This document shows positions 1 to 64,000 of a DNA stretch of 64,000 bases, one piece after another. The translations under genes and the position numbers were made by a program. The stretch is from Saccharospirillum sp. GTDB lineage: Bacteria > Pseudomonadota > Gammaproteobacteria > Pseudomonadales > Natronospirillaceae. The DNA lies in assembly GCA_022565595.1 (NCBI GenBank), contig JAIUML010000016.1, positions 1 through 64,000 of the forward strand, given 5' to 3'. Each line of letters starts with the position of its first letter. Within the stretch, counting starts at the first letter, position 1. Below the pieces are notes generated by a model. That model was not told the DNA's origin and made no database searches. It was given only the letters and a program-made list of their open reading frames with translations.

Positions 1-127
1 CCAGCACTCTTAATACCAGCCGCATAGGGTGGTTTGATTTCAACATCTGGCTGTCGAAACCGAGGGGCCTACCCTCATCTTTGATACAGCAAGAAAGGCT
101 ATTGCCTTTCGTCATGACACACGAGCG

Positions 128-165
128 CAGCGGAAATTTTGTCCCAGTGCCTGCGTTTGTTAAGC
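128..165 (-). other. attC-like half site at the end of the integron cassette
   Basis: On the minus strand the heptamer GCTTAAC (165-159) fits the attC R'' consensus RYYYAAC. It begins four bases after the TGA stop of the 194-residue cassette gene, the usual arrangement in gene cassettes. The following bases (about 158-128), rich in GCAGG/CACTGGG, look like the L'' arm of long attC sites. A convincing complementary L'/R' half was not found between 1 and 127. The only RYYYAAC-like candidate, at 38-44, has a mismatched core and little arm pairing, so the attC is either degenerate or continues differently. Inference from consensus. Confidence 0.4.
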
Positions 166-169
166 ATTT

Positions 170-754
170 TCACCACCGAGGCATGCGTAATGGCCTACGC
201 ACTGAAAATTCAAAGTACGGGAATTGTTCCTGATACCAAACCACCATTTCTCTACAGAAGCTTTTGAACTTCTCGTCTTGCCATATAATTTTCATCTGTT
301 TTTTAGAAAGCCTGTTACTTGTGTCTTCTTGATGCTTTGCTTTGAATACGCGACCCGTATAAGGGTTTAGCTTCGGCCATTTTTTATTCTGGCTCTTGTG
401 ATGGCCGTGAGGTACGGAAGGATAGGAATCAGGGTCCGATTTTGTGAAAACCCAGACGCCAAGGCAGAGAAACTCCATCCAGTTTTCGTCGTTTTTACTA
501 GAGCCTCCGTTCCCGTCACTGATCTTTGAGATCATCGAATCACTCTCACCGACGTCCTCATGGCTATCTTCTTCTGGATCAGCCCCATCTCCTCGGCTTT
601 GCCTGGGATCGGAACTCACCTCGACGTTATCCGATAGCCATAGAGCCACCTCGACACGCTCCCAAAATTCATCATGGCTAATCATTCCAAGCTGGTGATG
701 AACCTCAGCCATGTTGATCAAGAAATTTCTCATGGTCATCCTGATGCTTAACAT
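170..754 (-). CDS. Hypothetical protein, probable integron cassette gene
   Basis: Encodes 194 residues with no recognised family. The middle third (about 45-85) is acidic and Ser/Gly/Asp-rich, so probably a disordered linker. The C-terminal half has a compact block with HGHHKSQNKKWPKLNPYTG followed by a basic stretch and aromatic-rich EMVVWYQEQFPYFEF, which suggests a small folded domain. The ATG at 754 is preceded by GGAGG 11 bases upstream and directly abuts the TAA of the upstream start-less frame, so translation may be coupled. The stop lies four bases before an attC-like core and the gene points away from intI, as cassette genes do. No function can be assigned; a mobile accessory role is inferred from location only. 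Confidence 0.7.
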   Translation of the reverse strand: MLSIRMTMRNFLINMAEVHHQLGMISHDEFWERVEVALWLSDNVEVSSDPRQSRGDGADPEEDSHEDVGESDSMISKISDGNGGSSKNDENWMEFLCLGVWVFTKSDPDSYPSVPHGHHKSQNKKWPKLNPYTGRVFKAKHQEDTSNRLSKKQMKIIWQDEKFKSFCREMVVWYQEQFPYFEFSVRRPLRMPRW

Positions 755-931
755 TTATATCGTAGCCTCCAAGGCCGTTTTGCCCGAGGACACTATCTCA
801 ATTTGTAAGTTCATCCCAAAATAAGCTGAAAGCCAGTCCTGGTCAATGCTCAGTGGGGGTTCCTCTGCATTCTTATCACCTGCAAAACGATCACCGAAGC
901 TACTATCCCATTTTTGAGCAGATGACCTAAC
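755..931 (-). pseudogene. Start-less open frame opening at the attI core
   Basis: A minus-strand frame runs 58 sense codons from GTT at 931-929 to TAA at 757-755. Its composition looks coding (segments such as SIDQDWLSAYFGMN). The codon just before GTT is TAG, and no ATG, GTG or TTG occurs in frame until ATG at codon 41. It therefore looks like the 3' part of a gene cut exactly at the attI recombination point. Its stop touches the ATG of the next gene. It could be a cassette gene that lost its 5' end, a gene translated from an unusual start, or chance. Confidence 0.4.
925..931 (-). other. Putative attI core (recombination point)
   Basis: Minus-strand GTTAGGT matches the integron core consensus GTTRRRY exactly. 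It lies 146 bases from the chosen intI start, on the side from which cassettes normally extend, and the coding-like region begins exactly at it. Crossover would be between the G and the first T. The flanking integrase-binding repeats of attI were not identified by eye. Confidence 0.55.
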
Positions 932-1013
932 CTACTGATTTTATTGGTTTATTGCGATTTTTTATGTATTTCCTCCAGATATGAGCCCATGAGGCCGTTT
1001 TTGAATGAGAAAC

Positions 1014-1047
1014 TTGACCAAAAACAGAAAACTGTATATAAAACCAG
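1014..1047 (+). promoter_or_regulatory. intI promoter with LexA (SOS) box
   Basis: TTGACC (1014-1019), a 17-base spacer and TATAAA (1037-1042) form a sigma-70-type promoter. CTGTATATAAAACCAG (1032-1047) fits the gammaproteobacterial LexA box CTG-N10-CAG and covers the -10. LexA would block this promoter until DNA damage. The box lies 29 bases upstream of the ATG at 1077, which supports that start over the upstream ATG at 1005. SOS control of integron integrases is established for other integrons. Confidence 0.75.
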
Positions 1048-1076
1048 TTAAATTCACTTCAACGCAAGGGCCTGCG

Positions 1077-2069
1077 ATGAATGACATTCCTGTTCCACTT
1101 CCTGCAAAACCCGTCAAGTTCATGGACCAATTGCGAGCATTCATCCGTACTCGCCATCTGGCTTACCGAACAGAAAAAACCTATTGCGGTTGGGTGAAAG
1201 ATTTCATTCACTTTCATCAGAAGCGCCATCCTAGCGAAATGGGTGCGCCTGAGGTTGATGCCTGGCTAAGCCACCTTGCCAACAATCGCAGTGTCGCCAT
1301 TAACACCCAGAAAACCGCTCTGAACGCCATCGTTTTCCTCTATACCCAATTTCTGGGCAGAGAGCTTGGCCAGCTTTCGTTCAATCGAACGAACAAAGGC
1401 CGAAGATTGCCCACTGTATTCACCCACGAAGAAGCCATGCAGGTATTGGGTTGTATGAAGGGTGATCATAAAGTCGTCGCAGCTTTGATGTACGGCTCTG
1501 GTCTTCGTGTTATGGAGGCGGTTCGCTTACGGGTTCAGGATGTCGATTTTGCTCAGCAGTGTCTGGTCGTGCGTGAAGCAAAAGGCGATAAATGGCGACG
1601 AACATTACTTCCCAAGTCCCTTGTTGAGCCCTTGCGGGCTCAGGTCGATTGCGCTTTAGCTGTTCACAAGCAAGATTTGAACGACGGTTATGGAGAAGTG
1701 TATTTACCCTATGCGCTAGAGAAAAAGTTTCCGAAAGCGGCTTCGAGCCCTGCGTGGCAATACGTTTTTCCTGCCCCCAACCTTGCGGAAGACCCGCGAA
1801 GCAATGTTATACGAAGGCATCACATTGGCGAGCAACAAGTCAGACGTTCGGTGGCGCGGGCATTAGAGGATTCGAACATTCGTAAAAAGGCCAGTTGTCA
1901 CACCTTTCGGCATTCATTCGCCACCAACCTCCTGCGCTCTGGCACGGACATTCGCAATATACAGGAGCTACTGGGGCACAATGACATTAACACAACAATG
2001 ATATACACCCATGTGATAGGCATACATGAACGAGGTGTAACGAGCCCGCTCGATAATTTTTCGCTATAA
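1077..2069 (+). CDS. intI: Integron integrase IntI (tyrosine recombinase)
   Basis: Encodes 330 residues from the ATG at 1077. It catalyses attI x attC recombination of gene cassettes. The N-terminal SAM-like core-binding domain covers about residues 13-100. The catalytic domain shows Arg in [12 protein letters not shown], Lys in [17 protein letters not shown] (HxxR), LLGHND and the nucleophile in MIYTHV. The segment with GYGEVYLP and AWQYVFPA is the extra insertion that separates IntI from ordinary XerC/D-type recombinases. The gene is transcribed away from its cassettes. The open frame extends upstream to ATG 1005, but the promoter and LexA box occupy that extension. It looks intact, with length normal for the family (about 320-340). 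Confidence 0.93.
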
Positions 2070-2218
2070 GGGCGTTGGGCAGGCTACCGCCCATCCGGAT
2101 ACTTGGCAAACCAAAGAACCGGCCACTGTCACTGTCACTGGGGTCTCACCTGCCGATTAACCCTACAATTATCAGGTCTTCCCCCACCTTTCAACCACTT
2201 CTCCCTTAAAACCCCCAA

Positions 2219-3088
2219 TCAAAGATGCGGATCAACATCCAACTCCCGATAAGGCACCTCATTATCCGGCTCTTCAAAGCTAACCCGCCCCAACACCCCG
2301 GAACGCAGCTCCTTCAACACAATCTGACTCACCTTATGCCAATCCACTTCCTTACCCCGCACACAAGCCCGCTGCCGCGCAATGGCTTCCATACAAGGCA
2401 TGGCGCTGTCAGGAAGCTCCTTGAGCTTATAACGCTCCATCAAAGCCTCAGGATACCGCTGCATCAAATAATCAATGGCAAAGAGCGCAATATCTTCATA
2501 CTCCACGGCCGTATCGCGAATGGCGCCAGAGGCAGCCAGTCGGTAGCCGCTGATTTCGGATTCCGGGGTGGGCCACATTACGCCTGGGGTGTCCATGAGG
2601 GTGAAGTCGTCGGCGATCTGGATGCGTTGTTGGCGGCGGGTGACGGCGGGTTCGTCGCCGACTTTGGCGATGCGTTTGCCGGCGAGGCCGTTGATCAGGG
2701 TGGACTTGCCGACGTTGGGGATGCCCATGACCAGGGCGCGCACGGGTTTGCCGATGCCGCCTCGGTTGGGGGCGAGGTTGCGGCAGAGGTCGGGGATTTT
2801 GAGTATCTGTTTGCGATCGGTCATGACCAGGGGGAATACGGTGACGTTCGATTGTTCGCCGTAGTAGCGGCGCCAGGCTTCGGTGACGTCCGGGTCTGCG
2901 AGGTCGGCTTTGCTGAGCAGGCGCACCACGGCTTTGTCGCCACGGGCTTCGGCGAGGATGGGGTTCATGCTGGCGCGCGGCAGGCGCGCGTCCAGCACTT
3001 CGATGACGACATCGATGGTCGGCATCAATTCCTTGATTTGCCGCTTGGCTTTGGCCATGTGGCCGGGGAACCAGTTGATCTTGGCCAA
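2219..3088 (-). CDS. rbgA: Ribosome biogenesis GTPase RbgA/YlqF family
   Basis: Encodes a 289-residue circularly permuted GTPase. The G4-type motif LLSKADL (about residue 57-63) comes before the P-loop GIPNVGKST (about 123-131) and the DTPG switch motif (about 166), the order that marks the YlqF/RbgA family. It starts with the conserved MAKINWFPGHMAKA. Relatives assist late assembly of the large ribosomal subunit; the role here is inferred. It is the last gene of a minus-strand series, and hairpin-rich non-coding DNA separates it from the upstream GH13 gene. The C-terminal part is shorter than in Bacillus RbgA but no motif is missing. Confidence 0.9.
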   Translation of the reverse strand: MAKINWFPGHMAKAKRQIKELMPTIDVVIEVLDARLPRASMNPILAEARGDKAVVRLLSKADLADPDVTEAWRRYYGEQSNVTVFPLVMTDRKQILKIPDLCRNLAPNRGGIGKPVRALVMGIPNVGKSTLINGLAGKRIAKVGDEPAVTRRQQRIQIADDFTLMDTPGVMWPTPESEISGYRLAASGAIRDTAVEYEDIALFAIDYLMQRYPEALMERYKLKELPDSAMPCMEAIARQRACVRGKEVDWHKVSQIVLKELRSGVLGRVSFEEPDNEVPYRELDVDPHL

Positions 3089-3139
3089 AACGTTCTACCT
3101 TTCAATCATTCAAAGGCGGCATTCTAGCACAGGAGGGTG

Positions 3140-3312
3140 CGGTGCACGGATGCACCGCCAAAATGGAGCGCTTTAGTGTTCCATTTTGCGAGCCAGGAAA
3201 AACCACGTTTTTTCCTGAGCGACTCCGCGAAAAAATCGCCCGGAGCGATTTTTCACGCCCGCATGGGGCGCCCCAGAGGGGTGAACACCATGGATGGTGT
3301 GAATCACCCACA
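3140..3312. repeat. Chain of consecutive hairpins in an intergenic gap
   Basis: Between rbgA and the GH13 gene the DNA is a run of inverted repeats: GCGGTGCA/TGCACCGC, AAAATGGA.../...TCCATTTT, CAGGAAAAA/TTTTTTCCTG, AAAAATCGC/GCGATTTTT and a GGTGAACACCATGG-type palindrome. No open frame of note uses it. Its layout (an A/T-flanked CGCCCGGAGCG hairpin, then a GGTGAA...CCATGG hairpin) resembles the core of the repeat at 18556-18783. Confidence 0.55.
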
Positions 3313-3334
3313 GGATGTCGCTTCAGGAAGGAGA

Positions 3335-4987
3335 TTAGTCAATCAGCCAACGCCAGCTGTATGCCGGTAGCTTGAGCACACCGCTTACGGCTTCACCGGT
3401 TATGGCATCGTGCAGGGGGGCGTCTAACACCACCTTGCGCGCGCTGTCGCTGAGGTTGTGGTAAATGGTCAGGTTGTGTTCCTTGCCCTGGCGTTCCAGG
3501 CCGTAAATGGCCGGGTCGTCGTTGGCGATAAAGCTGGCGCTGTCGTAGAAGCAGTCCGCGAAGCGTGTGCGCAGCCTGGTCAGGGTCTGGATGCCGGTGA
3601 GCAGTTTATGTTCGTCCGAGCGTTTTTTGCTGTGCGCTCGTTCGACTCGCTCCCAGTCCATGGGGCCGCGGTTGAGGAAGCGGGCGTCCTTGTAGCCGGT
3701 ACGTTCGCTGTTCTCCTGGTAGAAGGTGCGGTCGTTGAGCATGCCGACTTCGTCGCCGTAGTAGAGGATGGGCGAGCCTTCAGTGGCGAACAGCATGGAG
3801 TTGAGCAGCAGGGCCTTGTCGACGTTTTCCTGTACCAGGTAGAACAGCCGCCCAGCCAGGCCTTCGCCTTCGCGGAAGGTGCATTCCGGGTCGTGCAGGT
3901 AGTGGCGGTTCATTTTCTCACGCACATCGGGGGAGACGAATTCCAGCGTCAGTTCGTCGTGGCAGCGCAAAAAGGACATCCAGCAGGATTTTTCCGGTAT
4001 GGCCGGGGTGACCGCTCGGGAGAGTGCGGCCTCTATGTAGCGCCGGTCGGCTTCGGCCAGTGCCATATAGAACTGGGGCATCAGCGGGAAGTGGTAGGCG
4101 GCCTGGCATTCGTCGTCGTTGCCGAAGTAGCTGACGACGTCTTTTGGCTTCATGTTGGCTTCGGCGATGAGCAGGGTGCCGGGCTGACAGTAGTCCAGGG
4201 CGGCGCGGATCAGCTTGATCAACTGGTGGGTGGTGGGCAGGTCTTCGCAGTTGGTGCCCTCTTCCTTCCAGATGAAGGGAATGGCGTCCAGGCGCAGCCC
4301 GTCGACGCCCTGCTCTTTCCAGTAGAGGAAGTTCTCCACCATGGCGAGGAGCACGTTCGGGTTGCGGTAGTTCAAATCCGGCTGGAAGGAGTAGAAGCGG
4401 TGGAAGTAGTAATCGCCCGTGGCTTCATTCCACGACCAGTTCGAGTTGACCATGCCCTTGAAGATGAGGCGTGCGTCCTGGTAGCGTTCGCGGTCCGGGT
4501 TCCAGATGTAGTAGTCGCGGTAGGGTGAGTCCTTACTAGCGCTGGCAGACTGGAACCAGGGGTGCTGGTCCGAGCTGTGGTTCACGGCCATATCGAACAG
4601 AATGCGAATGCCGCGTGCGTGCGCCTTGAGGATGAAGGCCTGAAACGCCTCATTGCCGCCGAGGTCTTCGCGTATGGCGCGGAAGTCGCGGATGTCGAAG
4701 CCCTGGTCGCGCATGGGCGAATCCAGTATGGGCAGCAGCCAGAGGGTGTTGACGCCTAGTTCGGCGAGGTAATCCAGTCGGTAGGCCAGGCCTTCGAAAT
4801 CGTCAGCGAAGGCGTCGACGTAGAGCGAGTAGACGATGGCATCGCGATACCAGTCCGGGTCGGCCATGGCGGGGAAGTGTTCAAAGATGGTGCGTTTGGC
4901 TTCTAGCAGTTCGGTCAGCTGTGCCAGCGCCTGGGGGTGCTGGTCGCCGTAGACTTTGTGCCAAAGGGCGGTGATGTTCTGGTCCAA
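3335..4987 (-). CDS. GH13 alpha-glucosyl enzyme, trehalose-synthase-like
   Basis: Encodes about 550 residues of a GH13 (beta/alpha)8 enzyme. It most resembles trehalose synthase (maltose to trehalose isomerase): TLWLLPILDSP near residue 83, DMAVNHSSDQHPWF, the nucleophile Asp in GLRLDAIPF followed by EGTNCEDLP, acid/base Glu in LLIAEANM, and HDELTLE with the third Asp. A short C-terminal beta domain ends the protein. No maltokinase domain is fused. The start is probably TTG at 4987: AAGGAG at 4999-4994 gives six-base spacing there but zero spacing for TTG 4993, and no ATG is near. Exact substrate (trehalose, maltose or another alpha-glucoside) is uncertain. It follows the moa operon on the same strand. 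Confidence 0.82.
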   Translation of the reverse strand: MDQNITALWHKVYGDQHPQALAQLTELLEAKRTIFEHFPAMADPDWYRDAIVYSLYVDAFADDFEGLAYRLDYLAELGVNTLWLLPILDSPMRDQGFDIRDFRAIREDLGGNEAFQAFILKAHARGIRILFDMAVNHSSDQHPWFQSASASKDSPYRDYYIWNPDRERYQDARLIFKGMVNSNWSWNEATGDYYFHRFYSFQPDLNYRNPNVLLAMVENFLYWKEQGVDGLRLDAIPFIWKEEGTNCEDLPTTHQLIKLIRAALDYCQPGTLLIAEANMKPKDVVSYFGNDDECQAAYHFPLMPQFYMALAEADRRYIEAALSRAVTPAIPEKSCWMSFLRCHDELTLEFVSPDVREKMNRHYLHDPECTFREGEGLAGRLFYLVQENVDKALLLNSMLFATEGSPILYYGDEVGMLNDRTFYQENSERTGYKDARFLNRGPMDWERVERAHSKKRSDEHKLLTGIQTLTRLRTRFADCFYDSASFIANDDPAIYGLERQGKEHNLTIYHNLSDSARKVVLDAPLHDAITGEAVSGVLKLPAYSWRWLID

Positions 4988-5073
4988 TTCCAACTCCTTA
5001 AGGTTAAAGGTCCCGGTTTGTTCGCCGGTTCTCAGTTACCGCAAAGGCTAGTCGCCAACTGCCCATTTTACCA

Positions 5074-5089
5074 CTCTTAATGCATTAAG
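5074..5089. promoter_or_regulatory. Perfect 16-base palindrome upstream of the GH13 gene
   Basis: TCTTAATGCATTAAGA is a perfect palindrome overlapping the moaE stop codon, about 90 bases upstream of the GH13 start. Its A/T-rich symmetry suits an operator for a dimeric regulator, but it could also be a weak terminator hairpin. The regulator is unknown. Confidence 0.3.
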
Positions 5090-5558
5090 AATGAGACTCG
5101 GAGTCTGACTGCCAGCGTTCCTGACTGGCCCGGTCGCTGTCTCGGGCATCCAGCCAGCGCTCGCCCTGGTCGCTGCGTTCTTTTTTCCAGAACGGAGCCT
5201 GGGTTTTGAGGTAGTCCATGATGAAGGCGGCGCCGTCGAAGGCGGCCTGGCGGTGCGGGCTGCTGACGCCGACGAAGACGATCTGGTCCGCCGGCAACAG
5301 GTCGCCGACGCGGTGGATGACGCGCACCCGGTGCAGTGGCCAGCGTTCGCGTGCCTGCTCTACCACCTGGGTCAGGGCTTTTTCGGTCATGCCCGGGTAG
5401 TGCTCGAGGCTGAGTTGTTTGACCGCTTCGCCTTCGTTGAGGTCACGCACCCGGCCGACAAAGAAGACGATGGCGCCGTCTTCGGTGTTGGCGTCACAGA
5501 GGGCGTCGTATTCCTGTTGGACGGTGAAGTCGCTGGTTTGAACGCCGATGTGCAGCAT
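5085..5558 (-). CDS. moaE: Molybdopterin synthase catalytic subunit MoaE
   Basis: Encodes 157 residues. With thiocarboxylated MoaD it converts precursor Z (cPMP) to molybdopterin. The family pattern is clear: [12 protein letters not shown] near residue 28, [24 protein letters not shown] and the active-site region APFWKKE. The ATG at 5558 has GGAGG seven bases upstream and lies two bases after the moaD stop; an in-frame extension further upstream is only an overlap with moaD in another frame. The serine-rich C-terminus is slightly longer than in E. coli. It is the last gene of the moa operon. Confidence 0.94.
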
Positions 5559-5560
5559 GT

Positions 5561-5815
5561 TCAGCCTCCGGTGACCGGCGGGAAGAGGGCGACTTCGTCT
5601 CCGGCCTTGAGGCGGGTGGTGCCGTTGACCATGTCGTGGTTGACGGCAGTAAGCAAAGGCCTTTGCAGGGCGGCCTGGCGCTCGGGGAAGCGTTCGCAAA
5701 GCCAGGTTTTCAGGGCGTCGGTGTCTGTAACCTGCTGGGTGGGTACGTCCAGTTCGGCGGTGCCGAGTTCGTCTTTTAGGCGGGCGAAGAATTTGAGTTT
5801 GAAGGTGTCAGTCAT
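5561..5815 (-). CDS. moaD: Molybdopterin synthase sulfur carrier MoaD
   Basis: Encodes 84 residues with a ubiquitin-like beta-grasp fold and the essential C-terminal Gly-Gly (FPPVTGG), which is adenylated by MoeB and thiocarboxylated so that MoaE can insert sulfur into cPMP. The ATG at 5815 follows AGGAGG with seven-base spacing and overlaps the last eight bases of moaC, so translation is likely coupled. No MoeB is present in the window. Confidence 0.93.
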
Positions 5816-6299
5816 GCCTGGCCTCCTGGTGTTGCCATTGGCCGGTTTTGCCGCCAGTTTTGGAGAGCACGCGAATGCCTTCGATGCGCATGGCGGGGTC
5901 GACAGCCTTGACCATATCAAAGAGCGTGAGCGCGGCGACGGAGGCGGCGGTCAGAGCCTCCATCTCGACGCCGGTTTTGCCGTCGAGTTTGCACAGGGTC
6001 TCGATGCGTGCCCTGCCCTGTTCCGGCTGCAGTTCGAGCTCCACCGAGACTTTGGAGAGCATCAGCGGGTGGCACAGGGGGATCAACTGGGCGGTCTGTT
6101 TGGCACCCTGAATGCCGGCGATACGGGCTACGCCGAACACATCGCCCTTGTGGTGGCTGCCTTCCTGAATCACCGTCAAGGCGGCTTCGTTCATATAGAC
6201 ATAGGCTTCGGCCGTGGCGGTGCGGGTAGTGATGTTCTTGGCCGAAACATCCACCATATTGGCCTGGCCACTGGCGTCGACATGGCTGAGTTTGGTCAC
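5808..6299 (-). CDS. moaC: Cyclic pyranopterin monophosphate synthase MoaC
   Basis: Encodes 163 residues. It completes conversion of the MoaA product to cPMP. Conserved segments are MVDVSAK near residue 16, [27 protein letters not shown] and DMVKA near the C-terminus. Two GTG codons compete as start: 6305, overlapping the moaB TGA, and 6299. The latter aligns with the usual family N-terminus ([11 protein letters not shown] against MSQLTHINAAG in E. coli) and has GGGGG five bases upstream, so it is preferred. Part of the overlapping moa operon. Confidence 0.93.
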
Positions 6300-6301
6300 G
6301 C

Positions 6302-6847
6302 TCACCCCCGGGTGTCGCAGGCTGGTGCGTTGGTCAGTTTGACGTGCGGCACGAAGTTGCAAGGTTTGTGGCGGGCATCCAGTTGCTCGGCGAGAATGCC
6401 ATCCCAGGCGGTGCGGCAGGCGCCGGTGGAGCCGGGCATGCAGAACACCAGGGTGCCGTTGGCGAGGCCGGCCAGGGCGCGGCTTTGCACAGTGGAGGTG
6501 CCGATTTCCTGGTACGACAGGTGGCGAAACAGCTCGCCGAAGCCTTCGACGGTTTTGTCGAACAGCGGCACCACGGCTTCGGGGGTGGAATCCCGCCCGG
6601 TAAAGCCGGTGCCGCCGGTAATGAGCACGACCTGGGTTTCCGGGTCGGCGATCCACTGCGAAAGCCTGGCGCGGATCTGGTAGATGTCGTCGATGACCAG
6701 AGCGCGGTCGACCACTACATGGCCGGCGGTAGTGGCCTTGTCGACCAACAACTGGCCGGAGGTATCGTTGCTGAAGTCGCGGGTATCCGACACCGTTAAT
6801 ATGGCCAGGTTCAGGGCCTGGAAGTCGTTACTGCTGTGTTTGCTCAT
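6302..6847 (-). CDS. moaB: Molybdenum cofactor biosynthesis protein MoaB
   Basis: Encodes 181 residues of the MoaB/MogA family, which binds molybdopterin and in several bacteria adenylylates it before metal insertion. Motifs: [11 protein letters not shown] near the start, [18 protein letters not shown] in the middle and [14 protein letters not shown] near the end. The ATG at 6847 has GGAG upstream at good spacing; an upstream in-frame ATG at 6874 lies deeper inside mobA and is less likely. It overlaps the mobA 3' end by 20 bases. Confidence 0.92.
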
Positions 6848-7409
6848 GGGTGTCTCCACTGGAAAGACCATCAAGTTGCTGAAACTGGGCCCATTCTTCG
6901 GGCGTGTTGGCGTTCATCATTTCGGTGGCTGGCGGGGCCGGTTGCAGCCATTGGCCATTCAGTTGGCGGTGCAGCCAGCGCAAGGCTCTGGGGCCTTCCG
7001 GGTCGGCCAGGGCGGCTTTCAGCCTTTTTTGGGTGGCCGGTGTCATCGGCAGCGACATGGGTAGAGGATAGTCGGCGAACGACAAAGCCGCCGCACTGCC
7101 CTCGCTGGCGTCCATCAGGCGTTGCACTGTGGCGGTCGATAAAGCCGGCATGTCGACCGGTATGACGATCCAGGTGTCCACGTCCGGACGGGCGGTGCTG
7201 GCGGCGAGAATGCCAGCCAGGGGGCCGCGGTGGTCGTGCCAGTCGTCCGGTATGCCCTGGGGGCCGCTGATGACGACCTCGGCCAAAGGGGCGAAGCGTT
7301 CGGCCTGCCAATGCAGCAAGGGCACGCCCTGCCACAACAATTCGGCTTTGTCGCGCCCCATACGGGAGCTGCGACCACCGGCCAGCAGGAGGATGGCGAA
7401 CCGGGTCAT
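6828..7409 (-). CDS. mobA: Molybdenum cofactor guanylyltransferase MobA
   Basis: Encodes 193 residues. It transfers GMP from GTP to Mo-molybdopterin, forming the dinucleotide cofactor used by DMSO-reductase-family enzymes. The nucleotidyltransferase signature LLLAGGRSSRMGRDKAEL lies at the N-terminus, and IVIPVDMPAL carries the metal-binding Asp. The start at 7409 follows GGAGG with six-base spacing and is two bases after the moaA stop. Its presence implies at least one bis-MGD enzyme elsewhere in the genome. Confidence 0.93.
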   Translation of the reverse strand: MTRFAILLLAGGRSSRMGRDKAELLWQGVPLLHWQAERFAPLAEVVISGPQGIPDDWHDHRGPLAGILAASTARPDVDTWIVIPVDMPALSTATVQRLMDASEGSAAALSFADYPLPMSLPMTPATQKRLKAALADPEGPRALRWLHRQLNGQWLQPAPPATEMMNANTPEEWAQFQQLDGLSSGDTHEQTQQ

Positions 7410-7411
7410 GG

Positions 7412-8380
7412 TCAGCCTCCGATGATGCTCAGGTTCTGGGTGCCGCCGCTCTTGCCTTCGTGCAGCAGATGGCTGGGGGCCTTGTGTTGCAGCAGGCTGA
7501 CCAGTTTTTCCTGAAGTTCGGCCGGGTCCCGTTCGGCTGCCATCCAGGGGCGGATGTCGAGGCCATGGTCGGAGAACAGGCAGAGGTGCAGTTTGCCGAG
7601 GCTGGAGACGCGCAGGCGGTTGCAACTGGCGCAGAAATCCTTGCTGTAGGGCATGATCAGGCCGATACGGCCCTGGTAGTCGGGGTGCCAGAACTCTTCG
7701 GCCGGCCCGTCCGATTTGGCGCGCAGCACTGGTTGCCAGCCTTCGTTCAGCAGTTGCTGTTTGACCGATTGGCCACTCATGTGGTGCTTTTTGAAGAAGT
7801 CCGAGTGGTCGCCGGTTTCCATGACTTCGATAAAACGCAAGGTCACGGGGGTGTGCTTGAGCCAGCCGAGGAATTCGCTGAGTTGGTCGTTCAGGCCGCG
7901 CATTAATACGGCGTTGACCTTGACCTTGATGCCGAGTTCTGCGGCACGGTCGAGCCCGGTGAGAATTTCCTGCAGGCGGTCGTGGCCGGTTATGGAGGCA
8001 AACTGACGTGGGTCGAGGCTGTCGATGGAGACGTTCAGTTGGTTGAGCCCGGCCTCTACCCAGCCGTCGATGCGTTTGGGCAGTTTGTAGCCGTTGCTGG
8101 TCATGGCGAGGGTGCGGATGCCTTTGGTCTGGGCGGCAGCGGCGATGATGTCCGGCAGATCCTTGCGCAGGCTGGGTTCGCCGCCGGTGATGCGGATTTT
8201 CTCGGTGCCGAGGTCCGCAAAGGCGGTGATGGTCTGACGGATTTCGGGCAGCGTCAGGAAGGATTCGTTGGGCTTGCCCTGGTAACCGTCAGGCAGGCAG
8301 TAGGTGCAACGGAAGTTGCACACGTCGGTAATCGAAAGCCTCAAATAGTAGAAGCGTCGACCCAGTGCGTCGGTCAGCAT
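7412..8380 (-). CDS. moaA: GTP 3',8-cyclase MoaA (radical SAM)
   Basis: Encodes 322 residues. It converts GTP to 3',8-cyclo-GTP, the first step of molybdenum cofactor synthesis. The N-terminal radical-SAM cluster motif is C21-x3-C25-x2-C28. A second cluster uses FCASCNR and a further Cys near 246-263, and the protein ends in the conserved Gly-Gly. It opens the operon moaA-mobA-moaB-moaC-moaD-moaE. It is preceded by a probable Moco riboswitch and a ModE-like site, so synthesis would respond to cofactor and molybdate. Confidence 0.95.
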   Translation of the reverse strand: MLTDALGRRFYYLRLSITDVCNFRCTYCLPDGYQGKPNESFLTLPEIRQTITAFADLGTEKIRITGGEPSLRKDLPDIIAAAAQTKGIRTLAMTSNGYKLPKRIDGWVEAGLNQLNVSIDSLDPRQFASITGHDRLQEILTGLDRAAELGIKVKVNAVLMRGLNDQLSEFLGWLKHTPVTLRFIEVMETGDHSDFFKKHHMSGQSVKQQLLNEGWQPVLRAKSDGPAEEFWHPDYQGRIGLIMPYSKDFCASCNRLRVSSLGKLHLCLFSDHGLDIRPWMAAERDPAELQEKLVSLLQHKAPSHLLHEGKSGGTQNLSIIGG

Positions 8381-8384
8381 TGAT

Positions 8385-8515
8385 GTTCACCTTTCCAAAG
8401 TCGGGAGGCTGAACGGTTTCCCGGTCAACCCTGTCGCGGGCACTGGTTGTGCCTGCGAGGTCTGGCAACCTTATTGTGAAACTTAGGTCTGCCAGACTCG
8501 GTGTATGTGGTTGGT
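8385..8515 (-). promoter_or_regulatory. Probable molybdenum cofactor (Moco) riboswitch
   Basis: The minus-strand leader of moaA holds several short pairing segments and ends with AGCCTCCCGACTTTGGAAAG just before the start region. This matches my memory of the conserved GCCTCCC...GGAAAGG end of Moco RNA motifs, with the ribosome-binding site inside the conserved segment. Position directly before moaA is typical. Identification is by motif memory, not by covariance search. Confidence 0.5.
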
Positions 8516-8550
8516 ACTATAGCTCAGGCAGGGAGGTGAGGCTATCAGGG

Positions 8551-8574
8551 GGCTATATCTTTTGGGGTATAACG
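8551..8574 (-). promoter_or_regulatory. ModE-like operator upstream of moaA
   Basis: On the minus strand CGTTATAC, eight further bases and ATATAGCC form an imperfect 24-base palindrome. It resembles the E. coli ModE operator (CGTTATAT-N8-ACATAACG, from memory). ModE-molybdate activates moaA in E. coli, so the location is sensible. No modE gene is in the window. Confidence 0.35.
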
Positions 8575-8647
8575 GGTGATTGGGCGCAAACTTTTTGTTA
8601 TTAAATTTTCCTGGGGTTAACTTTTCGACAATGGTCCGCGACGGCTG

Positions 8648-8821
8648 CGAGGGTTTTGGAGCGTCGATATCATCATCGACGTGGCAAGCGGGAGCTTGCT
8701 GGCTGGGTCGGGGGCTTTAGCGTGCTGGCGCACGCCGTGTCGATGGTGATATCGACACTCCATCGTACATTCATAGCATCACCGAGGGGTTTTGGAGCGT
8801 CGATGTCCTCATCGACGCTCC
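8648..8821. repeat. Cluster of GGAGCGTCGAT inverted and direct repeats
   Basis: Three related arms occur: 8658-8681, its near reverse complement at 8736-8761, and a 28-base self-palindrome at 8794-8821. The first and third share the leader GAGGG(K)TTTTGGAGCGTCGAT. Between the first two lie two small perfect hairpins, GCAAGC/GCTTGC (8684-8699) and GCGTGC/GCACGC (8720-8735). The last palindrome begins six bases after the spoVR stop and may act in 3'-end formation, but no T-run follows. Confidence 0.6.
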
Positions 8822-8826
8822 GTGGT

Positions 8827-10365
8827 TCACACGTACTTCAGGCTTTCGTCCAGGCTGGTTTCCTGGGGGTTGTCTTTGGGTGGCATGTGGTAGCTTTGTT
8901 GCATGGTGTCGCCGTCGTAGGAGTAGAGGTGGACGTCGAAGCCCCATAGGCGGTGCAAGTGTTTGAGGACGTCGTCGACTTCGTTGTTTAACGGGATGTT
9001 GTTGTGTCTGACGTGGCGCAGGGTGAGGGCTCGGTCGCCTCTCAAGTCGACGTTGACGACCTGGATGTTGGGTTCGCGGCTGCTGAGGTTGTATTGCTCG
9101 GCGAGCAGTGAGCGCAGACGTCTGTAGCCGGGTTCGTCGTGGATGGCGCTGATTTCGTATTCGCTTTCGGCTTCGTCGTCGTAGACGGCGAAGAGGTGCA
9201 TGTCGCGCATGACCTGGGGTGAGAGAAATTGCTGGATAAAGCTCTCGTCCTTGAAGTTCTCCATGGCGAAGTGGAGGGTGTCTAACCAGTCTTTACCGGC
9301 GATGTCGGGGAACCATTCTCGGTCTTCGTCTGTGGGGTGTTCGCACATGCGGCGAATGTCCCGGTAGATGTTGAAGCCGAGGGTGTAGGGGTTAATGCCG
9401 GAGTAGTATTTGGAGTCGTAGGGCGGTTGGTAGACAACGGCTGAGTGGCTGGAGAGGAACTCCATCATGAAGCCTTCGGTGATGTAGCCTCGGTTGTAGA
9501 GTTCGTTCATCAGGGTGTAGTGCCAGAAGCTGGCCCAGCCTTCGTTCATGACCTGGGTTTGCCGCTGTGGGTAAAAATACTGGGCGAGTTTACGCACGAT
9601 GCGCACCAGTTCGCGTTGCCACGGCTCCAAAAGGGGGGCATTTTTTTCGATGAAGTAGAGCAGGTTTTCCTGTGGCTCGGCGGGGAAGCGGCGTTCCTGT
9701 TTGACTTCGCTGCGGTCTTCGGGCACAGGGATGGTGCGCCATAACAAATTGACCTGTTGTTGCATGTATTCTTCGCGCTCTTCCTGGCGGGCGTGTTCCT
9801 GGGCGGCGGAGATTGGCGATGGGCGCTTGTAGCGGTCTACGCCATAATTTTGCAGTGCATGACAGGAATCCAGGATGCGTTCGACTTCCTTGACGCCGTA
9901 ACGCTCTTCGCATTGGGTCACGTAGTTACGGGCAAAGACCAGGTAGTCGATGATGGCGGAGGCGTCTGTCCAGGTCTTGAACAGGTAGTTGTTCTTGAAG
10001 AAGGAGTTGTGGCCATAACAGGCATGGGCGATAACCAGCGCCTGCATGGGCATGGTATTTTCTTCCATCAGGTAGGCAATGCAGGGGTTGGAGTTGATGA
10101 CGATCTCGTAGGCGAGACCCATAAAGCCCCGGTTGTAGTTCTGCTGGGTTTGCAGAAACTGCTTACCATAGGACCAGTGATGATAGCCCACCGGCATACC
10201 GATAGAGGAGTAGGCGTCCATCATCTGCTCCGAACTGATGATCTCGATCTGGTTCGGGTAGGTATCGAGCCGGAATTCCTGGGCGATCTCGCTGATCACC
10301 TGGTCGTATTCCTGGATCAGTGCAAAGGTCCACTCGCTGCCGGTGGAGATCGGTTTTTGAGTCAT
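8827..10365 (-). CDS. spoVR: SpoVR family protein (YcgB-like)
   Basis: Encodes 512 residues matching the SpoVR/YcgB family along its length (GYHHWSYGK near residue 59, [15 protein letters not shown] near 112, [10 protein letters not shown] near 265, [11 protein letters not shown]). The family is named from Bacillus spore cortex formation, but in proteobacteria it forms a conserved trio with PrkA and YeaH whose biochemical role is unsettled. Its ATG overlaps the yeaH TGA by four bases (ATGA), so the two are translationally coupled. It is the last gene of the operon. Confidence 0.93.
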
Positions 10366-11645
10366 GCGGATTTCCTCTGAAACAATTGCCGGAACACCGG
10401 GTAAATGTCAGATGCATCAATAATCTGTTCCATGGCAAAGCTGTCGGGGTGGTTGGCCTGCACCTCTTCATAGGCGTGCCACAGCGCCTGGTGATCACGC
10501 GGGGTGATCTCGATGTAGGAGTAATACTGCACCAAAGGCATGATGGCCTTGCTCAGCAACTCGCGGCACTGGGGCGAGTCGTCATTCCAGTTGTCACCAT
10601 CCGATGCCTGGGCGGCGTAGATGTTCCAGGCACTGGGCGGGTAACGGTCCTTGACCACGTCGTGCATCATGCGCAAAGCACTGGAGACAATGGTGCCACC
10701 GGTTTCCCGGCTGTAGAAGAACTCTTCTTCGTCCACTTCCTTGGCGCTGGTGTGGTGCCGAATAAAGACCACTTCGATTTTCTCGTAGTTGCGACGCAAA
10801 AACATGTAGAGCAGCAGAAAGAAGCGCTTGGCGATGTCCTTGGTCGATTGCGTCATGGACCCGGAGACGTCCATCAGGCAGAACATGACCGCCGCATTGC
10901 TGGGAATGGGCACTTTCTCGGAGCGGTTGTAGCGCAAATCAAAGTCGTCAATAAAGGGCAGCCGCTTGATCTTGGCTTGCAAGCGGGTCAGCTCTTCTTC
11001 CCAGTCCGCCAGGTTCTGGCCATTGCGCAGCACTTCGTCCTTGGCCATTTCTTCGTCGATCAGCGCCTGTAATTCCTTGACGCGTTTGCGCGATTTACCA
11101 CTGAGTGCGATGCGCCGTGCATGGGCATTGCGCAGGGAGCGAACGATGTTGATGCGGTTGGGTACGCCCTGACTGCTGAAGCCGGCACGGCGATAGACAA
11201 AGTCGCTCATCTCCTTGAGGTCTTTGCGTACCAGGTTGGGCAGTTCGAGGTCTTCAAAGAGGAATTCCAGAAACTCGTCCTGGGTAATGTTGAAGGTAAA
11301 GTCGTCCATCCCCTCGCCGGAATTGGAGGCATCACCACTGCCCTGCCCCTGGCCGCCACCGCCTTGGGGCTTGCGCACCCGGTCACCCGTTGTGAACTCC
11401 TTGTTGCCGGGGTTGACGATGGTACGCCGACCGCCACGGCCGGAACCGAAAGAAGGCTCACGAATGTCTTCGGACGGAATCGAGATCGATTCACCATGCT
11501 CCATATCGGTAATGGAGCGTTTGTTCACGGCCTCGTTCACCGCCTTTTTGATGTGCTTGCGATAGCGCTCCAGAAAGCGCCGTCTGTTGACTGCGCTTTT
11601 GTTTTTCCCGTTCAAACGACGGTCTATCACATAGGTGTTGATCAT
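10362..11645 (-). CDS. yeaH: DUF444 / VWA-like protein YeaH
   Basis: Encodes 427 residues of the YeaH/YhbH (DUF444) family. The N-terminal [11 protein letters not shown] block is followed by a basic helix region, a Gly/Gln-rich linker (about residues 95-110) and a von Willebrand A-type domain with the MIDAS motif DVSGSM near residue 258. The partner genes prkA (upstream) and spoVR (downstream) give the standard trio. In E. coli YeaG and YeaH are linked to nitrogen-starvation and stationary-phase responses; a similar role is inferred. GAGG lies eight bases before the ATG. Confidence 0.93.
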
Positions 11646-11702
11646 ATTACGACCTCATGCCAGACCCGGCGGCACAATACAGCCGGGCCGTCATTCGTCT
11701 GA

Positions 11703-13625
11703 TCAGGACGATTTACGTACTCTCAGATACCATTCGCTCAACAACCGGACTTGCTTCTCGGTATAGCCACGCTCGGTCATGCGACGCACAAAGTCCTGAT
11801 GCTTCTTCTCGTCGTCCTTGGACGACTTGGCCGAGTAGGAAATAACCGGCAGCAGGTCTTCGGTATTGGAGAACATTTTCTTCTCGATCACGGCCCGCAG
11901 TTTCTCGTAACTCTGCCAGCTTGGGTTGCGCCCTTCGTTGTTGGCGCGTGCCCTCAGTACAAAGTTGACGATCTCGTTGCGGAAATCTTTCGGGTTGGAA
12001 ATGCCCGCCGGCTTCTCGATTTTTTCGAGCTCCTCGTTCAGGGCACCCCGGTCAAGAATTTCACCGGTTTCGGGGTCACGATACTCCTGGTCCTGAATCC
12101 AGAAATCGGCGTAGGTGACGTAACGGTCAAAGATATTCTGGCCATACTCAGAATAACTTTCGAGGTAGGCGGTCTGAATTTCCTTGCCGATGTATTCGAC
12201 ATAACGCGGCGCCAGGAATTCTTTCAGATGCGCCAGATAGCGGTCGTGCACTTCCTGCGGGAACTGCTGCTGTTCGATCTGTTCTTCCAGCACATAAAGC
12301 AGGTGCACCGGGTTGGCGGCCACTTCGGTTGCGTCGAAGTTGAAGACCTTGGACATGATCTTGAACGCGAAGCGGGTAGACAACCCGTCCATGCCTTCGT
12401 TCACCCCGGCGGCATCCTTGTACTCCTGAATGGTTTTCGCCTTGGGGTCGGTGTCTTTCAGGTTTTCACCGTCGTAGACGCGCATTTTGGAATAGATGTT
12501 GGAATTCTCTGGCTCTTTTAACCGAGACAGCACAGAGAATTGCGCCATCATGCGCAGCGTATCGGGCGCACAGGGGGCTTCGCTCAGTGAGCTGTTTTCG
12601 ATCAGCTTGCGGTAGATGTTGATCTCTTCCGTCACCCTGGTGCAGTAAGGCACCTTGACGATATAAACCCGGTCCAGAAAGGCTTCGTTGTTCTTGTTGT
12701 TGCGGAACTGTTGCCATTCGGATTCGTTCGAGTGCGCGAGAATGGTGCCGGAAAACGGTATGGCACTCATGCCCTCGGTGGCGTTGTAGTTGCCTTCCTG
12801 AGTAGCGGTGAGCAATGGGTGCAGAACCTTGATGGGTGCCTTGAACATCTCGACAAATTCCATCAAACCCTGGTTGGATTTACACAAGGCACCTGAGAAG
12901 CTGTAGGCATCCGGGTCGTTCTGGGCGTAATCCTCCAGCTTGCGAATATCGACTTTACCGACCAGGGCGGAAATGTCCTGGTTGTTTTCATCGCCGGGTT
13001 CGGTTTTGGCCACAGCCACCTGGTCAATAATGGAGGGGAAGAGTTTCACCACCCTGAACTGGGAAATATCACCCCCGTATTCGTGCAGGCGCTTTATCGC
13101 CCAAGGCGACATGATGGTGCGAATGTAGCGATCGGGAATGCCATAACGTTCCTGCAGAATGGCGGCGTCTTCATCGGGATCAAAGAGGCACAGTGGGCTA
13201 TCGAAAACCGGAGAGCCCTTGATGGCATAAAAGGGAACGCGTTCAATCAATTGCTTCAATCGTTCGGCAAGGGATGACTTGCCGCCACCGACCGGGCCAA
13301 GTAAATACAGAATCTGCTTCTTCTCTTCTAGCCCCTGAGCGGCATGACGAAAATAGGACACAATCTGCTCGATCGGGTCCTCCATGCCGTAAAATTCCTT
13401 GAACGCCGGATAACGACGAATGACTTTGTTGGAGAATATCCGACTCAGCCGGGAATCTCTGGCGGTATCAATAACTTCGGGTTCGCCGATGGCCTGGAGC
13501 ATGCGTTCCGGTGCGGAGGCATAGGCCATAGGGTCGTCTTTGCAGAGTTGCAGGTACTCTTCCAGGCTGTATTCTTCCAACTGGCGAGCTTCATAGCGTG
13601 ACTGATAATGCTTAAAGATGTCCAT
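11703..13625 (-). CDS. prkA: PrkA-type serine kinase / AAA+ protein YeaG
   Basis: Encodes 640 residues, close to E. coli YeaG (644). The N-terminal AAA+ module has Walker A GPVGGGKSS near residue 110, and the C-terminal region is the PrkA kinase-like domain. Relatives are reported both as a Ser/Thr kinase and as an AAA+ protease. The start chosen is ATG 13625 (MDIFKHYQSRYEAR), preceded by AAGGGGG; an in-frame ATG at 13673 adds 16 residues with no family match. It heads the operon prkA-yeaH-spoVR, with 57 bases before yeaH. Confidence 0.94.
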   Translation of the reverse strand: MDIFKHYQSRYEARQLEEYSLEEYLQLCKDDPMAYASAPERMLQAIGEPEVIDTARDSRLSRIFSNKVIRRYPAFKEFYGMEDPIEQIVSYFRHAAQGLEEKKQILYLLGPVGGGKSSLAERLKQLIERVPFYAIKGSPVFDSPLCLFDPDEDAAILQERYGIPDRYIRTIMSPWAIKRLHEYGGDISQFRVVKLFPSIIDQVAVAKTEPGDENNQDISALVGKVDIRKLEDYAQNDPDAYSFSGALCKSNQGLMEFVEMFKAPIKVLHPLLTATQEGNYNATEGMSAIPFSGTILAHSNESEWQQFRNNKNNEAFLDRVYIVKVPYCTRVTEEINIYRKLIENSSLSEAPCAPDTLRMMAQFSVLSRLKEPENSNIYSKMRVYDGENLKDTDPKAKTIQEYKDAAGVNEGMDGLSTRFAFKIMSKVFNFDATEVAANPVHLLYVLEEQIEQQQFPQEVHDRYLAHLKEFLAPRYVEYIGKEIQTAYLESYSEYGQNIFDRYVTYADFWIQDQEYRDPETGEILDRGALNEELEKIEKPAGISNPKDFRNEIVNFVLRARANNEGRNPSWQSYEKLRAVIEKKMFSNTEDLLPVISYSAKSSKDDEKKHQDFVRRMTERGYTEKQVRLLSEWYLRVRKSS

Positions 13626-13924
13626 CAAGACCCCCTTACAATGAAACGCTCGACTGAACGATTCCTTGTTCAAAATCAGGCAAAAACGCGATCAAACAGT
13701 CTGGTTTTTTGATCACCCAAAACACCAGGTTAAGCCCATGCCATTTTCGGGCCAGTTACCTATTTTGTATTCAGGTTGATCAATTACCTTCCACTGTTTG
13801 TACGTCTATAAGACTAGCGCAGACGCAGGAAAGTTGCTGAAAAATAGCGAAGTTTTTGTGTTCTTTACGTTAGCGGAATTCAGGACGGGTTCAGTTTCGC
13901 GGAAAGTAAAAAGCTGTGTCGAAG
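13626..13924. other. Intergenic region between prkA and ung
   Basis: This must hold the prkA promoter and the end of the ung transcript. It contains a GATCAA...TTGATC-type inverted segment around 13691-13715 and an AT-rich stretch, but I see no promoter with a good spacer and no gene. Confidence 0.5.
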
Positions 13925-14623
13925 TTATTCCAGGCGCCATTGAATGGGCGTTTGTTTTGTCCCTCTGAGGTAGACATTGGCTTTGGAAAAATGGCCAGAA
14001 CCGAACCAACCACGATGGGCCGACAAGGGTGAAGGATGGGGCGCTTCGAGCACACAATGTCGGTCGCGATCGATGATGCGGCCTTTCTTCTGGGCGTAGC
14101 TGCCCCACAGCATAAAGACAAGGTTTTCCCGGTGCTGGTTGAGACTGTCGATAACGGCATCAGTGAATGCTTCCCAGCCCTGACCTTGATGCGCGCCGGC
14201 CTGTCCCTGAGTGACTGTCAGCACGGCATTCAGCAGCAGAACACCCTGCTCTGCCCAGGGCGTCAGATCACCATGAGTCGCCCTTGGAATGCCCAAATCC
14301 TGCTCCAGTTCCTTATAGATATTGACCAGACTGGGCGGCAAGCGTAGCCCTTTGGCGACGGCAAAACTGAGGCCCTGGGCCTGTTGCGGGCCGTGGTATG
14401 GGTCCTGCCCAAGGATCACCACCTTGACGCCTTCGAATGGCGTTAACTGCAAGGCGCGAAAGACCTGGTGCGAGGGCGGGAACAGCGTCTCACCGGCGGC
14501 GGCTTGCTGGCCCAGAAAGGCCTGGAGCTTGCCCCAGTAGGGTTGTTCAAATTCCGGCGCCAACTGCGTCATCCAGTCGCTTGGTAAATCCGATTGTTGT
14601 AACCAGTGCTGGGCCGTTGTCAT
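13925..14623 (-). CDS. ung: Uracil-DNA glycosylase
   Basis: Encodes 232 residues of family 1 UDG, which removes uracil from DNA and starts base excision repair. The catalytic water-activating motif GQDPYHG is near residue 72, LLLNAVLTV is near 130, and the DNA-intercalation loop HPSPLSAHRG is near 195. Length is normal for the family. It lies ten bases downstream of apt on the same strand, so the two are probably co-transcribed. Confidence 0.96.
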   Translation of the reverse strand: MTTAQHWLQQSDLPSDWMTQLAPEFEQPYWGKLQAFLGQQAAAGETLFPPSHQVFRALQLTPFEGVKVVILGQDPYHGPQQAQGLSFAVAKGLRLPPSLVNIYKELEQDLGIPRATHGDLTPWAEQGVLLLNAVLTVTQGQAGAHQGQGWEAFTDAVIDSLNQHRENLVFMLWGSYAQKKGRIIDRDRHCVLEAPHPSPLSAHRGWFGSGHFSKANVYLRGTKQTPIQWRLE

Positions 14624-14633
14624 GGTTTAGACC

Positions 14634-15164
14634 TCAATCGCCGGCGAATTCACAGAGTGCCGATACCGAATAGCCGGCCTGACGCAAAGCAAAGCTGCCA
14701 CCCAGATCCGGCAAGTCGACAATGGCGGTGCAATCGACCACCTCTGCGCCGAGGCGCTCAACCAGCTTGCAGGCGGCCATCAAAGTGCCGCCGGTGGCGA
14801 TAAGGTCATCGACCACGAGCACGCGCTGGCCGGGTTTCAGTGCATCGGCATGCATTTGCAAGACGGCCTGGCCATATTCCAGCTCATAGGCTTCTTCGAG
14901 GGTATCGAACGGCAGTTTGCCCTGTTTGCGCACCGGTACGAAGGCGGTGCGGAGCTCATAGGCCAGGGGCGAGCCGATGATAAAGCCACGTGCATCGATG
15001 CCGACGACAGCATCAATGTCGTGATGAAAGAACTGATACACGAAGGCATCGATCATTTCCCGGAACACCCTGGCGTCCGAGAGCAGCGTGGTGATGTCCC
15101 GAAACTGGACGCCGGGCTTGGGCCAGTCTGGAACGGTCCGGATATGGGGTTTTGGATCAAACAT
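14634..15164 (-). CDS. apt: Adenine phosphoribosyltransferase
   Basis: Encodes 176 residues. It salvages adenine plus PRPP to AMP. The PRPP-binding motif [13 protein letters not shown] is near residue 115, and the N-terminus has the usual [15 protein letters not shown]. It is followed closely by ung and preceded by a hairpin and a purine permease gene, a sensible uptake-and-salvage neighbourhood. Confidence 0.95.
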
Positions 15165-15219
15165 GGGCGATGTCTCGGCGGCAAAAGCGCCATTGTAGCG
15201 GATCAGGCACAGGATTAAA

Positions 15220-15246
15220 GCCGGCAGGCATGATGCGCCTGCCGGC
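15220..15246 (-). terminator. Hairpin between purine permease and apt
   Basis: GCCGGCAGGC and GCCTGCCGGC form a perfect ten-base stem with a seven-base loop. On the minus strand it is followed by TTTAAT. It probably ends or attenuates the permease transcript before apt. Confidence 0.6.
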
Positions 15247-15257
15247 TTGTAAGCGGG

Positions 15258-16547
15258 TTAAACCCAGATGAACTTGACCAACGCAAAGGCCGAAATGATG
15301 TAGACGCTGATATTCACTTCGCGCCCCTTCCCTGCCAATACCTTCACGGCTGCATAGGTGATAAAGCCCAGTGCAATGCCTTCGGCAATGGAGTAGGTGA
15401 GCGGCATCATGATGGCGGTTACCACCACGGGCGCGGCTTCGGTCAGGTCTTTCCAGTCGATGCTGGCGATGGATGAAATCATCAACACCGCGACGAAGAT
15501 CAGCGCCGCTGAGGTGGCGTAGGCCGGAATCATCTGCGCCAGTGGCGAGAAGAACAGCGCCAGCAGGAAGAGTACAGAAACAGTGACCGCTGTGAGGCCA
15601 GAACGACCACCGGCAGCAATGCCGGCACCACTTTCAATGTAACTGGTGGTGGTGGAGGTACCCAGCAGAGAGCCGGCAACCGAGGCGGTGCTGTCTGCCA
15701 TCAGAGCCTTACCGAGGCGAGGCAGTTTGCCATCCTTGTCGAGCAGTTTGCCCTCTTTGGCGACCGCGACCAGGGTGCCTGAGGTATCAAAGAGGTCGAC
15801 AAAGAGGAAGGCAAAAATGACCGCCAGCAGGGCGACATCGAGCGCACCGAGAATGTCCAGTTTCAGGAAGGTCTCACCCAGGCCTGTCGGCAAGGCGACG
15901 ACGCCGGCGTATTCGACCTGGCCAAAGAAGGCACCCAGAACGGTCATGGCCAGAATGCCGATGATCACACTGCCGGTCACACCTCGGTAATGCAAAGCGG
16001 TAATCAGCACAAAGCCGATAAAGGTGAAAATGACCGGAATGGAGGTGACATCACCCAGGGTGATGATGGTGGCCGGGTATGCCACAACCACGCCTGAATT
16101 CTGCAAACCGATCAGCGCCAGGAACAAGCCGATGCCGACGGCGATGCCGGTTTTCAGCGAGGCAGGTATGGCATTGATGATCCACTCCCGCACCTTGAAG
16201 GCACTGAGTATGATGAACACGATACCGGACCAGAATACGGCCCCGAGGGCGACCTCCCAGCTGTAGCCCATGCCAAACACCACGCCGAAGGTGAAGAAGG
16301 CGTTCAGACCCATACCCGGTGCCAGTGCGACCGGATAATTGGCGTAAAGGCCCATAATGGCCGTGCCAAGGGCTGCGGCGATACAGGTTGCCACAAAAAC
16401 GGCATTAAACGGCATGCCCGTTTCGGAGAGGATCGCCGGGTTAACGGCAATGATATAAGCCATGGTCAAGAAGGTCGAAATGCCTGCCAGCACTTCGGTT
16501 TTGACATCGGTTCCCAGCTCTTTGAGCTTAAAATACTTTTCCAGCAT
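15258..16547 (-). CDS. NCS2 (AzgA-like) purine permease
   Basis: Encodes about 429 residues with 12 or more hydrophobic segments. It matches the AzgA-like branch of the NCS2 family, which takes up adenine, guanine or hypoxanthine with protons. Family segments: GISTFLTMAYIIAVNP near residue 24, APGMGLNAFF near 80 and the TTSYIESGAGIAAGGRSGL region near 310. The ATG at 16547 (MLEKYFKL) follows GGGAAAG; the open frame extends to 16583. Its neighbour apt suggests adenine as a main substrate, but the sequence does not settle this. Confidence 0.9.
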   Translation of the reverse strand: MLEKYFKLKELGTDVKTEVLAGISTFLTMAYIIAVNPAILSETGMPFNAVFVATCIAAALGTAIMGLYANYPVALAPGMGLNAFFTFGVVFGMGYSWEVALGAVFWSGIVFIILSAFKVREWIINAIPASLKTGIAVGIGLFLALIGLQNSGVVVAYPATIITLGDVTSIPVIFTFIGFVLITALHYRGVTGSVIIGILAMTVLGAFFGQVEYAGVVALPTGLGETFLKLDILGALDVALLAVIFAFLFVDLFDTSGTLVAVAKEGKLLDKDGKLPRLGKALMADSTASVAGSLLGTSTTTSYIESGAGIAAGGRSGLTAVTVSVLFLLALFFSPLAQMIPAYATSAALIFVAVLMISSIASIDWKDLTEAAPVVVTAIMMPLTYSIAEGIALGFITYAAVKVLAGKGREVNISVYIISAFALVKFIWV

Positions 16548-16786
16548 GGTCTTTCCCAGTGTGGTGGCCTGTCTCTCGCTCACTCCGTCCCGTCGGACAC
16601 GCCTTGGTTATTATTGATTGCACTGCGGTTTGGCTCGCAGCCACTCCTGACCTCCCTTCCAGCGTACGATTTTCGCAGACTTTACGGTGCTGTACACCTC
16701 TGGACCATTTGGTCAGGTTTATCAGGAGCAGGAGTCGTGCCAGAGTCTGGCAAAAAGGCAGAGTCAAGGTTTTGGCGATCGAAACC

Positions 16787-16815
16787 CCAGGGGCACCCTG
16801 AAAGGTTGCCCCTGG
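16787..16815 (-). terminator. Hairpin downstream of mqo
   Basis: CCAGGGGCA and TGCCCCTGG form a nine-base stem starting eight bases after the mqo stop. On the minus strand it is followed by GGTTTCG, so the T-run is weak. Likely mqo transcript end. Confidence 0.5.
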
Positions 16816-16822
16816 AAAGGCT

Positions 16823-18307
16823 TTATTCCGAGAGGTTCAAGGTGCTCAGCGTGCGCTGGCGAACCTCTTTGAGCAGTTCGGCGTCGTCAACCAGCGATTT
16901 CCCATAGGAAGGCACCAGGTCGTGCAGGTGCGCCTGCCAAGCTTCGCCCTTGCTGCGTTTGACGAAACAGCGCTCTACGATACCGATCATGGTTTGCACG
17001 GCGGTCGAGGCACCGGGAGAAGCGCCCAACAGCGCTGCCAGGGTGCCATCTCCGGTGGTGATCACCTCGGTGCCGAACTCCAGCTTGCCACCCTTGACCG
17101 GGTCTTCCTTGATGATCTGAACGCGTTGGCCAGCTATGGCCAGTTCCCAGTCTTCATCGCGGGCGTCCGGGTAGAACTTGCGCAGGGCATCGACGCGGGC
17201 ATGGTGGGATTGCAGCACTTCGCTGACCAGGTAGCGCGTCAGGTCCATGTTGCTCAAGCCGGCTATCAGCATCGGTTTGATGTTGCTGGGCTTGATCGAA
17301 TAGGCCAAATCGAGGAAGGAGCCCTGCTTGAGGAACTTGGTGGTAAAGCCGGCAAAGGGGCCAAACAAGAGGGCTTTTTTCCCATTGATGATGCGAGTGT
17401 CCAGGTGCGGTACCGACATCGGCGGTGCGCCAAGCGGCGCTTTGCCGTATACCTTGGCATGGTGCTGCTCGACGATCTCCGGTTTGCGGCACACCAGCCA
17501 CTGACCGGAGACGGGGAAGCCGCCATAACCACGCCCTTCAGGCACTGCACTTTTTTGCAGCAATGGCAGCGCGCCACCGCCGGCTCCAAGAAAGACGAAA
17601 TCGGTGTCGATGGCATCGATAGCGCCCGTCTTGAGGTTCTTGACGGTGATCGCCCAGCGGCCGTTGTCTTTCTGGTTCAGGTCAATAACCCGAGTCTGCA
17701 TGCGCAGCTCAAAGCCGTCTTGCTGTTCGAGGTGTTGCACCATCAGCCGTGTCAGTGCACCAAAATCGACATCCGAGCCGTGTTTGACGCGGGTGGCTGC
17801 CACTCTTTGGTGCGGCTCCCTGCCCTGCATGACCAGGGGCATCCATTGCTTGATGGTGTCTTCCGATTCGCTGTATTCCATGCCCTCGAACAGGGAGTGT
17901 TGACTCAAGGTTTCGAAGCGTTTTTTCAGAAAACGGACGTTTTCATCACCCCAGACGAAGCTTTTGTGCGGTGCACGATTAATGAAGGCGGATGGCTCGG
18001 GCAGGATGCCCTTTTCAACCAGGTACGACCAGAACTGCAGGCTGACTTCGAACGCGGAGTTGATGGCGAATGCCTTGGTGGTGTCGATGCTGCCATCGGC
18101 ATTCACCGGGGTATAGTTCAACTCACAATAGGCGGCGTGACCGGTGCCGGCGTTGTTCCAGCCATCGGTGCTTTCTGTGGCGACAGCGTCGTGCTGTTCG
18201 ATCATCACGATGTTGAGGGAAGGGTCGAGTTGTCTTAATAGCATGCCCAGTGTGCCACTCATGGCACCCGCGCCGACCAGTACTACGTCTGCGGTTGTTA
18301 CGCTCAT
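16823..18307 (-). CDS. mqo: Malate:quinone oxidoreductase
   Basis: Encodes 494 residues. This membrane-associated FAD enzyme oxidises malate to oxaloacetate and reduces quinone, in place of or beside NAD malate dehydrogenase. The N-terminal dinucleotide-binding motif is VVLVGAGAMSGTLG, followed by TDGWNNAGTGHAAYCELNYT. The chosen start is ATG 18307, with GGTGA eight bases upstream; GTG 18319 is possible. A promoter candidate lies at 18440-18467. Confidence 0.95.
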   Translation of the reverse strand: MSVTTADVVLVGAGAMSGTLGMLLRQLDPSLNIVMIEQHDAVATESTDGWNNAGTGHAAYCELNYTPVNADGSIDTTKAFAINSAFEVSLQFWSYLVEKGILPEPSAFINRAPHKSFVWGDENVRFLKKRFETLSQHSLFEGMEYSESEDTIKQWMPLVMQGREPHQRVAATRVKHGSDVDFGALTRLMVQHLEQQDGFELRMQTRVIDLNQKDNGRWAITVKNLKTGAIDAIDTDFVFLGAGGGALPLLQKSAVPEGRGYGGFPVSGQWLVCRKPEIVEQHHAKVYGKAPLGAPPMSVPHLDTRIINGKKALLFGPFAGFTTKFLKQGSFLDLAYSIKPSNIKPMLIAGLSNMDLTRYLVSEVLQSHHARVDALRKFYPDARDEDWELAIAGQRVQIIKEDPVKGGKLEFGTEVITTGDGTLAALLGASPGASTAVQTMIGIVERCFVKRSKGEAWQAHLHDLVPSYGKSLVDDAELLKEVRQRTLSTLNLSE

Positions 18308-18439
18308 CAGGATCGTCACCCGTTGAATTGGAAAGAGGTGGCAGCCACTGCGTTACCGGTGCTGCGATCAATCGGGATCATCCCACTGCGGTGCCGGGCC
18401 TTGCCTGGTTATCACCATATAGAGGGCAGATCGGGGCGC

Positions 18440-18467
18440 ATTATACGGATTTCGTTATAAATGTCTT
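18440..18467 (-). promoter_or_regulatory. Candidate mqo promoter
   Basis: On the minus strand AAGACA (18467-18462), 16 bases, then a perfect TATAAT (18445-18440). This would give a leader of roughly 125 bases before mqo. Confidence 0.5.
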
Positions 18468-18525
18468 GAATATAAACCAGGAATTTACTCATCCATTTGG
18501 CTTATAGACGAGGGGGGAAAGGCAA

Positions 18526-18549
18526 GAAAAAGCCCGGGCTGGCCGGGCT
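18526..18549 (-). terminator. Rho-independent terminator after the cyanophycinase-like gene
   Basis: Minus strand: stem AGCCCGG/CCGGGCT followed by TTTTTCTTG. It lies 260 bases past the stop of the cyanophycinase-like lipoprotein gene, beyond the intervening repeat. Confidence 0.7.
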
Positions 18550-18555
18550 GTCGGG

Positions 18556-18783
18556 TCCGGTAGTTGTCGTCCGCGGCGGCTACCGGGGGAGCCTCTGCGG
18601 GGTCGGGCGGGGTGCCGCCCACTCAATCCGTCCTGGCGGTCCGACGTGTCGGGCCTGGACCACAGGATATGAACCCCTTCCATGGGATTCACCCTTCGGG
18701 CTCGCTGCGCTCATGCTAAAACGCTCCCGGCGTTTTAGTCCATGCTGCAGACTCCCCTGCTGAGGTATAACCGGCATCCGCCG
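18556..18783 (-). repeat. Dispersed hairpin-rich repeat, long copy
   Basis: Read on the minus strand it begins GGATGCCGGT, continues CCTCAGCAGGGGAGTCTGCA and ends with GCAGAGGCTCC, CCGGTAGCCG and CGCGG. The same two ends occur at 30648-30758. The middle here is longer and contains the AAAACGC/GCGTTTT hairpin around CGGGA and the GGTGAATCCCATGG segment resembling 3140-3312. It is non-coding and lies between a gene end and its terminator. Confidence 0.65.
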
Positions 18784-18811
18784 CTTGCACCTCGACAACG
18801 CCGAGATCTCG

Positions 18812-21163
18812 TTAATTATTACCGTCCTGCAGGAACTCGACTTTCAGGTTCCGGTAGGAGACTTTGTCGTCCTTTGTTTGGGCGGCGGTGTCGTCGTCCA
18901 GGCTCAGGGTAACGCTGTACTCGGGCTCGCTCTCCCAGGAGGTACCTGTGGCTTCAGTGGCACCGTTGGTCATCATTTCGGCGGCCATGGACCGGTAGTT
19001 ATCCTCGTAGAGTATGTCGTCGTTGGTCACTTCAGCCGTTGCGTCGCTGCCGACATCCAGTGCAGTGCCGCCTTCAGCGAATTCGATTTCGTACTCGCCA
19101 GTCTCTGGATACAAGATGAAGCGGTCACCGTCGTTGAGGAAATGGGTCACGACGTCGCGCACTTCGAAGGGCGCTTCCTGGAGGATGTGAGCCGAGGCCA
19201 TATCCACGATGTAGACGCCGTTCTCGCCAGTTACCTGCATGACGACTCTTGTTGCTTCATCTTCGGCTTCAACTTTGGCGACGTTCAGGGCGGTTGTTTC
19301 GTCAACACCGAAACCGAAGCGGACATCGGCATGAGCCAACAGACGGATCAGGCGGCCTTCACGAGCGCGCTCGGAGAAGTGGGTATCGACCACACCCCAG
19401 GGGAAGGTCTCTATACCACCGGTCGCTTCGTGGTTATTCGCGGTGAAGCCATTAACCAGAATGCCGTGGCTGGAGCCAGCGGTGATCATGGGGTTGGTGT
19501 TGCCGTTGTCGGCCAGGCCACCACTTTGTACCGCGGCACCGGCAGAGGTACCACCGACGACCAGGTGTCCATCCTGTTGACGAGACTGAATGTGCAGCAG
19601 TTCGGCACTGTCGATACGCAGATCAGAGTCGAAGCTGACCAGGGCGTCAAAGGTGCGTACCTGGTCGCCGCCGTTGATGAAGACACCATGGGCGTTTTCG
19701 ATCAGGTCAGCAACGCCCTGTTCGCAGGCCTGAAGGTGTGCCTGGAAGTAGTCCGGGTAGAGTTGATCGAGGTGGGGTACAGCGGCAAAGTCGCTGTGAT
19801 AAGCCGCCAGCCAGTCGCACTGATTGCTGTCTCTGGCCTGACGATAGGCGCGATCCACCGGCAACCATTGAGCGGTAGCACCCAGTTGCTCGAAAATACC
19901 AACGTAGTAGTCTGCTACGGCATAGCTGTCTGCCGAGGAAGAGGTCATCACCAGGATGTGTGGCGTTTCGTCGTCGGCGGCATCGCGTGCCTGATCAACA
20001 AAGGCCTGGTAGATCGCTACGGCGTCAGCGTTGGCGGTATCGTCTACGGCGACGTATTCGATGGCACGTTCGTAATCTTCAAGGTCGATCAGGAGGATTT
20101 CCAGCAATTTGAAGCGCACCAGGCTGGGCAGGCTGTTCCAGACTTGCAGGCCATTTTCGAAGCCATCGGTCAGCAGAGTACTTCTGAAGGCTGTGCGGAA
20201 ATCATTGAAGCTCCCATAGTCGACTTCTGCATTGTCTTCGAGCAAGGCATCCAGCACGAGCAGCACGCCGGCTTTGTTTTCATCGCTCTCCCAGGTGGCG
20301 GCATCCAGGTCTGCAATCACTGCTGCATCGACCACATAGCTGTTGTCTTCGACAGTATCTACGAGCAAATCCCAATCCGCATTGCTCAATTCATCATTCC
20401 AGAGTGCAGTGCCATCCGCCAGGGTTTCACCTTCGAGCGCTACGGCTGCCATGGCGTCCAGCAGTTCATCAGGAGTCAACGAATCAGGAGAAACAAGATC
20501 GGCAATGACATCGGAAATGACTTGCTGTTCTTCTGTCAAAGTTTCTTCAGGCAGGCCGTCGATCAGGCTGGTAACCGTTGTAGCTTTGGCTGAAGTGACT
20601 TCATAGTTCAAACGCTCATCAGCTTTTTTCAAGCCTTCAAAGGTTCCATATTGAGCTGAAGTACTGTCGAACCAGATGACATCACCGTCAATATCTTCTG
20701 GTAGACCGGCAACATCCTCATTGGCTACGCCAATAAAGGCGGAACGGAAGTCCTGCCAATCAGGGTACTCAGCTACACCCTCATCGAGAATCTGATCTCT
20801 CAGGTAATTCAAAATCAATTCGACGCCTGTTTTAAAATCAGGATCACTTTCCCAGGCAGGATCATTCACCAGTGTAGAGATCTTTTGCTCTGACAACTCA
20901 ACGGGTTCTGATACCGCTACAGCGACATTCGCTTCGGCATCGCCATTGGCAGCCCACCAGGTATCCCAGTCGTTACAGGCCGATTGCACCACACTGGAAC
21001 AAACACTGGTGGCGCCACCAACCAATTGGCTGCGCAGGCTAAGTTCGATGGATGCTTCGTTGATCGGGTCTGACCCGTTACCATTATCCTGTTCACAGCC
21101 GGCCAAAAAACCGGCGCATAGCACGGCCGTGCCCCATTTCAGGGACGTCTTTAATTTATTCAT
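18812..21163 (-). CDS. Cyanophycinase-like (peptidase S51) lipoprotein
   Basis: Encodes 783 residues. A lipoprotein signal ends in LAGC (Cys23). The C-terminal half (about 400-650) is a cyanophycinase/S51-like serine peptidase domain: GVFINGGDQVR, nucleophile Ser540 in VVGGTSAGAAVQS, DTHFSERAREGRL and GFGVDETTAL. Cyanophycinases cleave cyanophycin (beta-Asp-Arg polymer) to dipeptides. The N-terminal 380 residues are acidic and contain a duplicated module (about 100-143 and 285-327), each with a WESD motif, a hydrophobic helix and a DFR(S/T)AF motif. The product would be anchored outside the cytoplasmic membrane, so it would act on external or periplasmic substrate. No cyanophycin synthetase is in the window; the substrate is inferred. 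Confidence 0.82.
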   Translation of the reverse strand: MNKLKTSLKWGTAVLCAGFLAGCEQDNGNGSDPINEASIELSLRSQLVGGATSVCSSVVQSACNDWDTWWAANGDAEANVAVAVSEPVELSEQKISTLVNDPAWESDPDFKTGVELILNYLRDQILDEGVAEYPDWQDFRSAFIGVANEDVAGLPEDIDGDVIWFDSTSAQYGTFEGLKKADERLNYEVTSAKATTVTSLIDGLPEETLTEEQQVISDVIADLVSPDSLTPDELLDAMAAVALEGETLADGTALWNDELSNADWDLLVDTVEDNSYVVDAAVIADLDAATWESDENKAGVLLVLDALLEDNAEVDYGSFNDFRTAFRSTLLTDGFENGLQVWNSLPSLVRFKLLEILLIDLEDYERAIEYVAVDDTANADAVAIYQAFVDQARDAADDETPHILVMTSSSADSYAVADYYVGIFEQLGATAQWLPVDRAYRQARDSNQCDWLAAYHSDFAAVPHLDQLYPDYFQAHLQACEQGVADLIENAHGVFINGGDQVRTFDALVSFDSDLRIDSAELLHIQSRQQDGHLVVGGTSAGAAVQSGGLADNGNTNPMITAGSSHGILVNGFTANNHEATGGIETFPWGVVDTHFSERAREGRLIRLLAHADVRFGFGVDETTALNVAKVEAEDEATRVVMQVTGENGVYIVDMASAHILQEAPFEVRDVVTHFLNDGDRFILYPETGEYEIEFAEGGTALDVGSDATAEVTNDDILYEDNYRSMAAEMMTNGATEATGTSWESEPEYSVTLSLDDDTAAQTKDDKVSYRNLKVEFLQDGNN

Positions 21164-21580
21164 GACAATACCTCTGCGTCGCTGCGCGCGTTCGTTAAAC
21201 GAGCAACGTCATATTGAAATTCATTTTATTTTTTTCGGAGAAACACAGAGGTGGTGGCTATTCGTCGAACCACTCGCTTAAATAGAAAGGCTTGTATGAG
21301 AAGGCCATAAAGTGGCCGCGATTGCGGGTAATCATAGTTGTGGTCAGTGCCTGGGGTGCACCGGGACTCCTCGTTATTTATTTGGCGTGTTGATTTTATA
21401 CTGGCTTCTTTGAGCCTTATTATGTTATCGCCAACGCATTCGTTGATGCGTATCGAGCTCCTTTAATCTATCTGGACAGTGACTTCAGTGCAAGCTTCCT
21501 ATGTTCCTATACGCGCATTCATAAAGTGATGTCGCACTTTCACAACATTGATCACTGTATTATTGAGTAGCTTTTGGGGT
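21164..21580. other. Intergenic region upstream of the cyanophycinase-like gene
   Basis: About 415 bases between the dnaB 3' end and the lipoprotein start. It is AT-rich near 21200-21240 and 21380-21440 and must contain the lipoprotein promoter. No small gene or clear terminator was recognised. Confidence 0.5.
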
Positions 21581-22978
21581 TCATTCAGCCTGCCAATCAC
21601 CGTACTGTTCCGGCGCGAGGTTTTCGAAGCGGCTGTATTGACCGAGGAAGGCCAGGCGGGTGGTGCCGATAGGGCCGTTACGTTGTTTGCCGATGATGAT
21701 TTCTGCCATACCCTTGTCTTTGGAGTCTTCGTTATAGACTTCATCCCGGTAGATAAACATGATGATGTCGGCATCCTGCTCGATGGCGCCGGATTCCCTC
21801 AAGTCCGAGTTGACGGGGCGTTTGTTGGGGCGTTGTTCCAGGCTGCGGTTGAGCTGCGAAAGCGCCACCATGGGGCATTCGAATTCCTTGGCGATGGCTT
21901 TGAGTGTTCTTGAGATTTCCGAGATTTCGTTGGTGCGGCCTTCGGTGAAGCCTTTGATTTTCATCAACTGCAGGTAGTCGACCATGATCATGCCGACGTC
22001 GCCGTGTTCGCGCACCAGGCGTCGGATGCGGCTGCGCATTTCCGAGGGGCTCAGGCCTGCGGTGTCGTCGATGAAGAGCTTGCGGTCCTTGAGCAGGTTG
22101 ACGGCCTTGGTCAGTTTGGGGAAGTCGTCTTCCTTCAGTTTGCCGCTCTTGACGCGCCCCATGTCGATGCGACCGAGGGAGGCGATGGAACGGGTGATCA
22201 ATTGCTCCGAAGGCATCTCAAGGCTGAACACGACGACGGGTTTGTCCTGGTTCAACACGGCATCTTCGACCAGGTTCATGGCGAAGGTTGTTTTACCCAT
22301 GGACGGCCTGGCGGCGACGATGACGAGGTCGCCCGGGTGCATGCCGGTGGTCATTTCGTCCAGGTCGGAGAAACCGGTTGAAAGCCCGGTGAGGCTGCCG
22401 TCGGAGTTGAACAGCTCGTCGAGTTTGTCGAGGGCTTTGTCCACCAGCGGGTTTACGTGGACCAGGCCGCCTTCGCTGGGGCGTTCTTCCGCGATCTGGA
22501 AGACCTGACGCTCGGCATCGTCGAGGATGGTATCGGCATCCAGGCCACCCGGGTCGTAGGCCTTGCTGGCGATGTCGTTGGCAACACTGATCAAGCGGCG
22601 CAATACGGAGCGCTCACGAACGATCTTGCCATAGGCCAGGAGGTTACCAATGGAGGGTGTGTTTTCGGCCAGGTCGTTCAGGTAGCCCATACCACCGACG
22701 GCTTCGAGCTGACGCTCTTTTTCCAGCGCTTCACTGAGTGTAATGACGTCCAGTGGCTGGCTCTGCTCGGAGAGCTTCACCATCATACGGTAGATCTGCC
22801 GATGCTCGTTCCGATAGAAGTCGTCCGGCATCAGTTGTTCGGCAACGGAATCCCACTGGCTGTTGTCGATCATCAGGGCGCCAAGCACTGACTGTTCGGC
22901 CTCAAGTGAATGAGGGGGTGTTTTTACGGCGGGGGCATCGTTACCGACGAACAGATCGTCTTCCTGGGTCTCGGTCAT
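21581..22978 (-). CDS. dnaB: Replicative DNA helicase DnaB
   Basis: Encodes 465 residues. This is the hexameric helicase that unwinds DNA at the replication fork. The N-terminal DnaB domain starts PPHSLEAEQSVLGALM. The RecA-like C-terminal domain has Walker A ARPSMGKTTFA near residue 228, MIMVDYLQLM (Walker B) and the SQLNRSLEQRPNKRPVNSDLRESG region. Length is normal and no intein is present. A terminator separates it from rplI, so it probably has its own promoter. Its ATG lacks a strong ribosome-binding site. Confidence 0.96.
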   Translation of the reverse strand: MTETQEDDLFVGNDAPAVKTPPHSLEAEQSVLGALMIDNSQWDSVAEQLMPDDFYRNEHRQIYRMMVKLSEQSQPLDVITLSEALEKERQLEAVGGMGYLNDLAENTPSIGNLLAYGKIVRERSVLRRLISVANDIASKAYDPGGLDADTILDDAERQVFQIAEERPSEGGLVHVNPLVDKALDKLDELFNSDGSLTGLSTGFSDLDEMTTGMHPGDLVIVAARPSMGKTTFAMNLVEDAVLNQDKPVVVFSLEMPSEQLITRSIASLGRIDMGRVKSGKLKEDDFPKLTKAVNLLKDRKLFIDDTAGLSPSEMRSRIRRLVREHGDVGMIMVDYLQLMKIKGFTEGRTNEISEISRTLKAIAKEFECPMVALSQLNRSLEQRPNKRPVNSDLRESGAIEQDADIIMFIYRDEVYNEDSKDKGMAEIIIGKQRNGPIGTTRLAFLGQYSRFENLAPEQYGDWQAE

Positions 22979-23105
22979 GGTGAAGGCAGGTCAGTTGAGT
23001 AAAGCGTTCATGGTAGCGGTTAATGGGCTCAATTGGGAGCCGAAGAAGCAGTGAAACCCTGAAAATTACGCCTGCACTTACAGGGTATCGTACATCCCTT
23101 GACAT

Positions 23106-23136
23106 AAAAAAAAGGGCGCCCTGAGGCACCCTTTTT
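23106..23136 (-). terminator. Terminator after rplI
   Basis: On the minus strand AAGGGTGCC and GGCGCCCTT pair around a short loop and are followed by a run of seven or more T. A-rich on the other side, so it may work in both directions. It ends the rpsF-rpsR-rplI operon. Confidence 0.8.
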
Positions 23137-23154
23137 AACGTGACCAACAAGCAC

Positions 23155-23604
23155 TCAGGCTTCTGGTACCACGATGATGTGCACGGAAGACTCGACATCC
23201 GGGTGCAACTGAATGGTGATGTTGTACTCACCGGTTGCGCGCAGAGGGCCTTCTGGCATTTTTACTTCAGCTTTGGAGATTTCGACACCAGCAGCCGTTA
23301 CCAGGTCGGCAACGTCACGCGGGCCGATAGAGCCGAACAGTTTACCTTCTTCGCCAGCATTGGCGGCGATGGTCAGTTCAATCTCTGACAGGCGGTCGGC
23401 ACGAGCTTGAGCTGCAGACAGCTTCTCGGCTTCGGCTTTCTCAAGCTCAGCACGACGCTCTTCAAACACTTTAACATTGTCTTTGCTGGCAGGAACGGCT
23501 TTGCCCTGAGGGATCAGGTAGTTGCGGGCATAACCACTTTTTACCGCAACGGTGTCACCCAGAACACCCATTTTGCCAACTTTTTCAAGCAGGATAACGT
23601 CCAT
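23155..23604 (-). CDS. rplI: 50S ribosomal protein L9
   Basis: Encodes 149 residues. L9 binds 23S rRNA and projects from the large subunit. The N-terminal domain [17 protein letters not shown]...[16 protein letters not shown] is typical, followed by the long charged connecting helix and the C-terminal domain ([13 protein letters not shown]). ATG 23604 is chosen over an in-frame extension to 23709 because of the conserved N-terminus and GAGGT upstream. Last gene of the ribosomal operon. Confidence 0.97.
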
Positions 23605-23614
23605 CTCGCTTACC

Positions 23615-24469
23615 TCAATCATTACTCTGGTCGGGTGGATTGGTCTGGGTTCCTCTAAAATTGAAGTAACCGTCAGCAATCGCAACCAATACCAGAATCG
23701 GTAACACAAACTGATTGAACAGAATGGCGCCTATGTAAAAGGCCACCAACCACTGTCCACCTAATTTCGCTTTCGCCACCATTCCATGCACCAGTGCCGC
23801 ACCGGCAAACAGCAATGGAATGAGCAACATCAACAACCCAGCAGGTTTGACGACATACATGAGCACCGCCGCTATCACCAGGGCCAACAGCAGTCGGCCA
23901 TTCATGCGCAAGGCATGAAACTCGGCACGGAAGCCGCCCGGGTTATAGAGGCCCGCTTGCCAATATCTGGCCAGCACCAGGCAGAGAATCACTTCGAACA
24001 TCTGCGCGGTCAGGATCAAATAGGCCGCATTGGGCTTGATCGACTCCAGCATCTGCCAGACGGGGTTTTCGACTTCACCACCGGTCAGCACTTGCTGAAA
24101 TTGGCCAACGACTGCAGCAAAACGGTCTCCGTATGCCAGTTGCGCACCAAAGGCCAGCACGAGCCCAAGGGCTGCGGCACTGATCAAGGTGATGCGCCAG
24201 TCCTGAAACTCGCGCATGACACTGGCCAGGATGACCGTAATGGGCAGCACCAACAAAGGCAGCACGGCGCCAGACATCTGCCAGGCCACCAATGCGCCCA
24301 CCATGCTGTATACCAGTAACTTTGTGCCTTCGTTCGTGCCTTGCCGCAAGGTGACCAGAGCCACCAGGGCCGCACTGACGGCATAGAGCATCGGCAGTGC
24401 AGCCAAACCTGCTGCAAGAGCCCCGGCGTGCAGGCGGCTTTTCATCGCGAAGCGTGCAAAGCCAATCAT
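23615..24469 (-). CDS. YybS-like / DUF2232 membrane protein in the rpsR-rplI operon
   Basis: Encodes 284 residues with about eight hydrophobic segments and a short hydrophilic C-terminus. A membrane protein of this kind commonly sits between rpsR and rplI in pseudomonads and their relatives; the function is unknown. It starts 29 bases after rpsR and ends ten bases before rplI, so it is co-transcribed with ribosomal proteins. Confidence 0.75.
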
Positions 24470-24498
24470 GCCTGGGTCTCCTTCATCCGTTTTACAAC

Positions 24499-24726
24499 TT
24501 ACTGATGGCTGTCGGTGTATGGCAACAGGGCAAGGTAGCGAGAACGCTTGATCGCGCTGGACAGCTGACGCTGGTAACGAGCGCGAGTACCGGTGATCCG
24601 GCTGGGAACTATCTTGCCAGTTTCTGTGACGTAGCCCTTGAGCAGGTCTACATCTTTGTAATCGATTTCCTGAATGCCTTCTGCGGTGAAACGGCAGAAT
24701 TTACGGCGACGGAAAAAACGTGCCAT
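24499..24726 (-). CDS. rpsR: 30S ribosomal protein S18
   Basis: Encodes 75 residues, highly basic, with the usual [13 protein letters not shown] start and the [17 protein letters not shown] motif. S18 forms a dimer with S6 on the small-subunit platform. It follows rpsF by 18 bases. Confidence 0.97.
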
Positions 24727-24744
24727 GGTCTATGCTCCTCTAAA

Positions 24745-25164
24745 TTACTCTTCGTCAGCTTCTTCTGCGGTTTCTGTCTCGGGCTCTTCAGGTGTGCGAG
24801 CACGGGCAGCAGCAGCTTGGGCTTCATCTTTGGCTTTTTTGGCTTCGACACTCTTCATCATCGGAGACGCTTCAGTCACAGCGTCTTTGGTACGCATGAT
24901 CATGTTACGGATGATGGCATCGTTGAAGCGGAAGGTGCTCTTCAGATCTTCAATGATGTCGTTGTCAGCTTCGATGTTCAGCAGAACATAGTGAGCCTTG
25001 TGAGCATTGAGGATTGGATAGGCCAATTGACGGCGACCCCAGTCTTCCTGGCGGTGTACCTTGCCACCCTTTTCGGTGATGACTGACGTGTAACGGTCAA
25101 TCATGGCAGGGACCTGCTCAGACTGGTCGGGGTGGACCAGTAGAACGATTTCGTAATGACGCAT
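24745..25164 (-). CDS. rpsF: 30S ribosomal protein S6
   Basis: Encodes 139 residues. The start [21 protein letters not shown] is typical and the C-terminal tail is strongly acidic (EEADEE), as in E. coli S6, whose tail is glutamylated by RimK. ATG 25164 follows AAGGAG with six-base spacing; the open frame continues to 25242 but without family match. First gene of the operon. Confidence 0.97.
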
Positions 25165-25278
25165 AGGATCTCCTTGCGGGTTAAACAACCTCCAGCGGGT
25201 TTGCACCACTGTAAGGTAAGGAGTGAAACTCAGCCTGATCACTCAGGCACAAGACTCCCTCCCGTAACGGGAAGGAGG
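25165..25278 (-). promoter_or_regulatory. rpsF mRNA leader with hairpins, possible S6:S18 site
   Basis: The roughly 110-base leader contains a CCCTCC.../...GGGAGG hairpin closed by CCCGTTACGGG and a GCCTGA/TCAGGC hairpin. Many bacteria carry an rpsF leader structure bound by the S6:S18 complex for autoregulation. The match here is by position only. Confidence 0.35.
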
Positions 25279-25284
25279 GCCGGC

Positions 25285-25313
25285 ATAATATAGAAAGCAC
25301 CAGGGGAGATCAA
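25285..25313 (-). promoter_or_regulatory. Promoter of the rpsF operon
   Basis: Minus strand TTGATC (25313-25308), 17 bases, TATTAT (25290-25285). It lies just after the end of the M48 protease gene and drives rpsF-rpsR-membrane protein-rplI. Confidence 0.7.
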
Positions 25314-25334
25314 GCAGGGAAGACCGTAAAGCCG

Positions 25335-27251
25335 TCAGTCCAGGCTCCGTTGCCATTCACGCTCGATCAGCGGCGGCATGGGGCAGCCAAGGCAGTCGGC
25401 AATGGTGCGCACCAGGTCGTACTCCTCCTGGTGGATGTCGCCGTCGGCCTGGATGATATCAACGCATGCCTGAATAATGGACCGACGCCAGAAAAACGGC
25501 ACTCGCGCCAGTTGTTCAAGGGCATCAGACACCTGCGTAAAGCCGGCTTCTGCTTCAGGCAACAATGACTTTTCGGGCCAATCAAAGGGGGCCGCCACCT
25601 GCTCATAGCGTGCAGCCGCCCGTTCGGTTTCACGGTTCTGATACACCAGCGCAGACAACAGAATGCGCAGTGCCTGAGCACAGGCATGGATGCTGATTGA
25701 CTCCTGCTGCTTGCGGCCCTCTGGCGTCAGTAAATGGTGCCTGAGCTGGGCGTAAAGCACCCATTCCTGCAATACCGTCTGGTTGTTGACCTTGATAAAG
25801 CGATCGATTCTGTCCAGAAACACCAGGGTGGCGCGTTCGTCGAGCCGCTTGAGCATCGGCATCGCCAGTTCAAGTATTGGCAGGCGGAGCTGGGCATCCA
25901 GTTGCTGGCAAAAGGGCCAGAGCCGCTGCAGTGCAATGGCTGCTTCACGGTCAGACTGTTTGATTTCATCCAGAATGGTCTGCTCATGGCCCTTGTTGAA
26001 CAACATGACCAGGCCGTAGCACCAGGCACGTGCACCTGCTGATTGGTGCACCAGGGTGCGCACCTGCTCCGGTATGTGCCGGTAAAGCTGACGAGCGTAG
26101 TCGAGGTGAGCGGGTGTTACCGTGCCTGCCATGGCGGCGATGGCAGCTACACCCATGACCTGATCGAAGGCCGCTGGCTGCGTTCTGGATACTGCGGCCT
26201 CGGGCGCTTCATCACGAACCTTCCGGTGCCGTGCACGGGTTATATAGGTGGGGTTGACGCGCTTGATGCGTTCATCTAATGGCGGATGGGTGGCCAGCAT
26301 GCCCGACAAACTGATGCTGTCGGCAAAGCAGAAATGCGACATGTCTTCCGCATGGCGATGCTGTAACTGACCGGCAAACTGGTGTTCGCGGATCTTGTAG
26401 AGGGCACCGGCAATGCCATCCGGATCGCGGGTAAACTGCACTGCGCTGGCATCGGCCAGGTATTCACGCTGGCGCGAAACCGCCGCCTTGATCAGACGGC
26501 CGGTAAGTACGCCGATGTAACCGATCAGAATCAAACCCAGGCCAAGCACGGGTATGGCAAGTTGGGCACCGGAATCCCGCGAATTGCGACGCCGCCCGTA
26601 GCTCCGATAAAAGGCGCTGCGAAACAGAAAGCGCCCTATCTGGCCGATCTGAATCAGGCCAGCCAATGCCGCCATCAGGCGCACATTAAGCCGCATGTCA
26701 CCATTCAGGATGTGGCTGAATTCATGGCCGACGACACCCTGAAGCTCCTGCCGATTCAGATGCTCCAGGGTCCCTTGAGACACCACCATTACTGCCTGAT
26801 CTGGCCGATAACCCGCCACAAAGGCATTGATGGCGGGCTCGTTATGCATCACGTACAGCTGCGGCACGGGTGACCCGGAGGCAATGGCCATTTCTTCGAC
26901 CACATTGACGAACTGGCGTTCAGCCGGATCCTTGCTGTCGTAGTCTATGAGCCGAGCCGAGGCCCAGCGCGCCACGACTTCGCCGCCCTGGCGCAATTGC
27001 AGATAGGCCGCCAGTGAGCCGGCAAGGATGATCAGCACCGCTCCCAGGCTTAATTGCCAACTGTAGTTGCTCTGCAGCCACCCCATCAGTGAGGCATCGA
27101 GCCGGCCATCGACATACAGAAAGAACGCATAGTAGATGGCATAACCGAGCAGGTTAACCAACAGTACCGTCAGCAGCACACCGATCACGAAGACCGTGAC
27201 CAGGTGCCAGGTCTTGCGCCTGGCTCTGTCCTGATAATCAAAAAAGTCCAT
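25335..27251 (-). CDS. M48 family zinc metalloprotease with TerB-like C-terminus
   Basis: Encodes about 638 residues. Two N-terminal membrane segments (about 20-45 and 70-88) precede an HtpX/M48 domain with the zinc motif HEFSH near residue 180, a further membrane segment near 235 and the third ligand region REYLADASAV. Beyond about residue 335 lies a long C-terminal extension absent from HtpX. It ends with a TerB-like helical module (IIQACVDIIQADGDIHQEEYD). The chosen start is ATG 27251; GTG 27260 is possible. It lies 14 bases downstream of lemA, a frequent pairing. Likely role: membrane protein quality control; the function of the extension is unknown. Confidence 0.85.
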   Translation of the reverse strand: MDFFDYQDRARRKTWHLVTVFVIGVLLTVLLVNLLGYAIYYAFFLYVDGRLDASLMGWLQSNYSWQLSLGAVLIILAGSLAAYLQLRQGGEVVARWASARLIDYDSKDPAERQFVNVVEEMAIASGSPVPQLYVMHNEPAINAFVAGYRPDQAVMVVSQGTLEHLNRQELQGVVGHEFSHILNGDMRLNVRLMAALAGLIQIGQIGRFLFRSAFYRSYGRRRNSRDSGAQLAIPVLGLGLILIGYIGVLTGRLIKAAVSRQREYLADASAVQFTRDPDGIAGALYKIREHQFAGQLQHRHAEDMSHFCFADSISLSGMLATHPPLDERIKRVNPTYITRARHRKVRDEAPEAAVSRTQPAAFDQVMGVAAIAAMAGTVTPAHLDYARQLYRHIPEQVRTLVHQSAGARAWCYGLVMLFNKGHEQTILDEIKQSDREAAIALQRLWPFCQQLDAQLRLPILELAMPMLKRLDERATLVFLDRIDRFIKVNNQTVLQEWVLYAQLRHHLLTPEGRKQQESISIHACAQALRILLSALVYQNRETERAAARYEQVAAPFDWPEKSLLPEAEAGFTQVSDALEQLARVPFFWRRSIIQACVDIIQADGDIHQEEYDLVRTIADCLGCPMPPLIEREWQRSLD

Positions 27252-27265
27252 GGACTGCACTCAAA

Positions 27266-27862
27266 TCAGAACTGAACTTTGGGGGCCTGTTTCGCCTCGG
27301 GGTTTTCGATCTCGAACAGGGACGCATTCTTGAAGCCGGTGACATTGGCCACCAGATTGTTCGGGAAGGATTCTTTGTAGGTCTGATAGTTCATGACCGA
27401 GTCGTTATAAGCCTGACGCGCAAAGGCCACCTTGTTCTCGGTGGTTTCCAGACTTTCCATCAGATCGCGAATGGTGCCGTCGGCCTTGAGGTCCGGGTAC
27501 GCTTCGGATACCGCGAAGAGCCGGCCCAGTGCACCGGTCAGCAGGCCTTCCGCTGAGCCAAGCTTCTCGATCAGGCCGCCATTGGCCGGGTCTGCGGCGG
27601 CAGCCTTTTGTGCCGAAACGGCCTGATTACGAGCCGCGATGACGTTCTCGAGTGTTTCACGCTCGTGAGACATGTACTTTTTCGCCGACTCGACCAGATT
27701 CGGGATCAGGTCATGTCGACGTTGCAATTGGACGTCGATCTGTGAAAACGCATTCTTGAACCGGTTCCGCAAGGCCACCAGGCGGTTGTAGACCACAATA
27801 AGGAACGCAATAATCAGCAGGGGAATGCCCCAGGTGATCGCCGTACTGAGCCATGATTCCAT
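27266..27862 (-). CDS. lemA: LemA family protein
   Basis: Encodes 198 residues. One N-terminal membrane helix (about 12-30) is followed by a helical-bundle domain with RNRFKNAFSQIDVQLQRRHD, LIPNLVESAKKYM and the C-terminal FPNNLVANVTGF block. LemA proteins commonly accompany M48 proteases; the molecular function is not established. GGAG precedes the ATG at eight-base spacing. Confidence 0.93.
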   Translation of the reverse strand: MESWLSTAITWGIPLLIIAFLIVVYNRLVALRNRFKNAFSQIDVQLQRRHDLIPNLVESAKKYMSHERETLENVIAARNQAVSAQKAAAADPANGGLIEKLGSAEGLLTGALGRLFAVSEAYPDLKADGTIRDLMESLETTENKVAFARQAYNDSVMNYQTYKESFPNNLVANVTGFKNASLFEIENPEAKQAPKVQF

Positions 27863-28273
27863 CAGCTTACTCCATCTATGAACGCTGTTAAGAGGGCTCA
27901 GTTTATCTTCTGTCCAGGAAAAGACCTAGCATCAACAGGCCGACTTTCCGTCCGGAATCACCATAGCCTTGCTAAAGAGTGAACCAGATCACAAATAATT
28001 ACCCCCTGGAGGGCATGGTGATGGGTGCCATACCAACCCGGCCCCAGCCCTGACTGACAGTAAAGAGAAAGCAACTGGTGCGACGATTCGCTGCTAACCG
28101 GTTGATGGTATAGAGAGACAACAGGGGTGAAAAACGTCTTGAAAGCATGTCATTTACTCCAAAAACAAGGCAGAATGCTCAAGCTAGCTGAGTTGGGTGA
28201 CAGCGGTATGACACTCGTTTCGGAAGGTTTCTCTAAGCCATTGATATGGCAGAAAAATTTTTTGAAGGTTGTG
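27863..28273. other. Intergenic region between lemA and the tRNA cluster
   Basis: About 410 bases separating divergent units. It must hold the lemA promoter. I see a G/C-rich GGAGGGCATGG...CCATACC inverted segment near 28007-28040 but no convincing gene or terminator. Confidence 0.5.
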
Positions 28274-28301
28274 TTGACAGACTAGCAAATATGCGGATAA
28301 T
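28274..28301 (+). promoter_or_regulatory. Promoter of the tRNA cluster
   Basis: A consensus TTGACA (28274-28279), 16 bases and GATAAT (28296-28301), followed by a G/C-rich stretch before the first tRNA at 28318. The G/C-rich start region is typical of stringently controlled stable-RNA promoters. Confidence 0.8.
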
Positions 28302-28317
28302 ACGCGGCCGTTACGGA

Positions 28318-28394
28318 GGCTATGTAGCTCAGCTGGTTAGAGCACAGCATTCATAATGCTGGGGTCGCTGGTTCAAGTCCAGCCATAGCCACCA
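28318..28394 (+). tRNA. tRNA-Met (CAT), elongator type
   Basis: 77 bases including encoded CCA. The acceptor stem is GGCTATG/CATAGCC. The anticodon arm CAGCA-TTCATAA-TGCTG gives anticodon CAT. The sequence closely follows E. coli elongator tRNA-Met rather than the initiator, which would lack the first acceptor pair. Confidence 0.95.
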
Positions 28395-28403
28395 CTTCTT
28401 TAT

Positions 28404-28478
28404 TGGGCCGTAGCCAAGCGGTAAGGCAACGGGTTTTGATCCCGTCATGCGAAGGTTCGAATCCTTCCGGCCCAGCCA
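28404..28478 (+). tRNA. tRNA-Gln (TTG), copy 1
   Basis: 75 bases including CCA. The acceptor stem is TGGGCCG/CGGCCCA. The anticodon arm ACGGG-TTTTGAT-CCCGT gives anticodon TTG. It starts nine bases after tRNA-Met, so they share a transcript. Confidence 0.95.
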
Positions 28479-28556
28479 TTTTTAAGCACCATCATTCCTG
28501 TTGGAATGCATCGGTCCCGTTATCGGGGCGAAACAATCTAGTCATTCAGTCCTTGT

Positions 28557-28631
28557 TGGGCCGTAGCCAAGCGGTAAGGCAACGGGTTTTGATCCCGTCA
28601 TGCGAAGGTTCGAATCCTTCCGGCCCAGCCA
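28557..28631 (+). tRNA. tRNA-Gln (TTG), copy 2
   Basis: Identical over all 75 bases to the copy at 28404-28478, separated by a 78-base spacer that shows no resemblance to a tRNA. A tandem duplication. Confidence 0.95.
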
Positions 28632-28692
28632 CTCTCTCTTTTATTCGATCAGTGGTATGGTGTTGGCCTTCATCAAGACACGGACCATCACC

Positions 28693-29559
28693 ATGACACA
28701 GAACACCCCCATAATCAGCGCCGATGCTCTGGCAAAACGCCTTGACGACGGCGCGACAGCCCCTCTTATCTTTGATTGCCGATTCAACCTGACCGACCCC
28801 AGTGCCGGCGAGCGCGACTATCACCACAGCCACTTGCCAGGTGCCCTTTATGCCCACCTGGATCGGGATTTATCCAGCCCGCCTGTCCCAGGCAAAAGTG
28901 GCCGACATCCCCTGCCCTCAAAATCTGACTGGCAACAACGCCTATCCGACTGGGGCATCACCGAAGACCGACCCATCGTCGTTTACGACCAGGGTAATGG
29001 TGTTTTTGCCGCCCGGTTCTGGTGGCTCTGCTGTTGGGCTGGCTTGACTCAGGTGCAGCTTCTGGATGGCGGTTGGGAGAACTGGCAGCGCCAGTACCCG
29101 GAACTGACTACCACCGCCCCTACCCAGGCCCCCGAGGCATCGGGCATCACGCCTCAATTCAACGACCAACTCTGGCTGGGAGTCGATGAACTGGTCGCGC
29201 AGCAATCGCAACTGACATTGCTCGACGCTCGAGCGCTCAACCGTTACAGCGGTGAAGCTGAACCGCTGGATGCAAAAGCTGGCCACATCCCCTCGGCATT
29301 CTGCGCCGATTTCACTGCAAACCTCGATAAACAGGGCCTCTGGCTCGATGCAGAAGCCTTACAAAAGCGTTACCGGAGGGTGTCAGACGTTGAACAACTG
29401 GTATGCTATTGTGGCTCCGGCGTCAGTGCCTGCCACACTCTGCTGGCGCTGGAGATGGCCGGCATAAAGGGCGCTCGCCTTTACCCAGGGTCCTGGAGCG
29501 AGTGGATAACCGACAGCCAACGGCCAATAGAAACCGGCATACCCAAGGAGCCTGTATGA
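28693..29559 (+). CDS. sseA: 3-mercaptopyruvate/thiosulfate sulfurtransferase
   Basis: Encodes 288 residues with two rhodanese domains. The inactive N-terminal domain contains LIFDCRFNL and GRHPLPSKSDW. The C-terminal domain carries the catalytic Cys in VCYCGSGVSACHTLLALEMAG; the CGSG(V/I) loop is the SseA (mercaptopyruvate) type. It transfers sulfane sulfur to thiol or cyanide acceptors. The start at 28693 is chosen by homology; no strong ribosome-binding site is visible and the frame extends into tRNA-Gln 2. The stop overlaps the next gene (ATGA). Confidence 0.9.
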   Translation: MTQNTPIISADALAKRLDDGATAPLIFDCRFNLTDPSAGERDYHHSHLPGALYAHLDRDLSSPPVPGKSGRHPLPSKSDWQQRLSDWGITEDRPIVVYDQGNGVFAARFWWLCCWAGLTQVQLLDGGWENWQRQYPELTTTAPTQAPEASGITPQFNDQLWLGVDELVAQQSQLTLLDARALNRYSGEAEPLDAKAGHIPSAFCADFTANLDKQGLWLDAEALQKRYRRVSDVEQLVCYCGSGVSACHTLLALEMAGIKGARLYPGSWSEWITDSQRPIETGIPKEPV

Positions 29560-30599
29560 TGACTCGAATCGCAGTATTGCTAGCACTGACGCTTGGCCTG
29601 GCCGCTCAGGCTATGGCCTCTCCAGTGAGCCCCAGCTTCAATGTTCTGATTTACCATCATGTTGATACCGGCACACCGCCCAGCACCAGTGTTACCCCAG
29701 CCCAGTTCAGAGAACACCTCGAATATTTCCGCGATAACGGCTTCAACGTTGTACCCATCGACCAGGCTGTGGATGCCGTACTCGGTCGAAACAATGCCAC
29801 CCTGCCGGAAAAGGCCCTGGTCATTACCTTTGACGATGCCTATCGCAGTGTCTATACCGAAGCCTTTCCTCTGCTTAAAGAATTCGACATGCCGGCCACT
29901 GCTTTCATCAATACCGAACCGATGGACGCTGGCCGCAGCCTCTGGATGACCTGGGATCAGGCGCGCGAAATGCACGAGTGGGGCATAGTGATTGCCAACC
30001 ACACCACCGATCATGAAAACCTGATGAATTATTACGACGAGGACGAGCAAGCCTGGGTGGATGCCGTCGCCGAGAACATCCGCACCGCTCAGCGTCGCAT
30101 AGAAGAAGAGATTGGCGAAGCTCCGCCCTACTTCGCCTACCCCTATGGCGAGTATACTGAAGCCATTGCCGACATGATCAGAGAAGAAGGCTACATTGGC
30201 TTTGCACAGCATTCTGGTGGGGTCTATTCCGGCAGCGATTTCCGAGGCGTACCTCGCTTCAGCGCCGATGGCATCTACGCCAGCCTGAATACCCTGCCCA
30301 CCAAACTGGCGAGCAAGCCCATGCCAGTCGACTACGACACCGTACCCGAAATGCTCACCACTGATCGGCAACCTTCCATGACCATTCGCGTGCGCGACAT
30401 GTCGGACATGACGCAAAACCTCAATTGCTTCGTCAACAGTGAATGGACAGACGCCGAATGGGTGAGCAGCGATACCTTCAGGTTGGCTGCCCAGGAACCA
30501 CTGCGCGACGGGCGCAACCGCTTCAACTGCACCAGCCGCTCACGTACCGGCAACTTCTTTTACTGGTATTCGCAGCCTTGGGTGGTGGTTTCAGAGTAA
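29556..30599 (+). CDS. Secreted polysaccharide deacetylase (NodB/CE4 family)
   Basis: Encodes 347 residues. A signal peptide (about 1-21, ending AQAMA) precedes a NodB homology domain: ITFDDAY with the catalytic/metal Asp pair, NHTTDHEN with metal-binding His and YPYGEYT. The catalytic domain is followed by about 80 residues ending in an aromatic-rich segment that resembles a small beta domain. The likely substrate is an N-acetylated cell-wall or extracellular polysaccharide. AAGGAG lies five bases before ATG 29556 (eight before ATG 29559). It is translationally coupled to sseA. Confidence 0.88.
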   Translation: MMTRIAVLLALTLGLAAQAMASPVSPSFNVLIYHHVDTGTPPSTSVTPAQFREHLEYFRDNGFNVVPIDQAVDAVLGRNNATLPEKALVITFDDAYRSVYTEAFPLLKEFDMPATAFINTEPMDAGRSLWMTWDQAREMHEWGIVIANHTTDHENLMNYYDEDEQAWVDAVAENIRTAQRRIEEEIGEAPPYFAYPYGEYTEAIADMIREEGYIGFAQHSGGVYSGSDFRGVPRFSADGIYASLNTLPTKLASKPMPVDYDTVPEMLTTDRQPSMTIRVRDMSDMTQNLNCFVNSEWTDAEWVSSDTFRLAAQEPLRDGRNRFNCTSRSRTGNFFYWYSQPWVVVSE

Positions 30600-30647
30600 T
30601 TGTAGAATCTTTAAGCCGAGTTTTCATTAAGGTGGGGTTCGAGCGAC

Positions 30648-30758
30648 GGATGCCGGTGGTGCCTCAGCAGGGGAGTCTGCAGCATGGATGCTGCAGTCTA
30701 GGCTCCATGGACGGATTTACGCCGACCCTGCAGAGGCACCACCGGTAGCCGGCGCGGG
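30648..30758 (+). repeat. Dispersed hairpin-rich repeat, short copy
   Basis: Shares both ends with the minus-strand copy at 18556-18783. Here the ends form a perfect 13-base inverted repeat, CCGGTGGTGCCTC (30653-30665) and GAGGCACCACCGG (30733-30745). An inner hairpin TGCAGCA/TGCTGCA sits in the loop. It lies just after the deacetylase stop and may act as a transcript end shared by convergent genes. Confidence 0.65.
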
Positions 30759-30798
30759 CCAAAGCCTCGAAATGCCGACCAACGCACTGGTTTCTTGA

Positions 30799-31131
30799 TC
30801 ACTCAGGAATACAGTAATCGTAGACGGGTACCCAATCGTTACTGTCTGGCAGACGCTCCCAGACACTGCCGACTTCGGATTTATCCAGCAACTCGACAAT
30901 ACTCGGGTCCAGCCGCTCCAGGCAATCCAGCGGCGCTACGCAGGCGGCGTCTTCTTCCATCAGAAAATCGTCCGTCTCCAGGCCGCTGTAAAAACGGAAC
31001 CCGGTGTCGTTCGCGTGTTGTGACGCCTCTTTATAAAAGAACCTTATGGGAAGGGGACGCTCATTCAGAATCAGACTGGATGCCAGACACAAATGGCCAT
31101 CATTCTGTCTTGAACTGATCGAGTTTTGCAT
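30799..31131 (-). CDS. DUF2185 (Imm33-like) family protein
   Basis: Encodes 110 residues from ATG 31131, which has GAGGTG nine bases upstream; an upstream in-frame ATG at 31167 lacks a ribosome-binding site. The central part (GFRFYSGLETDDFLMEEDA, then LERLDPSIVELL, then EVGSVWERLPDSNDWV) fits the DUF2185 pattern, a domain also known as immunity protein Imm33 in polymorphic toxin systems. No toxin gene is adjacent. A cytoplasmic protein of unknown function; the immunity role is only a family association. Confidence 0.6.
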   Translation of the reverse strand: MQNSISSRQNDGHLCLASSLILNERPLPIRFFYKEASQHANDTGFRFYSGLETDDFLMEEDAACVAPLDCLERLDPSIVELLDKSEVGSVWERLPDSNDWVPVYDYCIPE

Positions 31132-31325
31132 AAAAAGAAACACCTCATCGAACGAAAGACTGTGCATTGAAAGGGCGGCGGATTATAAGCAAGCCCTTAT
31201 AAATTGCATCCGATTTTTTGTGCCTTTACGGTCAACTTTTGCAGCGTCGTTGCAAATCAATCAGTTATAAATGTAACTTTTTGTTATTTTTCGTCCGGGG
31301 CCGGTACAATTGTCATGAAGTGAGG

Positions 31326-31354
31326 AAAAGCCACCCGCAACCTGAGGGTGGCTT
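31326..31354 (-). terminator. Rho-independent terminator after fbp
   Basis: Minus strand AAGCCACCC and GGGTGGCTT form a nine-base stem followed by TTCC. It lies 17 bases beyond the fbp stop. Confidence 0.75.
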
Positions 31355-31371
31355 GAGCCTGGTGCACAGGG

Positions 31372-32388
31372 TTAGCGGTCTTCCAACAGAAAGTTTTCCA
31401 GATCCGCCACCATGGCGGTCGACCCGGCGAAGAAAGGCACGCGCTGGTGCAAGGAGGTCGGCTTGATTTCCAGCACCCTTTTGCCTGCCTCGCAAACAGC
31501 TCGCCCGCCCGCCTGCTCGACCAGGAAAGAGATGGGGTTGCACTCGTACAACAATCGCAATTTACCGTTGGTGTAACGCGAAGACGAGGGGTAGAGGTAG
31601 ATGCCTCCGTAGATCAGATTGCGGTGAATGTCCGACACCAGGGAGCCAATGTAACGCGAAGTATAGGGCCGGTTGCTGGCTTCGTCTTCGACCTGGCAGT
31701 ACTTTATGTACTTTTTCACACCATCCGGGAAATGCACGTAGTTGCCTTCGTTCACCGAATAGATCTGACCGGTCTCTGGTGTGCGCATGTCAGGGTGAGA
31801 CAGGTAGAACACGCCCAGAGTCGGGTCGAAAGTAAAGCCATTGACGCCATTGCCGGTGGTATAGACCAGCATGGTTGAGGAACCGTAGATGACGTAACCA
31901 GCGGCAACCTGCTCGGTGCCAGGCTGGAAGAAGTCTTCATCGGTGACGGTGGTGCCCACAGGCGACTTGCGACGGTAAATGGAGAAGATGGTGCCGACCG
32001 AGACGTTGACATCGATATTGGAGGAGCCGTCTACCGGGTCCATCAGCACGATGTATTTGCTTTCCTTGTTCAGGCCATCGTCGAGCAGTATGTAATGGTC
32101 TTCTTCTTCGGAGGCGATGCCGCACACTACCCCACGCGCGGCCAAAGCAGCCTTGAAGGTATCGTTAGCCATAACATCCAGCTTGGCCTGTTCCTCGCCC
32201 TGCACATTGCGCTCACCGGCCAGGCCGGCGATATCGATCAAGCCCGCCTTGTTGATGTGGCGATGAATGATTTTGGCGGCCAGCCGAATGGCCGAAAACA
32301 GCGCAGAAAGCTCGCCGCTGGCTTCCGGGTAGTCTTTCTGGTGAGCGATGATGAATTCGCCCAGGGTTTGCAGTATTGGTTCTTTCAT
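31372..32388 (-). CDS. fbp: Fructose-1,6-bisphosphatase, class I
   Basis: Encodes 338 residues. It hydrolyses fructose-1,6-bisphosphate to fructose-6-phosphate, the committed gluconeogenic step. Metal- and phosphate-binding motifs are SEEEDH near residue 93, [25 protein letters not shown] near 115 and the C-terminal [15 protein letters not shown] with [18 protein letters not shown]. Length matches the E. coli enzyme. It lies downstream of, and on the same strand as, the glucosylglycerate operon, and would feed hexose phosphate to it and to glycogen synthesis. Confidence 0.96.
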
Positions 32389-32491
32389 ATTGAGTCCTTG
32401 TTGATAGAGGGTCAGTCGCCGTTCTTATGCTGAACAGTCGACCCTCCTATTCTACCCTCCTTGGGCGAGCAGACCTATTCCTTATGGTCAG

Positions 32492-33703
32492 CTATTGGTT
32501 ATCCAGCTCTACGGCATCAAAAATTTGCTCAAGTATATCCGGAATGGCGGACTGAACCCGACTCCAGCTTGGCATGAAGGGCGTCGCCATGGGGTTCTCG
32601 AGGAACTCCTGTCCGGCGGCCATGACGTTACGAGCAAAGAGCTCGACGGCTTCCTCTTCGGCATGCCGATCCAGCGTCAGGCCATTGATCACTGCATCGT
32701 TGTAATAGGTTTCAATATAGTCCAAAGCCACACGATAGTAGGTCGCCTTGATGGTACGGAAATGCTCTTCAGTGAAGACCAGGCCCTGGGTGGCCAGCTT
32801 TCTGAAGACAGCCTTGGCGATATCACGCGACATTTTGGACAGGCCGCGCTTGGCATCATCTGCACTCAAGGGTTGGTGTTTGTGGTCGTAGATATCTGCC
32901 ACATTCACCTGGCAAATGCTGCGCGGGTTGTAGTTGCGGTGCAGCTCCGCCAATACGCCAACTTCCAGCCCCCAGTCGCTGGGGATTCTGAGGTTGCGAA
33001 TCACATCCGTTCTCAGGCTGAACTCTCCTGCCAGGGCATAGCGAAAAGAGTTCATGTATTCGAGAAACTCGTTTTCCCCCTTGACCATTTTCAGCGCCCG
33101 CAGCAGGGGCGACACTAACAGACGGCAGACCCGGCCGTTCATTTTATTGTCGGCCACACGGGAGTAGTAACCCTTGCAGAACTGATACCTGAATGAGGGG
33201 TTGGCCACCGGGTATATCAAACGGGCCAACAGCGAGCGATCATAAGTCTTGATGTCACAATCGTGCATGGCGACGGCCTTGGCTCTGTTGGCGGCCAGGA
33301 TATAGCCGTAGCAGTACCAGACATTGCGGCCTTTGCCGAGCTCGGTGGGCGCCAGGCCCTTGCTGGCCAATAGCTTGTCGATCGCCTGCAAGCGCGGGCC
33401 ATCGTTCCAGAGTATGCGAACGGGTTGAGGCAAGCGGCCAAAATAGCTTTGGGCGTGCTCGAACTGGCTGCGCTCGGCCCGATCCAGGCCCACCACTATT
33501 TCATTCAGGTAAGGCACCGAACGCAGTTCCTGAACAATGTTCTCCAGCGCTGGCTGCTCCAGTTCGGAATAGAGGGACGGCAACACCAGTGCCATGGGGT
33601 TGTGGTGTGAAAAGCCGATCAGTTCCTTCTCCAGCGCTTCAACCGGTCTATCGACCAGGTTATGCAGGTTGGCAATCAACCCATTTTGAAAAAAATCACT
33701 CAT
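32492..33703 (-). CDS. gpgS: Glucosyl-3-phosphoglycerate synthase (GT81)
   Basis: Encodes 403 residues. It should transfer glucose from an NDP-glucose to 3-phosphoglycerate, giving glucosyl-3-phosphoglycerate. The GT-A fold has PSLYSELEQPALENIVQEL near the N-terminus, IVVGLDRA, the metal-binding motif MHDCDIKTYDR near residue 148, and DWGLEVGVLAEL with NPRSICQVNVADIYDHKHQ further on, as in GpgS of Persephonella and related bacteria. The last 100 residues are helical. It begins three bases after the phosphatase gene, and the upstream kinase supplies its acceptor. The nucleotide donor is not determined; GlgC in this window could supply ADP-glucose. Confidence 0.88.
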   Translation of the reverse strand: MSDFFQNGLIANLHNLVDRPVEALEKELIGFSHHNPMALVLPSLYSELEQPALENIVQELRSVPYLNEIVVGLDRAERSQFEHAQSYFGRLPQPVRILWNDGPRLQAIDKLLASKGLAPTELGKGRNVWYCYGYILAANRAKAVAMHDCDIKTYDRSLLARLIYPVANPSFRYQFCKGYYSRVADNKMNGRVCRLLVSPLLRALKMVKGENEFLEYMNSFRYALAGEFSLRTDVIRNLRIPSDWGLEVGVLAELHRNYNPRSICQVNVADIYDHKHQPLSADDAKRGLSKMSRDIAKAVFRKLATQGLVFTEEHFRTIKATYYRVALDYIETYYNDAVINGLTLDRHAEEEAVELFARNVMAAGQEFLENPMATPFMPSWSRVQSAIPDILEQIFDAVELDNQ

Positions 33704-33706
33704 GGT

Positions 33707-34510
33707 TTAATCCTCCCGTTTGCCTGATCCTGTTGGTGACGCCAGTGTCTCCAACCAGGACAGCACAGATTCGTTCCAGCCTTCTGGCCCGGGCCGAGAC
33801 GCCCGGCTCACCCCTTGTACCGGCTCGGGTCGATCGAGCCCAGTGGCGGCCGGAATTCTCACGCCCCAATCAGCGCGGGCCAACATGGCATCATCATTAC
33901 CACCATCACCCAGCGCCATAATGCGCACGCCAGTAGACAATTTGTTTCGAATGGCCGTTACAGCCGTGCCCTTGTCCGCCTCACCACACAAGTGCAGAAA
34001 GCGACCACCAATCAGCACCTGCAAGCCGCTCTTTGCTGCGGCCTCCATAAACGTTGCCTGCTGCGCTTCGGTAATATCAGGCCAGTAGATTGGCAAGGTC
34101 GCATGGCGCTGCTGCGCCGCCCTGGCTTGCACAGGCGTCAACCCGGTCCAATCGGCTACTTGCTCGGCACTGACTTCATGAAAAGCGATGCACTTGAACC
34201 CATGTTGTTGCTTCACCTGGCCATATACTTCGATCAGTTGCGCCATGGAGGCACCCAATATCTCCAGGTGAGATTCTGCACCGCGTGCATCCGCCAGCAC
34301 TGCACCGTTTTCGCAGCTGTACAGGGGGCTCAGGTAGGGAATGTCAGCAAGGATAGCGGGCATTTCTGCAGCCGTTTTGCTGGTGACGGCGATGACCGGA
34401 ATCTGTTGTCGCACCAGGGCTTGCAGAGCGGGCTCCGCGGCGTGCCAGTCGTAGTTGTGATGGTCCAACAGGGTGCCGTCCAGGTCGGTCAGCACGGCGA
34501 AGTGATTCAT
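33707..34510 (-). CDS. HAD phosphatase, glucosyl/mannosyl-3-phosphoglycerate phosphatase
   Basis: Encodes 267 residues of the HAD family, Cof/MPGP subgroup. Motif I is DLDGTLLD (Asp9), motif II VTSKT, the cap domain lies between about 85 and 190, and motif IV is ALGDGGNDDAML. By family and operon position it removes phosphate from glucosyl-3-phosphoglycerate to release the compatible solute glucosylglycerate. Its ATG overlaps the glycerate kinase stop by four bases and its stop is three bases before gpgS, so the three enzymes are made together. Confidence 0.88.
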   Translation of the reverse strand: MNHFAVLTDLDGTLLDHHNYDWHAAEPALQALVRQQIPVIAVTSKTAAEMPAILADIPYLSPLYSCENGAVLADARGAESHLEILGASMAQLIEVYGQVKQQHGFKCIAFHEVSAEQVADWTGLTPVQARAAQQRHATLPIYWPDITEAQQATFMEAAAKSGLQVLIGGRFLHLCGEADKGTAVTAIRNKLSTGVRIMALGDGGNDDAMLARADWGVRIPAATGLDRPEPVQGVSRASRPGPEGWNESVLSWLETLASPTGSGKRED

Positions 34511-35385
34511 TGTTTCTGCCCCTCACTGCTACGCCATATCGGAGCACCCGGCTCCTGATGAGCATTGAGGGGTATTACCACATCGGCCAGTTGAGGAAGT
34601 TCGACCAGGGCGTGGCGAGTCAATCGCTCGTAATGCTGAATGAATCGTTCCAGTTCCGCATCATTCATCACGCCAGCTCCCTGCCGACTCTGACGCAAGG
34701 CCTCTTCCTGTTTGCGCCGCCAATGAAAGACCTGATCAAAACTCGGGGCCTGGAGCACTATCAGTGCATCCAGGTGGTTGAACAACCGACGTTGATAGGC
34801 TTCCAGGCACTGATTGGCGTAGCTGCGCCAGAGCCCGTCGGGATCTTCTTCTGTTTCAAGACGATTGATCGGTGATGACAACTGCGCCTGGGCCTGAGCA
34901 GGCACGCCCAGGCACCAGCCTTCGAAAATCAGCATATCTGGTGGTTCGGGAAGTTGAGGCCACTGAGAGGTCGGGCTGCGATCGTCCTGCGACTTGTCAA
35001 AACGGGGCAATGAGATGGGCCCATGACCGTTTTTGACCCAATCCAGTACGGCGCAGCCCAGCTCTGTATCGTGAGTGCCCGGTACGCCACGGGTACTGAA
35101 TAGCGGATGAACCTGCTGTGCCAATTGTTGCCGCGATTGCTTGTCCAGATACAGATCGTCCAGCGACAAAATGGCGACCGACAGCCCCTTGCTTTGCAGC
35201 CGAGCTTGAAGCAGTTGCGCCAGGGTAGACTTGCCAGACCCCTGGGTGCCCTGAATGCCCAGAATTCCGGGAGACCGTTTCAATACCCATTGAAGCAACG
35301 GCTCATAGACGCTGTCATTGAAATCGGCCAACTGTGTTGGCAGGCCCAGACGGTTCAGCATCGATTGGAAAGAGTCATCCGTCAT
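34507..35385 (-). CDS. D-glycerate kinase (GLYK-type P-loop)
   Basis: Encodes 292 residues of the P-loop GLYK/YggC-like kinase family. Walker A GTQGSGKSTLA is near residue 45, LSLDDLYLD near 74, LPRFDKSQDDR near 128 and LIFEGWCLG near 150. Plant GLYK enzymes phosphorylate D-glycerate at position 3. Placed first in the operon, the enzyme would supply 3-phosphoglycerate to the glucosyltransferase, either from external glycerate or by recycling glycerate released from degraded glucosylglycerate. The product position (2 or 3) is inferred from family. Confidence 0.82.
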   Translation of the reverse strand: MTDDSFQSMLNRLGLPTQLADFNDSVYEPLLQWVLKRSPGILGIQGTQGSGKSTLAQLLQARLQSKGLSVAILSLDDLYLDKQSRQQLAQQVHPLFSTRGVPGTHDTELGCAVLDWVKNGHGPISLPRFDKSQDDRSPTSQWPQLPEPPDMLIFEGWCLGVPAQAQAQLSSPINRLETEEDPDGLWRSYANQCLEAYQRRLFNHLDALIVLQAPSFDQVFHWRRKQEEALRQSRQGAGVMNDAELERFIQHYERLTRHALVELPQLADVVIPLNAHQEPGAPIWRSSEGQKQ

Positions 35386-35429
35386 TGCATCCTCTCATCC
35401 TGTCCACTAGCGGCAGGTTCAAACCTTCG

Positions 35430-35585
35430 TCAGAGTTCAGCAAGAAACTGGCCAGTTAGCCAGCCGCACATGACAAAACCTGAAAGAGCCCACCCAGTGG
35501 GCGCCAAGTTGAAGCAAAGGAAGGAGAGAAATACCCCGATAGAAAGGGCACAGAGAAAGAGATACGCACCATTAAGGTGCGCCAT
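35430..35585 (-). CDS. Possible 51-residue membrane protein
   Basis: A short frame between DUF3581 and the glycerate kinase gene encodes 51 residues, with two hydrophobic stretches (about 8-25 and 32-48) joined by a CFNLAPTG turn. No clear ribosome-binding site is seen and it resembles no family known to me. The in-frame reading upstream of the ATG is also open but not convincing. It could be a real small membrane protein co-transcribed with the glucosylglycerate operon, or chance. Confidence 0.35.
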   Translation of the reverse strand: MAHLNGAYLFLCALSIGVFLSFLCFNLAPTGWALSGFVMCGWLTGQFLAEL

Positions 35586-35660
35586 GCTGAGAGCGCACCA
35601 GAAGAGACCTTGCCGTGACGCAAAACAGTGCCTGAGCGGCCACCGAAGTGCGAAACCCCA

Positions 35661-36371
35661 TCAGCTCGGCTGATTGGCTGCCTTGACCATGTTGAAGTCG
35701 TCGATGACGACCTGCATCAACTCGGCATCGTAGGGCTGCAAACCACTGACGATCAGTTTTTTGGTGCCCTTGCCTGCCACGCGGCCATCGGACTTGATGA
35801 CAAACTCAAAGAGCGCATCACCACGCTTGCCGTTGACCTCCAGGCTGGTGTTTGCCAGTTCCAGCGTGGGTTCGTTGAGATCAATGCCGTCGAGCTCAAA
35901 TGCCATGCTTTCGTAAATCACCAGGGGCCGTCGGGGGTTGAACATGACCTGATGTTTTTCCAGCAAGGGTACAATGATGTAAGGGAAGTTCTGGCCGGAG
36001 AAGGCAACATAGTTACGCGCCAGGCTTTCAATCAGGGCCGGGTCATGGCTGGTTTCACCACTGTGTTCGACATGCAGGTAAGCCTTGCCACTGGTGTCCT
36101 TGATGTCTATCACGCCTTCATCGATTTCAGGAAACACCAGGGGTGTATCGGCCCCGACCATACCGGAAAATCGCACCGACATACGCTGACTCAGGCCGTA
36201 TTTCGCCAGAACCAATGAAAACAATAGATCTCCAGGGACACAAAATCGCTTGTTGTCCGGGTTGTGAATGGGGTTGAAATCACCCGCTACCTGCCTGGCA
36301 AACTGACTACCCTGGTCGGCACTGATCAGAATAAGGCCATCTTTCTGGCTGTGATAAGGATCCAGGAACAC
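35661..36371 (-). CDS. DUF3581 family protein
   Basis: Encodes about 236 residues matching the gammaproteobacterial DUF3581 family: FARQVAGDFNPIHNPDNKRFCVPGDLLFSLVLAKYGLS is characteristic. The FNPIH...FCVPGDL pattern recalls MaoC/hot-dog fold hydratases, so a hot-dog enzyme-like fold is plausible. No substrate is known. Three GTG codons compete as start; GTG 36371 gives MFLDPYHSQ and lies about eight bases after AGG, GTG 36380 adds three residues. There is no ATG near. Confidence 0.8.
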   Translation of the reverse strand: MFLDPYHSQKDGLILISADQGSQFARQVAGDFNPIHNPDNKRFCVPGDLLFSLVLAKYGLSQRMSVRFSGMVGADTPLVFPEIDEGVIDIKDTSGKAYLHVEHSGETSHDPALIESLARNYVAFSGQNFPYIIVPLLEKHQVMFNPRRPLVIYESMAFELDGIDLNEPTLELANTSLEVNGKRGDALFEFVIKSDGRVAGKGTKKLIVSGLQPYDAELMQVVIDDFNMVKAANQPS

Positions 36372-36489
36372 GAACACCACCTGTACTTGCTTCGATTAAA
36401 GTCACCATTGTGACCTAAAACGGCTCGAATTTAAGCCATCATCGGATAAAAGATTTGTGAATCAGGTACCAGGAATCACCAACTCTTGA

Positions 36490-37374
36490 TTACATTTGCG
36501 CCACAATGGCACTTACCGCTGCCTCTGGCGCTTCAATGGGCAGCAGATGACCATGGTCTGGCAGAGAGATCAGTTGGCAATGGGGCAATCTTTTTTGCAA
36601 GCGTGACAGTTTCGTCTCGTTGAGGAACAAGGAGGGACGACCATGCAGGATGGTGACCGGTACAGTGCACTCCTCGAGCCGATGCCAGATGGCATCCAGT
36701 GTCCGGTAATTGTGCCGTTCCCACACCAATGGGTAAGCCAGCCGCAAACCCGGACCCTCTTCAATGGTCAGCGCGCCGGCAAGGCTGGCAACCGCCGAAT
36801 CGCTGAGCCGTCGAAACATGGGCATTGCCCGAAAATCTCGCTCTACAGCTTGAATATCAGGCCAGGAATCAGCACGCACCAGAGTGGACTTGAATGGCTG
36901 CAGGCGTCGCAACACAGGCCAGGGAAGCAGACGCGTCAACCACTCTCCCGACAAGGTTTGAAAAACCGGCTCAATGAGTATCAGGCGCCGGAACAACTCG
37001 GGGTGATCGATGGCAGCCATTAAGGTCGTGGTTGCGCCCATCGAATGGCCAATGCCAATAACAGGGCAAGGCGCAGTGTGCTGCAGAAACGCGACCAGGT
37101 CTTGCGCATATTGCTGGCAACGCTGGCCGGCCACTGGCAGCCGGCGACCCGGCCATAGAGCCCTGTTGTCGAGGGAGAGCAACTCGAAATCGGGTGCCAG
37201 CAGAGTCAGAAACGGCTCATAGGCAGCAACAGGAAAGCCATTGGCAGCATAAAAATGCGCCAGAGGACCTCGTGACTCAGGAAGGCTGTGATAAGAAGCG
37301 GTGTCAGGTGGTAACACCAAAGAATGAGACTGCAATGTCCTGTACGGCATCGAAACGACTGTTTTCCCTGTCAT
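36490..37374 (-). CDS. Alpha/beta hydrolase
   Basis: Encodes 294 residues of the alpha/beta-hydrolase fold. The nucleophile elbow is GIGHSMGATT (Ser near 111), acid residues probably lie in the FRRLILIEPVF to ILHGRPS region and the catalytic His is in LPDHGHLLPIEAPEA near the end. The oxyanion segment HFYAANGFPVAAYEPFLTLL is typical of esterase/lipase-like members. Substrate unknown. The start is uncertain (ATG 37374 or 37350), neither with a strong ribosome-binding site. Confidence 0.85.
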   Translation of the reverse strand: MTGKTVVSMPYRTLQSHSLVLPPDTASYHSLPESRGPLAHFYAANGFPVAAYEPFLTLLAPDFELLSLDNRALWPGRRLPVAGQRCQQYAQDLVAFLQHTAPCPVIGIGHSMGATTTLMAAIDHPELFRRLILIEPVFQTLSGEWLTRLLPWPVLRRLQPFKSTLVRADSWPDIQAVERDFRAMPMFRRLSDSAVASLAGALTIEEGPGLRLAYPLVWERHNYRTLDAIWHRLEECTVPVTILHGRPSLFLNETKLSRLQKRLPHCQLISLPDHGHLLPIEAPEAAVSAIVAQM

Positions 37375-37509
37375 GCTATGGTTACTGGCACGAAGTGTAA
37401 CCCTTTGATGGCAAAAAGTTAAAGACTCGGATAACTTGATTACCCACCCTGGAATAGTGGTCAGACTTCAAGCTTTGCGTAGGGTTGCCGAAACAGACAG
37501 GAGAACCCA

Positions 37510-37638
37510 TTGGAAATACTCATTATCCCCTTTGTTGCCCTGGTGGTACTGGTCATGTTCGCTGATCTGTTGCGAACCCAATGGCGTCAGCTAAAGCAGA
37601 GGTGGATGAACAAAGAAAGGAAAAAGGAAGACCACTGA
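37510..37638 (+). CDS. Small single-pass membrane protein, TTG start
   Basis: Encodes 42 residues: a hydrophobic helix (about 3-18, IIPFVALVVLVMF) followed by a basic tail rich in Arg, Gln and Lys. AGGAG lies six bases before the TTG at 37510. The composition (single N-terminal helix, basic cytoplasmic tail) is that of small inner-membrane regulators, but no family is recognised. It lies upstream of the 262-residue protein gene on the same strand. Confidence 0.55.
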   Translation: MEILIIPFVALVVLVMFADLLRTQWRQLKQRWMNKERKKEDH

Positions 37639-37738
37639 GGTAAGCGCTACAGGCCATGGCAGTGGGTTTAAGTGAGCCGTTACAGTACACTCAACGCTGA
37701 CCGGTAGCCGGACAACAATGGCAATGATGAGTTAACCC

Positions 37739-38527
37739 ATGGGTGCATTCAATACAACGACACTGACGGTGCTGATGGTGACTCTGATCAGCGCCATGAT
37801 CATCGCCATGCTGGTCATGCAGGCGAGGCACAAACAGATGGCCGCCGCCAGAGATCGCCTGCACGCACTGTCGACTCAGTATCGCAAGCTCAACAACACT
37901 CTGAGAACGCTGCCCACCAGTTATTTGACCCCGGAGTTAAAAGACTTTCTGTATCAGGCCTTACTGCAGAACCTCCATGCCCAACTAAAGCTCAACCCGG
38001 ATCAGAAATCCCTGCTTCAGAGCGACATTGAACAACTGACAGCAGAGCGCATTGCCATGCGCAACAAGGCGAGCAGCGTGCTTGTTCCGGGCCCAACCAA
38101 TGCCGACGAAGCCAGCGTTCATCGCCAGACGCTGAAATCGCTCCACCTCTTTATACGACGCAATTACGATGCCGGGCGGTTGAACGCAACCAACGCTGAA
38201 AAACTGATGCATCAGGTGGAATACAAGTTGATTGATACCGCTGTGGATTTCTTCCGCCAGCGCGGTCAGCAAACCGAAAAAGAGAAGAATTATCGAGAGG
38301 CACGCATCGCCTATCAGAAAGCTCTGGATGCCATTCAAACCTCAAAACACGCAACGCTTTTCAAACAGGAAGAAATCGGCTTGCGCAAACGCCTGGATAA
38401 TGTTGTCAGCAAATGGCGAGCACACCGGGCACAACTGTCCAAAGGCCAGGCAGCCAAATTGGCGGAAGGCGTGGGCAGCCTGATTGACGATCAAGAAAGC
38501 TGGAAGAAAAAGAATGTCTACGACTGA
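37739..38527 (+). CDS. Hypothetical membrane-anchored helical protein
   Basis: Encodes 262 residues. One N-terminal membrane helix (about 9-28) is followed by an almost entirely helical cytoplasmic region; residues 165-215 (EKNYREARIAYQKALDAI) look like a TPR-like helix pair. No family recognised. Its last 14 bases overlap the start of aceK, so it is probably co-translated with AceK, although no link to isocitrate metabolism is visible in it. Confidence 0.75.
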   Translation: MGAFNTTTLTVLMVTLISAMIIAMLVMQARHKQMAAARDRLHALSTQYRKLNNTLRTLPTSYLTPELKDFLYQALLQNLHAQLKLNPDQKSLLQSDIEQLTAERIAMRNKASSVLVPGPTNADEASVHRQTLKSLHLFIRRNYDAGRLNATNAEKLMHQVEYKLIDTAVDFFRQRGQQTEKEKNYREARIAYQKALDAIQTSKHATLFKQEEIGLRKRLDNVVSKWRAHRAQLSKGQAAKLAEGVGSLIDDQESWKKKNVYD

Positions 38528-40238
38528 AAATTGGGCCGAGGAACTGTCTGAAGCCATATTGGCGGGGTTCGACCAACACTATCGGCTGTTCTGTAATTAC
38601 TCGAAACAAGCGCATCAGGGCTTCCTTGAAGCTCAATGGCGATTTCTACAAGACATCCATCGCGAACGGGTCGATCTCTACGATGAGCAGGTTGAGCGCT
38701 GTATAGAGCATTTGAAGCAGAATTACGGTTGCATGAATGCCGAGCGGTGGCAAAACGTCAAGCAGATCTATCGGGAACGCCTCCTCAACCACCCCCAGCC
38801 GGATCTGGCTGAGACCTTTTATAACTCCGTTTTCTGCCGGCTATTTGATCGACGATACTTCAACAATGAATACATTTTCGTCGAATCCGACGCCCTGTGG
38901 CGTCATACCAAGCTGGACAGAGGCATCCTGAAGCGTTACGAGGTGCACGACAACCTGGAAGCGGTGATTCTCAAGCTCTTGCAGGATATGGACATTGGCT
39001 TGCCGCTCGAGGACGCGCACCGTGATGTGCGGCACCTGATTCACCGTTTCAGTCAGCAAGCCCCGGAACTGGCACGCGAGGCGAAGCCCTACAGTATTGA
39101 TCTGATCATCACGCCTTTTTTCCGCAACAAGGCCTGTTACCTGATCGGCCGACTGAATTTCGAACACAAAACCCTGCCCTTTATTGTGCCTATTCTCAAT
39201 AATGAACAGGGTTTCCTCTACGCCGATACCTTGCTGGTCGACTCCAATGCCATGGCCATTGTTTTCGGCTTCGCACGCGCCTATTTTTTTGTCGATACCG
39301 ACAACCCCTTGGCCATTGTCACCTTTCTGTTGCAACTGATGCCGTCCAAAACTCGAGCAGAGCTCTATTCCGCGATTGGCCTGCACAAGCAGGGCAAGAC
39401 TCAGTTTTATCGAGAATTGCTGCAGCACCTGGCCATCAGTGATGACAACTTTGTCGTGGCTCCGGGCGTTAAAGGCATGGTCATGACGGTGTTCACACTG
39501 CCGTCCTACCCCTATGTCTTCAAGATCATCAAGGATCGCTTCGCACCGCAAAAAGACATGACGCGGCAGCACGTCAAGAATCAATATCAACGGGTAAAAC
39601 AACACGATCGGGTTGGCCGTATGGCCGATACCTGGGAGTTTTCGAAGGTGGCTTTGCCGCTGGACCGTTGTTCTGACAGCTTGCAGGAAGAGCTGGAGCG
39701 CGTGGCTGCATCCAGCATCGAGCGTGAGGATAATCAGCTGATTATCAAGCACTGCTACATCGAACGCAGAATGATCCCGCTCAATCTATACCTTGAAGAC
39801 AAATCCAATATAGATCGCCAGGAGGCGGTGCTGATGGAATACGGCCAGGCCATTAAGGAGTTGGCAGCAGCGGATATCTTCCCGGGCGACATGCTGCTCA
39901 AGAACTTCGGCGTTACCCGTCATGGCCGCGTAATTTTTTATGATTATGACGAAATTGACGCCGTCACCAACTGTCATTTCCGCACCATCCCCAAGGCGCG
40001 TTACCCGGAGGATGAGCTTGCCAGCGAGCCCTGGTACAGTGTCGCCCCCAACGACATCTTTCCGGAAGAGTTCGCTACCTTTATCTTCAATGACGCCAGA
40101 CAGCAGGAGCTGTTTGTCCGCCATCACGGCGACCTGCTAACAGCCGCCTATTGGCAGGAGGTGCAGGAAGACCTTAATGCCGGAAAGGTAGCGGACATTT
40201 TCCCCTACCCCCAGGACATTCGCCTTCGGCGTTTTTAA
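38514..40238 (+). CDS. aceK: Isocitrate dehydrogenase kinase/phosphatase AceK
   Basis: Encodes 574 residues (E. coli 578). This bifunctional enzyme phosphorylates and dephosphorylates isocitrate dehydrogenase and so directs carbon into the glyoxylate bypass. The ATP-binding loop APGVKGMVMTVFTLPSYPYVFKIIKD is near residue 320, and the catalytic region DIFPGDMLLKNFGVTRHGRVIFYDYDE is near 455-480. ATG 38514 follows GGAAG and aligns with the family start; the frame extends ten codons upstream. aceA and aceB are not in the window, so the gene is unlinked from them. Confidence 0.96.
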   Translation: MSTTENWAEELSEAILAGFDQHYRLFCNYSKQAHQGFLEAQWRFLQDIHRERVDLYDEQVERCIEHLKQNYGCMNAERWQNVKQIYRERLLNHPQPDLAETFYNSVFCRLFDRRYFNNEYIFVESDALWRHTKLDRGILKRYEVHDNLEAVILKLLQDMDIGLPLEDAHRDVRHLIHRFSQQAPELAREAKPYSIDLIITPFFRNKACYLIGRLNFEHKTLPFIVPILNNEQGFLYADTLLVDSNAMAIVFGFARAYFFVDTDNPLAIVTFLLQLMPSKTRAELYSAIGLHKQGKTQFYRELLQHLAISDDNFVVAPGVKGMVMTVFTLPSYPYVFKIIKDRFAPQKDMTRQHVKNQYQRVKQHDRVGRMADTWEFSKVALPLDRCSDSLQEELERVAASSIEREDNQLIIKHCYIERRMIPLNLYLEDKSNIDRQEAVLMEYGQAIKELAAADIFPGDMLLKNFGVTRHGRVIFYDYDEIDAVTNCHFRTIPKARYPEDELASEPWYSVAPNDIFPEEFATFIFNDARQQELFVRHHGDLLTAAYWQEVQEDLNAGKVADIFPYPQDIRLRRF

Positions 40239-40268
40239 TACACCCTCTGATGTGCCTGACCTCGAACG

Positions 40269-40712
40269 TCAGAACAGGTTGCGCGGTTGCAGCGTCAACT
40301 CCAGGGGCTCGCTGAGCAACAGAGTGCCATACTGCTCTGTATCCAGACTGAGGGTCGCACAGTCGACATCCTGACCTGCAGCGCATTGCCCCAACTGAAT
40401 CTCACCCACCGGTACCGCTTCGATTATCTGACGTTCTGCAGTAATACACACCATGTTCCCGGCTGTGAAGTCGGCAGATTCTCCCGGCGTAATGGTCAAT
40501 GACAGCAGGCAATGCTCTGGCCAGGTGACCTCTTCGCCTGACAGCAGCGGTTGCACAGACACCTCAGTCGGCTCAGCGATGAGTTCCTCCATGACCGGTT
40601 TCAGTGAAAGTTCCGTGCCAGCAGGAACGGTCAAGACGGCATCCTCCGCCATGACCTGCACGGACAACACACCCAATACCAATGACAACTTGACTGCCAT
40701 ACCTGGATTCAT
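40269..40712 (-). CDS. Exported hypothetical protein
   Basis: Encodes 147 residues. A signal peptide (about 1-22, ending VQVMA) precedes an acidic mature part with three or four Cys that may form disulfides (HCLLSL, GNMVCIT, LGQCAAGQDVDC) and predicted beta strands. The start could also be ATG 40700. No family recognised. It is convergent with aceK and divergent from the next gene. Confidence 0.65.
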   Translation of the reverse strand: MNPGMAVKLSLVLGVLSVQVMAEDAVLTVPAGTELSLKPVMEELIAEPTEVSVQPLLSGEEVTWPEHCLLSLTITPGESADFTAGNMVCITAERQIIEAVPVGEIQLGQCAAGQDVDCATLSLDTEQYGTLLLSEPLELTLQPRNLF

Positions 40713-40818
40713 ACGCTACCTCGATGACCAAAGAATAAATTTCTTACAGTTTAACAGATCTTTCCCGATATCTTGATGGAAAAGGGCTTCTTGCCAAGCT
40801 TGATTTAAAAGGTACACA

Positions 40819-41127
40819 ATGGGCGAACAGCAGCCTGTACCGTCAGTGAGAGGCGAAGTGGCCAGTCAGTTTTTTACGCCTCGATACCAGGCCGCCCTGG
40901 TTGACGGTGACGCCCAACAAGACAAAGCTCTGTCTCAAGTTGACAGGGTCAGGAAAGCAGCAATGAAACTCAAGCTTTTGATTTTTTTACTGATTGTCGT
41001 CGTTTTTGTCACCTTTTTAGTCTATTTTGAACGTACACGACAGCAACCCTGGGATTCGGATGTCTTTTTTGGTCAAACTACACCCCAACCGACCACTGAC
41101 GTCATTGAACGCCACAGTGACGCATGA
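40819..41127 (+). CDS. Small membrane protein of unknown function
   Basis: Encodes 102 residues if started at 40819 (AAAGGT upstream): a soluble N-terminal part, one membrane helix (about 52-68, LLIFLLIVVVFVTFLVYF) and a short polar tail. A second start at 40963 (MKLKLL) has AGGAAA at seven-base spacing and would give a 54-residue single-pass protein. Which is used cannot be decided. No family recognised. Confidence 0.5.
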   Translation: MGEQQPVPSVRGEVASQFFTPRYQAALVDGDAQQDKALSQVDRVRKAAMKLKLLIFLLIVVVFVTFLVYFERTRQQPWDSDVFFGQTTPQPTTDVIERHSDA

Positions 41128-41333
41128 GCAAAGGAGGATCGTCGAAACACCAAAGACCCTGGTCTAAATCTCAACGAGCACAACCCAGGGAAGCCACAGG
41201 CGCCAGGCACATAGACACCCAATAACAGTCTGTATCGCTCCGCTTCTCTGCCTAGACAATCATTGCAGTCGCGCCACCCGTGAGGCAGGCCAGCCACCTT
41301 GAGTCGCGACTCCGAGGAAAAAAGGGAAAGACT

Positions 41334-42569
41334 ATGTCCGGTATTCTCTCAATGATTCTGGCCGGGGGTGAAGGCACCCGCCTGGCTCCGTTAACCTCAG
41401 TCAGAGCCAAACCCGCCGTGCCCTTTGGTGGCAACTATCGCATTATCGACTTTGTTTTGAACAATTTCGTCAACTCCGATCTGCTGCAGATCTTCGTATT
41501 GACGCAGTTCAAGTCGCACTCTCTGATGAAGCACATGAGTCGCCGCTGGCGTGTCACCGGTCTGACCAATCGTTTCATCGACCCCATTCCTGCCCAGATG
41601 CAAATGGGTAAACACTGGTACCAGGGCACAGCGGACGCCATTTATCAGAACATCGAGTTGGTCGAAGGCATGGACCCTGAAATCGTCTGTGTGTTCGGTG
41701 GTGACCACATCTACAAAATGGATGTGCGCCAGATGATCGAGTTTCATCGCAGTCATGACGACGCCAAACTCACGGTTGCGGCCATTCCGGTGCATGTCAG
41801 CCAGGCCGACCAGTTTGGTGTGATTGAAATCGATGAAAACCACAAGATGATCGGCTTCCAGGAAAAGCCGAAAAAAGACCCGAAAACCATTCCCGGTAGG
41901 CCAGACTACGTGCTGGCCAGCATGGGCAACTATGTCTTCGATGCGCCAACTCTGGTCGATAGCCTGAAAGCCGACTCCGAGTGCGCTGACTCCGTTCACG
42001 ACTTTGGTCACAACATCATTCCAGACCTGTTCAAGGCCGGTGTTGTTTATGTATACGACTTTTCGACCAACTTCATTCGGGGCGAACTGGAGCACACCAA
42101 CGGTTATTGGCGCGATGTGGGCACTCTGGATTCCCTCTACGAAGCCAATATGGACCTGTTGGCCGTGGTTCCGCCCATCGACCTATACAACAAGTTCTGG
42201 CCGTTGCGCAGTTATCACCCGGCCGTACCACCGGCCAAATTTGTGCACGATGAAGCCAACCGAACCGGCCAGGCCATCAGCTCCATTGTATCCGGTGGCT
42301 CCATTGTGTCCGGTAGCTTCGTGCATCGCAGCATTCTGGGTTACAACTGCCATGTGCACAGCCATTCCTATGTTGAAAACAGCGTATTGATGGGCAACAA
42401 CGACATTGGTCGTGGTTGTCGAATTCGCCGGGCTGTGCTCGACAAGAATGTTTCCATGGCGCCAGGAACCGTCATCGGAGAAGACCCGGAACACGATCGC
42501 CAGCGCTTTCACGTGTCGCCGAACGGCATTGTTGTCATACCCAAAGGAGCAAAAGTTGGCTTCGACTGA
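41334..42569 (+). CDS. glgC: Glucose-1-phosphate adenylyltransferase GlgC
   Basis: Encodes 411 residues. It makes ADP-glucose from glucose-1-phosphate and ATP, the regulated step of glycogen synthesis. The nucleotidyltransferase domain has ILAGGEGTRLAPLT and KPAVPFGGNYRIIDF near the N-terminus, WYQGTADAI, FGGDHIYKMD and GFQEKP. The C-terminal left-handed beta-helix begins near residue 300 (SGGSIVSGS repeats). ATG 41334 follows GGGAAAG. Its 3' end overlaps glgA by 14 bases. ADP-glucose might also feed GpgS. Confidence 0.95.
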   Translation: MSGILSMILAGGEGTRLAPLTSVRAKPAVPFGGNYRIIDFVLNNFVNSDLLQIFVLTQFKSHSLMKHMSRRWRVTGLTNRFIDPIPAQMQMGKHWYQGTADAIYQNIELVEGMDPEIVCVFGGDHIYKMDVRQMIEFHRSHDDAKLTVAAIPVHVSQADQFGVIEIDENHKMIGFQEKPKKDPKTIPGRPDYVLASMGNYVFDAPTLVDSLKADSECADSVHDFGHNIIPDLFKAGVVYVYDFSTNFIRGELEHTNGYWRDVGTLDSLYEANMDLLAVVPPIDLYNKFWPLRSYHPAVPPAKFVHDEANRTGQAISSIVSGGSIVSGSFVHRSILGYNCHVHSHSYVENSVLMGNNDIGRGCRIRRAVLDKNVSMAPGTVIGEDPEHDRQRFHVSPNGIVVIPKGAKVGFD

Positions 42570-44037
42570 TCACCCCTTGCGCATTCTGCTGATCGCATCC
42601 GAAGTCGAAGGCCTGGTGAAAACGGGTGGCCTGGCGGATGTCGCCAGGGCACTGCCGGAAACGCTTGCCAGGCTCGGCCACGAGGTCATCGTGGTCACAC
42701 CCGCCTATGGCCGAATCAAATCTCTCTGGCAAAGCTGGCCTGCGCCCCCCCTGTGCGTGCATCTGAATTCGTTCAGCGAAACCTGGATGGCAAGTCGCCG
42801 CGGTCGTCAACATGGCCTGGACCTGGTCCTGCTGGAACATGAGGGCTTCTTCGGCCGAGCCGGCATTTACGACGATGGCGAGTACCCCTACTCCGACAAC
42901 CCGGTGCGTTTTGCGCATCTGTGCAAAGGTGCTCTGCAATGGTGTATCGATCACCAATGGCAACCCGACATCGTTCATGCCAACGACTGGCAAGCGGCAT
43001 TGACGCCCTTCTATCTCAAGGAGCATTATCGCAAGCTGCCCATCTTTGAACGTACCCGAAGCCTTTTGACACTGCACAATGCGGCCTACCAGGGTCAGGC
43101 GCCGAGCCATTGGCTGCAACCTCTGGGCATTCATGATCAGTTCTTTCACCCCGGTGCTTTTGAAGACAACGGCCAGCTTAACCTGCTCAAGGGCGGGTTG
43201 CGTTTCAGCGATGCCATCAACGCCGTCAGCCCCGGCTATGCCAGTGAACTGGTGACGGACCTGGGCGGGCATGGCCTGGCACCGATATTTCGCGACCGAT
43301 CAAAGGATTTGCATGGCATTCTCAATGGCTGTGACTATGGCCAGTGGTCACCGGTGACAGACCCATTGATTCCGGCTCAGTACAGCAAGCCGGATGAAGG
43401 CGGCAAGGCCAATTGCAAGAAACACCTTCAGTTGGAGCTTGGCCTGGCGCCGGAGCCGGATACACCTTTGATGGTGTGCATCAGCCGGTTGGCCGACCAG
43501 AAGGGTTTTCAACTGCTGATACCCGCATTGTGGGAAGTCATGCGAGACGAAAACGTTCAGGTCGCTATTCTGGGCTCGGGCGACCGCAATACGGCAGCGC
43601 ATTTGCACCGTCTGAATCAGCATTTTGACAAACGCTTCGCCTTCGTGGAAGGCTATGACATGGCCCTGTCACATCGCATCGAAGCGGCTGGTGATGCGTT
43701 TCTGATGCCATCGATTTTCGAGCCCTGCGGTCTCAATCAGATCTACAGCCTCTGTTATGGCACTTTGCCTCTGGTACGGGCGGTGGGCGGCCTGAAAGAC
43801 ACCGTTGTGCCGCTGAACACTCAACTCCGCAACAGCCGCTCGGCAACGGGGTTCATGTTTGAAGAGCCAACGGCCGAGGCACTGGAAGCGGAAATTCGCA
43901 GGATGCTGAAAGTCTACAGAGAAAAACCAGCGCTGTGGCTGAGCATGCAACGCAATGCCATGAAACAACGCTTTGAATGGGAAGGTGCCGCCGAGCAGTA
44001 TGTGTCGCTCTATCGGTCCATGCTGTCTTCCGACTGA
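42556..44037 (+). CDS. glgA: Glycogen synthase GlgA (GT5), TTG start
   Basis: Encodes 493 residues. It transfers glucose from ADP-glucose to the growing alpha-1,4-glucan. The ADP-glucose binding motif VKTGGLADV is near residue 18. HANDWQAAL is near 142, SRLADQKGFQLL near 315 and the catalytic SIFEPCGLNQIYSLCYGT near 390. The start is TTG 42556, with AAAGGAG six bases upstream, inside the end of glgC; ATG codons further upstream would read through glgC in another frame. Its stop overlaps the convergent MFS gene by 28 bases. No glgB or glgP is in the window. Confidence 0.93.
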   Translation: MASTDHPLRILLIASEVEGLVKTGGLADVARALPETLARLGHEVIVVTPAYGRIKSLWQSWPAPPLCVHLNSFSETWMASRRGRQHGLDLVLLEHEGFFGRAGIYDDGEYPYSDNPVRFAHLCKGALQWCIDHQWQPDIVHANDWQAALTPFYLKEHYRKLPIFERTRSLLTLHNAAYQGQAPSHWLQPLGIHDQFFHPGAFEDNGQLNLLKGGLRFSDAINAVSPGYASELVTDLGGHGLAPIFRDRSKDLHGILNGCDYGQWSPVTDPLIPAQYSKPDEGGKANCKKHLQLELGLAPEPDTPLMVCISRLADQKGFQLLIPALWEVMRDENVQVAILGSGDRNTAAHLHRLNQHFDKRFAFVEGYDMALSHRIEAAGDAFLMPSIFEPCGLNQIYSLCYGTLPLVRAVGGLKDTVVPLNTQLRNSRSATGFMFEEPTAEALEAEIRRMLKVYREKPALWLSMQRNAMKQRFEWEGAAEQYVSLYRSMLSSD

Positions 44038-45245
44038 CTGATCTCTGCCTCATCAGCGGCAACCAGTGGGCGATCCACCCCTCGGATCGCCCCAAAACCG
44101 AACCAGGCAATAATCGTTGCCAGCACCGTAAAGCCTGCCGCTGCCCAGAACACGGTGCCCGCCCCTGTCCAGAGATAACCGGCCAGCAGGTTGCCGCAAA
44201 TCAGCCCTAGCCCCATGCCCACGGACACATAGAGGCCCTGTCCCAGGCCCTGCCGCTGAATTGGAAAGAGGCGCCCGATGCGATGAATGGCCACGGAATG
44301 TATGACGCCAAAGGTCAAGGCATGCATTGATTGAATCAGCAACGCCAATACAAAACTGCTTTGCAAGGACGCCAGCAACGACCAGCGCACTATGGTTACC
44401 ACCAGGGCAATCAGCAGCAAATGGCGTTCGCTGAACCGATTGAACCAACCGGCTATAGCAATAAAGACCCCGATCTCACAGATGGAACCAAAGCTGATCA
44501 GAAAGCCAATAGTGCTGGCATTAAAGCCCCGCTCCTTCAGGAACAAGTCAAAGAAGGTATTGTAGGGAGCCATGGCAACCTGCCAGAAGAACACCACCAA
44601 CAGCAGTACCACCACCTGAAACCAGTCGATGGGCACCGCCGGCATTACCTTCCTCGCAGTGCGATCACTGGCACTCAGGCGCGTCTCCTTTGGTACCAGC
44701 CAAGTGGCCAACCACATCAGGCCACAGAGTATTCCACCAATAATGGGCAGAATGGTGACCGGGAAATGGTCCAGCGCTGCACCGAGCAGCCAGACCACCA
44801 CGACGTAACCGGCCGAGCCCCACAAACGGATCATGCCGTAACGGGCTTTGTCAGCCCCCAGTACGTGCATGACTACACCTTCCATTTGCGGCAAAACCGC
44901 TGACATGAAGACGCCATAAAACCCGAAGACCATCAGGTACCAGTAAAAACCACCGGGTTGCAACGAGAGCAGATAGAAGACGCCCATCAGCAAGTAACCC
45001 AGGCGGATAAGCGGCAAACGCTGACCGGTGCGATCACTGATCAGGCTGAACAAAAAGGGGGCAAAAATGTTGACCCCGAACACCATGGCGACAATGACAC
45101 CAATCTCCTGGGCGGTGAGCCCCTGAGCGGTCAGGAAGCGGGCCAGATAGGGCGTGAAGACACCAAAAAGCGTGAAATAGGCTGCGTACATCGGTGACAG
45201 GCGCAGTGCCTTTTCACGAAACGGCATGTCGTTGATCGTGGTCAT
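44010..45245 (-). CDS. MFS transporter, HcaT/MFS_1-like
   Basis: Encodes 411 residues with 12 predicted membrane helices. It resembles the HcaT/LacY-like MFS_1 branch (phenylpropionate permease family): YFTLFGVFTPYLARFL near residue 22, FSLISDRTGQRLPLI near 65 and RLWGSAGYVVVVW near 140. The substrate is unknown; family names are not a reliable guide here. The gene is convergent with glgA (28-base overlap) and 39 bases downstream of tadA. Confidence 0.85.
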   Translation of the reverse strand: MTTINDMPFREKALRLSPMYAAYFTLFGVFTPYLARFLTAQGLTAQEIGVIVAMVFGVNIFAPFLFSLISDRTGQRLPLIRLGYLLMGVFYLLSLQPGGFYWYLMVFGFYGVFMSAVLPQMEGVVMHVLGADKARYGMIRLWGSAGYVVVVWLLGAALDHFPVTILPIIGGILCGLMWLATWLVPKETRLSASDRTARKVMPAVPIDWFQVVVLLLVVFFWQVAMAPYNTFFDLFLKERGFNASTIGFLISFGSICEIGVFIAIAGWFNRFSERHLLLIALVVTIVRWSLLASLQSSFVLALLIQSMHALTFGVIHSVAIHRIGRLFPIQRQGLGQGLYVSVGMGLGLICGNLLAGYLWTGAGTVFWAAAGFTVLATIIAWFGFGAIRGVDRPLVAADEAEISQSEDSMDR

Positions 45246-45284
45246 GAAATCCTTGGAATCAGGAAAATGGTTTAATCGCCAGGA

Positions 45285-45782
45285 TTAGCTGGCAGACCCT
45301 TGATTGCTTTGCTTCAACGCGCGCCGCCGCTGACGACGCTCACTGAAAAATTGCGACATCAGCTTAGCACAGTCGGCCTCAAGCACACCGCCCGTAACTT
45401 CGATGTGATGGTTATAGGGGCCCTGGTCGAGCAATTGCAGATGCGAACGAACTGCCCCACTTTTGGGCTCCGGCGCACCATATACCAGCCGTTCAATACG
45501 GCTGTGCACCATCACTCCCACACACATGGTGCATGGCTCAACAGTGACATAAAGGGTACTGCCCGGAAGCCGATAATTGCCAACCACCCGGGCGGCCGCG
45601 CGCAAGGTCACCACCTCGGCATGAGCACTAGGGTCGAGGGATGTGATCGGCTGATTGTATCCTGCGGCTATTTGCTCGCCTTCTACAACCAGAACCGCGC
45701 CAACAGGCACCTCCCCCAGATCATAGGCGCAGTGTGCCTGCTCAAGCGCAGCAAGCATCCAGATATCGTCAGTTTTGTACAT
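45285..45782 (-). CDS. tadA: tRNA-specific adenosine deaminase TadA
   Basis: Encodes 165 residues. It deaminates A34 of tRNA-Arg(ACG) to inosine. The zinc deaminase motif is complete: HAEVVTLRAAA with catalytic Glu, and PCTMCVGVMVHSRI with two Cys ligands. The C-terminal SQFFSERRQRRRA block is usual for TadA. Essential in most bacteria. Confidence 0.95.
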   Translation of the reverse strand: MYKTDDIWMLAALEQAHCAYDLGEVPVGAVLVVEGEQIAAGYNQPITSLDPSAHAEVVTLRAAARVVGNYRLPGSTLYVTVEPCTMCVGVMVHSRIERLVYGAPEPKSGAVRSHLQLLDQGPYNHHIEVTGGVLEADCAKLMSQFFSERRQRRRALKQSNQGSAS

Positions 45783-45892
45783 CGTTTGAGTAACAGCACC
45801 CTTGTCCGGATGGCTTGAAGCTGCGCATCATAGCATCCCTGCATGTCGGCATCATCAATACTGTGGCACCGGAAAGCTCGGCTTCTATTCGA

Positions 45893-46420
45893 CTAAGACG
45901 GGTCTCTGACCAATCTCACATGCATGTTGTTGGTCACAAAAGAGAAGCTGCTCGTTGACCCTGAATCAAAGCTCACAGGCCAGGCGCGCCCGTCAAAACG
46001 CCCTGAAGGTGAACCTGACCAGAAGTTTTCGGCCGGTGTATCGGGAAATATCTCGGTATGAATGGCCGGATTTCTGCGGCAGGTTTCCACCAGGCTGAAC
46101 AACTCTTTCACATTCGGCAAGCGCCAGTCCTGATACCCGCCAAATGAGCTGCCAGCGGCATGCACCAGGGCCTGCGACCAGTCAAAAGTGCTCGCAGGCC
46201 CTTCACAGCTGGTACCGTCCATACTCAATGTCTGACCTTCAGCGCAGCGTTTCCACATCAAACCCGACCGGTTATCAGTCACCAGGGCACCGTCGACAGT
46301 ATAGGCCGCTGCCGGATTAACCCTGATCAGATTGTCAACGCATTCGGTTTCCTGCGCAATGGCGGTGCCTGCCAGCCAAGCAGCAGTAAACGCCAGGGGC
46401 AAGCCAGTTCGCTTTATCAT
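45893..46420 (-). CDS. Exported DUF1566 (Lcl C-terminal domain) protein
   Basis: Encodes 175 residues from ATG 46420, preceded by AAGGAGG. A signal peptide (about 1-22, ending TAIAQ) is followed by one DUF1566 domain with the hallmarks DNRSGLMWKRC, WRLPNVKELFSLV, YWSGSP-like NFWSGSPSG and a terminal VRLVRD. This domain is found in Legionella Lcl adhesin and many secreted proteins; its role here is unknown, possibly surface or ligand binding. It lies 17 bases downstream of a second DUF1566 gene. Confidence 0.82.
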   Translation of the reverse strand: MIKRTGLPLAFTAAWLAGTAIAQETECVDNLIRVNPAAAYTVDGALVTDNRSGLMWKRCAEGQTLSMDGTSCEGPASTFDWSQALVHAAGSSFGGYQDWRLPNVKELFSLVETCRRNPAIHTEIFPDTPAENFWSGSPSGRFDGRAWPVSFDSGSTSSFSFVTNNMHVRLVRDPS

Positions 46421-46437
46421 AACGCCTCCTTCCAGCA

Positions 46438-47667
46438 TCAAGGTGAAACCGGCCCGCGGACCAGCATCACATACCAGGGGGTACTTTTGAGGCTCGACTC
46501 AACGGCACCATTCCTGCCGTAGTCGACATTGAAGGCGCTATTACCCAAGGATGCTCTGGGTGTCGCACTCCAGTATCGTTTTTGCGCAGTCGTTGGCAGT
46601 ATGGGGAAGTAGTCCCGATCCAGTGATGTTCGCGGGCCCAGTGTTGATTGCGACAGCCCGAGATGTGCAATGGAAAACAGCTCCTGTACCGATGGCATGC
46701 GCCAGTCCGTTGCACCACAGAGCCCGGCAGCATTGACATCTTCAACGTATTTCTCGGTATCACAGCGTTGTTTGGATGCATCCAGACAAAGGGTTGTTGA
46801 ATGGCTTTCGACACCCGGTTTTCCCTGAAAATTGTTGACGCTGTCATACCAGCTGTAAGCCCAGGCACGGTGTCGTAGATGGGTTTCGTCATCGACTTTG
46901 ACTTCCCAGACCAGACCTGTGTGGTTGTCTCGTGTGCAAGCCCAATCGTCCGGCCCACTGCCCAGTTGAGCTGCAAATCCGACGACTTCGCCGCTGTTCG
47001 AGATCTTGCTGAAATCAAAGCCTGCCGAGCCACCACCGTGTTTGGGTAAGTCTCCATCGCGAAAACGGGCATCGCGGCCGGAGTGCGCATCCTGACGAGG
47101 ATAGCTGGCCGCGAGATTCTGACAGCCCGTGCGCTTCTCGGCTGTTGCGCCCTCTATTGCAATGGCAGCCACACTACTGGCACACCAGTCGATCCCGGTA
47201 TCATTGAGCAAGCTGGTTGGATTAAAAGGCGCCGGTGCTGCCGGGGTCGCCGAGACTTCGTCAGCAGCCTCACTTTCAACGGATCCGGCGGTAGCGGTGA
47301 CGATAAAATGATAACGAGTGCCATTCTCCAGATCAGTAAAGGCATGAGAGGCTGTACTCACCGACTGCATTTCAGAGTAGGATGCGGCCGTATCCGGGTG
47401 AATACCGGCGAATTCGCTTAGATAGATATTGTAACCGCTGGCGTCGGCAACTTCGGACCAGTTCAAGTTAATTTGCTTATCGCCGGGCAGCACTATCACA
47501 GACGTCGGCGCCTGCAGAGAGGTACCCGGGGGAAGTCCGCCACCGGCGCCATTACCACCGTTACTGCCTCCCCCATCACAGCCATACAAACCCACAATAA
47601 TGACCACCGACAAAAGACCTGCCTGGCTGGCCAGGCCATGAGTAGCTTGAAAACAGGACATCGTCAT
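46438..47667 (-). CDS. DUF1566 lipoprotein with fibronectin III domain
   Basis: Encodes 409 residues. An N-terminal lipoprotein-like signal ends in GLYGC (about residue 30), followed by a Gly/Asn-rich linker. A fibronectin type III domain spans about 52-140 (WSEVADASGYNIYLSEF) and a C-terminal DUF1566 domain about 150-409 (TGLVWEVK, ATDWRMPSVQELFSI, RYWSATPR, YVMLVRGP). Co-transcribed with the smaller DUF1566 protein. Probably a surface lipoprotein; partner or ligand unknown. Confidence 0.82.
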   Translation of the reverse strand: MTMSCFQATHGLASQAGLLSVVIIVGLYGCDGGGSNGGNGAGGGLPPGTSLQAPTSVIVLPGDKQINLNWSEVADASGYNIYLSEFAGIHPDTAASYSEMQSVSTASHAFTDLENGTRYHFIVTATAGSVESEAADEVSATPAAPAPFNPTSLLNDTGIDWCASSVAAIAIEGATAEKRTGCQNLAASYPRQDAHSGRDARFRDGDLPKHGGGSAGFDFSKISNSGEVVGFAAQLGSGPDDWACTRDNHTGLVWEVKVDDETHLRHRAWAYSWYDSVNNFQGKPGVESHSTTLCLDASKQRCDTEKYVEDVNAAGLCGATDWRMPSVQELFSIAHLGLSQSTLGPRTSLDRDYFPILPTTAQKRYWSATPRASLGNSAFNVDYGRNGAVESSLKSTPWYVMLVRGPVSP

Positions 47668-47772
47668 AACTGCCCCCTCTCTCGTTAAACCTATCTCGTT
47701 AAACCTATCGCTTCAGGTAGGCCAGGACGCCGCAGGCACCGCTGGCAAACCCCTTAAAACATGACCCAAACC

Positions 47773-49974
47773 TCATTCCACCAGTAAGGGCGCTACCAGG
47801 GTAAAGGTCGGCAGGAAGCCAGCATCGTTGCCGGCGTCGACGACTTGCTGGGTATCGGTCAGACCGCCAGAGTCGTCAATGGTAAACACCTGGATGCGCT
47901 GATCGCGAAAACGGACATACAGCAAGCGCCCGGACGGATCAAGCTCAATCCAGGAAGGGAGACCCGCCACATTGACACGCGAGCGATAAGCCAGGCTGAA
48001 GTTTGCCTGGTTAATGTCGTAAATCGCGATTTTATGCGGTGGGCCATCGATGACATCCTCACCTACGTAGAGATACTGGCCCGTTGGATGCACGCCAATT
48101 GGCCCCGGCCGGACATCAGATTCACCGACCTTGGGTGGCGTGTGCCGGGTAGGATTATCAAGAGCGCCGGTCGCAGTCATCACGTGGCGTGTCACTTGAT
48201 GGTCGTTCGCCAGGCTAATATAGGCGTAAAAGCCGTTCGGGTGGAACTTCATGTCAACCGGTCGGCCTACACCTGCACCCTGGTTACCTGGCAGGTATAA
48301 CTGGCCTCCTTCTGGTATTCCTGTGGTCGGGTTGACCTGAAAACGGGATATCCGGTCAGAGAAGCTGTTGATCGAATAGAGATAGCGCCCTGCGGCGTGC
48401 ATCGACAGATTCTCCGGGCCATCGCCGACAGCAAAGTTGCTTACCGCCGTTGTGTTGATCTCACCGTCCGCCGTGTAGGCATAGGTTCTGAGGTTGCCCT
48501 TCTCTGCGGTATCGTCCTGATCAAGGACATAGAGGAATTGACCAGCGCGACCCAGCTCAATTCGCTGAAAGCCCGGAACAGAGTCCTTTTGCACAACAGT
48601 CGCATTCGCCGATTCGATAAAGGTGAGATCACCGCCTGTGGGATCAAAAAGATAGCTCGTCAACAAATCCTGTTTGGGGCTCAGGTTATTACGGCCTGCC
48701 CCCAATAGCAGCCCTGACACATATTGCACCGCGACTTGCCCGTCAATCAGCGCATGACTTCCGGCCAGGGTATCCTGCAGGTTCAAGCCGCCATCAACGC
48801 CGATCTCGAAGACTCTCAGGCCCGAAACATCAGGGGCCAGCAGAAACTTCGGTGTCGGTACCAGGGCGCCTTCTCCGCCGATGGCGGTGACGGTATTGGC
48901 ATTGTTAAAGACACGCGCATATCCCATAACCCTCAATGTACCGTTCACTTCGTCGACAGCCAGAGTCGAGACCGCCGGGCTATTGTTGTGGCTGACATAG
49001 AGCTCGGCACCGGTCGGACTAAGGGTCAGATCACTTGAACTGGAAAACAGACTGTGCGAATCGATCATGGTCAATTCGCCCGTGGCATCCTCGACACGGT
49101 AATGGTAAACACGATCGTTGCTGGTTATGGCATACAAGTGCTCGCCCTTTTCATCCAGCACCAGATCAAGAACGTTAGTGTTGTCGTCAACTGAAGTACT
49201 ATGTTCCAGCGCCCCGTCATCCCCGACGCTATAGACCTGTATCATGTCCGAACTGGTATGAGAGAAGCTCAGGTAGGCCAGGCTTCCAGCCTCGTTAAAA
49301 ACCAGCGCTGTGGGGTTTTCGTCGGTATCCATGAAGATGGGCGTCGGCACCAGACTGCCGTCGGCATTGATGTCCAGGATATGAATCTGGTCATCTGAGC
49401 GGCTGACCACGTATAGGCGATCACCCGCCGGGTTCAGCGTCACAAAATAAGGGTTAACCTCAAGCGACACAGACACCCGGGGGGACAGGGTACCGGCTCC
49501 GGAAATCGTATAAACGTCGATGGCACCCGAGGTCGTACCGCTTGCAACATAGGCGACAGAGGCGTCATCCTTTAAGGCAAAATGGGACGTATTGCCACTG
49601 GTATCGCGTGAGTCAACTTCGGAGATAGCACCGGTCAATGCGTCAAAGGAAAGTAGAAAGATTTCGTTGCTGGTAACCGCGATAACACGATCATTAGCCG
49701 TATCGTGCAATAGTTCCCGGAACTGGAAAGCAGAGAGTTTCGAATACGCAATTGGGCTGGTAAAACCGGCAACCGGATCAACGCGCGAGATGCTGAGTGT
49801 ACCGTCGGAATGACCAGAGACAACGAAGCGATCGGCAAGCGCTTTGGCAACCGAGCCATTACCACCATCATTGCCACTTGAACCTCCACTTCCACCGCCT
49901 CCACATGCGGCAATGTTCAGTACTACCAAAAAACCGAGTCCCCATCGAACAAACAACTTAGCCATGCCTACCAT
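47773..49974 (-). CDS. Beta-propeller lipoprotein (lactonase/YVTN-type repeats)
   Basis: Encodes 733 residues. A lipoprotein signal ends in IAAC (Cys24), followed by a Gly/Ser linker rich in GGGGSGGSSG. The rest is built of repeated beta-propeller blades with patterns such as LNPAGDRLYVVSR, LDEKGEHLYAIT, LSPTGAELYVSH and VHPTGQYLYVGE, like the 6-phosphogluconolactonase/YVTN class (PF10282). The length allows two propellers of about seven blades. Outer-membrane or periplasmic location inferred. ATG 49974 follows AGGAGG; the enzyme or binding function is unknown. Confidence 0.85.
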   Translation of the reverse strand: MVGMAKLFVRWGLGFLVVLNIAACGGGGSGGSSGNDGGNGSVAKALADRFVVSGHSDGTLSISRVDPVAGFTSPIAYSKLSAFQFRELLHDTANDRVIAVTSNEIFLLSFDALTGAISEVDSRDTSGNTSHFALKDDASVAYVASGTTSGAIDVYTISGAGTLSPRVSVSLEVNPYFVTLNPAGDRLYVVSRSDDQIHILDINADGSLVPTPIFMDTDENPTALVFNEAGSLAYLSFSHTSSDMIQVYSVGDDGALEHSTSVDDNTNVLDLVLDEKGEHLYAITSNDRVYHYRVEDATGELTMIDSHSLFSSSSDLTLSPTGAELYVSHNNSPAVSTLAVDEVNGTLRVMGYARVFNNANTVTAIGGEGALVPTPKFLLAPDVSGLRVFEIGVDGGLNLQDTLAGSHALIDGQVAVQYVSGLLLGAGRNNLSPKQDLLTSYLFDPTGGDLTFIESANATVVQKDSVPGFQRIELGRAGQFLYVLDQDDTAEKGNLRTYAYTADGEINTTAVSNFAVGDGPENLSMHAAGRYLYSINSFSDRISRFQVNPTTGIPEGGQLYLPGNQGAGVGRPVDMKFHPNGFYAYISLANDHQVTRHVMTATGALDNPTRHTPPKVGESDVRPGPIGVHPTGQYLYVGEDVIDGPPHKIAIYDINQANFSLAYRSRVNVAGLPSWIELDPSGRLLYVRFRDQRIQVFTIDDSGGLTDTQQVVDAGNDAGFLPTFTLVAPLLVE

Positions 49975-50611
49975 TCTGGAATCCTCCTATCTGTCTTATT
50001 GGCTTACCGTCCTGTATAGGCTGAACCGGGATCAGCCGCCCAATTACCTTGAATTCATTCTCGAACAATATTGGTAAGGCTCTGGACAAACTCCAACAGC
50101 ATCAGGAAGATATGGACGATCGATTTAAATAGGCACCTGTCCAGTTAAAAAACCAGAAATATGGCTGTCTGTGATAAGAATTATAGAATAGGTTGTTGGA
50201 TATCATGACAGCTGCTCTATGAGCAATTGCCAAGTTTAGCGGCTTTAGGCAAGTTTTGTATTGTTATTAAATGTTAAAAAACAAGCAGCGGACAATATTT
50301 AATACATCCTATGTCTAAAAAACTTTACCCTTATATCGAAAAACTCATGACCTGAGGATTCCAGTAGTTCGTTATCGGCCAGACCAATACCTACCCTCTG
50401 TTACATATCTTCCACATGCTTGACCCATTATTGGTGCGTCAGCGAACCGACTGTGCTTAACCCTAAGCGTACTGTGCAACCTCATCCTGAATTCCATAGT
50501 TCTTGGTAATTCAGCTTCCTACCTGACAATGATGCCGGGAAAGACGGCCTTGATGAGGCGGTAAACAGGACATTTTGTCCGACTTACATTCTCGATTCGA
50601 AGGAACTTTAT
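49975..50611. other. Long AT-rich divergent intergenic region
   Basis: About 640 bases between two divergent exported-protein genes. It is AT-rich at 50090-50340 and contains the inverted repeat GGACA-TTT-TGTCC at 50568-50580, about 30 bases before the PRC-barrel start. It must hold both promoters. No gene, tRNA or riboswitch was recognised. Confidence 0.5.
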
Positions 50612-51208
50612 ATGAAAAAGCTACATTCAATAGCCTATAGTGCACTGATCACACCCGTAATCGCGTTGGGTGCTGGTTCTGCACTGGCTCAGCAATCTAC
50701 TGATCAGGATATGGATCAAAATCAGCAGAGTACTCAGACTAACCAGGGTACCGGTACAACGGGTGCTGGAACTGGTATTGGCATCGGCTCTGAGCAGGAT
50801 CCTATGGGTGTAGATCAGCAAGACCAGGACTCACAGTTTGGTACAGATCAGGATTCGCAGCTTGGTACTGACTATGACCATATGAACGAGCAGTCTCGCG
50901 GCCAGAACCTGGGCTTCATGGACAATACTCCCAGCAATGGCATGCAGGTAAGCGATCTGATGGGTTCCAACGTTCGTGCCTCTGACAATGAAGACATTGG
51001 TTCAGTCGACGATATGATCGTCGATAGTGACGGCCAGATCGTTGCTATCATCGTGAGTGTCGGTGGTTTTCTCGGCATTGGTGACCGTGAAGTCGCTGTA
51101 GGCTGGGATGACGTTACACGTTCAGGCGATGGTGATGACCAGGAACTGCGTATTAACCGTAGCAGTGAAGAACTCAAGAACGCACCGGAATACCGCAGAA
51201 ATAACTGA
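50612..51208 (+). CDS. Exported PRC-barrel domain protein
   Basis: Encodes 198 residues. The signal peptide (about 1-26, ending GSALA) is followed by a low-complexity Gln/Asp/Gly/Thr region (about 27-100) with near repeats of DQDSQ(F/L)GTD. A PRC-barrel domain covers about 108-185 (GMQVSDLMGSNVRASDNEDIGSVDDMIVDSDGQ and REVAVGW motifs). Periplasmic PRC-barrel proteins of this type are linked to stress in proteobacteria, but the function is unknown. AAGGAA precedes the ATG; a strong terminator follows. Confidence 0.85.
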   Translation: MKKLHSIAYSALITPVIALGAGSALAQQSTDQDMDQNQQSTQTNQGTGTTGAGTGIGIGSEQDPMGVDQQDQDSQFGTDQDSQLGTDYDHMNEQSRGQNLGFMDNTPSNGMQVSDLMGSNVRASDNEDIGSVDDMIVDSDGQIVAIIVSVGGFLGIGDREVAVGWDDVTRSGDGDDQELRINRSSEELKNAPEYRRNN

Positions 51209-51240
51209 TTCCGGAAGCCGTAACTGACCTGAAAAAGGTA

Positions 51241-51272
51241 AAGGGTAGGGGCGAAAGCCCCTACCCTTTTTT
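51241..51272 (+). terminator. Strong rho-independent terminator after the PRC-barrel gene
   Basis: AAGGGTAGGGGC and its complement form a 12-base stem around the tetraloop GAAA, ending in a run of six T. Confidence 0.9.
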
Positions 51273-51321
51273 GGTCTAAAAAACCTTTACCAGCAGTACC
51301 GGTAAAGGTTGGCTACACACT

Positions 51322-51393
51322 CTAAAAGAGTAACGCAATCAGGATGATAATGGGGATAGGAACCCCAATAAGCCAAAGCAATATGGCATGCAT
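51322..51393 (-). CDS. 23-residue hydrophobic membrane peptide
   Basis: Encodes 23 residues, nearly all hydrophobic, with the core LLWLIGVPIPIIILIALL forming a single membrane span. AAGAGGAG lies six bases before the ATG, a near-perfect ribosome-binding site. It lies 31 bases downstream of the PhnA-like membrane protein gene on the same strand. Short proteins with a W-LxG-xPIP core occur in other proteobacteria to my memory, but their function is unknown. Too short for routine gene prediction. Confidence 0.6.
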   Translation of the reverse strand: MHAILLWLIGVPIPIIILIALLF

Positions 51394-51424
51394 AACAGAC
51401 TCCTCTTAATGAATAGGGTACCAA

Positions 51425-52351
51425 TCAAGCATCGCGCTGGCGTCCACCGAAGACGGCCATCAGGCTTGCAGCGAATGCGCCTATCGACAATGCCACAAAC
51501 ATCCAGAGTGCTCCGTAAGCTGACGCTTTACGTGCTTCGTCGGCGGCCTCTCGGGCTGCCGTTTCCGCTTCGTCCAGGGCCATTCGGACCTCCTCAAAAC
51601 CATCCGAGACCCGCTGTTCGGCTTCACGTTGGCTTAGATCTGTTCGCTCCGCCATGAGTTGAGCAATGTAGCGTTCATCTCCTTGAGGCAAACTACCGGT
51701 GCGCAGTGCTCGCGTGACGATTCTCATGACCTCGCCAATGGGGATTGCAGAAGCTTCAGCGTTCTGTTGTGTTGTTCCGGTAGTGGCGCTGCCTCGAAAC
51801 AAGTAATCAACAAAGTATTCGATGGTAGCTGTGTTTTCATCTGAGCTTGAATCACCTGCAAACTCTGTTGCTGCCGAGCCTGCGCCATCGGCAATTTCAG
51901 CTGCTGCTTGAACACCACCCCTGACGATTGAACCAACGACCGTTGCCGTTACGACCACCATCAACAGCGATGAGACCGCCCAGGTCATGAAACCATGCGC
52001 CGTATCGCGAAAAAACACTTCGTCACTCTGTACCGACACCCATTTGGTTCGCAATCGCCCCGCCAAATAACCACCCAAGCCGGAAGCGGCAAAATGAGTA
52101 ACCGTCAACCAGATGATTGCAGCGAAACCGAGCGCGCCCACACCAACTCCCTCCATACTCCATGGGGACACGACCGAGAACCCCAATCCGGTTCCAAGAA
52201 CCAGCAATAGAAGCGACAAGGCTGCGGCACCAGCCGCACCAGCCAGGATCGCCGCCCAGGAGATGGCACTGCCCTCACCTGGCAAGCCTTCCAGATTGCC
52301 CGCGCCGTTGCGCAAGCCACCTTGACCCGCACCTCTGATGTACTCTGACAT
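51425..52351 (-). CDS. PhnA-like membrane protein
   Basis: Encodes 308 residues from ATG 52351 (AAGGAG six bases upstream). A short soluble N-terminus is followed by three or four membrane helices, with ISWAAILAGAAGAAALSLLLLVLGTG near residue 30, FAASGLGGYLAGRLRTKW near 88 and another helix near 130. A soluble acidic/Ala-rich helical region (about 215-280) precedes a final membrane helix. The pattern matches membrane proteins annotated PhnA-like in alphaproteobacteria; no phosphonate role is supported. It follows katE by 57 bases on the same strand. Confidence 0.7.
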   Translation of the reverse strand: MSEYIRGAGQGGLRNGAGNLEGLPGEGSAISWAAILAGAAGAAALSLLLLVLGTGLGFSVVSPWSMEGVGVGALGFAAIIWLTVTHFAASGLGGYLAGRLRTKWVSVQSDEVFFRDTAHGFMTWAVSSLLMVVVTATVVGSIVRGGVQAAAEIADGAGSAATEFAGDSSSDENTATIEYFVDYLFRGSATTGTTQQNAEASAIPIGEVMRIVTRALRTGSLPQGDERYIAQLMAERTDLSQREAEQRVSDGFEEVRMALDEAETAAREAADEARKASAYGALWMFVALSIGAFAASLMAVFGGRQRDA

Positions 52352-52408
52352 TAGGTACTCCTTATCTGTTATGTATGAAGTCGGTAACAGGATGAGTGTC
52401 ACCCTGCT

Positions 52409-54790
52409 TCAATGTGCTGCTGCATCCAGAAAGCGAGATGGATGACGATGGGCTGCAATCGCGTTAATGAATGCCGACGCAATTTCGCTTTCTTTATCTT
52501 TTTCCGCGAGCAAGATACCTTCATCCTCATCAACAACGGCATCGATGCCGGCCATGTCCAGCAACTCTCTCCCAGCACCCAACGCCAGAATCGTTTTAGA
52601 GTGCATAAAAATGTCCTTTATAAATGCCATGGTGTGTTCATTGCCTGCAAGCGACTGGACGGCCTCATTCCCATCGGGCAACACCAGTGCATCGAACAGA
52701 AAACCTGGAGAATTTTCCATGGATTTGTCTGCCTCGATTCCTGCACCAGAGTCACCAACAAAGGCGCCAACCCGTGGCCCTACAAAGTGAACGACTGCAC
52801 CGGCATCTACCAGATCAGCATAAAGCTCGACGAGAGAAGCATGGTGAACACCCTTTTCAACCAGTATCGCTATCTGCCGCGTGCGAATACCACATTCACC
52901 CGGAAGAGCTGTTAACGACAATGCCGGTGAAACTGTGATTTCGGGCGGCTGATGATCAATGCCGGCTCTGGGCATGGCTTCAGGCACTTCCATTCCGAGG
53001 CCAGTTGCAACTTCGGTAGCCAACTCCATTGAAACGTTCACCAGTGAGGACAGCATCCGTTCGCGTATAGCAGGAACACCAACCTTGCTCAGTTCAAAGC
53101 GGAAAGCATCCACAATATGTGCTTTTTCACTATCCGACTGATTTTCAAAGAACAAGGTGGCTTGTGCATAGTGCTCCGCGAACTTCTCAGGCTTGCCGCG
53201 AAGTTTGTCTTCAGTAATGGCTTCAGGGAAAGACACGAACCCGCCCGTTCCGGTTTGAAAAGGACAGCCGCCAGCCAATGAGTTGGGCTCATAAGCGACT
53301 CAGCCACGATTGACTCCCTGACGATGGATGCCATCGCGTTGATTATTCTGCACTGTCGCCAGTGGCGAGTTGATCGGAATCTCGTGGAAATTGGCGCCGC
53401 CGAGGCGAGTAATCTGCGTATCCACATAAGAATGAATACGACCTGCCAGTAATGGGTCATTCGAAAAGTCAATTCCGGGAATGACATGCGCTGTACAAAA
53501 CGCAACCTGTTCGGTTTCGGCGAAGAAATTGTCGGGGTTGCGGTTGAGTACCATACGTCCTACTGGTGTCATTGGTACCAGTTCCTCTGGTATGAGCTTG
53601 GTTGAGTCGAGCACATCAAAACTGAAGCCCTCTGCCTGTTCCTCAGTGAAAATTTGTAAACCCAGCTCCCACTCCGGGAATTCACCGGATTCGATGGCTT
53701 CCCACAAGTCTCGTCGATGAAAATCGGGATCCGCACCAGATATCTTGACCGCTTCATCCCAGACCAGTGAATGAGTTCCCTGCTTTGGCTTCCAATGAAA
53801 TTTACAGAAAACGGATTCGCCACTTTCGTTGACAAGGCGAAAGGTGTGGACGCCAAAACCCTGCATCATCCGGTAGCTACGCGGAATCGCTCTATCCGAC
53901 ATTAACCACATCAGGGTGTGTGTTGATTCCGGCATCAATGAAGCAAAGTCCCAGAATGTATCATGGGCTGATGCTGCCTGTGGCATGCCATGATGCGGTT
54001 CGGGCTTAACGGCATGGACAAGGTCCGGGAATTTCATCGCATCCTGAATGAAAAAAACTGGCATGTTGTTGCCCACCAGATCCCAGTTACCTTCGTCCGT
54101 ATAGAATTTCACAGCAAAACCTCGGATATCTCGGGCCGTATCTTTCGAGCCCCGCTCGCCAGCTACTGTGGAAAAGCGGACAAAAACTGGCGTGATTTTC
54201 CCTTTCCTGGCGAAGGGTGCTGCCCGGCTATATTTACTGAGTGAGTCATAGGCTTCAAAATAACCGTGTGCACCCGACCCGCGAGCATGAACGATGCGTT
54301 CTGGAATGCGTTCGTGATCGAAGTGAGTGATTTTTTCACGAAGAATGAAATCCTCGAGCAGTGTCGGCCCTCGTAGTCCAACCTTCAAGGAATTCTGGTT
54401 ATCCGCAATGCGAACCCCCTGGTTTGTGGTCAAGGGCTCACCGCCTGCATCGACTCGAACTCGTTCAAGCGATGCGACAGTCGCGTTTGTTCCAGCCGGT
54501 GCTGCACGGCCCGTTTTGGCCGTGCCAGCTTCTTCCGTTCGGGTACTCGCCGTCAACTCGCTTGAATCAGGTTTAACCGTTTTGCCGGGAGGGGGTGAAA
54601 TTGCGTTGTCGTGACCCTGGTCGAGTGCTTTGATCGGATTGAAAGGCAAGGCGGCAACCAGGTCGTCCGTTGCCATGGCTTGCAGTATGACGATGTCGTT
54701 GGTTTTAAGCACAGCCTGGGTGTCCGTGGCCGTTTTATCGCCTTTACTCTTGTCGGGTGAAGGCCCGCCAGCTTTGTTTTTTGAGGACAT
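52409..54790 (-). pseudogene. katE: KatE-type large-subunit catalase interrupted by an in-frame TGA
   Basis: The two halves form one reading frame of about 794 codons with a single TGA at 53302-53300. The upstream part is the catalase core. The downstream part (from VAYEPNSLAGGCPFQTG, no ATG near its start) continues the catalase wrapping/helical region (GKPEKFAEHYAQA, HIVDAFRFELSKV) and the C-terminal flavodoxin/GATase-like domain typical of HPII catalases. Relatives usually have Arg where the TGA stands (NRGRVAYEPNS, from memory), so CGA to TGA is the simplest cause. The remaining sequence is well conserved with no other break, so the change is recent, is read through, or is a sequencing error. 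Confidence 0.85.
53300..54790 (-). CDS. katE: Catalase core (truncated KatE)
   Basis: Encodes 496 residues up to the TGA. All catalytic elements are present: heme-pocket His in [12 protein letters not shown] near residue 167, Asn in [13 protein letters not shown] near 238, the [11 protein letters not shown] block and the proximal heme ligand Tyr in RIHSYVDTQ near 454. Decomposes hydrogen peroxide. The start is ATG 54790, with GGAG seven bases upstream, rather than 54802. Residues 1-80 are a variable, disordered extension. Without the downstream helical domain, stable folding is doubtful, though the length is close to small-subunit catalases. Confidence 0.8.
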
Positions 54791-54847
54791 GGTACTCTCC
54801 ATGGAGGTAGCGGATTGCTCCGCACCCCTTCAGCACGATGTAATGGA

Positions 54848-55393
54848 TTAATAGTTGTAACCAAGACCCACCGTATAAGCCCAAACGCCTTCATCCTGGA
54901 AGGCGTCGCCAGCATCACTGGTGCTCTCGAAAAGGAACTGATACTCGACGCGAGAGAGGAAGTATGTTTTCGTCTGCACGTAGTATTTCAGCCCGCCTTC
55001 GAGCCCAGCGAAGGCGCTGTTGTTGACGCCATCACCATAGATGGCACCCAGACTGCCACCAACAAAAGGCCGTGCGCGATCTTCAAGGAATTGATAATTG
55101 ACATAACCCCGGGTTGTACCATTCCAGAAGTCATCCCTGAGGCTTTCACCTCGAATGCTGGCGTAATTGATGCTTTGGCGGATACCAAGAACCAGGCTGC
55201 TGCTCAAGTACCAGCCCATATCGCCAGTCACGCCGAAACTGCCACTGTTGAAGTTCTGGTCACTGCTGCCCGTTCCGGAAATGGAGAATTCCCGTTCGCC
55301 CTCACGTGGACCGAACTCAGACTGTGCTGTTACTGCCATGGGCAATGCACCAAGAAGACAGAGAGCGATTGCCGTTGTGTTGACTTTGTTCAT
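54848..55393 (-). CDS. Small outer-membrane beta-barrel protein
   Basis: Encodes 181 residues from ATG 55393 (AAGGAA six bases upstream). The signal peptide (about 1-24, ending AVTAQ) is followed by alternating amphipathic strands (FSISGTGSSDQNF, GDMGWYLSSSLVLGIRQSI, RPFVGGSLGAIYGDG, VWAYTVGLGYNY) and a C-terminal aromatic residue, as in 8-stranded OmpA/OmpW-like barrels (PF13505 type). Function unknown. It lies directly upstream of katE on the same strand. Confidence 0.82.
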   Translation of the reverse strand: MNKVNTTAIALCLLGALPMAVTAQSEFGPREGEREFSISGTGSSDQNFNSGSFGVTGDMGWYLSSSLVLGIRQSINYASIRGESLRDDFWNGTTRGYVNYQFLEDRARPFVGGSLGAIYGDGVNNSAFAGLEGGLKYYVQTKTYFLSRVEYQFLFESTSDAGDAFQDEGVWAYTVGLGYNY

Positions 55394-55574
55394 GAGAAGT
55401 TCCTTGCTTGTATAAATCACATTTATGTTCCGAGTTGCGCTAACAGACGCTTTGCGCGGACCGTGTCGAAGCCATTGCCAGAGCTGTCGGCCCTGGAAAA
55501 TGCATGACGTCATGATCGTTGCTGAACCGCAGCGTTGTCTGTTCGTAAGCGCACACCAGATTCTTAAAAGATCT

Positions 55575-58500
55575 CTACAGCTCTACTTCAACAAAGTGCT
55601 CCAGGTGGTCGTCTATCAATGGAATGCGATCATCGGTTTGCTCGGTACCGTCGACCATTACGTGGACTTCCTTCATCGCTAAATCGCCCGTTCTTCGAAC
55701 ATTGATGTGGTACAGCGTTTCGCGAAAGCGATAATGAATTTTGTAGCCCCCCCAATCTGCAGGGATACAGGGTGCGATGCGTAAATGGTTCCTTTCCAGG
55801 TGCAATCCCAGCAAGGTTTCCACGGTCAGTCGGTACATCCACCCAGCTGCACCGGTGTACCATGTCCAGCCGCCGCGACCGGTGTGTGGAGCAACACCAT
55901 AAATGTCTGCACACATGACATAGGGTTCCACCTTGTAGTGCTCCATGGCCTCTGGAGTGCTGCCATGGTTTACCGGATTCAGCATGGCGTAGAGTTCCCA
56001 GGCGCGCTCAGAGTCACCGAGCATGGCAAATGCCATCGTCGTCCATATGGCGGCATGGGTATATTGCCCACCGTTCTCGCGTACTCCTGGAATGTAGCCT
56101 TTGATGTAGCCGGGCTCGAGGTCTGCTTTATCAAAGGGTGGGTCAAGCAACTGTATAATCTGTTTCTCTCGCCGCACCAGGCGCTGATCCACTGCGTTCA
56201 TGGCCTGGCGAGCTCTGTGCACATCGCCACCTCTGGAGATAACCGCCCAACTCTGGCTGATTGAATCAATCTGGCATTCTTCGTTACTGCTCGACCCCAG
56301 AGGCGTACCGTCATCGAAGTAAGCGCGCCGATACCAGTCTCCATCCCATGCCTGAGCTTCGATATTGTCGCGCATCTGATCCGCTCGCGCGTGGCACAAG
56401 TCGGAGAAGGCCAGGTCGTCATGGTCCCTTGCCAGACCGGCAAACAACTCCAGGTTTTCGACCAGAAACCAGGCCAGCCAGACACTTTCACCTTGCCCAT
56501 TCTTGCCAACCAGATTCATGCCATCGTTCCAGTCGCCACAGCCCATCAGTGGCAATTGATGAGCACCAACCCGTGCACTGTGCTTGAGGGCACGCACGCA
56601 ATGTTCATAGAGGCTGGCCGCTTCGGAGGATCGTTGCGGTTGATCGTAGTAAGCTTCTTCTTCCACATACAGTTCGCGGCCTTCCAGGAAGTGGACCGGC
56701 TCATTGAGTACACCCGTATCACCCGTCGCTCGCACATATCGACAGGTGGCATAGGGCAGCCACAAATAGTCGTCAGAAAAATGAGTACGCACGCCCTGAC
56801 CATTGGGTGGGTGCCACCAGTGTTGTACATCGCCCTTGAGGAACTGGCGACCGGCATGACGAAGCAACTGCTCACGGGCAAGCCAGGGTGTGGCGTGGAT
56901 CAACGCCATGGTGTCCTGCAACTGGTCACGGAAACCGTAAGCTCCGCCAGACTGGTAGTAGCCGCTACGCCCCCATAGCCTGCACGACAACGTTTGGTAA
57001 ACCAGCCAACCGTTAGCCAGCAGGTTCAGCGCTTTGTCCGGTGTTTCTACGTTGACTGCACCCAGAGTACGATTCCAATAATCCCAAACCCCTTCCAGCG
57101 CTTGAAGAGCCCCTGCCTGCCCACCGTATTGCTGAGTAAGATGTCGCGCTTCGTCAGCGTTAGCGGCTGCGCCCAGGATGAACACAATCTCACGCTCCTG
57201 ACCAGGAGCAAGTTCGATCTGGTTCTGAATCGCGGCACAGGGATCGAGGCCAGCCCCGGTTCTGCCCGAGAGGCACTTTCGGCGCATCGCCGATGGACTG
57301 CCAAGCGAACCGTTGCGGCCAATAAATTCAGTGCGGTTGCCGCTCACCGTAGACTCGCGCTCACTGGAGTGCGCAAAAAATACCCGATTGGCGCATTCAT
57401 GACCGTAGTTATTGCGCGCCAACAAGGCACCAGTGTGCAGATCAATTTCGGTAACAATGTGCATCATGTTGGTGTGTCGCCACTCACCCAACACCAATTC
57501 CCAGTAGCCGGTCAGTGACAGACGACGTGATCGTTCTGATTGGTTACGCAGCTTGACTACCAGGAATTTTACCGGCGCATCCATGGCGACATAGGTATGG
57601 AGTTCTGAGGCGATGCCAGCCTCCAGGTGCTCGAAAACAGTGTAGCCAAAGCCGTGGCGACACAGGTAGCCCGAGCGGCCTCGGGCCGGGAGCGGCGTCG
57701 GCGACCAGAATTCGCCTGTTTCTTCATCACGGATGTAGAGTGCTTCACCACTGCTATCGGAGATAGGGTCATTGTACCAGGGGGTCAGCCGGAACTCGTG
57801 GGCATTCTCTACCCAGGTGTAGGCGCTACCGCCCTCACTCACGACCGTACCAATGTGTGGGCTGGCGATTACGTTGGCCCAGGGTGCTGGCGTGTTCTGG
57901 CCAGGTTCGAGGCTAATCACATATTCGTGACCATCCGGAGTAAAGCCACCCAGGCCATTGTTGAACACCAAATCGTGCTGCCCTAATGGCTCAATTTGCT
58001 CCAGGGCGGCCTGATGTGAGGGCACCAGCAAGTCCGACCTTCGTTCAGGCGACACACGTCTGTCGACCTGCTCAACCAGTGTCTCGGCGGTATCGCTGAA
58101 GACGATGCGGGCAACGGTTTGCAGTAACACGCGCTCGTCTTCAGAGAGTTCTTCTGCGCGTCGCACGAAGATCCCACCAGGCTTATCGACTACCTGAGCT
58201 TCAGGCCCAGCATTAATAAGCCCCATGATCTGATCCTGCAAAACCGCTCGATAGCCCGAGAAGCCCTCATTAACAATCACAAGGTCGGCGGCCAGTCCCT
58301 TCATGCGCCAGTAAGCATGTGCCTGAACCACCTGTCTGACCAGTTCGATACGGTTGACGTCACCAATCAGCAGTAGAACGATGGGCAAATCGCCCGAGAT
58401 GGCAAAGCGCCAAAGCCCGGATTGCCCCAATTGATTGCGCGAGATGATATCAGACTCTGCACGGCGCAATGGGTTAGTGTAGATGACAGAGTTGGCCAGG

Positions 58501-61500
58501 CGGCCAAAGAGTTGGGCGTCAGCTTCGGTAGCGTTGAGGTGACGCAATACCTCCTGGCTCTGAAACCAGGCCATTTCAAATGCGCGCTCGACAAAGTGGC
58601 GGTCGCAGTATTTCTCAAGCAATGCTATTGCCGCCTCTCGTGTTTCTGCCACCCCGGAGATGATCTGCACGCTTGCCGATTCATCGGGCGACAAGGTCAG
58701 GGTATTGCGGATCGCCACTATGGGGTCGAGCACGGCACCCTCAGTGTTCGACAGAGCCGCCGGTTGACTCGGGCTGTCCAGTGCCAACGGGTTGGCCGCC
58801 GTACGACCACGCCCCACGAAGCGGGCACGATCGGTTTCATAAGTCGGTTCGTCGGACACCGAGCCCGGTGCGGCCAACAAATGAAACATCCAGGGTACCT
58901 GTTCGCCCGGCGTGCGTGGACGCCGAGTGCAAAGTATGGCCTGCTGGCCGGGGAGGATCTCGGTCTGTACAAACAGATTGCTGAACGAACGATGTGCCAG
59001 GTCGTCCGTCAATGGTGCCAATACCACTTCTGCAAAGCTCGTTACTTCGATGTGTCGAGTGCGCGAAGACTGGTTGGTGAGCATGACACGACGAATTTCG
59101 ACATCGTCCTCTGGAGACACGCTGATCTCGGTGTGAGTTTCTATCGCGTAGTCGCGCCGCCGGTATTCTGCACGAGCCTGTACAAATATTGCCTCGTAAT
59201 GGTCTGCCTTGCGAAGGGTCGGTTGGTGAGCCGCCGACCAGTAGTTACCGTTGTCACGATCGCGCAGGTAGATAAAGGTGCCCCAGCCATCTGAAGTGGC
59301 GTCTTCACGCCAGCGAGTAATGGCGAGATTGCGCCAACGGCTAGCGCTACCACCTGCATGGGTCGCCATAACATGATAATGACCGTTCGACAGCAGATGA
59401 ACCTCAGGGAGACGCGTACAAGGGTCGGTAAAGACGCGCATGATCTCGCCAACCTCTGAACTCGGTGGGCTGGAGGAGGCGCTGACCTCGGCTGCATGCG
59501 GATAGAGGGTATCCCCTTTTTTGGGCACTCGCTCTTGCAGCAGCAGTTCAGTGGCCCGTACCAGTGGATCGGATAGGAAGCGGCGCTGCATCGGTTGATC
59601 CAATAGTACATGCGCGAAAGACAGCAGACTCATGCCCAGATGGTGCACCATGAAGTTCTGAACGATGGCGTGCGACTTACCTCTGGGCACGCGCGTGGGA
59701 GTGTAATCAATGGCTTCATAGAAACCGTACTCGCCCAGAAAGCCCAGATCGGCCATTTGCTGCAGGTTGCGGCAGGCTTCCTGTGGCATAACCATCAGCG
59801 CAAGGGCGCTGGCATAAGGTGCGATTACCAGATCTTCGCCCAGTCCTCTTTTGAAGCCGAGACCGGGAACGCCGAAAGCCCGGTACTGGTATACCAGGTT
59901 GAGGTCTGTGGCGTTGTAGCAGGACTCCGAAATGCCCCAGGGCACGGCACGCTGTCGGCCGTATTCGATTTGGCGCGAAACGGCAGCCTTGCAGGTCTGT
60001 GCCAACAGCGTATTGGTGTAGCTTGGCATGATCAACTGCGGCATCAGGTACTCAAACATGGAGCCACTCCATGAAATCAGACTCAGGTCACCGCCCTGGC
60101 TGGTCAGGAGGCGACCGAGCGCGAACCAATGCTTCTGTGGAAGTTGCCCTTGAGCGATCAGCAGGAAGCTCGCCAGACGCGCTTCCGATGCCAAAAGATC
60201 GTAGCAGGCTGGATCACGACGCCGTTCACTGACGTCGTAACCGATGCTCAGCAAACAACTTTCACAATCGTAGAGAAAGTGAAAATCCATTTTCGCCAAA
60301 AGGCGACAACGACCAATCAACTCGTCAATGAGCTCGAATTGCGCTCGTGCGCCCTCGCCGCCTGCTGCGCTTGCCAGTTCTGCCCGTGTCGGGAGCGCAC
60401 TGCCTTGCCATGACTCGGATACCAATGAGCCCAGTTCATCGCGAAGCGAACGGAATTGCTGGTCAAATGCTTGCGTCCAATAATAGAGTTCACCCTCCTG
60501 GTCGATGTCCTTCGGCAAAGAGGTACAGATTTCGCCCCCGGTGACGTCAATCTGCTCGAGAACTCTTAAGGCACCAACCAGGCTTTGTGGCGGGCCTTCA
60601 CGTCTGAATGCTCGAAGTGTCCCTTGTAACCTTCGAATGTCCTCAGCCAGTGTGCGACAGGGTGAGGTGATCAGCAGTTCAGAAATAATGTTCAGGGTAT
60701 CTTCCAGGCCTTGTACCGCACTGAATAGAAAAACCGGTCTGCTTTTCATCTCGGCCAGGCCTGCCTCAAGTGTCAGCAGGCTACCCACCAGGTTGCCGCT
60801 ATCCACCGAGGAGACATATGACGGATGAAGGGGTTGCAGTGTATGGGTGTCGTACCAGTTTAAAAAGTGCCCATGGTAGCGTTCCAGCTTTTCCATTGAC
60901 GTGAAGGTTTTATTGATTCGCTGCAAAGACTCCCCTACCGTAAGATACCCGAAATCAACAGCGGCCAGGTCGGCAAGCAGCGACATGCCAATGTTGGTCG
61001 GTGAGGTTCGGGAAGCGATAACTGGCTCTGGATTGACCTGAAAGTTGTCCGGCGGCAACCAGTTATCATTCGGACCGACGAAGTCCGTGAAATAGCGCCA
61101 GGTACGACGGGCCGAGGTACGCAGGAACAGTCGTTGTTCGATGCTCAAACCCGGTGTTGGAGGGGCCAGAGGTTTGCTGATCCACCACCCAATCGCCGGC
61201 GACACTAGCCACAGCAATAAAATGGGCGCGGCACTAACCAGAGTTACCGGTGGGCTCCCTGGAATAACCAGAGCAGCGCTGACCACTAACGCTAGTGCTG
61301 GTGCAAACCACATTTCCCGAAGAAAGTCAGGCAGCGAGGTACAGGCATTGCGGCGTGCGTAGCCAGGCAACTGCCAGAGCAACAAACCACGTCGCGTAAA
61401 CGGCATGCGTAAAGCGGAATGCCAAATGGCTCCCATGACAATACGCGTGTCGTAAGGCAGAAAAACCAGAGCCAACAAGGCGAGGGCCAGGGGGCGGCTC

Positions 61501-64000
61501 GCCGATTGAGCGGTGAGGCTCAGGTGCATCAGCCAGTCGCATTCTTGTGGTTTGCGAATCAACTCAACCAGTGCAGATACCAAAGCAGGTAGAAACAAGA
61601 CCGCCAGGACCAGAAAAAGCCAGATCCAAACGAACACCGGGCTTGCCAGCCAACCTATGATCAGCAGAGAATTCAAGGCTGGAGACACCAGGCTGCGTCT
61701 GAGGTTGTCAAAAATTTTCCATCGAGACAAAGCCGAGAGTGGATTCGTTCGCCACCTCGAATGATCGCCTTTGTCGGTATCGGGCCCTGGTACACGTGGT
61801 AACAACCAGCCAGCGATCTGCCAGTCGCCACGTATCCAGCGATGCCGCCTGCTGGACTCTGCGGCGATACTGGCCGGTAGCTCCTCAATCAGGTCAACAT
61901 CAGTCACCAGGGCTGATCGGGCAAAACCACTTTCCAGCAGGTCATGGCTCAGGATGAGATTTTCGGGAAAGCGACCATCGACAGCCTGGCGAAACGCATC
62001 GACGTCATAGATTCCCTTGCCGATAAAAGATCCTTCACCAAACACATCCTGGTAGACATCCGATACCTCGCGCGTGTATGGGTCAAGGCCAGAATCACCA
62101 GCATAGAGCCTGGTGAAAGGTGATTGACTCGCGCTGGTCAGGCTGATGGAAGCGCGAGGTTGGAGGATTGCGTAACCTTCAACAACTCGTCCCTTTTCGG
62201 CATCAAAGACTGGTCGATTGAGTGGGTGCGCCAGATTACCAACCAGGGTGCGTGCGGCGTCACGCGGTAATTGAGTATCGGTATCCAGAGTAATGACGTA
62301 CTGAATTGTCGAAAGGAGAGTCTCATCACCGACGATGTCAGAAAAGGCATTGAGTGCCTGACCTCTTAATCGGGCATTGAACTGTTCCAGTTTACCGCGC
62401 TTACGCTCATAGCCCATCCATACTCGATCAATCGGATTCCACAGCCTGGGCCGGTGAAACAGGAAAAATACAGAGTGTCGATCATCGCTGTAGGTTCGAT
62501 TGAGTGCCTCCACGGCAGAACGCGCGTATGCAAGCAAGGCTGCATCCTGGGGTAACTGTTGCTCAGATGCGTCTCGAAAATCTGTCAACAAGGCGAAAAA
62601 CAGGTTGGGATCGCGATTGCCAAGGTAGCGAATTTCCTGGGCCTCCAGCAATGCATCAACCTCCTGCTCACTGCTCAGCAAGGTAGGCACAATCACCATC
62701 GTTCGGTGAGCGGCTGGAATGCCAACGGAGAAATCCAGCCTTGGCAAGACACGTGGTGGCAACAACTGGGTAATCGCCAGATTTACCAGCGCCAGTGCCA
62801 ACGCCGATGAGGCCAGCAAACTGGTGACCGAAAAAAACCAGAATCGCCAGTCATTCAGTGCGAGTCCATTAAAGGCATACAGCGCTGCAAACGTCATGAT
62901 CAAGGTTAAAGACAGAATAAACCCGAGGTAAAGGTGCAGTTGGTAAGGCTGGGTCGTACGTTTTACTCGAGTTTTTAGCGGTGGCTGGCCCTCGACTGCG
63001 CGTTCCAGAGTCGGCCTTCCCCGGTCAACAAGGTAGTACCCAACATGGGCTCTGCGGTCATTCAGTCCGTGATGATCAGCGGCAGCCTGAGCCAGCAAGA
63101 TGGCCTGGCGTGCCACCGCCAGCTCGCTCTGGCTGCTGCTCCGCGCTACATCCTCTATGACATGCCGGTAACGGTCGCGAGTGGCGAAATCCTGATTGGC
63201 ATGCATGCCTGCAGGGTCTTCGCATAGCGCCTTTTCGACGACACTCAATGACTCAACATAGAGCGTCCAGTCCTTGGTGCCAATAAAACGCAGGCTACCG
63301 ATGCTGTTCGCGATAGAAATCTGATTGGTAGCGTCAGTTCGCCCGGCCGCCTCAGATAACTTCGTTGCGGTTACGCCCTGCTCGATCAGCTTCTGTTCAA
63401 CCCAGGTTTGCACAAATGCCATGGCTGGCCCCTGAGCCTGAAGCCGATCGTAAAACTCTTCGACAAAGGGTGCGGTCAGGGGTACATCCGCCTGGGCAAA
63501 CTCCGCCAGCAACTGGATCAACTGCTTCGGATCGCTCTCAACGGCAGCGAGCATGCGGTCTGCCCAACTGATGGCCGCATCGCGTTCCTCACGCTTCTGA
63601 GCAATACGTACGGCAACGCGACGTAAATTCTCCAGTAGCGCCAACTTCAACATAATTGGAAAGGCCCACAATTCGCCCAGCTTCAAAGGCTCCACGGTCT
63701 GATAAGCTGCCAGAAACTGAGTGGCATTGTCGTTGTCCACGCGACCGTCCATGTGCGAAATCAACTCCAACGAGAGGTCGTATATGCGAGGCAGCCCAGC
63801 TGACTGACCATTGGCTAATCGCGGCAACTGCCGACTGTAGCCGCGCGGGAGATGGCGACGGGCCTGGCTTATCTGTTGCTCAATAAGGTAAAAGTTGTCC
63901 AGCAACCAGGATTCGGTGGGTACTATTCTTTGCCCCGCAGTCGAAGCAGCAGTAACGACCTCATAGGCCGCCAACAGGACACGAGCATTTTCCGCCAGTC
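55575..64000 (-). CDS. ndvB: Cyclic beta-1,2-glucan synthase (NdvB/Cgs type), 5' end beyond window
   Basis: At least 2808 codons; the frame stays open to the window edge (upstream residues LAENARVL fit the family), so TTG 63974 is not the true start. Order: N-terminal helical domain; membrane helices near 350-400; GT84 glycosyltransferase domain with VITLDTDTQLPRDAARTLVGNLAHPLN near residue 560; more membrane helices near 800-940; a middle domain; and a C-terminal GH94 phosphorylase-like domain with MGCGDWNDGMN near 2480 and GWTWYTGAAGWMYRLTVE near 2690. In Brucella and rhizobia this single membrane protein initiates, elongates, trims and cyclises periplasmic beta-1,2-glucans from UDP-glucose. 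Length is normal and no frameshift is seen. Confidence 0.93.
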   Translation of the reverse strand, partial: LAENARVLLAAYEVVTAASTAGQRIVPTESWLLDNFYLIEQQISQARRHLPRGYSRQLPRLANGQSAGLPRIYDLSLELISHMDGRVDNDNATQFLAAYQTVEPLKLGELWAFPIMLKLALLENLRRVAVRIAQKREERDAAISWADRMLAAVESDPKQLIQLLAEFAQADVPLTAPFVEEFYDRLQAQGPAMAFVQTWVEQKLIEQGVTATKLSEAAGRTDATNQISIANSIGSLRFIGTKDWTLYVESLSVVEKALCEDPAGMHANQDFATRDRYRHVIEDVARSSSQSELAVARQAILLAQAAADHHGLNDRRAHVGYYLVDRGRPTLERAVEGQPPLKTRVKRTTQPYQLHLYLGFILSLTLIMTFAALYAFNGLALNDWRFWFFSVTSLLASSALALALVNLAITQLLPPRVLPRLDFSVGIPAAHRTMVIVPTLLSSEQEVDALLEAQEIRYLGNRDPNLFFALLTDFRDASEQQLPQDAALLAYARSAVEALNRTYSDDRHSVFFLFHRPRLWNPIDRVWMGYERKRGKLEQFNARLRGQALNAFSDIVGDETLLSTIQYVITLDTDTQLPRDAARTLVGNLAHPLNRPVFDAEKGRVVEGYAILQPRASISLTSASQSPFTRLYAGDSGLDPYTREVSDVYQDVFGEGSFIGKGIYDVDAFRQAVDGRFPENLILSHDLLESGFARSALVTDVDLIEELPASIAAESSRRHRWIRGDWQIAGWLLPRVPGPDTDKGDHSRWRTNPLSALSRWKIFDNLRRSLVSPALNSLLIIGWLASPVFVWIWLFLVLAVLFLPALVSALVELIRKPQECDWLMHLSLTAQSASRPLALALLALVFLPYDTRIVMGAIWHSALRMPFTRRGLLLWQLPGYARRNACTSLPDFLREMWFAPALALVVSAALVIPGSPPVTLVSAAPILLLWLVSPAIGWWISKPLAPPTPGLSIEQRLFLRTSARRTWRYFTDFVGPNDNWLPPDNFQVNPEPVIASRTSPTNIGMSLLADLAAVDFGYLTVGESLQRINKTFTSMEKLERYHGHFLNWYDTHTLQPLHPSYVSSVDSGNLVGSLLTLEAGLAEMKSRPVFLFSAVQGLEDTLNIISELLITSPCRTLAEDIRRLQGTLRAFRREGPPQSLVGALRVLEQIDVTGGEICTSLPKDIDQEGELYYWTQAFDQQFRSLRDELGSLVSESWQGSALPTRAELASAAGGEGARAQFELIDELIGRCRLLAKMDFHFLYDCESCLLSIGYDVSERRRDPACYDLLASEARLASFLLIAQGQLPQKHWFALGRLLTSQGGDLSLISWSGSMFEYLMPQLIMPSYTNTLLAQTCKAAVSRQIEYGRQRAVPWGISESCYNATDLNLVYQYRAFGVPGLGFKRGLGEDLVIAPYASALALMVMPQEACRNLQQMADLGFLGEYGFYEAIDYTPTRVPRGKSHAIVQNFMVHHLGMSLLSFAHVLLDQPMQRRFLSDPLVRATELLLQERVPKKGDTLYPHAAEVSASSSPPSSEVGEIMRVFTDPCTRLPEVHLLSNGHYHVMATHAGGSASRWRNLAITRWREDATSDGWGTFIYLRDRDNGNYWSAAHQPTLRKADHYEAIFVQARAEYRRRDYAIETHTEISVSPEDDVEIRRVMLTNQSSRTRHIEVTSFAEVVLAPLTDDLAHRSFSNLFVQTEILPGQQAILCTRRPRTPGEQVPWMFHLLAAPGSVSDEPTYETDRARFVGRGRTAANPLALDSPSQPAALSNTEGAVLDPIVAIRNTLTLSPDESASVQIISGVAETREAAIALLEKYCDRHFVERAFEMAWFQSQEVLRHLNATEADAQLFGRLANSVIYTNPLRRAESDIISRNQLGQSGLWRFAISGDLPIVLLLIGDVNRIELVRQVVQAHAYWRMKGLAADLVIVNEGFSGYRAVLQDQIMGLINAGPEAQVVDKPGGIFVRRAEELSEDERVLLQTVARIVFSDTAETLVEQVDRRVSPERRSDLLVPSHQAALEQIEPLGQHDLVFNNGLGGFTPDGHEYVISLEPGQNTPAPWANVIASPHIGTVVSEGGSAYTWVENAHEFRLTPWYNDPISDSSGEALYIRDEETGEFWSPTPLPARGRSGYLCRHGFGYTVFEHLEAGIASELHTYVAMDAPVKFLVVKLRNQSERSRRLSLTGYWELVLGEWRHTNMMHIVTEIDLHTGALLARNNYGHECANRVFFAHSSERESTVSGNRTEFIGRNGSLGSPSAMRRKCLSGRTGAGLDPCAAIQNQIELAPGQEREIVFILGAAANADEARHLTQQYGGQAGALQALEGVWDYWNRTLGAVNVETPDKALNLLANGWLVYQTLSCRLWGRSGYYQSGGAYGFRDQLQDTMALIHATPWLAREQLLRHAGRQFLKGDVQHWWHPPNGQGVRTHFSDDYLWLPYATCRYVRATGDTGVLNEPVHFLEGRELYVEEEAYYDQPQRSSEAASLYEHCVRALKHSARVGAHQLPLMGCGDWNDGMNLVGKNGQGESVWLAWFLVENLELFAGLARDHDDLAFSDLCHARADQMRDNIEAQAWDGDWYRRAYFDDGTPLGSSSNEECQIDSISQSWAVISRGGDVHRARQAMNAVDQRLVRREKQIIQLLDPPFDKADLEPGYIKGYIPGVRENGGQYTHAAIWTTMAFAMLGDSERAWELYAMLNPVNHGSTPEAMEHYKVEPYVMCADIYGVAPHTGRGGWTWYTGAAGWMYRLTVETLLGLHLERNHLRIAPCIPADWGGYKIHYRFRETLYHINVRRTGDLAMKEVHVMVDGTEQTDDRIPLIDDHLEHFVEVEL

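Follow-up and report, generated by a model that had tools for sequence, protein, structure and literature searches.

Cyanobacteria produce the nitrogen-rich polymer cyanophycin, which is open to scavenging by other bacteria. Already in print, in the parts of the papers cited here, are secreted cyanophycinases, namely, the extracellular CphE of Pseudomonas anguilliseptica and P. alcaligenes (CphEal), an S51-type enzyme with a Ser-His-Glu triad (PMC3235067); clusters of a cyanophycinase gene with iadA and a transporter gene, as in the cyanophycin utilization locus (Ben Hania et al., cited in PMC10206079); a TonB receptor encoded close to a cyanophycinase gene, reported for Citromicrobium (PMC3400609); and a secreted putative cyanophycinase of Pseudoalteromonas, that of P. 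tunicata, proposed to serve nutrient scavenging (PMC2536512). The intracellular counterpart is CphB (3EN0, 7UQW; location as given in part of PMC10206079). Cyanophycinases with an added domain occur in the cyanobacteria-associated bacteria Balneolaeota strain Omega and Salinivirga, where the extra part is a Por secretion system domain (the relevant part of PMC6243061), in contrast to the repeat inserted within the catalytic fold that is described below. In the portion of PMC8880816 that deals with a cyanobacterial soda-lake consortium, which includes members close to Natronospirillum operosum, a species isolated from decaying cyanobacterial biomass, cyanophycinase is reported in six members of various phyla.

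The gene that we analyzed (18812..21163, minus strand; all features given below lie on this strand unless indicated otherwise) is located in a window of 64,000 nucleotides, which is the whole stretch of Saccharospirillum sp. DNA under study. The open frame runs from an ATG at 21163 to a stop codon ending at 18812 and, as supported by its translation and by homologs in 54 named loci, encodes a 783-aa protein. The original prediction, an extracytoplasmic cyanophycinase-like lipoprotein, is backed by both sequence and fold although curated cut-offs were missed (see below). The predicted lipobox, LAGC, is indeed present at the end of a signal peptide, with Cys23 as the putative lipidated residue (residues 1-23; 21095..21163; judged by eye and by pattern). 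Both this protein and CphE carry an export signal, which, in the present case, is apparently of the lipoprotein type; CphEal, the product of a 1260-bp gene, has a cleaved Sec signal (in the part of PMC3235067 used here), and CphE is an uninterrupted single-domain enzyme of about 420 aa, whereas the window protein contains a nested insert of about 315 aa that comprises three units. CphB, in turn, shares the catalytic fold (Z 29), the triad and the binding residues with the window protein but is a shorter single domain that lacks both the insert and the export signal and has Gln rather than Thr before the catalytic His. Downstream of the part that matches CphB, the window protein has a C-terminal extension (residues 697-783; 18815..19075). 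A 420-aa cyanophycinase-like paralog in another genome (G003, locus L012) matches residues 480-759 of the query and thus reaches into this extension. A 602-aa frame on the plus strand (18785-20593) is antisense to the gene and was taken as a shadow frame. The scan for promoters and terminators yielded counts near those for shuffled sequence (3 vs 2.2 and 5 vs 3.2), and a search of PHROGs produced no matches.

A search for relatives with the single protein yielded none; with an alignment, loci were found, and the best 80 of 121 were examined. From these, 54 named loci were used, which together with the window protein make up a gammaproteobacterial alignment of 55 rows (A3). Left out were 21 loci whose similarity to the catalytic part was weak (L111-L131), three loci that run off their contigs (L072, L084, L085) and two with incomplete frames (L060, L106). 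Because relatives were selected by the pattern GG followed by C[SGTA][SD], the invariance of Gly49, Gly50 and Cys55 is partly by choice, yet none of the complete frames tested failed the pattern. Cys63 is not part of this pattern, unlike Cys55, and both cysteines are present in 55/55 rows (Cys55-Cys63 segment, 20975..21001), suggestive of a possible disulfide. Full-length relatives are encoded in 7/22 genomes of the family, the window's own genome included; in one of these seven genomes, the match is split in two. Within the class sample, 14 of the 369 genomes have any match at E <= 1e-10 and three, counting the window's, a match over most of the model length. Among plasmids, 24 records match by tblastn, none of them reaching 80% query coverage.

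The catalytic part shows clear affinity to cyanophycinases without reaching the curated thresholds. The match to TIGR02069 (cyanophycinase) covers residues 388-658 (E 9.8e-28) and scores 97.3 bits, below the cut-off of 126.6, and PF03575 (S51 peptidase) scores 19.6 against a cut-off of 23.9; we therefore label the protein cyanophycinase-like rather than equivalog. TIGR02069 matches all 55 aligned sequences at E <= 1e-5, and the solved relatives detected by sequence at the same threshold are three distinct chains, all named cyanophycinase. The AlphaFold2 model of the window protein (mean pLDDT 88.1, pTM 0.84) indicates that the catalytic part has the cyanophycinase fold: when aligned with VIA-align, model residues 43..696 superimpose on CphB (7uqw_B, a 263-residue chain) with Z 29.1 and rmsd 2.0 A over 256 residues, followed by 3en0_B (Z 29.0) and 7uqv_A (Z 27.6), then dipeptidase E and other peptidases (Z 13.5-19.8), with all remaining rows at 4.4 or less. 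Foldseek gives E 2.5e-13 for the match of the model to 7uqw_A. On the strength of the VIA-align match, the portion that follows the insert (residues 379-696; 19076..20029) was delineated as the rest of the S51/cyanophycinase catalytic domain.

The triad and the binding residues are fully conserved. In alignment A3, Gln501, Ser540, Asp593, Thr594, His595, Arg599, Arg601, Arg604, Asp621 and Glu622 are invariant in 55/55 rows, and these include the catalytic and binding positions of CphB and CphE named in the part of PMC3235067 considered here. Gln501 belongs to the substrate-site motif GGDQVR (19655..19672; GGDQLR in CphB). Ser540, the predicted nucleophile within GGTSAG, was found as claimed originally and aligns with the GTSAG motif of 3en0 (19538..19552). 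Asp593, His595 and the three arginines are located in DTHFSERAREGR (19352..19387), which aligns with DQHFHNRNRMAR of CphB, and Asp621-Glu622, with the third member of the triad, aligns with GIDEDT (19298..19303). The original prediction called for Ser-His-Glu geometry in the model; at the level of sequence, the putative triad and the Gln, Asp and Arg binding residues align with those of CphB, with which the overall fold also agrees. Compared via published residue numbers, CphE shares with the window protein the binding-pocket residues (Gln, Asp and three Arg), a Thr before the catalytic His (Thr594 here, in place of Gln173 of CphB) and a similar spacing of the triad: Ser-to-His and His-to-Glu distances along the chain are 55 and 27 in the window protein and 53 and 27 in CphEal (numbering from part of PMC3235067). 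In CphB, the Ser-to-His spacing is 42, provided that its His is the residue after Gln173.

The fold by itself is no guarantee of activity given that one of the solved relatives, 7uqv, is titled pseudo-CphB. A protein that binds the polymer as a lipoprotein and performs no catalysis accordingly has to be considered, and there is a candidate precedent: a 787-aa paralog in a Reinekea-like genome (G020, L018:838-3201) retains a 326-residue insert and all four conserved cysteines and has lost Ser540, His595 and Glu622, so that it is likely a pseudoenzyme. However, the window protein and 54/54 selected relatives keep every catalytic residue, and we regard loss of catalysis in the window protein as very improbable.

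The protein contains a mostly helical block of about 315 residues (approximately 64-378). The original prediction placed the acidic modules N-terminal to the catalytic domain; as seen in the model and the VIA-align superposition, they are instead nested within it, after the first beta-strand. This strand (residues 40-50, with LVGG; 21014..21046) is modeled at residues 40-48, and because the match to CphB begins at model residue 43, aligned with chain residue 7, and so includes it, the catalytic fold is interrupted by the helical block. The similarity between the two predicted copies of a WESD...DFR(S/T)AF module exceeds chance, but the copy number had to be revised: there are three tandem units, A (residues 84-189; 20597..20914), B (residues 190-274, a diverged middle copy; 20342..20596) and C (residues 275-375; 20039..20341), with the middle one detectable only with profiles and the model. 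The borders of the units were chosen by eye. Units A and C are recognizably similar as single sequences (Smith-Waterman score 68, maximum of 55 in 2000 shuffles) and as profiles (42.7, with 0/100 column shuffles as high). Unit B is invisible from the single sequence (728/2000 shuffles score as high for A-B and 851/2000 for B-C) and is revealed by its profile match to C (20.2, 0/100 shuffles as high); the A-B profile score was not significant in the first run (7.0, 7/100 shuffles as high) and was just above the shuffled maximum in a second run (15.7 vs 14.9 in 60 shuffles). A profile of 45 one-unit inserts matches each of the three units (A 22.9, B 32.9 and C 43.9, the last over 98 columns; 0/60 shuffles as high in each case), and in the AlphaFold2 model, compared by helix order, each consists of five helices in the identical order. 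Together, the profile scores and the model show three tandem five-helix units, predicted to interrupt the catalytic domain after its first beta-strand. In the two-unit proteins of Vibrionaceae, the second unit (V2) matches unit C and the one-unit profile, with no match to A (25/60 shuffles as high), B (4/60) or V1 (7/60).

Folded alone, the insert is predicted with pLDDT 89.0 and pTM 0.67 (G010's protein was not used in the structure predictions). Searches among solved folds with the insert gave a best Foldseek E of 2.1 and a best VIA-align Z of 4.2 over 72 residues; this lack of a close solved fold does not prove a new one. In an insert alignment of 51 of the 55 rows (A5; L088, L093, L097 and L103 were omitted as their close relatives were already included), no Pfam family was found in more than 2/51 members at E <= 0.1, and the best E, 0.0025, was in one member. 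Among the matches listed in the open literature, titles and abstract openings contained no description of a nested, copy-variable helical insert; the scavenging enzymes described in the cited parts of PMC3235067, PMC2536512 and related reports carry no such insert, and for P. tunicata, whose genus includes one-unit relatives, neither insert nor repeats are mentioned in the cited part of PMC2536512. Among the S51 peptidases, the repeat is apparently undescribed. When searched against the class sample, the insert alignment matches 3/369 genomes at E <= 0.001: the window's genome, a genome (G401) with a 596-aa frame that also matches the whole alignment, and one with a 1169-aa frame. We take the last, which by eye reads as a transcription-repair coupling helicase, to be a chance match.

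The strongly acidic character ascribed to the N-terminal part holds for the window protein, with 78 Asp and Glu against 15 Lys and Arg in residues 24-387 (net -63). Such acidity might point to an affinity for cyanophycin, which is rich in arginine. The net charge of the insert is between -0.145 and -0.198 per residue in the window protein and five Saccharospirillum, Natronospirillum and Reinekea relatives, and positive in 10/10 Pseudoalteromonas rows. Accordingly, the acidic insert was rejected as a family-wide trait for binding of a polycation, the strong charge being confined to the window protein and its relatives in these three genera.

Unit number varies among the 55 aligned sequences (the window and the 54 loci from the best 80 of 121): 45 have one unit, five have two and five have three. 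The Cys63-Pro401 stretch spans 122-160 residues in 45 rows and 337-355 in five others, the window's among them; in between are four rows from Vibrio and Photobacterium (229 residues) and the S. impatiens row (246 residues). When the catalytic parts were placed in a tree together with six outgroup rows that lack the insert, all ten multi-unit rows clustered in a single group (100/96). Within it, the two-unit protein of S. impatiens (L054:7848-9962) is sister to a three-unit row (100/99) and is nested among three-unit rows. Its insert is 106 residues shorter than that of its sister (224 vs 330), and the missing segment begins in unit B and ends roughly at the corresponding position in unit C. 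This is an apparent case of the loss of one whole helical unit between equivalent points of B and C.

Neighboring genes were called as frames by script within at most 8 kb on each side of the gene, clustered by BLAST (E <= 1e-10, at least 50% query coverage) and given NCBIfam names via the cluster representatives only. In the 54 named loci (again, from the best 80 of 121), the IadA cluster is represented in 36, the TonB-receptor cluster in 35 and the YfcC-like cluster in 32; all three are nearby in 26/54 loci, and at least one in 42/54, counts that the early ends of some contigs could only have lowered. The representatives in L065 exceed the NCBIfam cut-offs for IadA (490.4 bits) and YfcC (710.1 bits); its TonB receptor has hits to several receptor models and passes none of their cut-offs. 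Both IadA (296.7 vs a cut-off of 331.25, in a 294-aa frame) and YfcC (246 vs 500) fall below in L058, the sole Vibrio locus with neighbors scanned. On a plasmid of Pseudoalteromonas shioyasakiensis, annotated iadA, yfcC and TonB-dependent receptor genes adjoin a cyanophycinase. The relatives of the window gene, like the cyanophycin utilization locus as outlined in part of PMC10206079, are often accompanied by iadA and a transporter, to which they add the TonB receptor, a link already noted for Citromicrobium in the part of PMC3400609 used here. The window gene is not accompanied by partners of this kind: none of the three clusters is found near the window gene or near any of the other five Saccharospirillum, Natronospirillum and Reinekea loci, and the neighbors of the window gene and of three or four of these loci are housekeeping genes, for example, dnaB, mqo and a permease (named by eye). 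IadA above the cut-off is encoded on another contig of the window's genome (G000; C9:67352-68515), in which no match to YfcC and no match to the PF01112 isoaspartyl aminopeptidase were detected. Within the family, IadA above the cut-off is present in 6/7 genomes with the gene and in 8/15 without it and, therefore, does not trace the gene.

We consider it probable that the protein, a serine peptidase of the S51/cyanophycinase type, is secreted, anchored by a lipid and used to scavenge cyanophycin from outside the cell, with the insert holding or orienting the polymer or spacing the enzyme from the membrane. The frequent location of the one-unit genes beside the TonB receptor, the YfcC antiporter and IadA supports cyanophycin scavenging; the missed TIGR02069 and PF03575 cut-offs, the lack of partner clusters near the window gene and the failure of IadA to track the gene speak against it. 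Under the scavenging scenario, the protein would be exported by Sec, lipidated on Cys23 and anchored in the outer membrane. Judging from residue identity with CphB and CphE, Ser540, His595 and Glu622 would cut the poly-aspartate backbone, and Gln501, Asp593 and Arg599/601/604 would bind the terminal beta-Asp-Arg unit. The resulting beta-Asp-Arg dipeptides would be taken into the cell and presumably split by IadA, encoded elsewhere in the genome, into Asp and Arg.

The same catalytic mechanism could, however, serve a beta-aspartyl peptidase with another substrate, for example, isoaspartyl peptides or oligomers in decaying protein. The scores under the cyanophycinase cut-offs and the location of the window gene outside a scavenging neighborhood are compatible with such a role, as is the variability of position 503, which is Arg in the window protein and, across the 55 rows, is divided among Leu (24), Arg (23), Lys (five) and Phe (three). 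Furthermore, IadA and IaaA are promiscuous (stated in part of PMC10206079), and so the presence of IadA does not name the substrate. Nevertheless, 55/55 rows retain the residues that are reported to be critical in CphB and are also present in CphE, the fold match to CphB is far above that to dipeptidase E, and the YfcC neighbor is named as a putative basic amino acid antiporter, which fits the release of arginine. On balance, a different substrate appears unlikely, and scavenging of cyanophycin remains the preferred interpretation.

With regard to the insert itself, the original suggestion was that the modules may bind a polymer or cell surface. The loop after the first beta-strand should, as we assume from general knowledge of such alpha/beta folds, lie on the active-site side, so that the insert would most likely serve as an arm or lid to hold the insoluble polymer, or as a spacer between the membrane and the tethered enzyme. 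A bolder and tentative proposal, for which we claim limited confidence, is that the insert represents a helical repeat fold not described before, in which whole units are gained and lost within the beta1-alpha1 loop of a cyanophycinase, and forms a polymer-gripping arm, through which the tethered enzyme would attack insoluble extracellular granules; its grip or reach would be tuned by how many units it contains. Alternatively, the units might be only a membrane spacer or an arm for docking to a partner, making no contact with the polymer; one-unit enzymes would then dock to the TonB receptor, and the multi-unit enzymes, which have no such neighbor, would be lipoproteins. This division is mirrored in the data: TonB-receptor neighbors occur in 35/45 one-unit loci compared to 0/9 multi-unit loci, and the lipobox pattern is found in 9/10 multi-unit rows vs 2/45 one-unit rows, although in the latter two (L083, L110), by eye, no plausible signal peptide ends at the pattern. 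However, because the multi-unit rows form one clade, the correlations of unit number with lipobox and TonB receptor each amount to a single independent contrast, and we deem a role without polymer contact rather unlikely. The secreted enzymes of this family, whose genes often have uptake and dipeptidase genes as neighbors, provide a natural series of one, two and three units for the study of insert function.

Finally, turnover of a store of its own is an unlikely role for the enzyme, given that no cyanophycin synthetase above the cut-off is encoded in the window's genome; among 57 genomes, such a synthetase was found in one (G017). In that genome (L033, L010, L019), a plain 273-aa cyanophycinase-like frame adjoins the synthetase, and a second synthetase-like frame is present as well. 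On the contig of the window gene, about 51 kb past the gene and outside the window, a short stretch (C16:72539-72835, or L025:8539-8835) is similar to cyanophycin synthetase in its C-terminal ligase portion: it scores 74.1 bits to TIGR02068, has 31% identity to the CphA of G017 (E 6.5e-9) and contains an in-frame TGA. It may be what is left of a synthetase gene that has since been lost.
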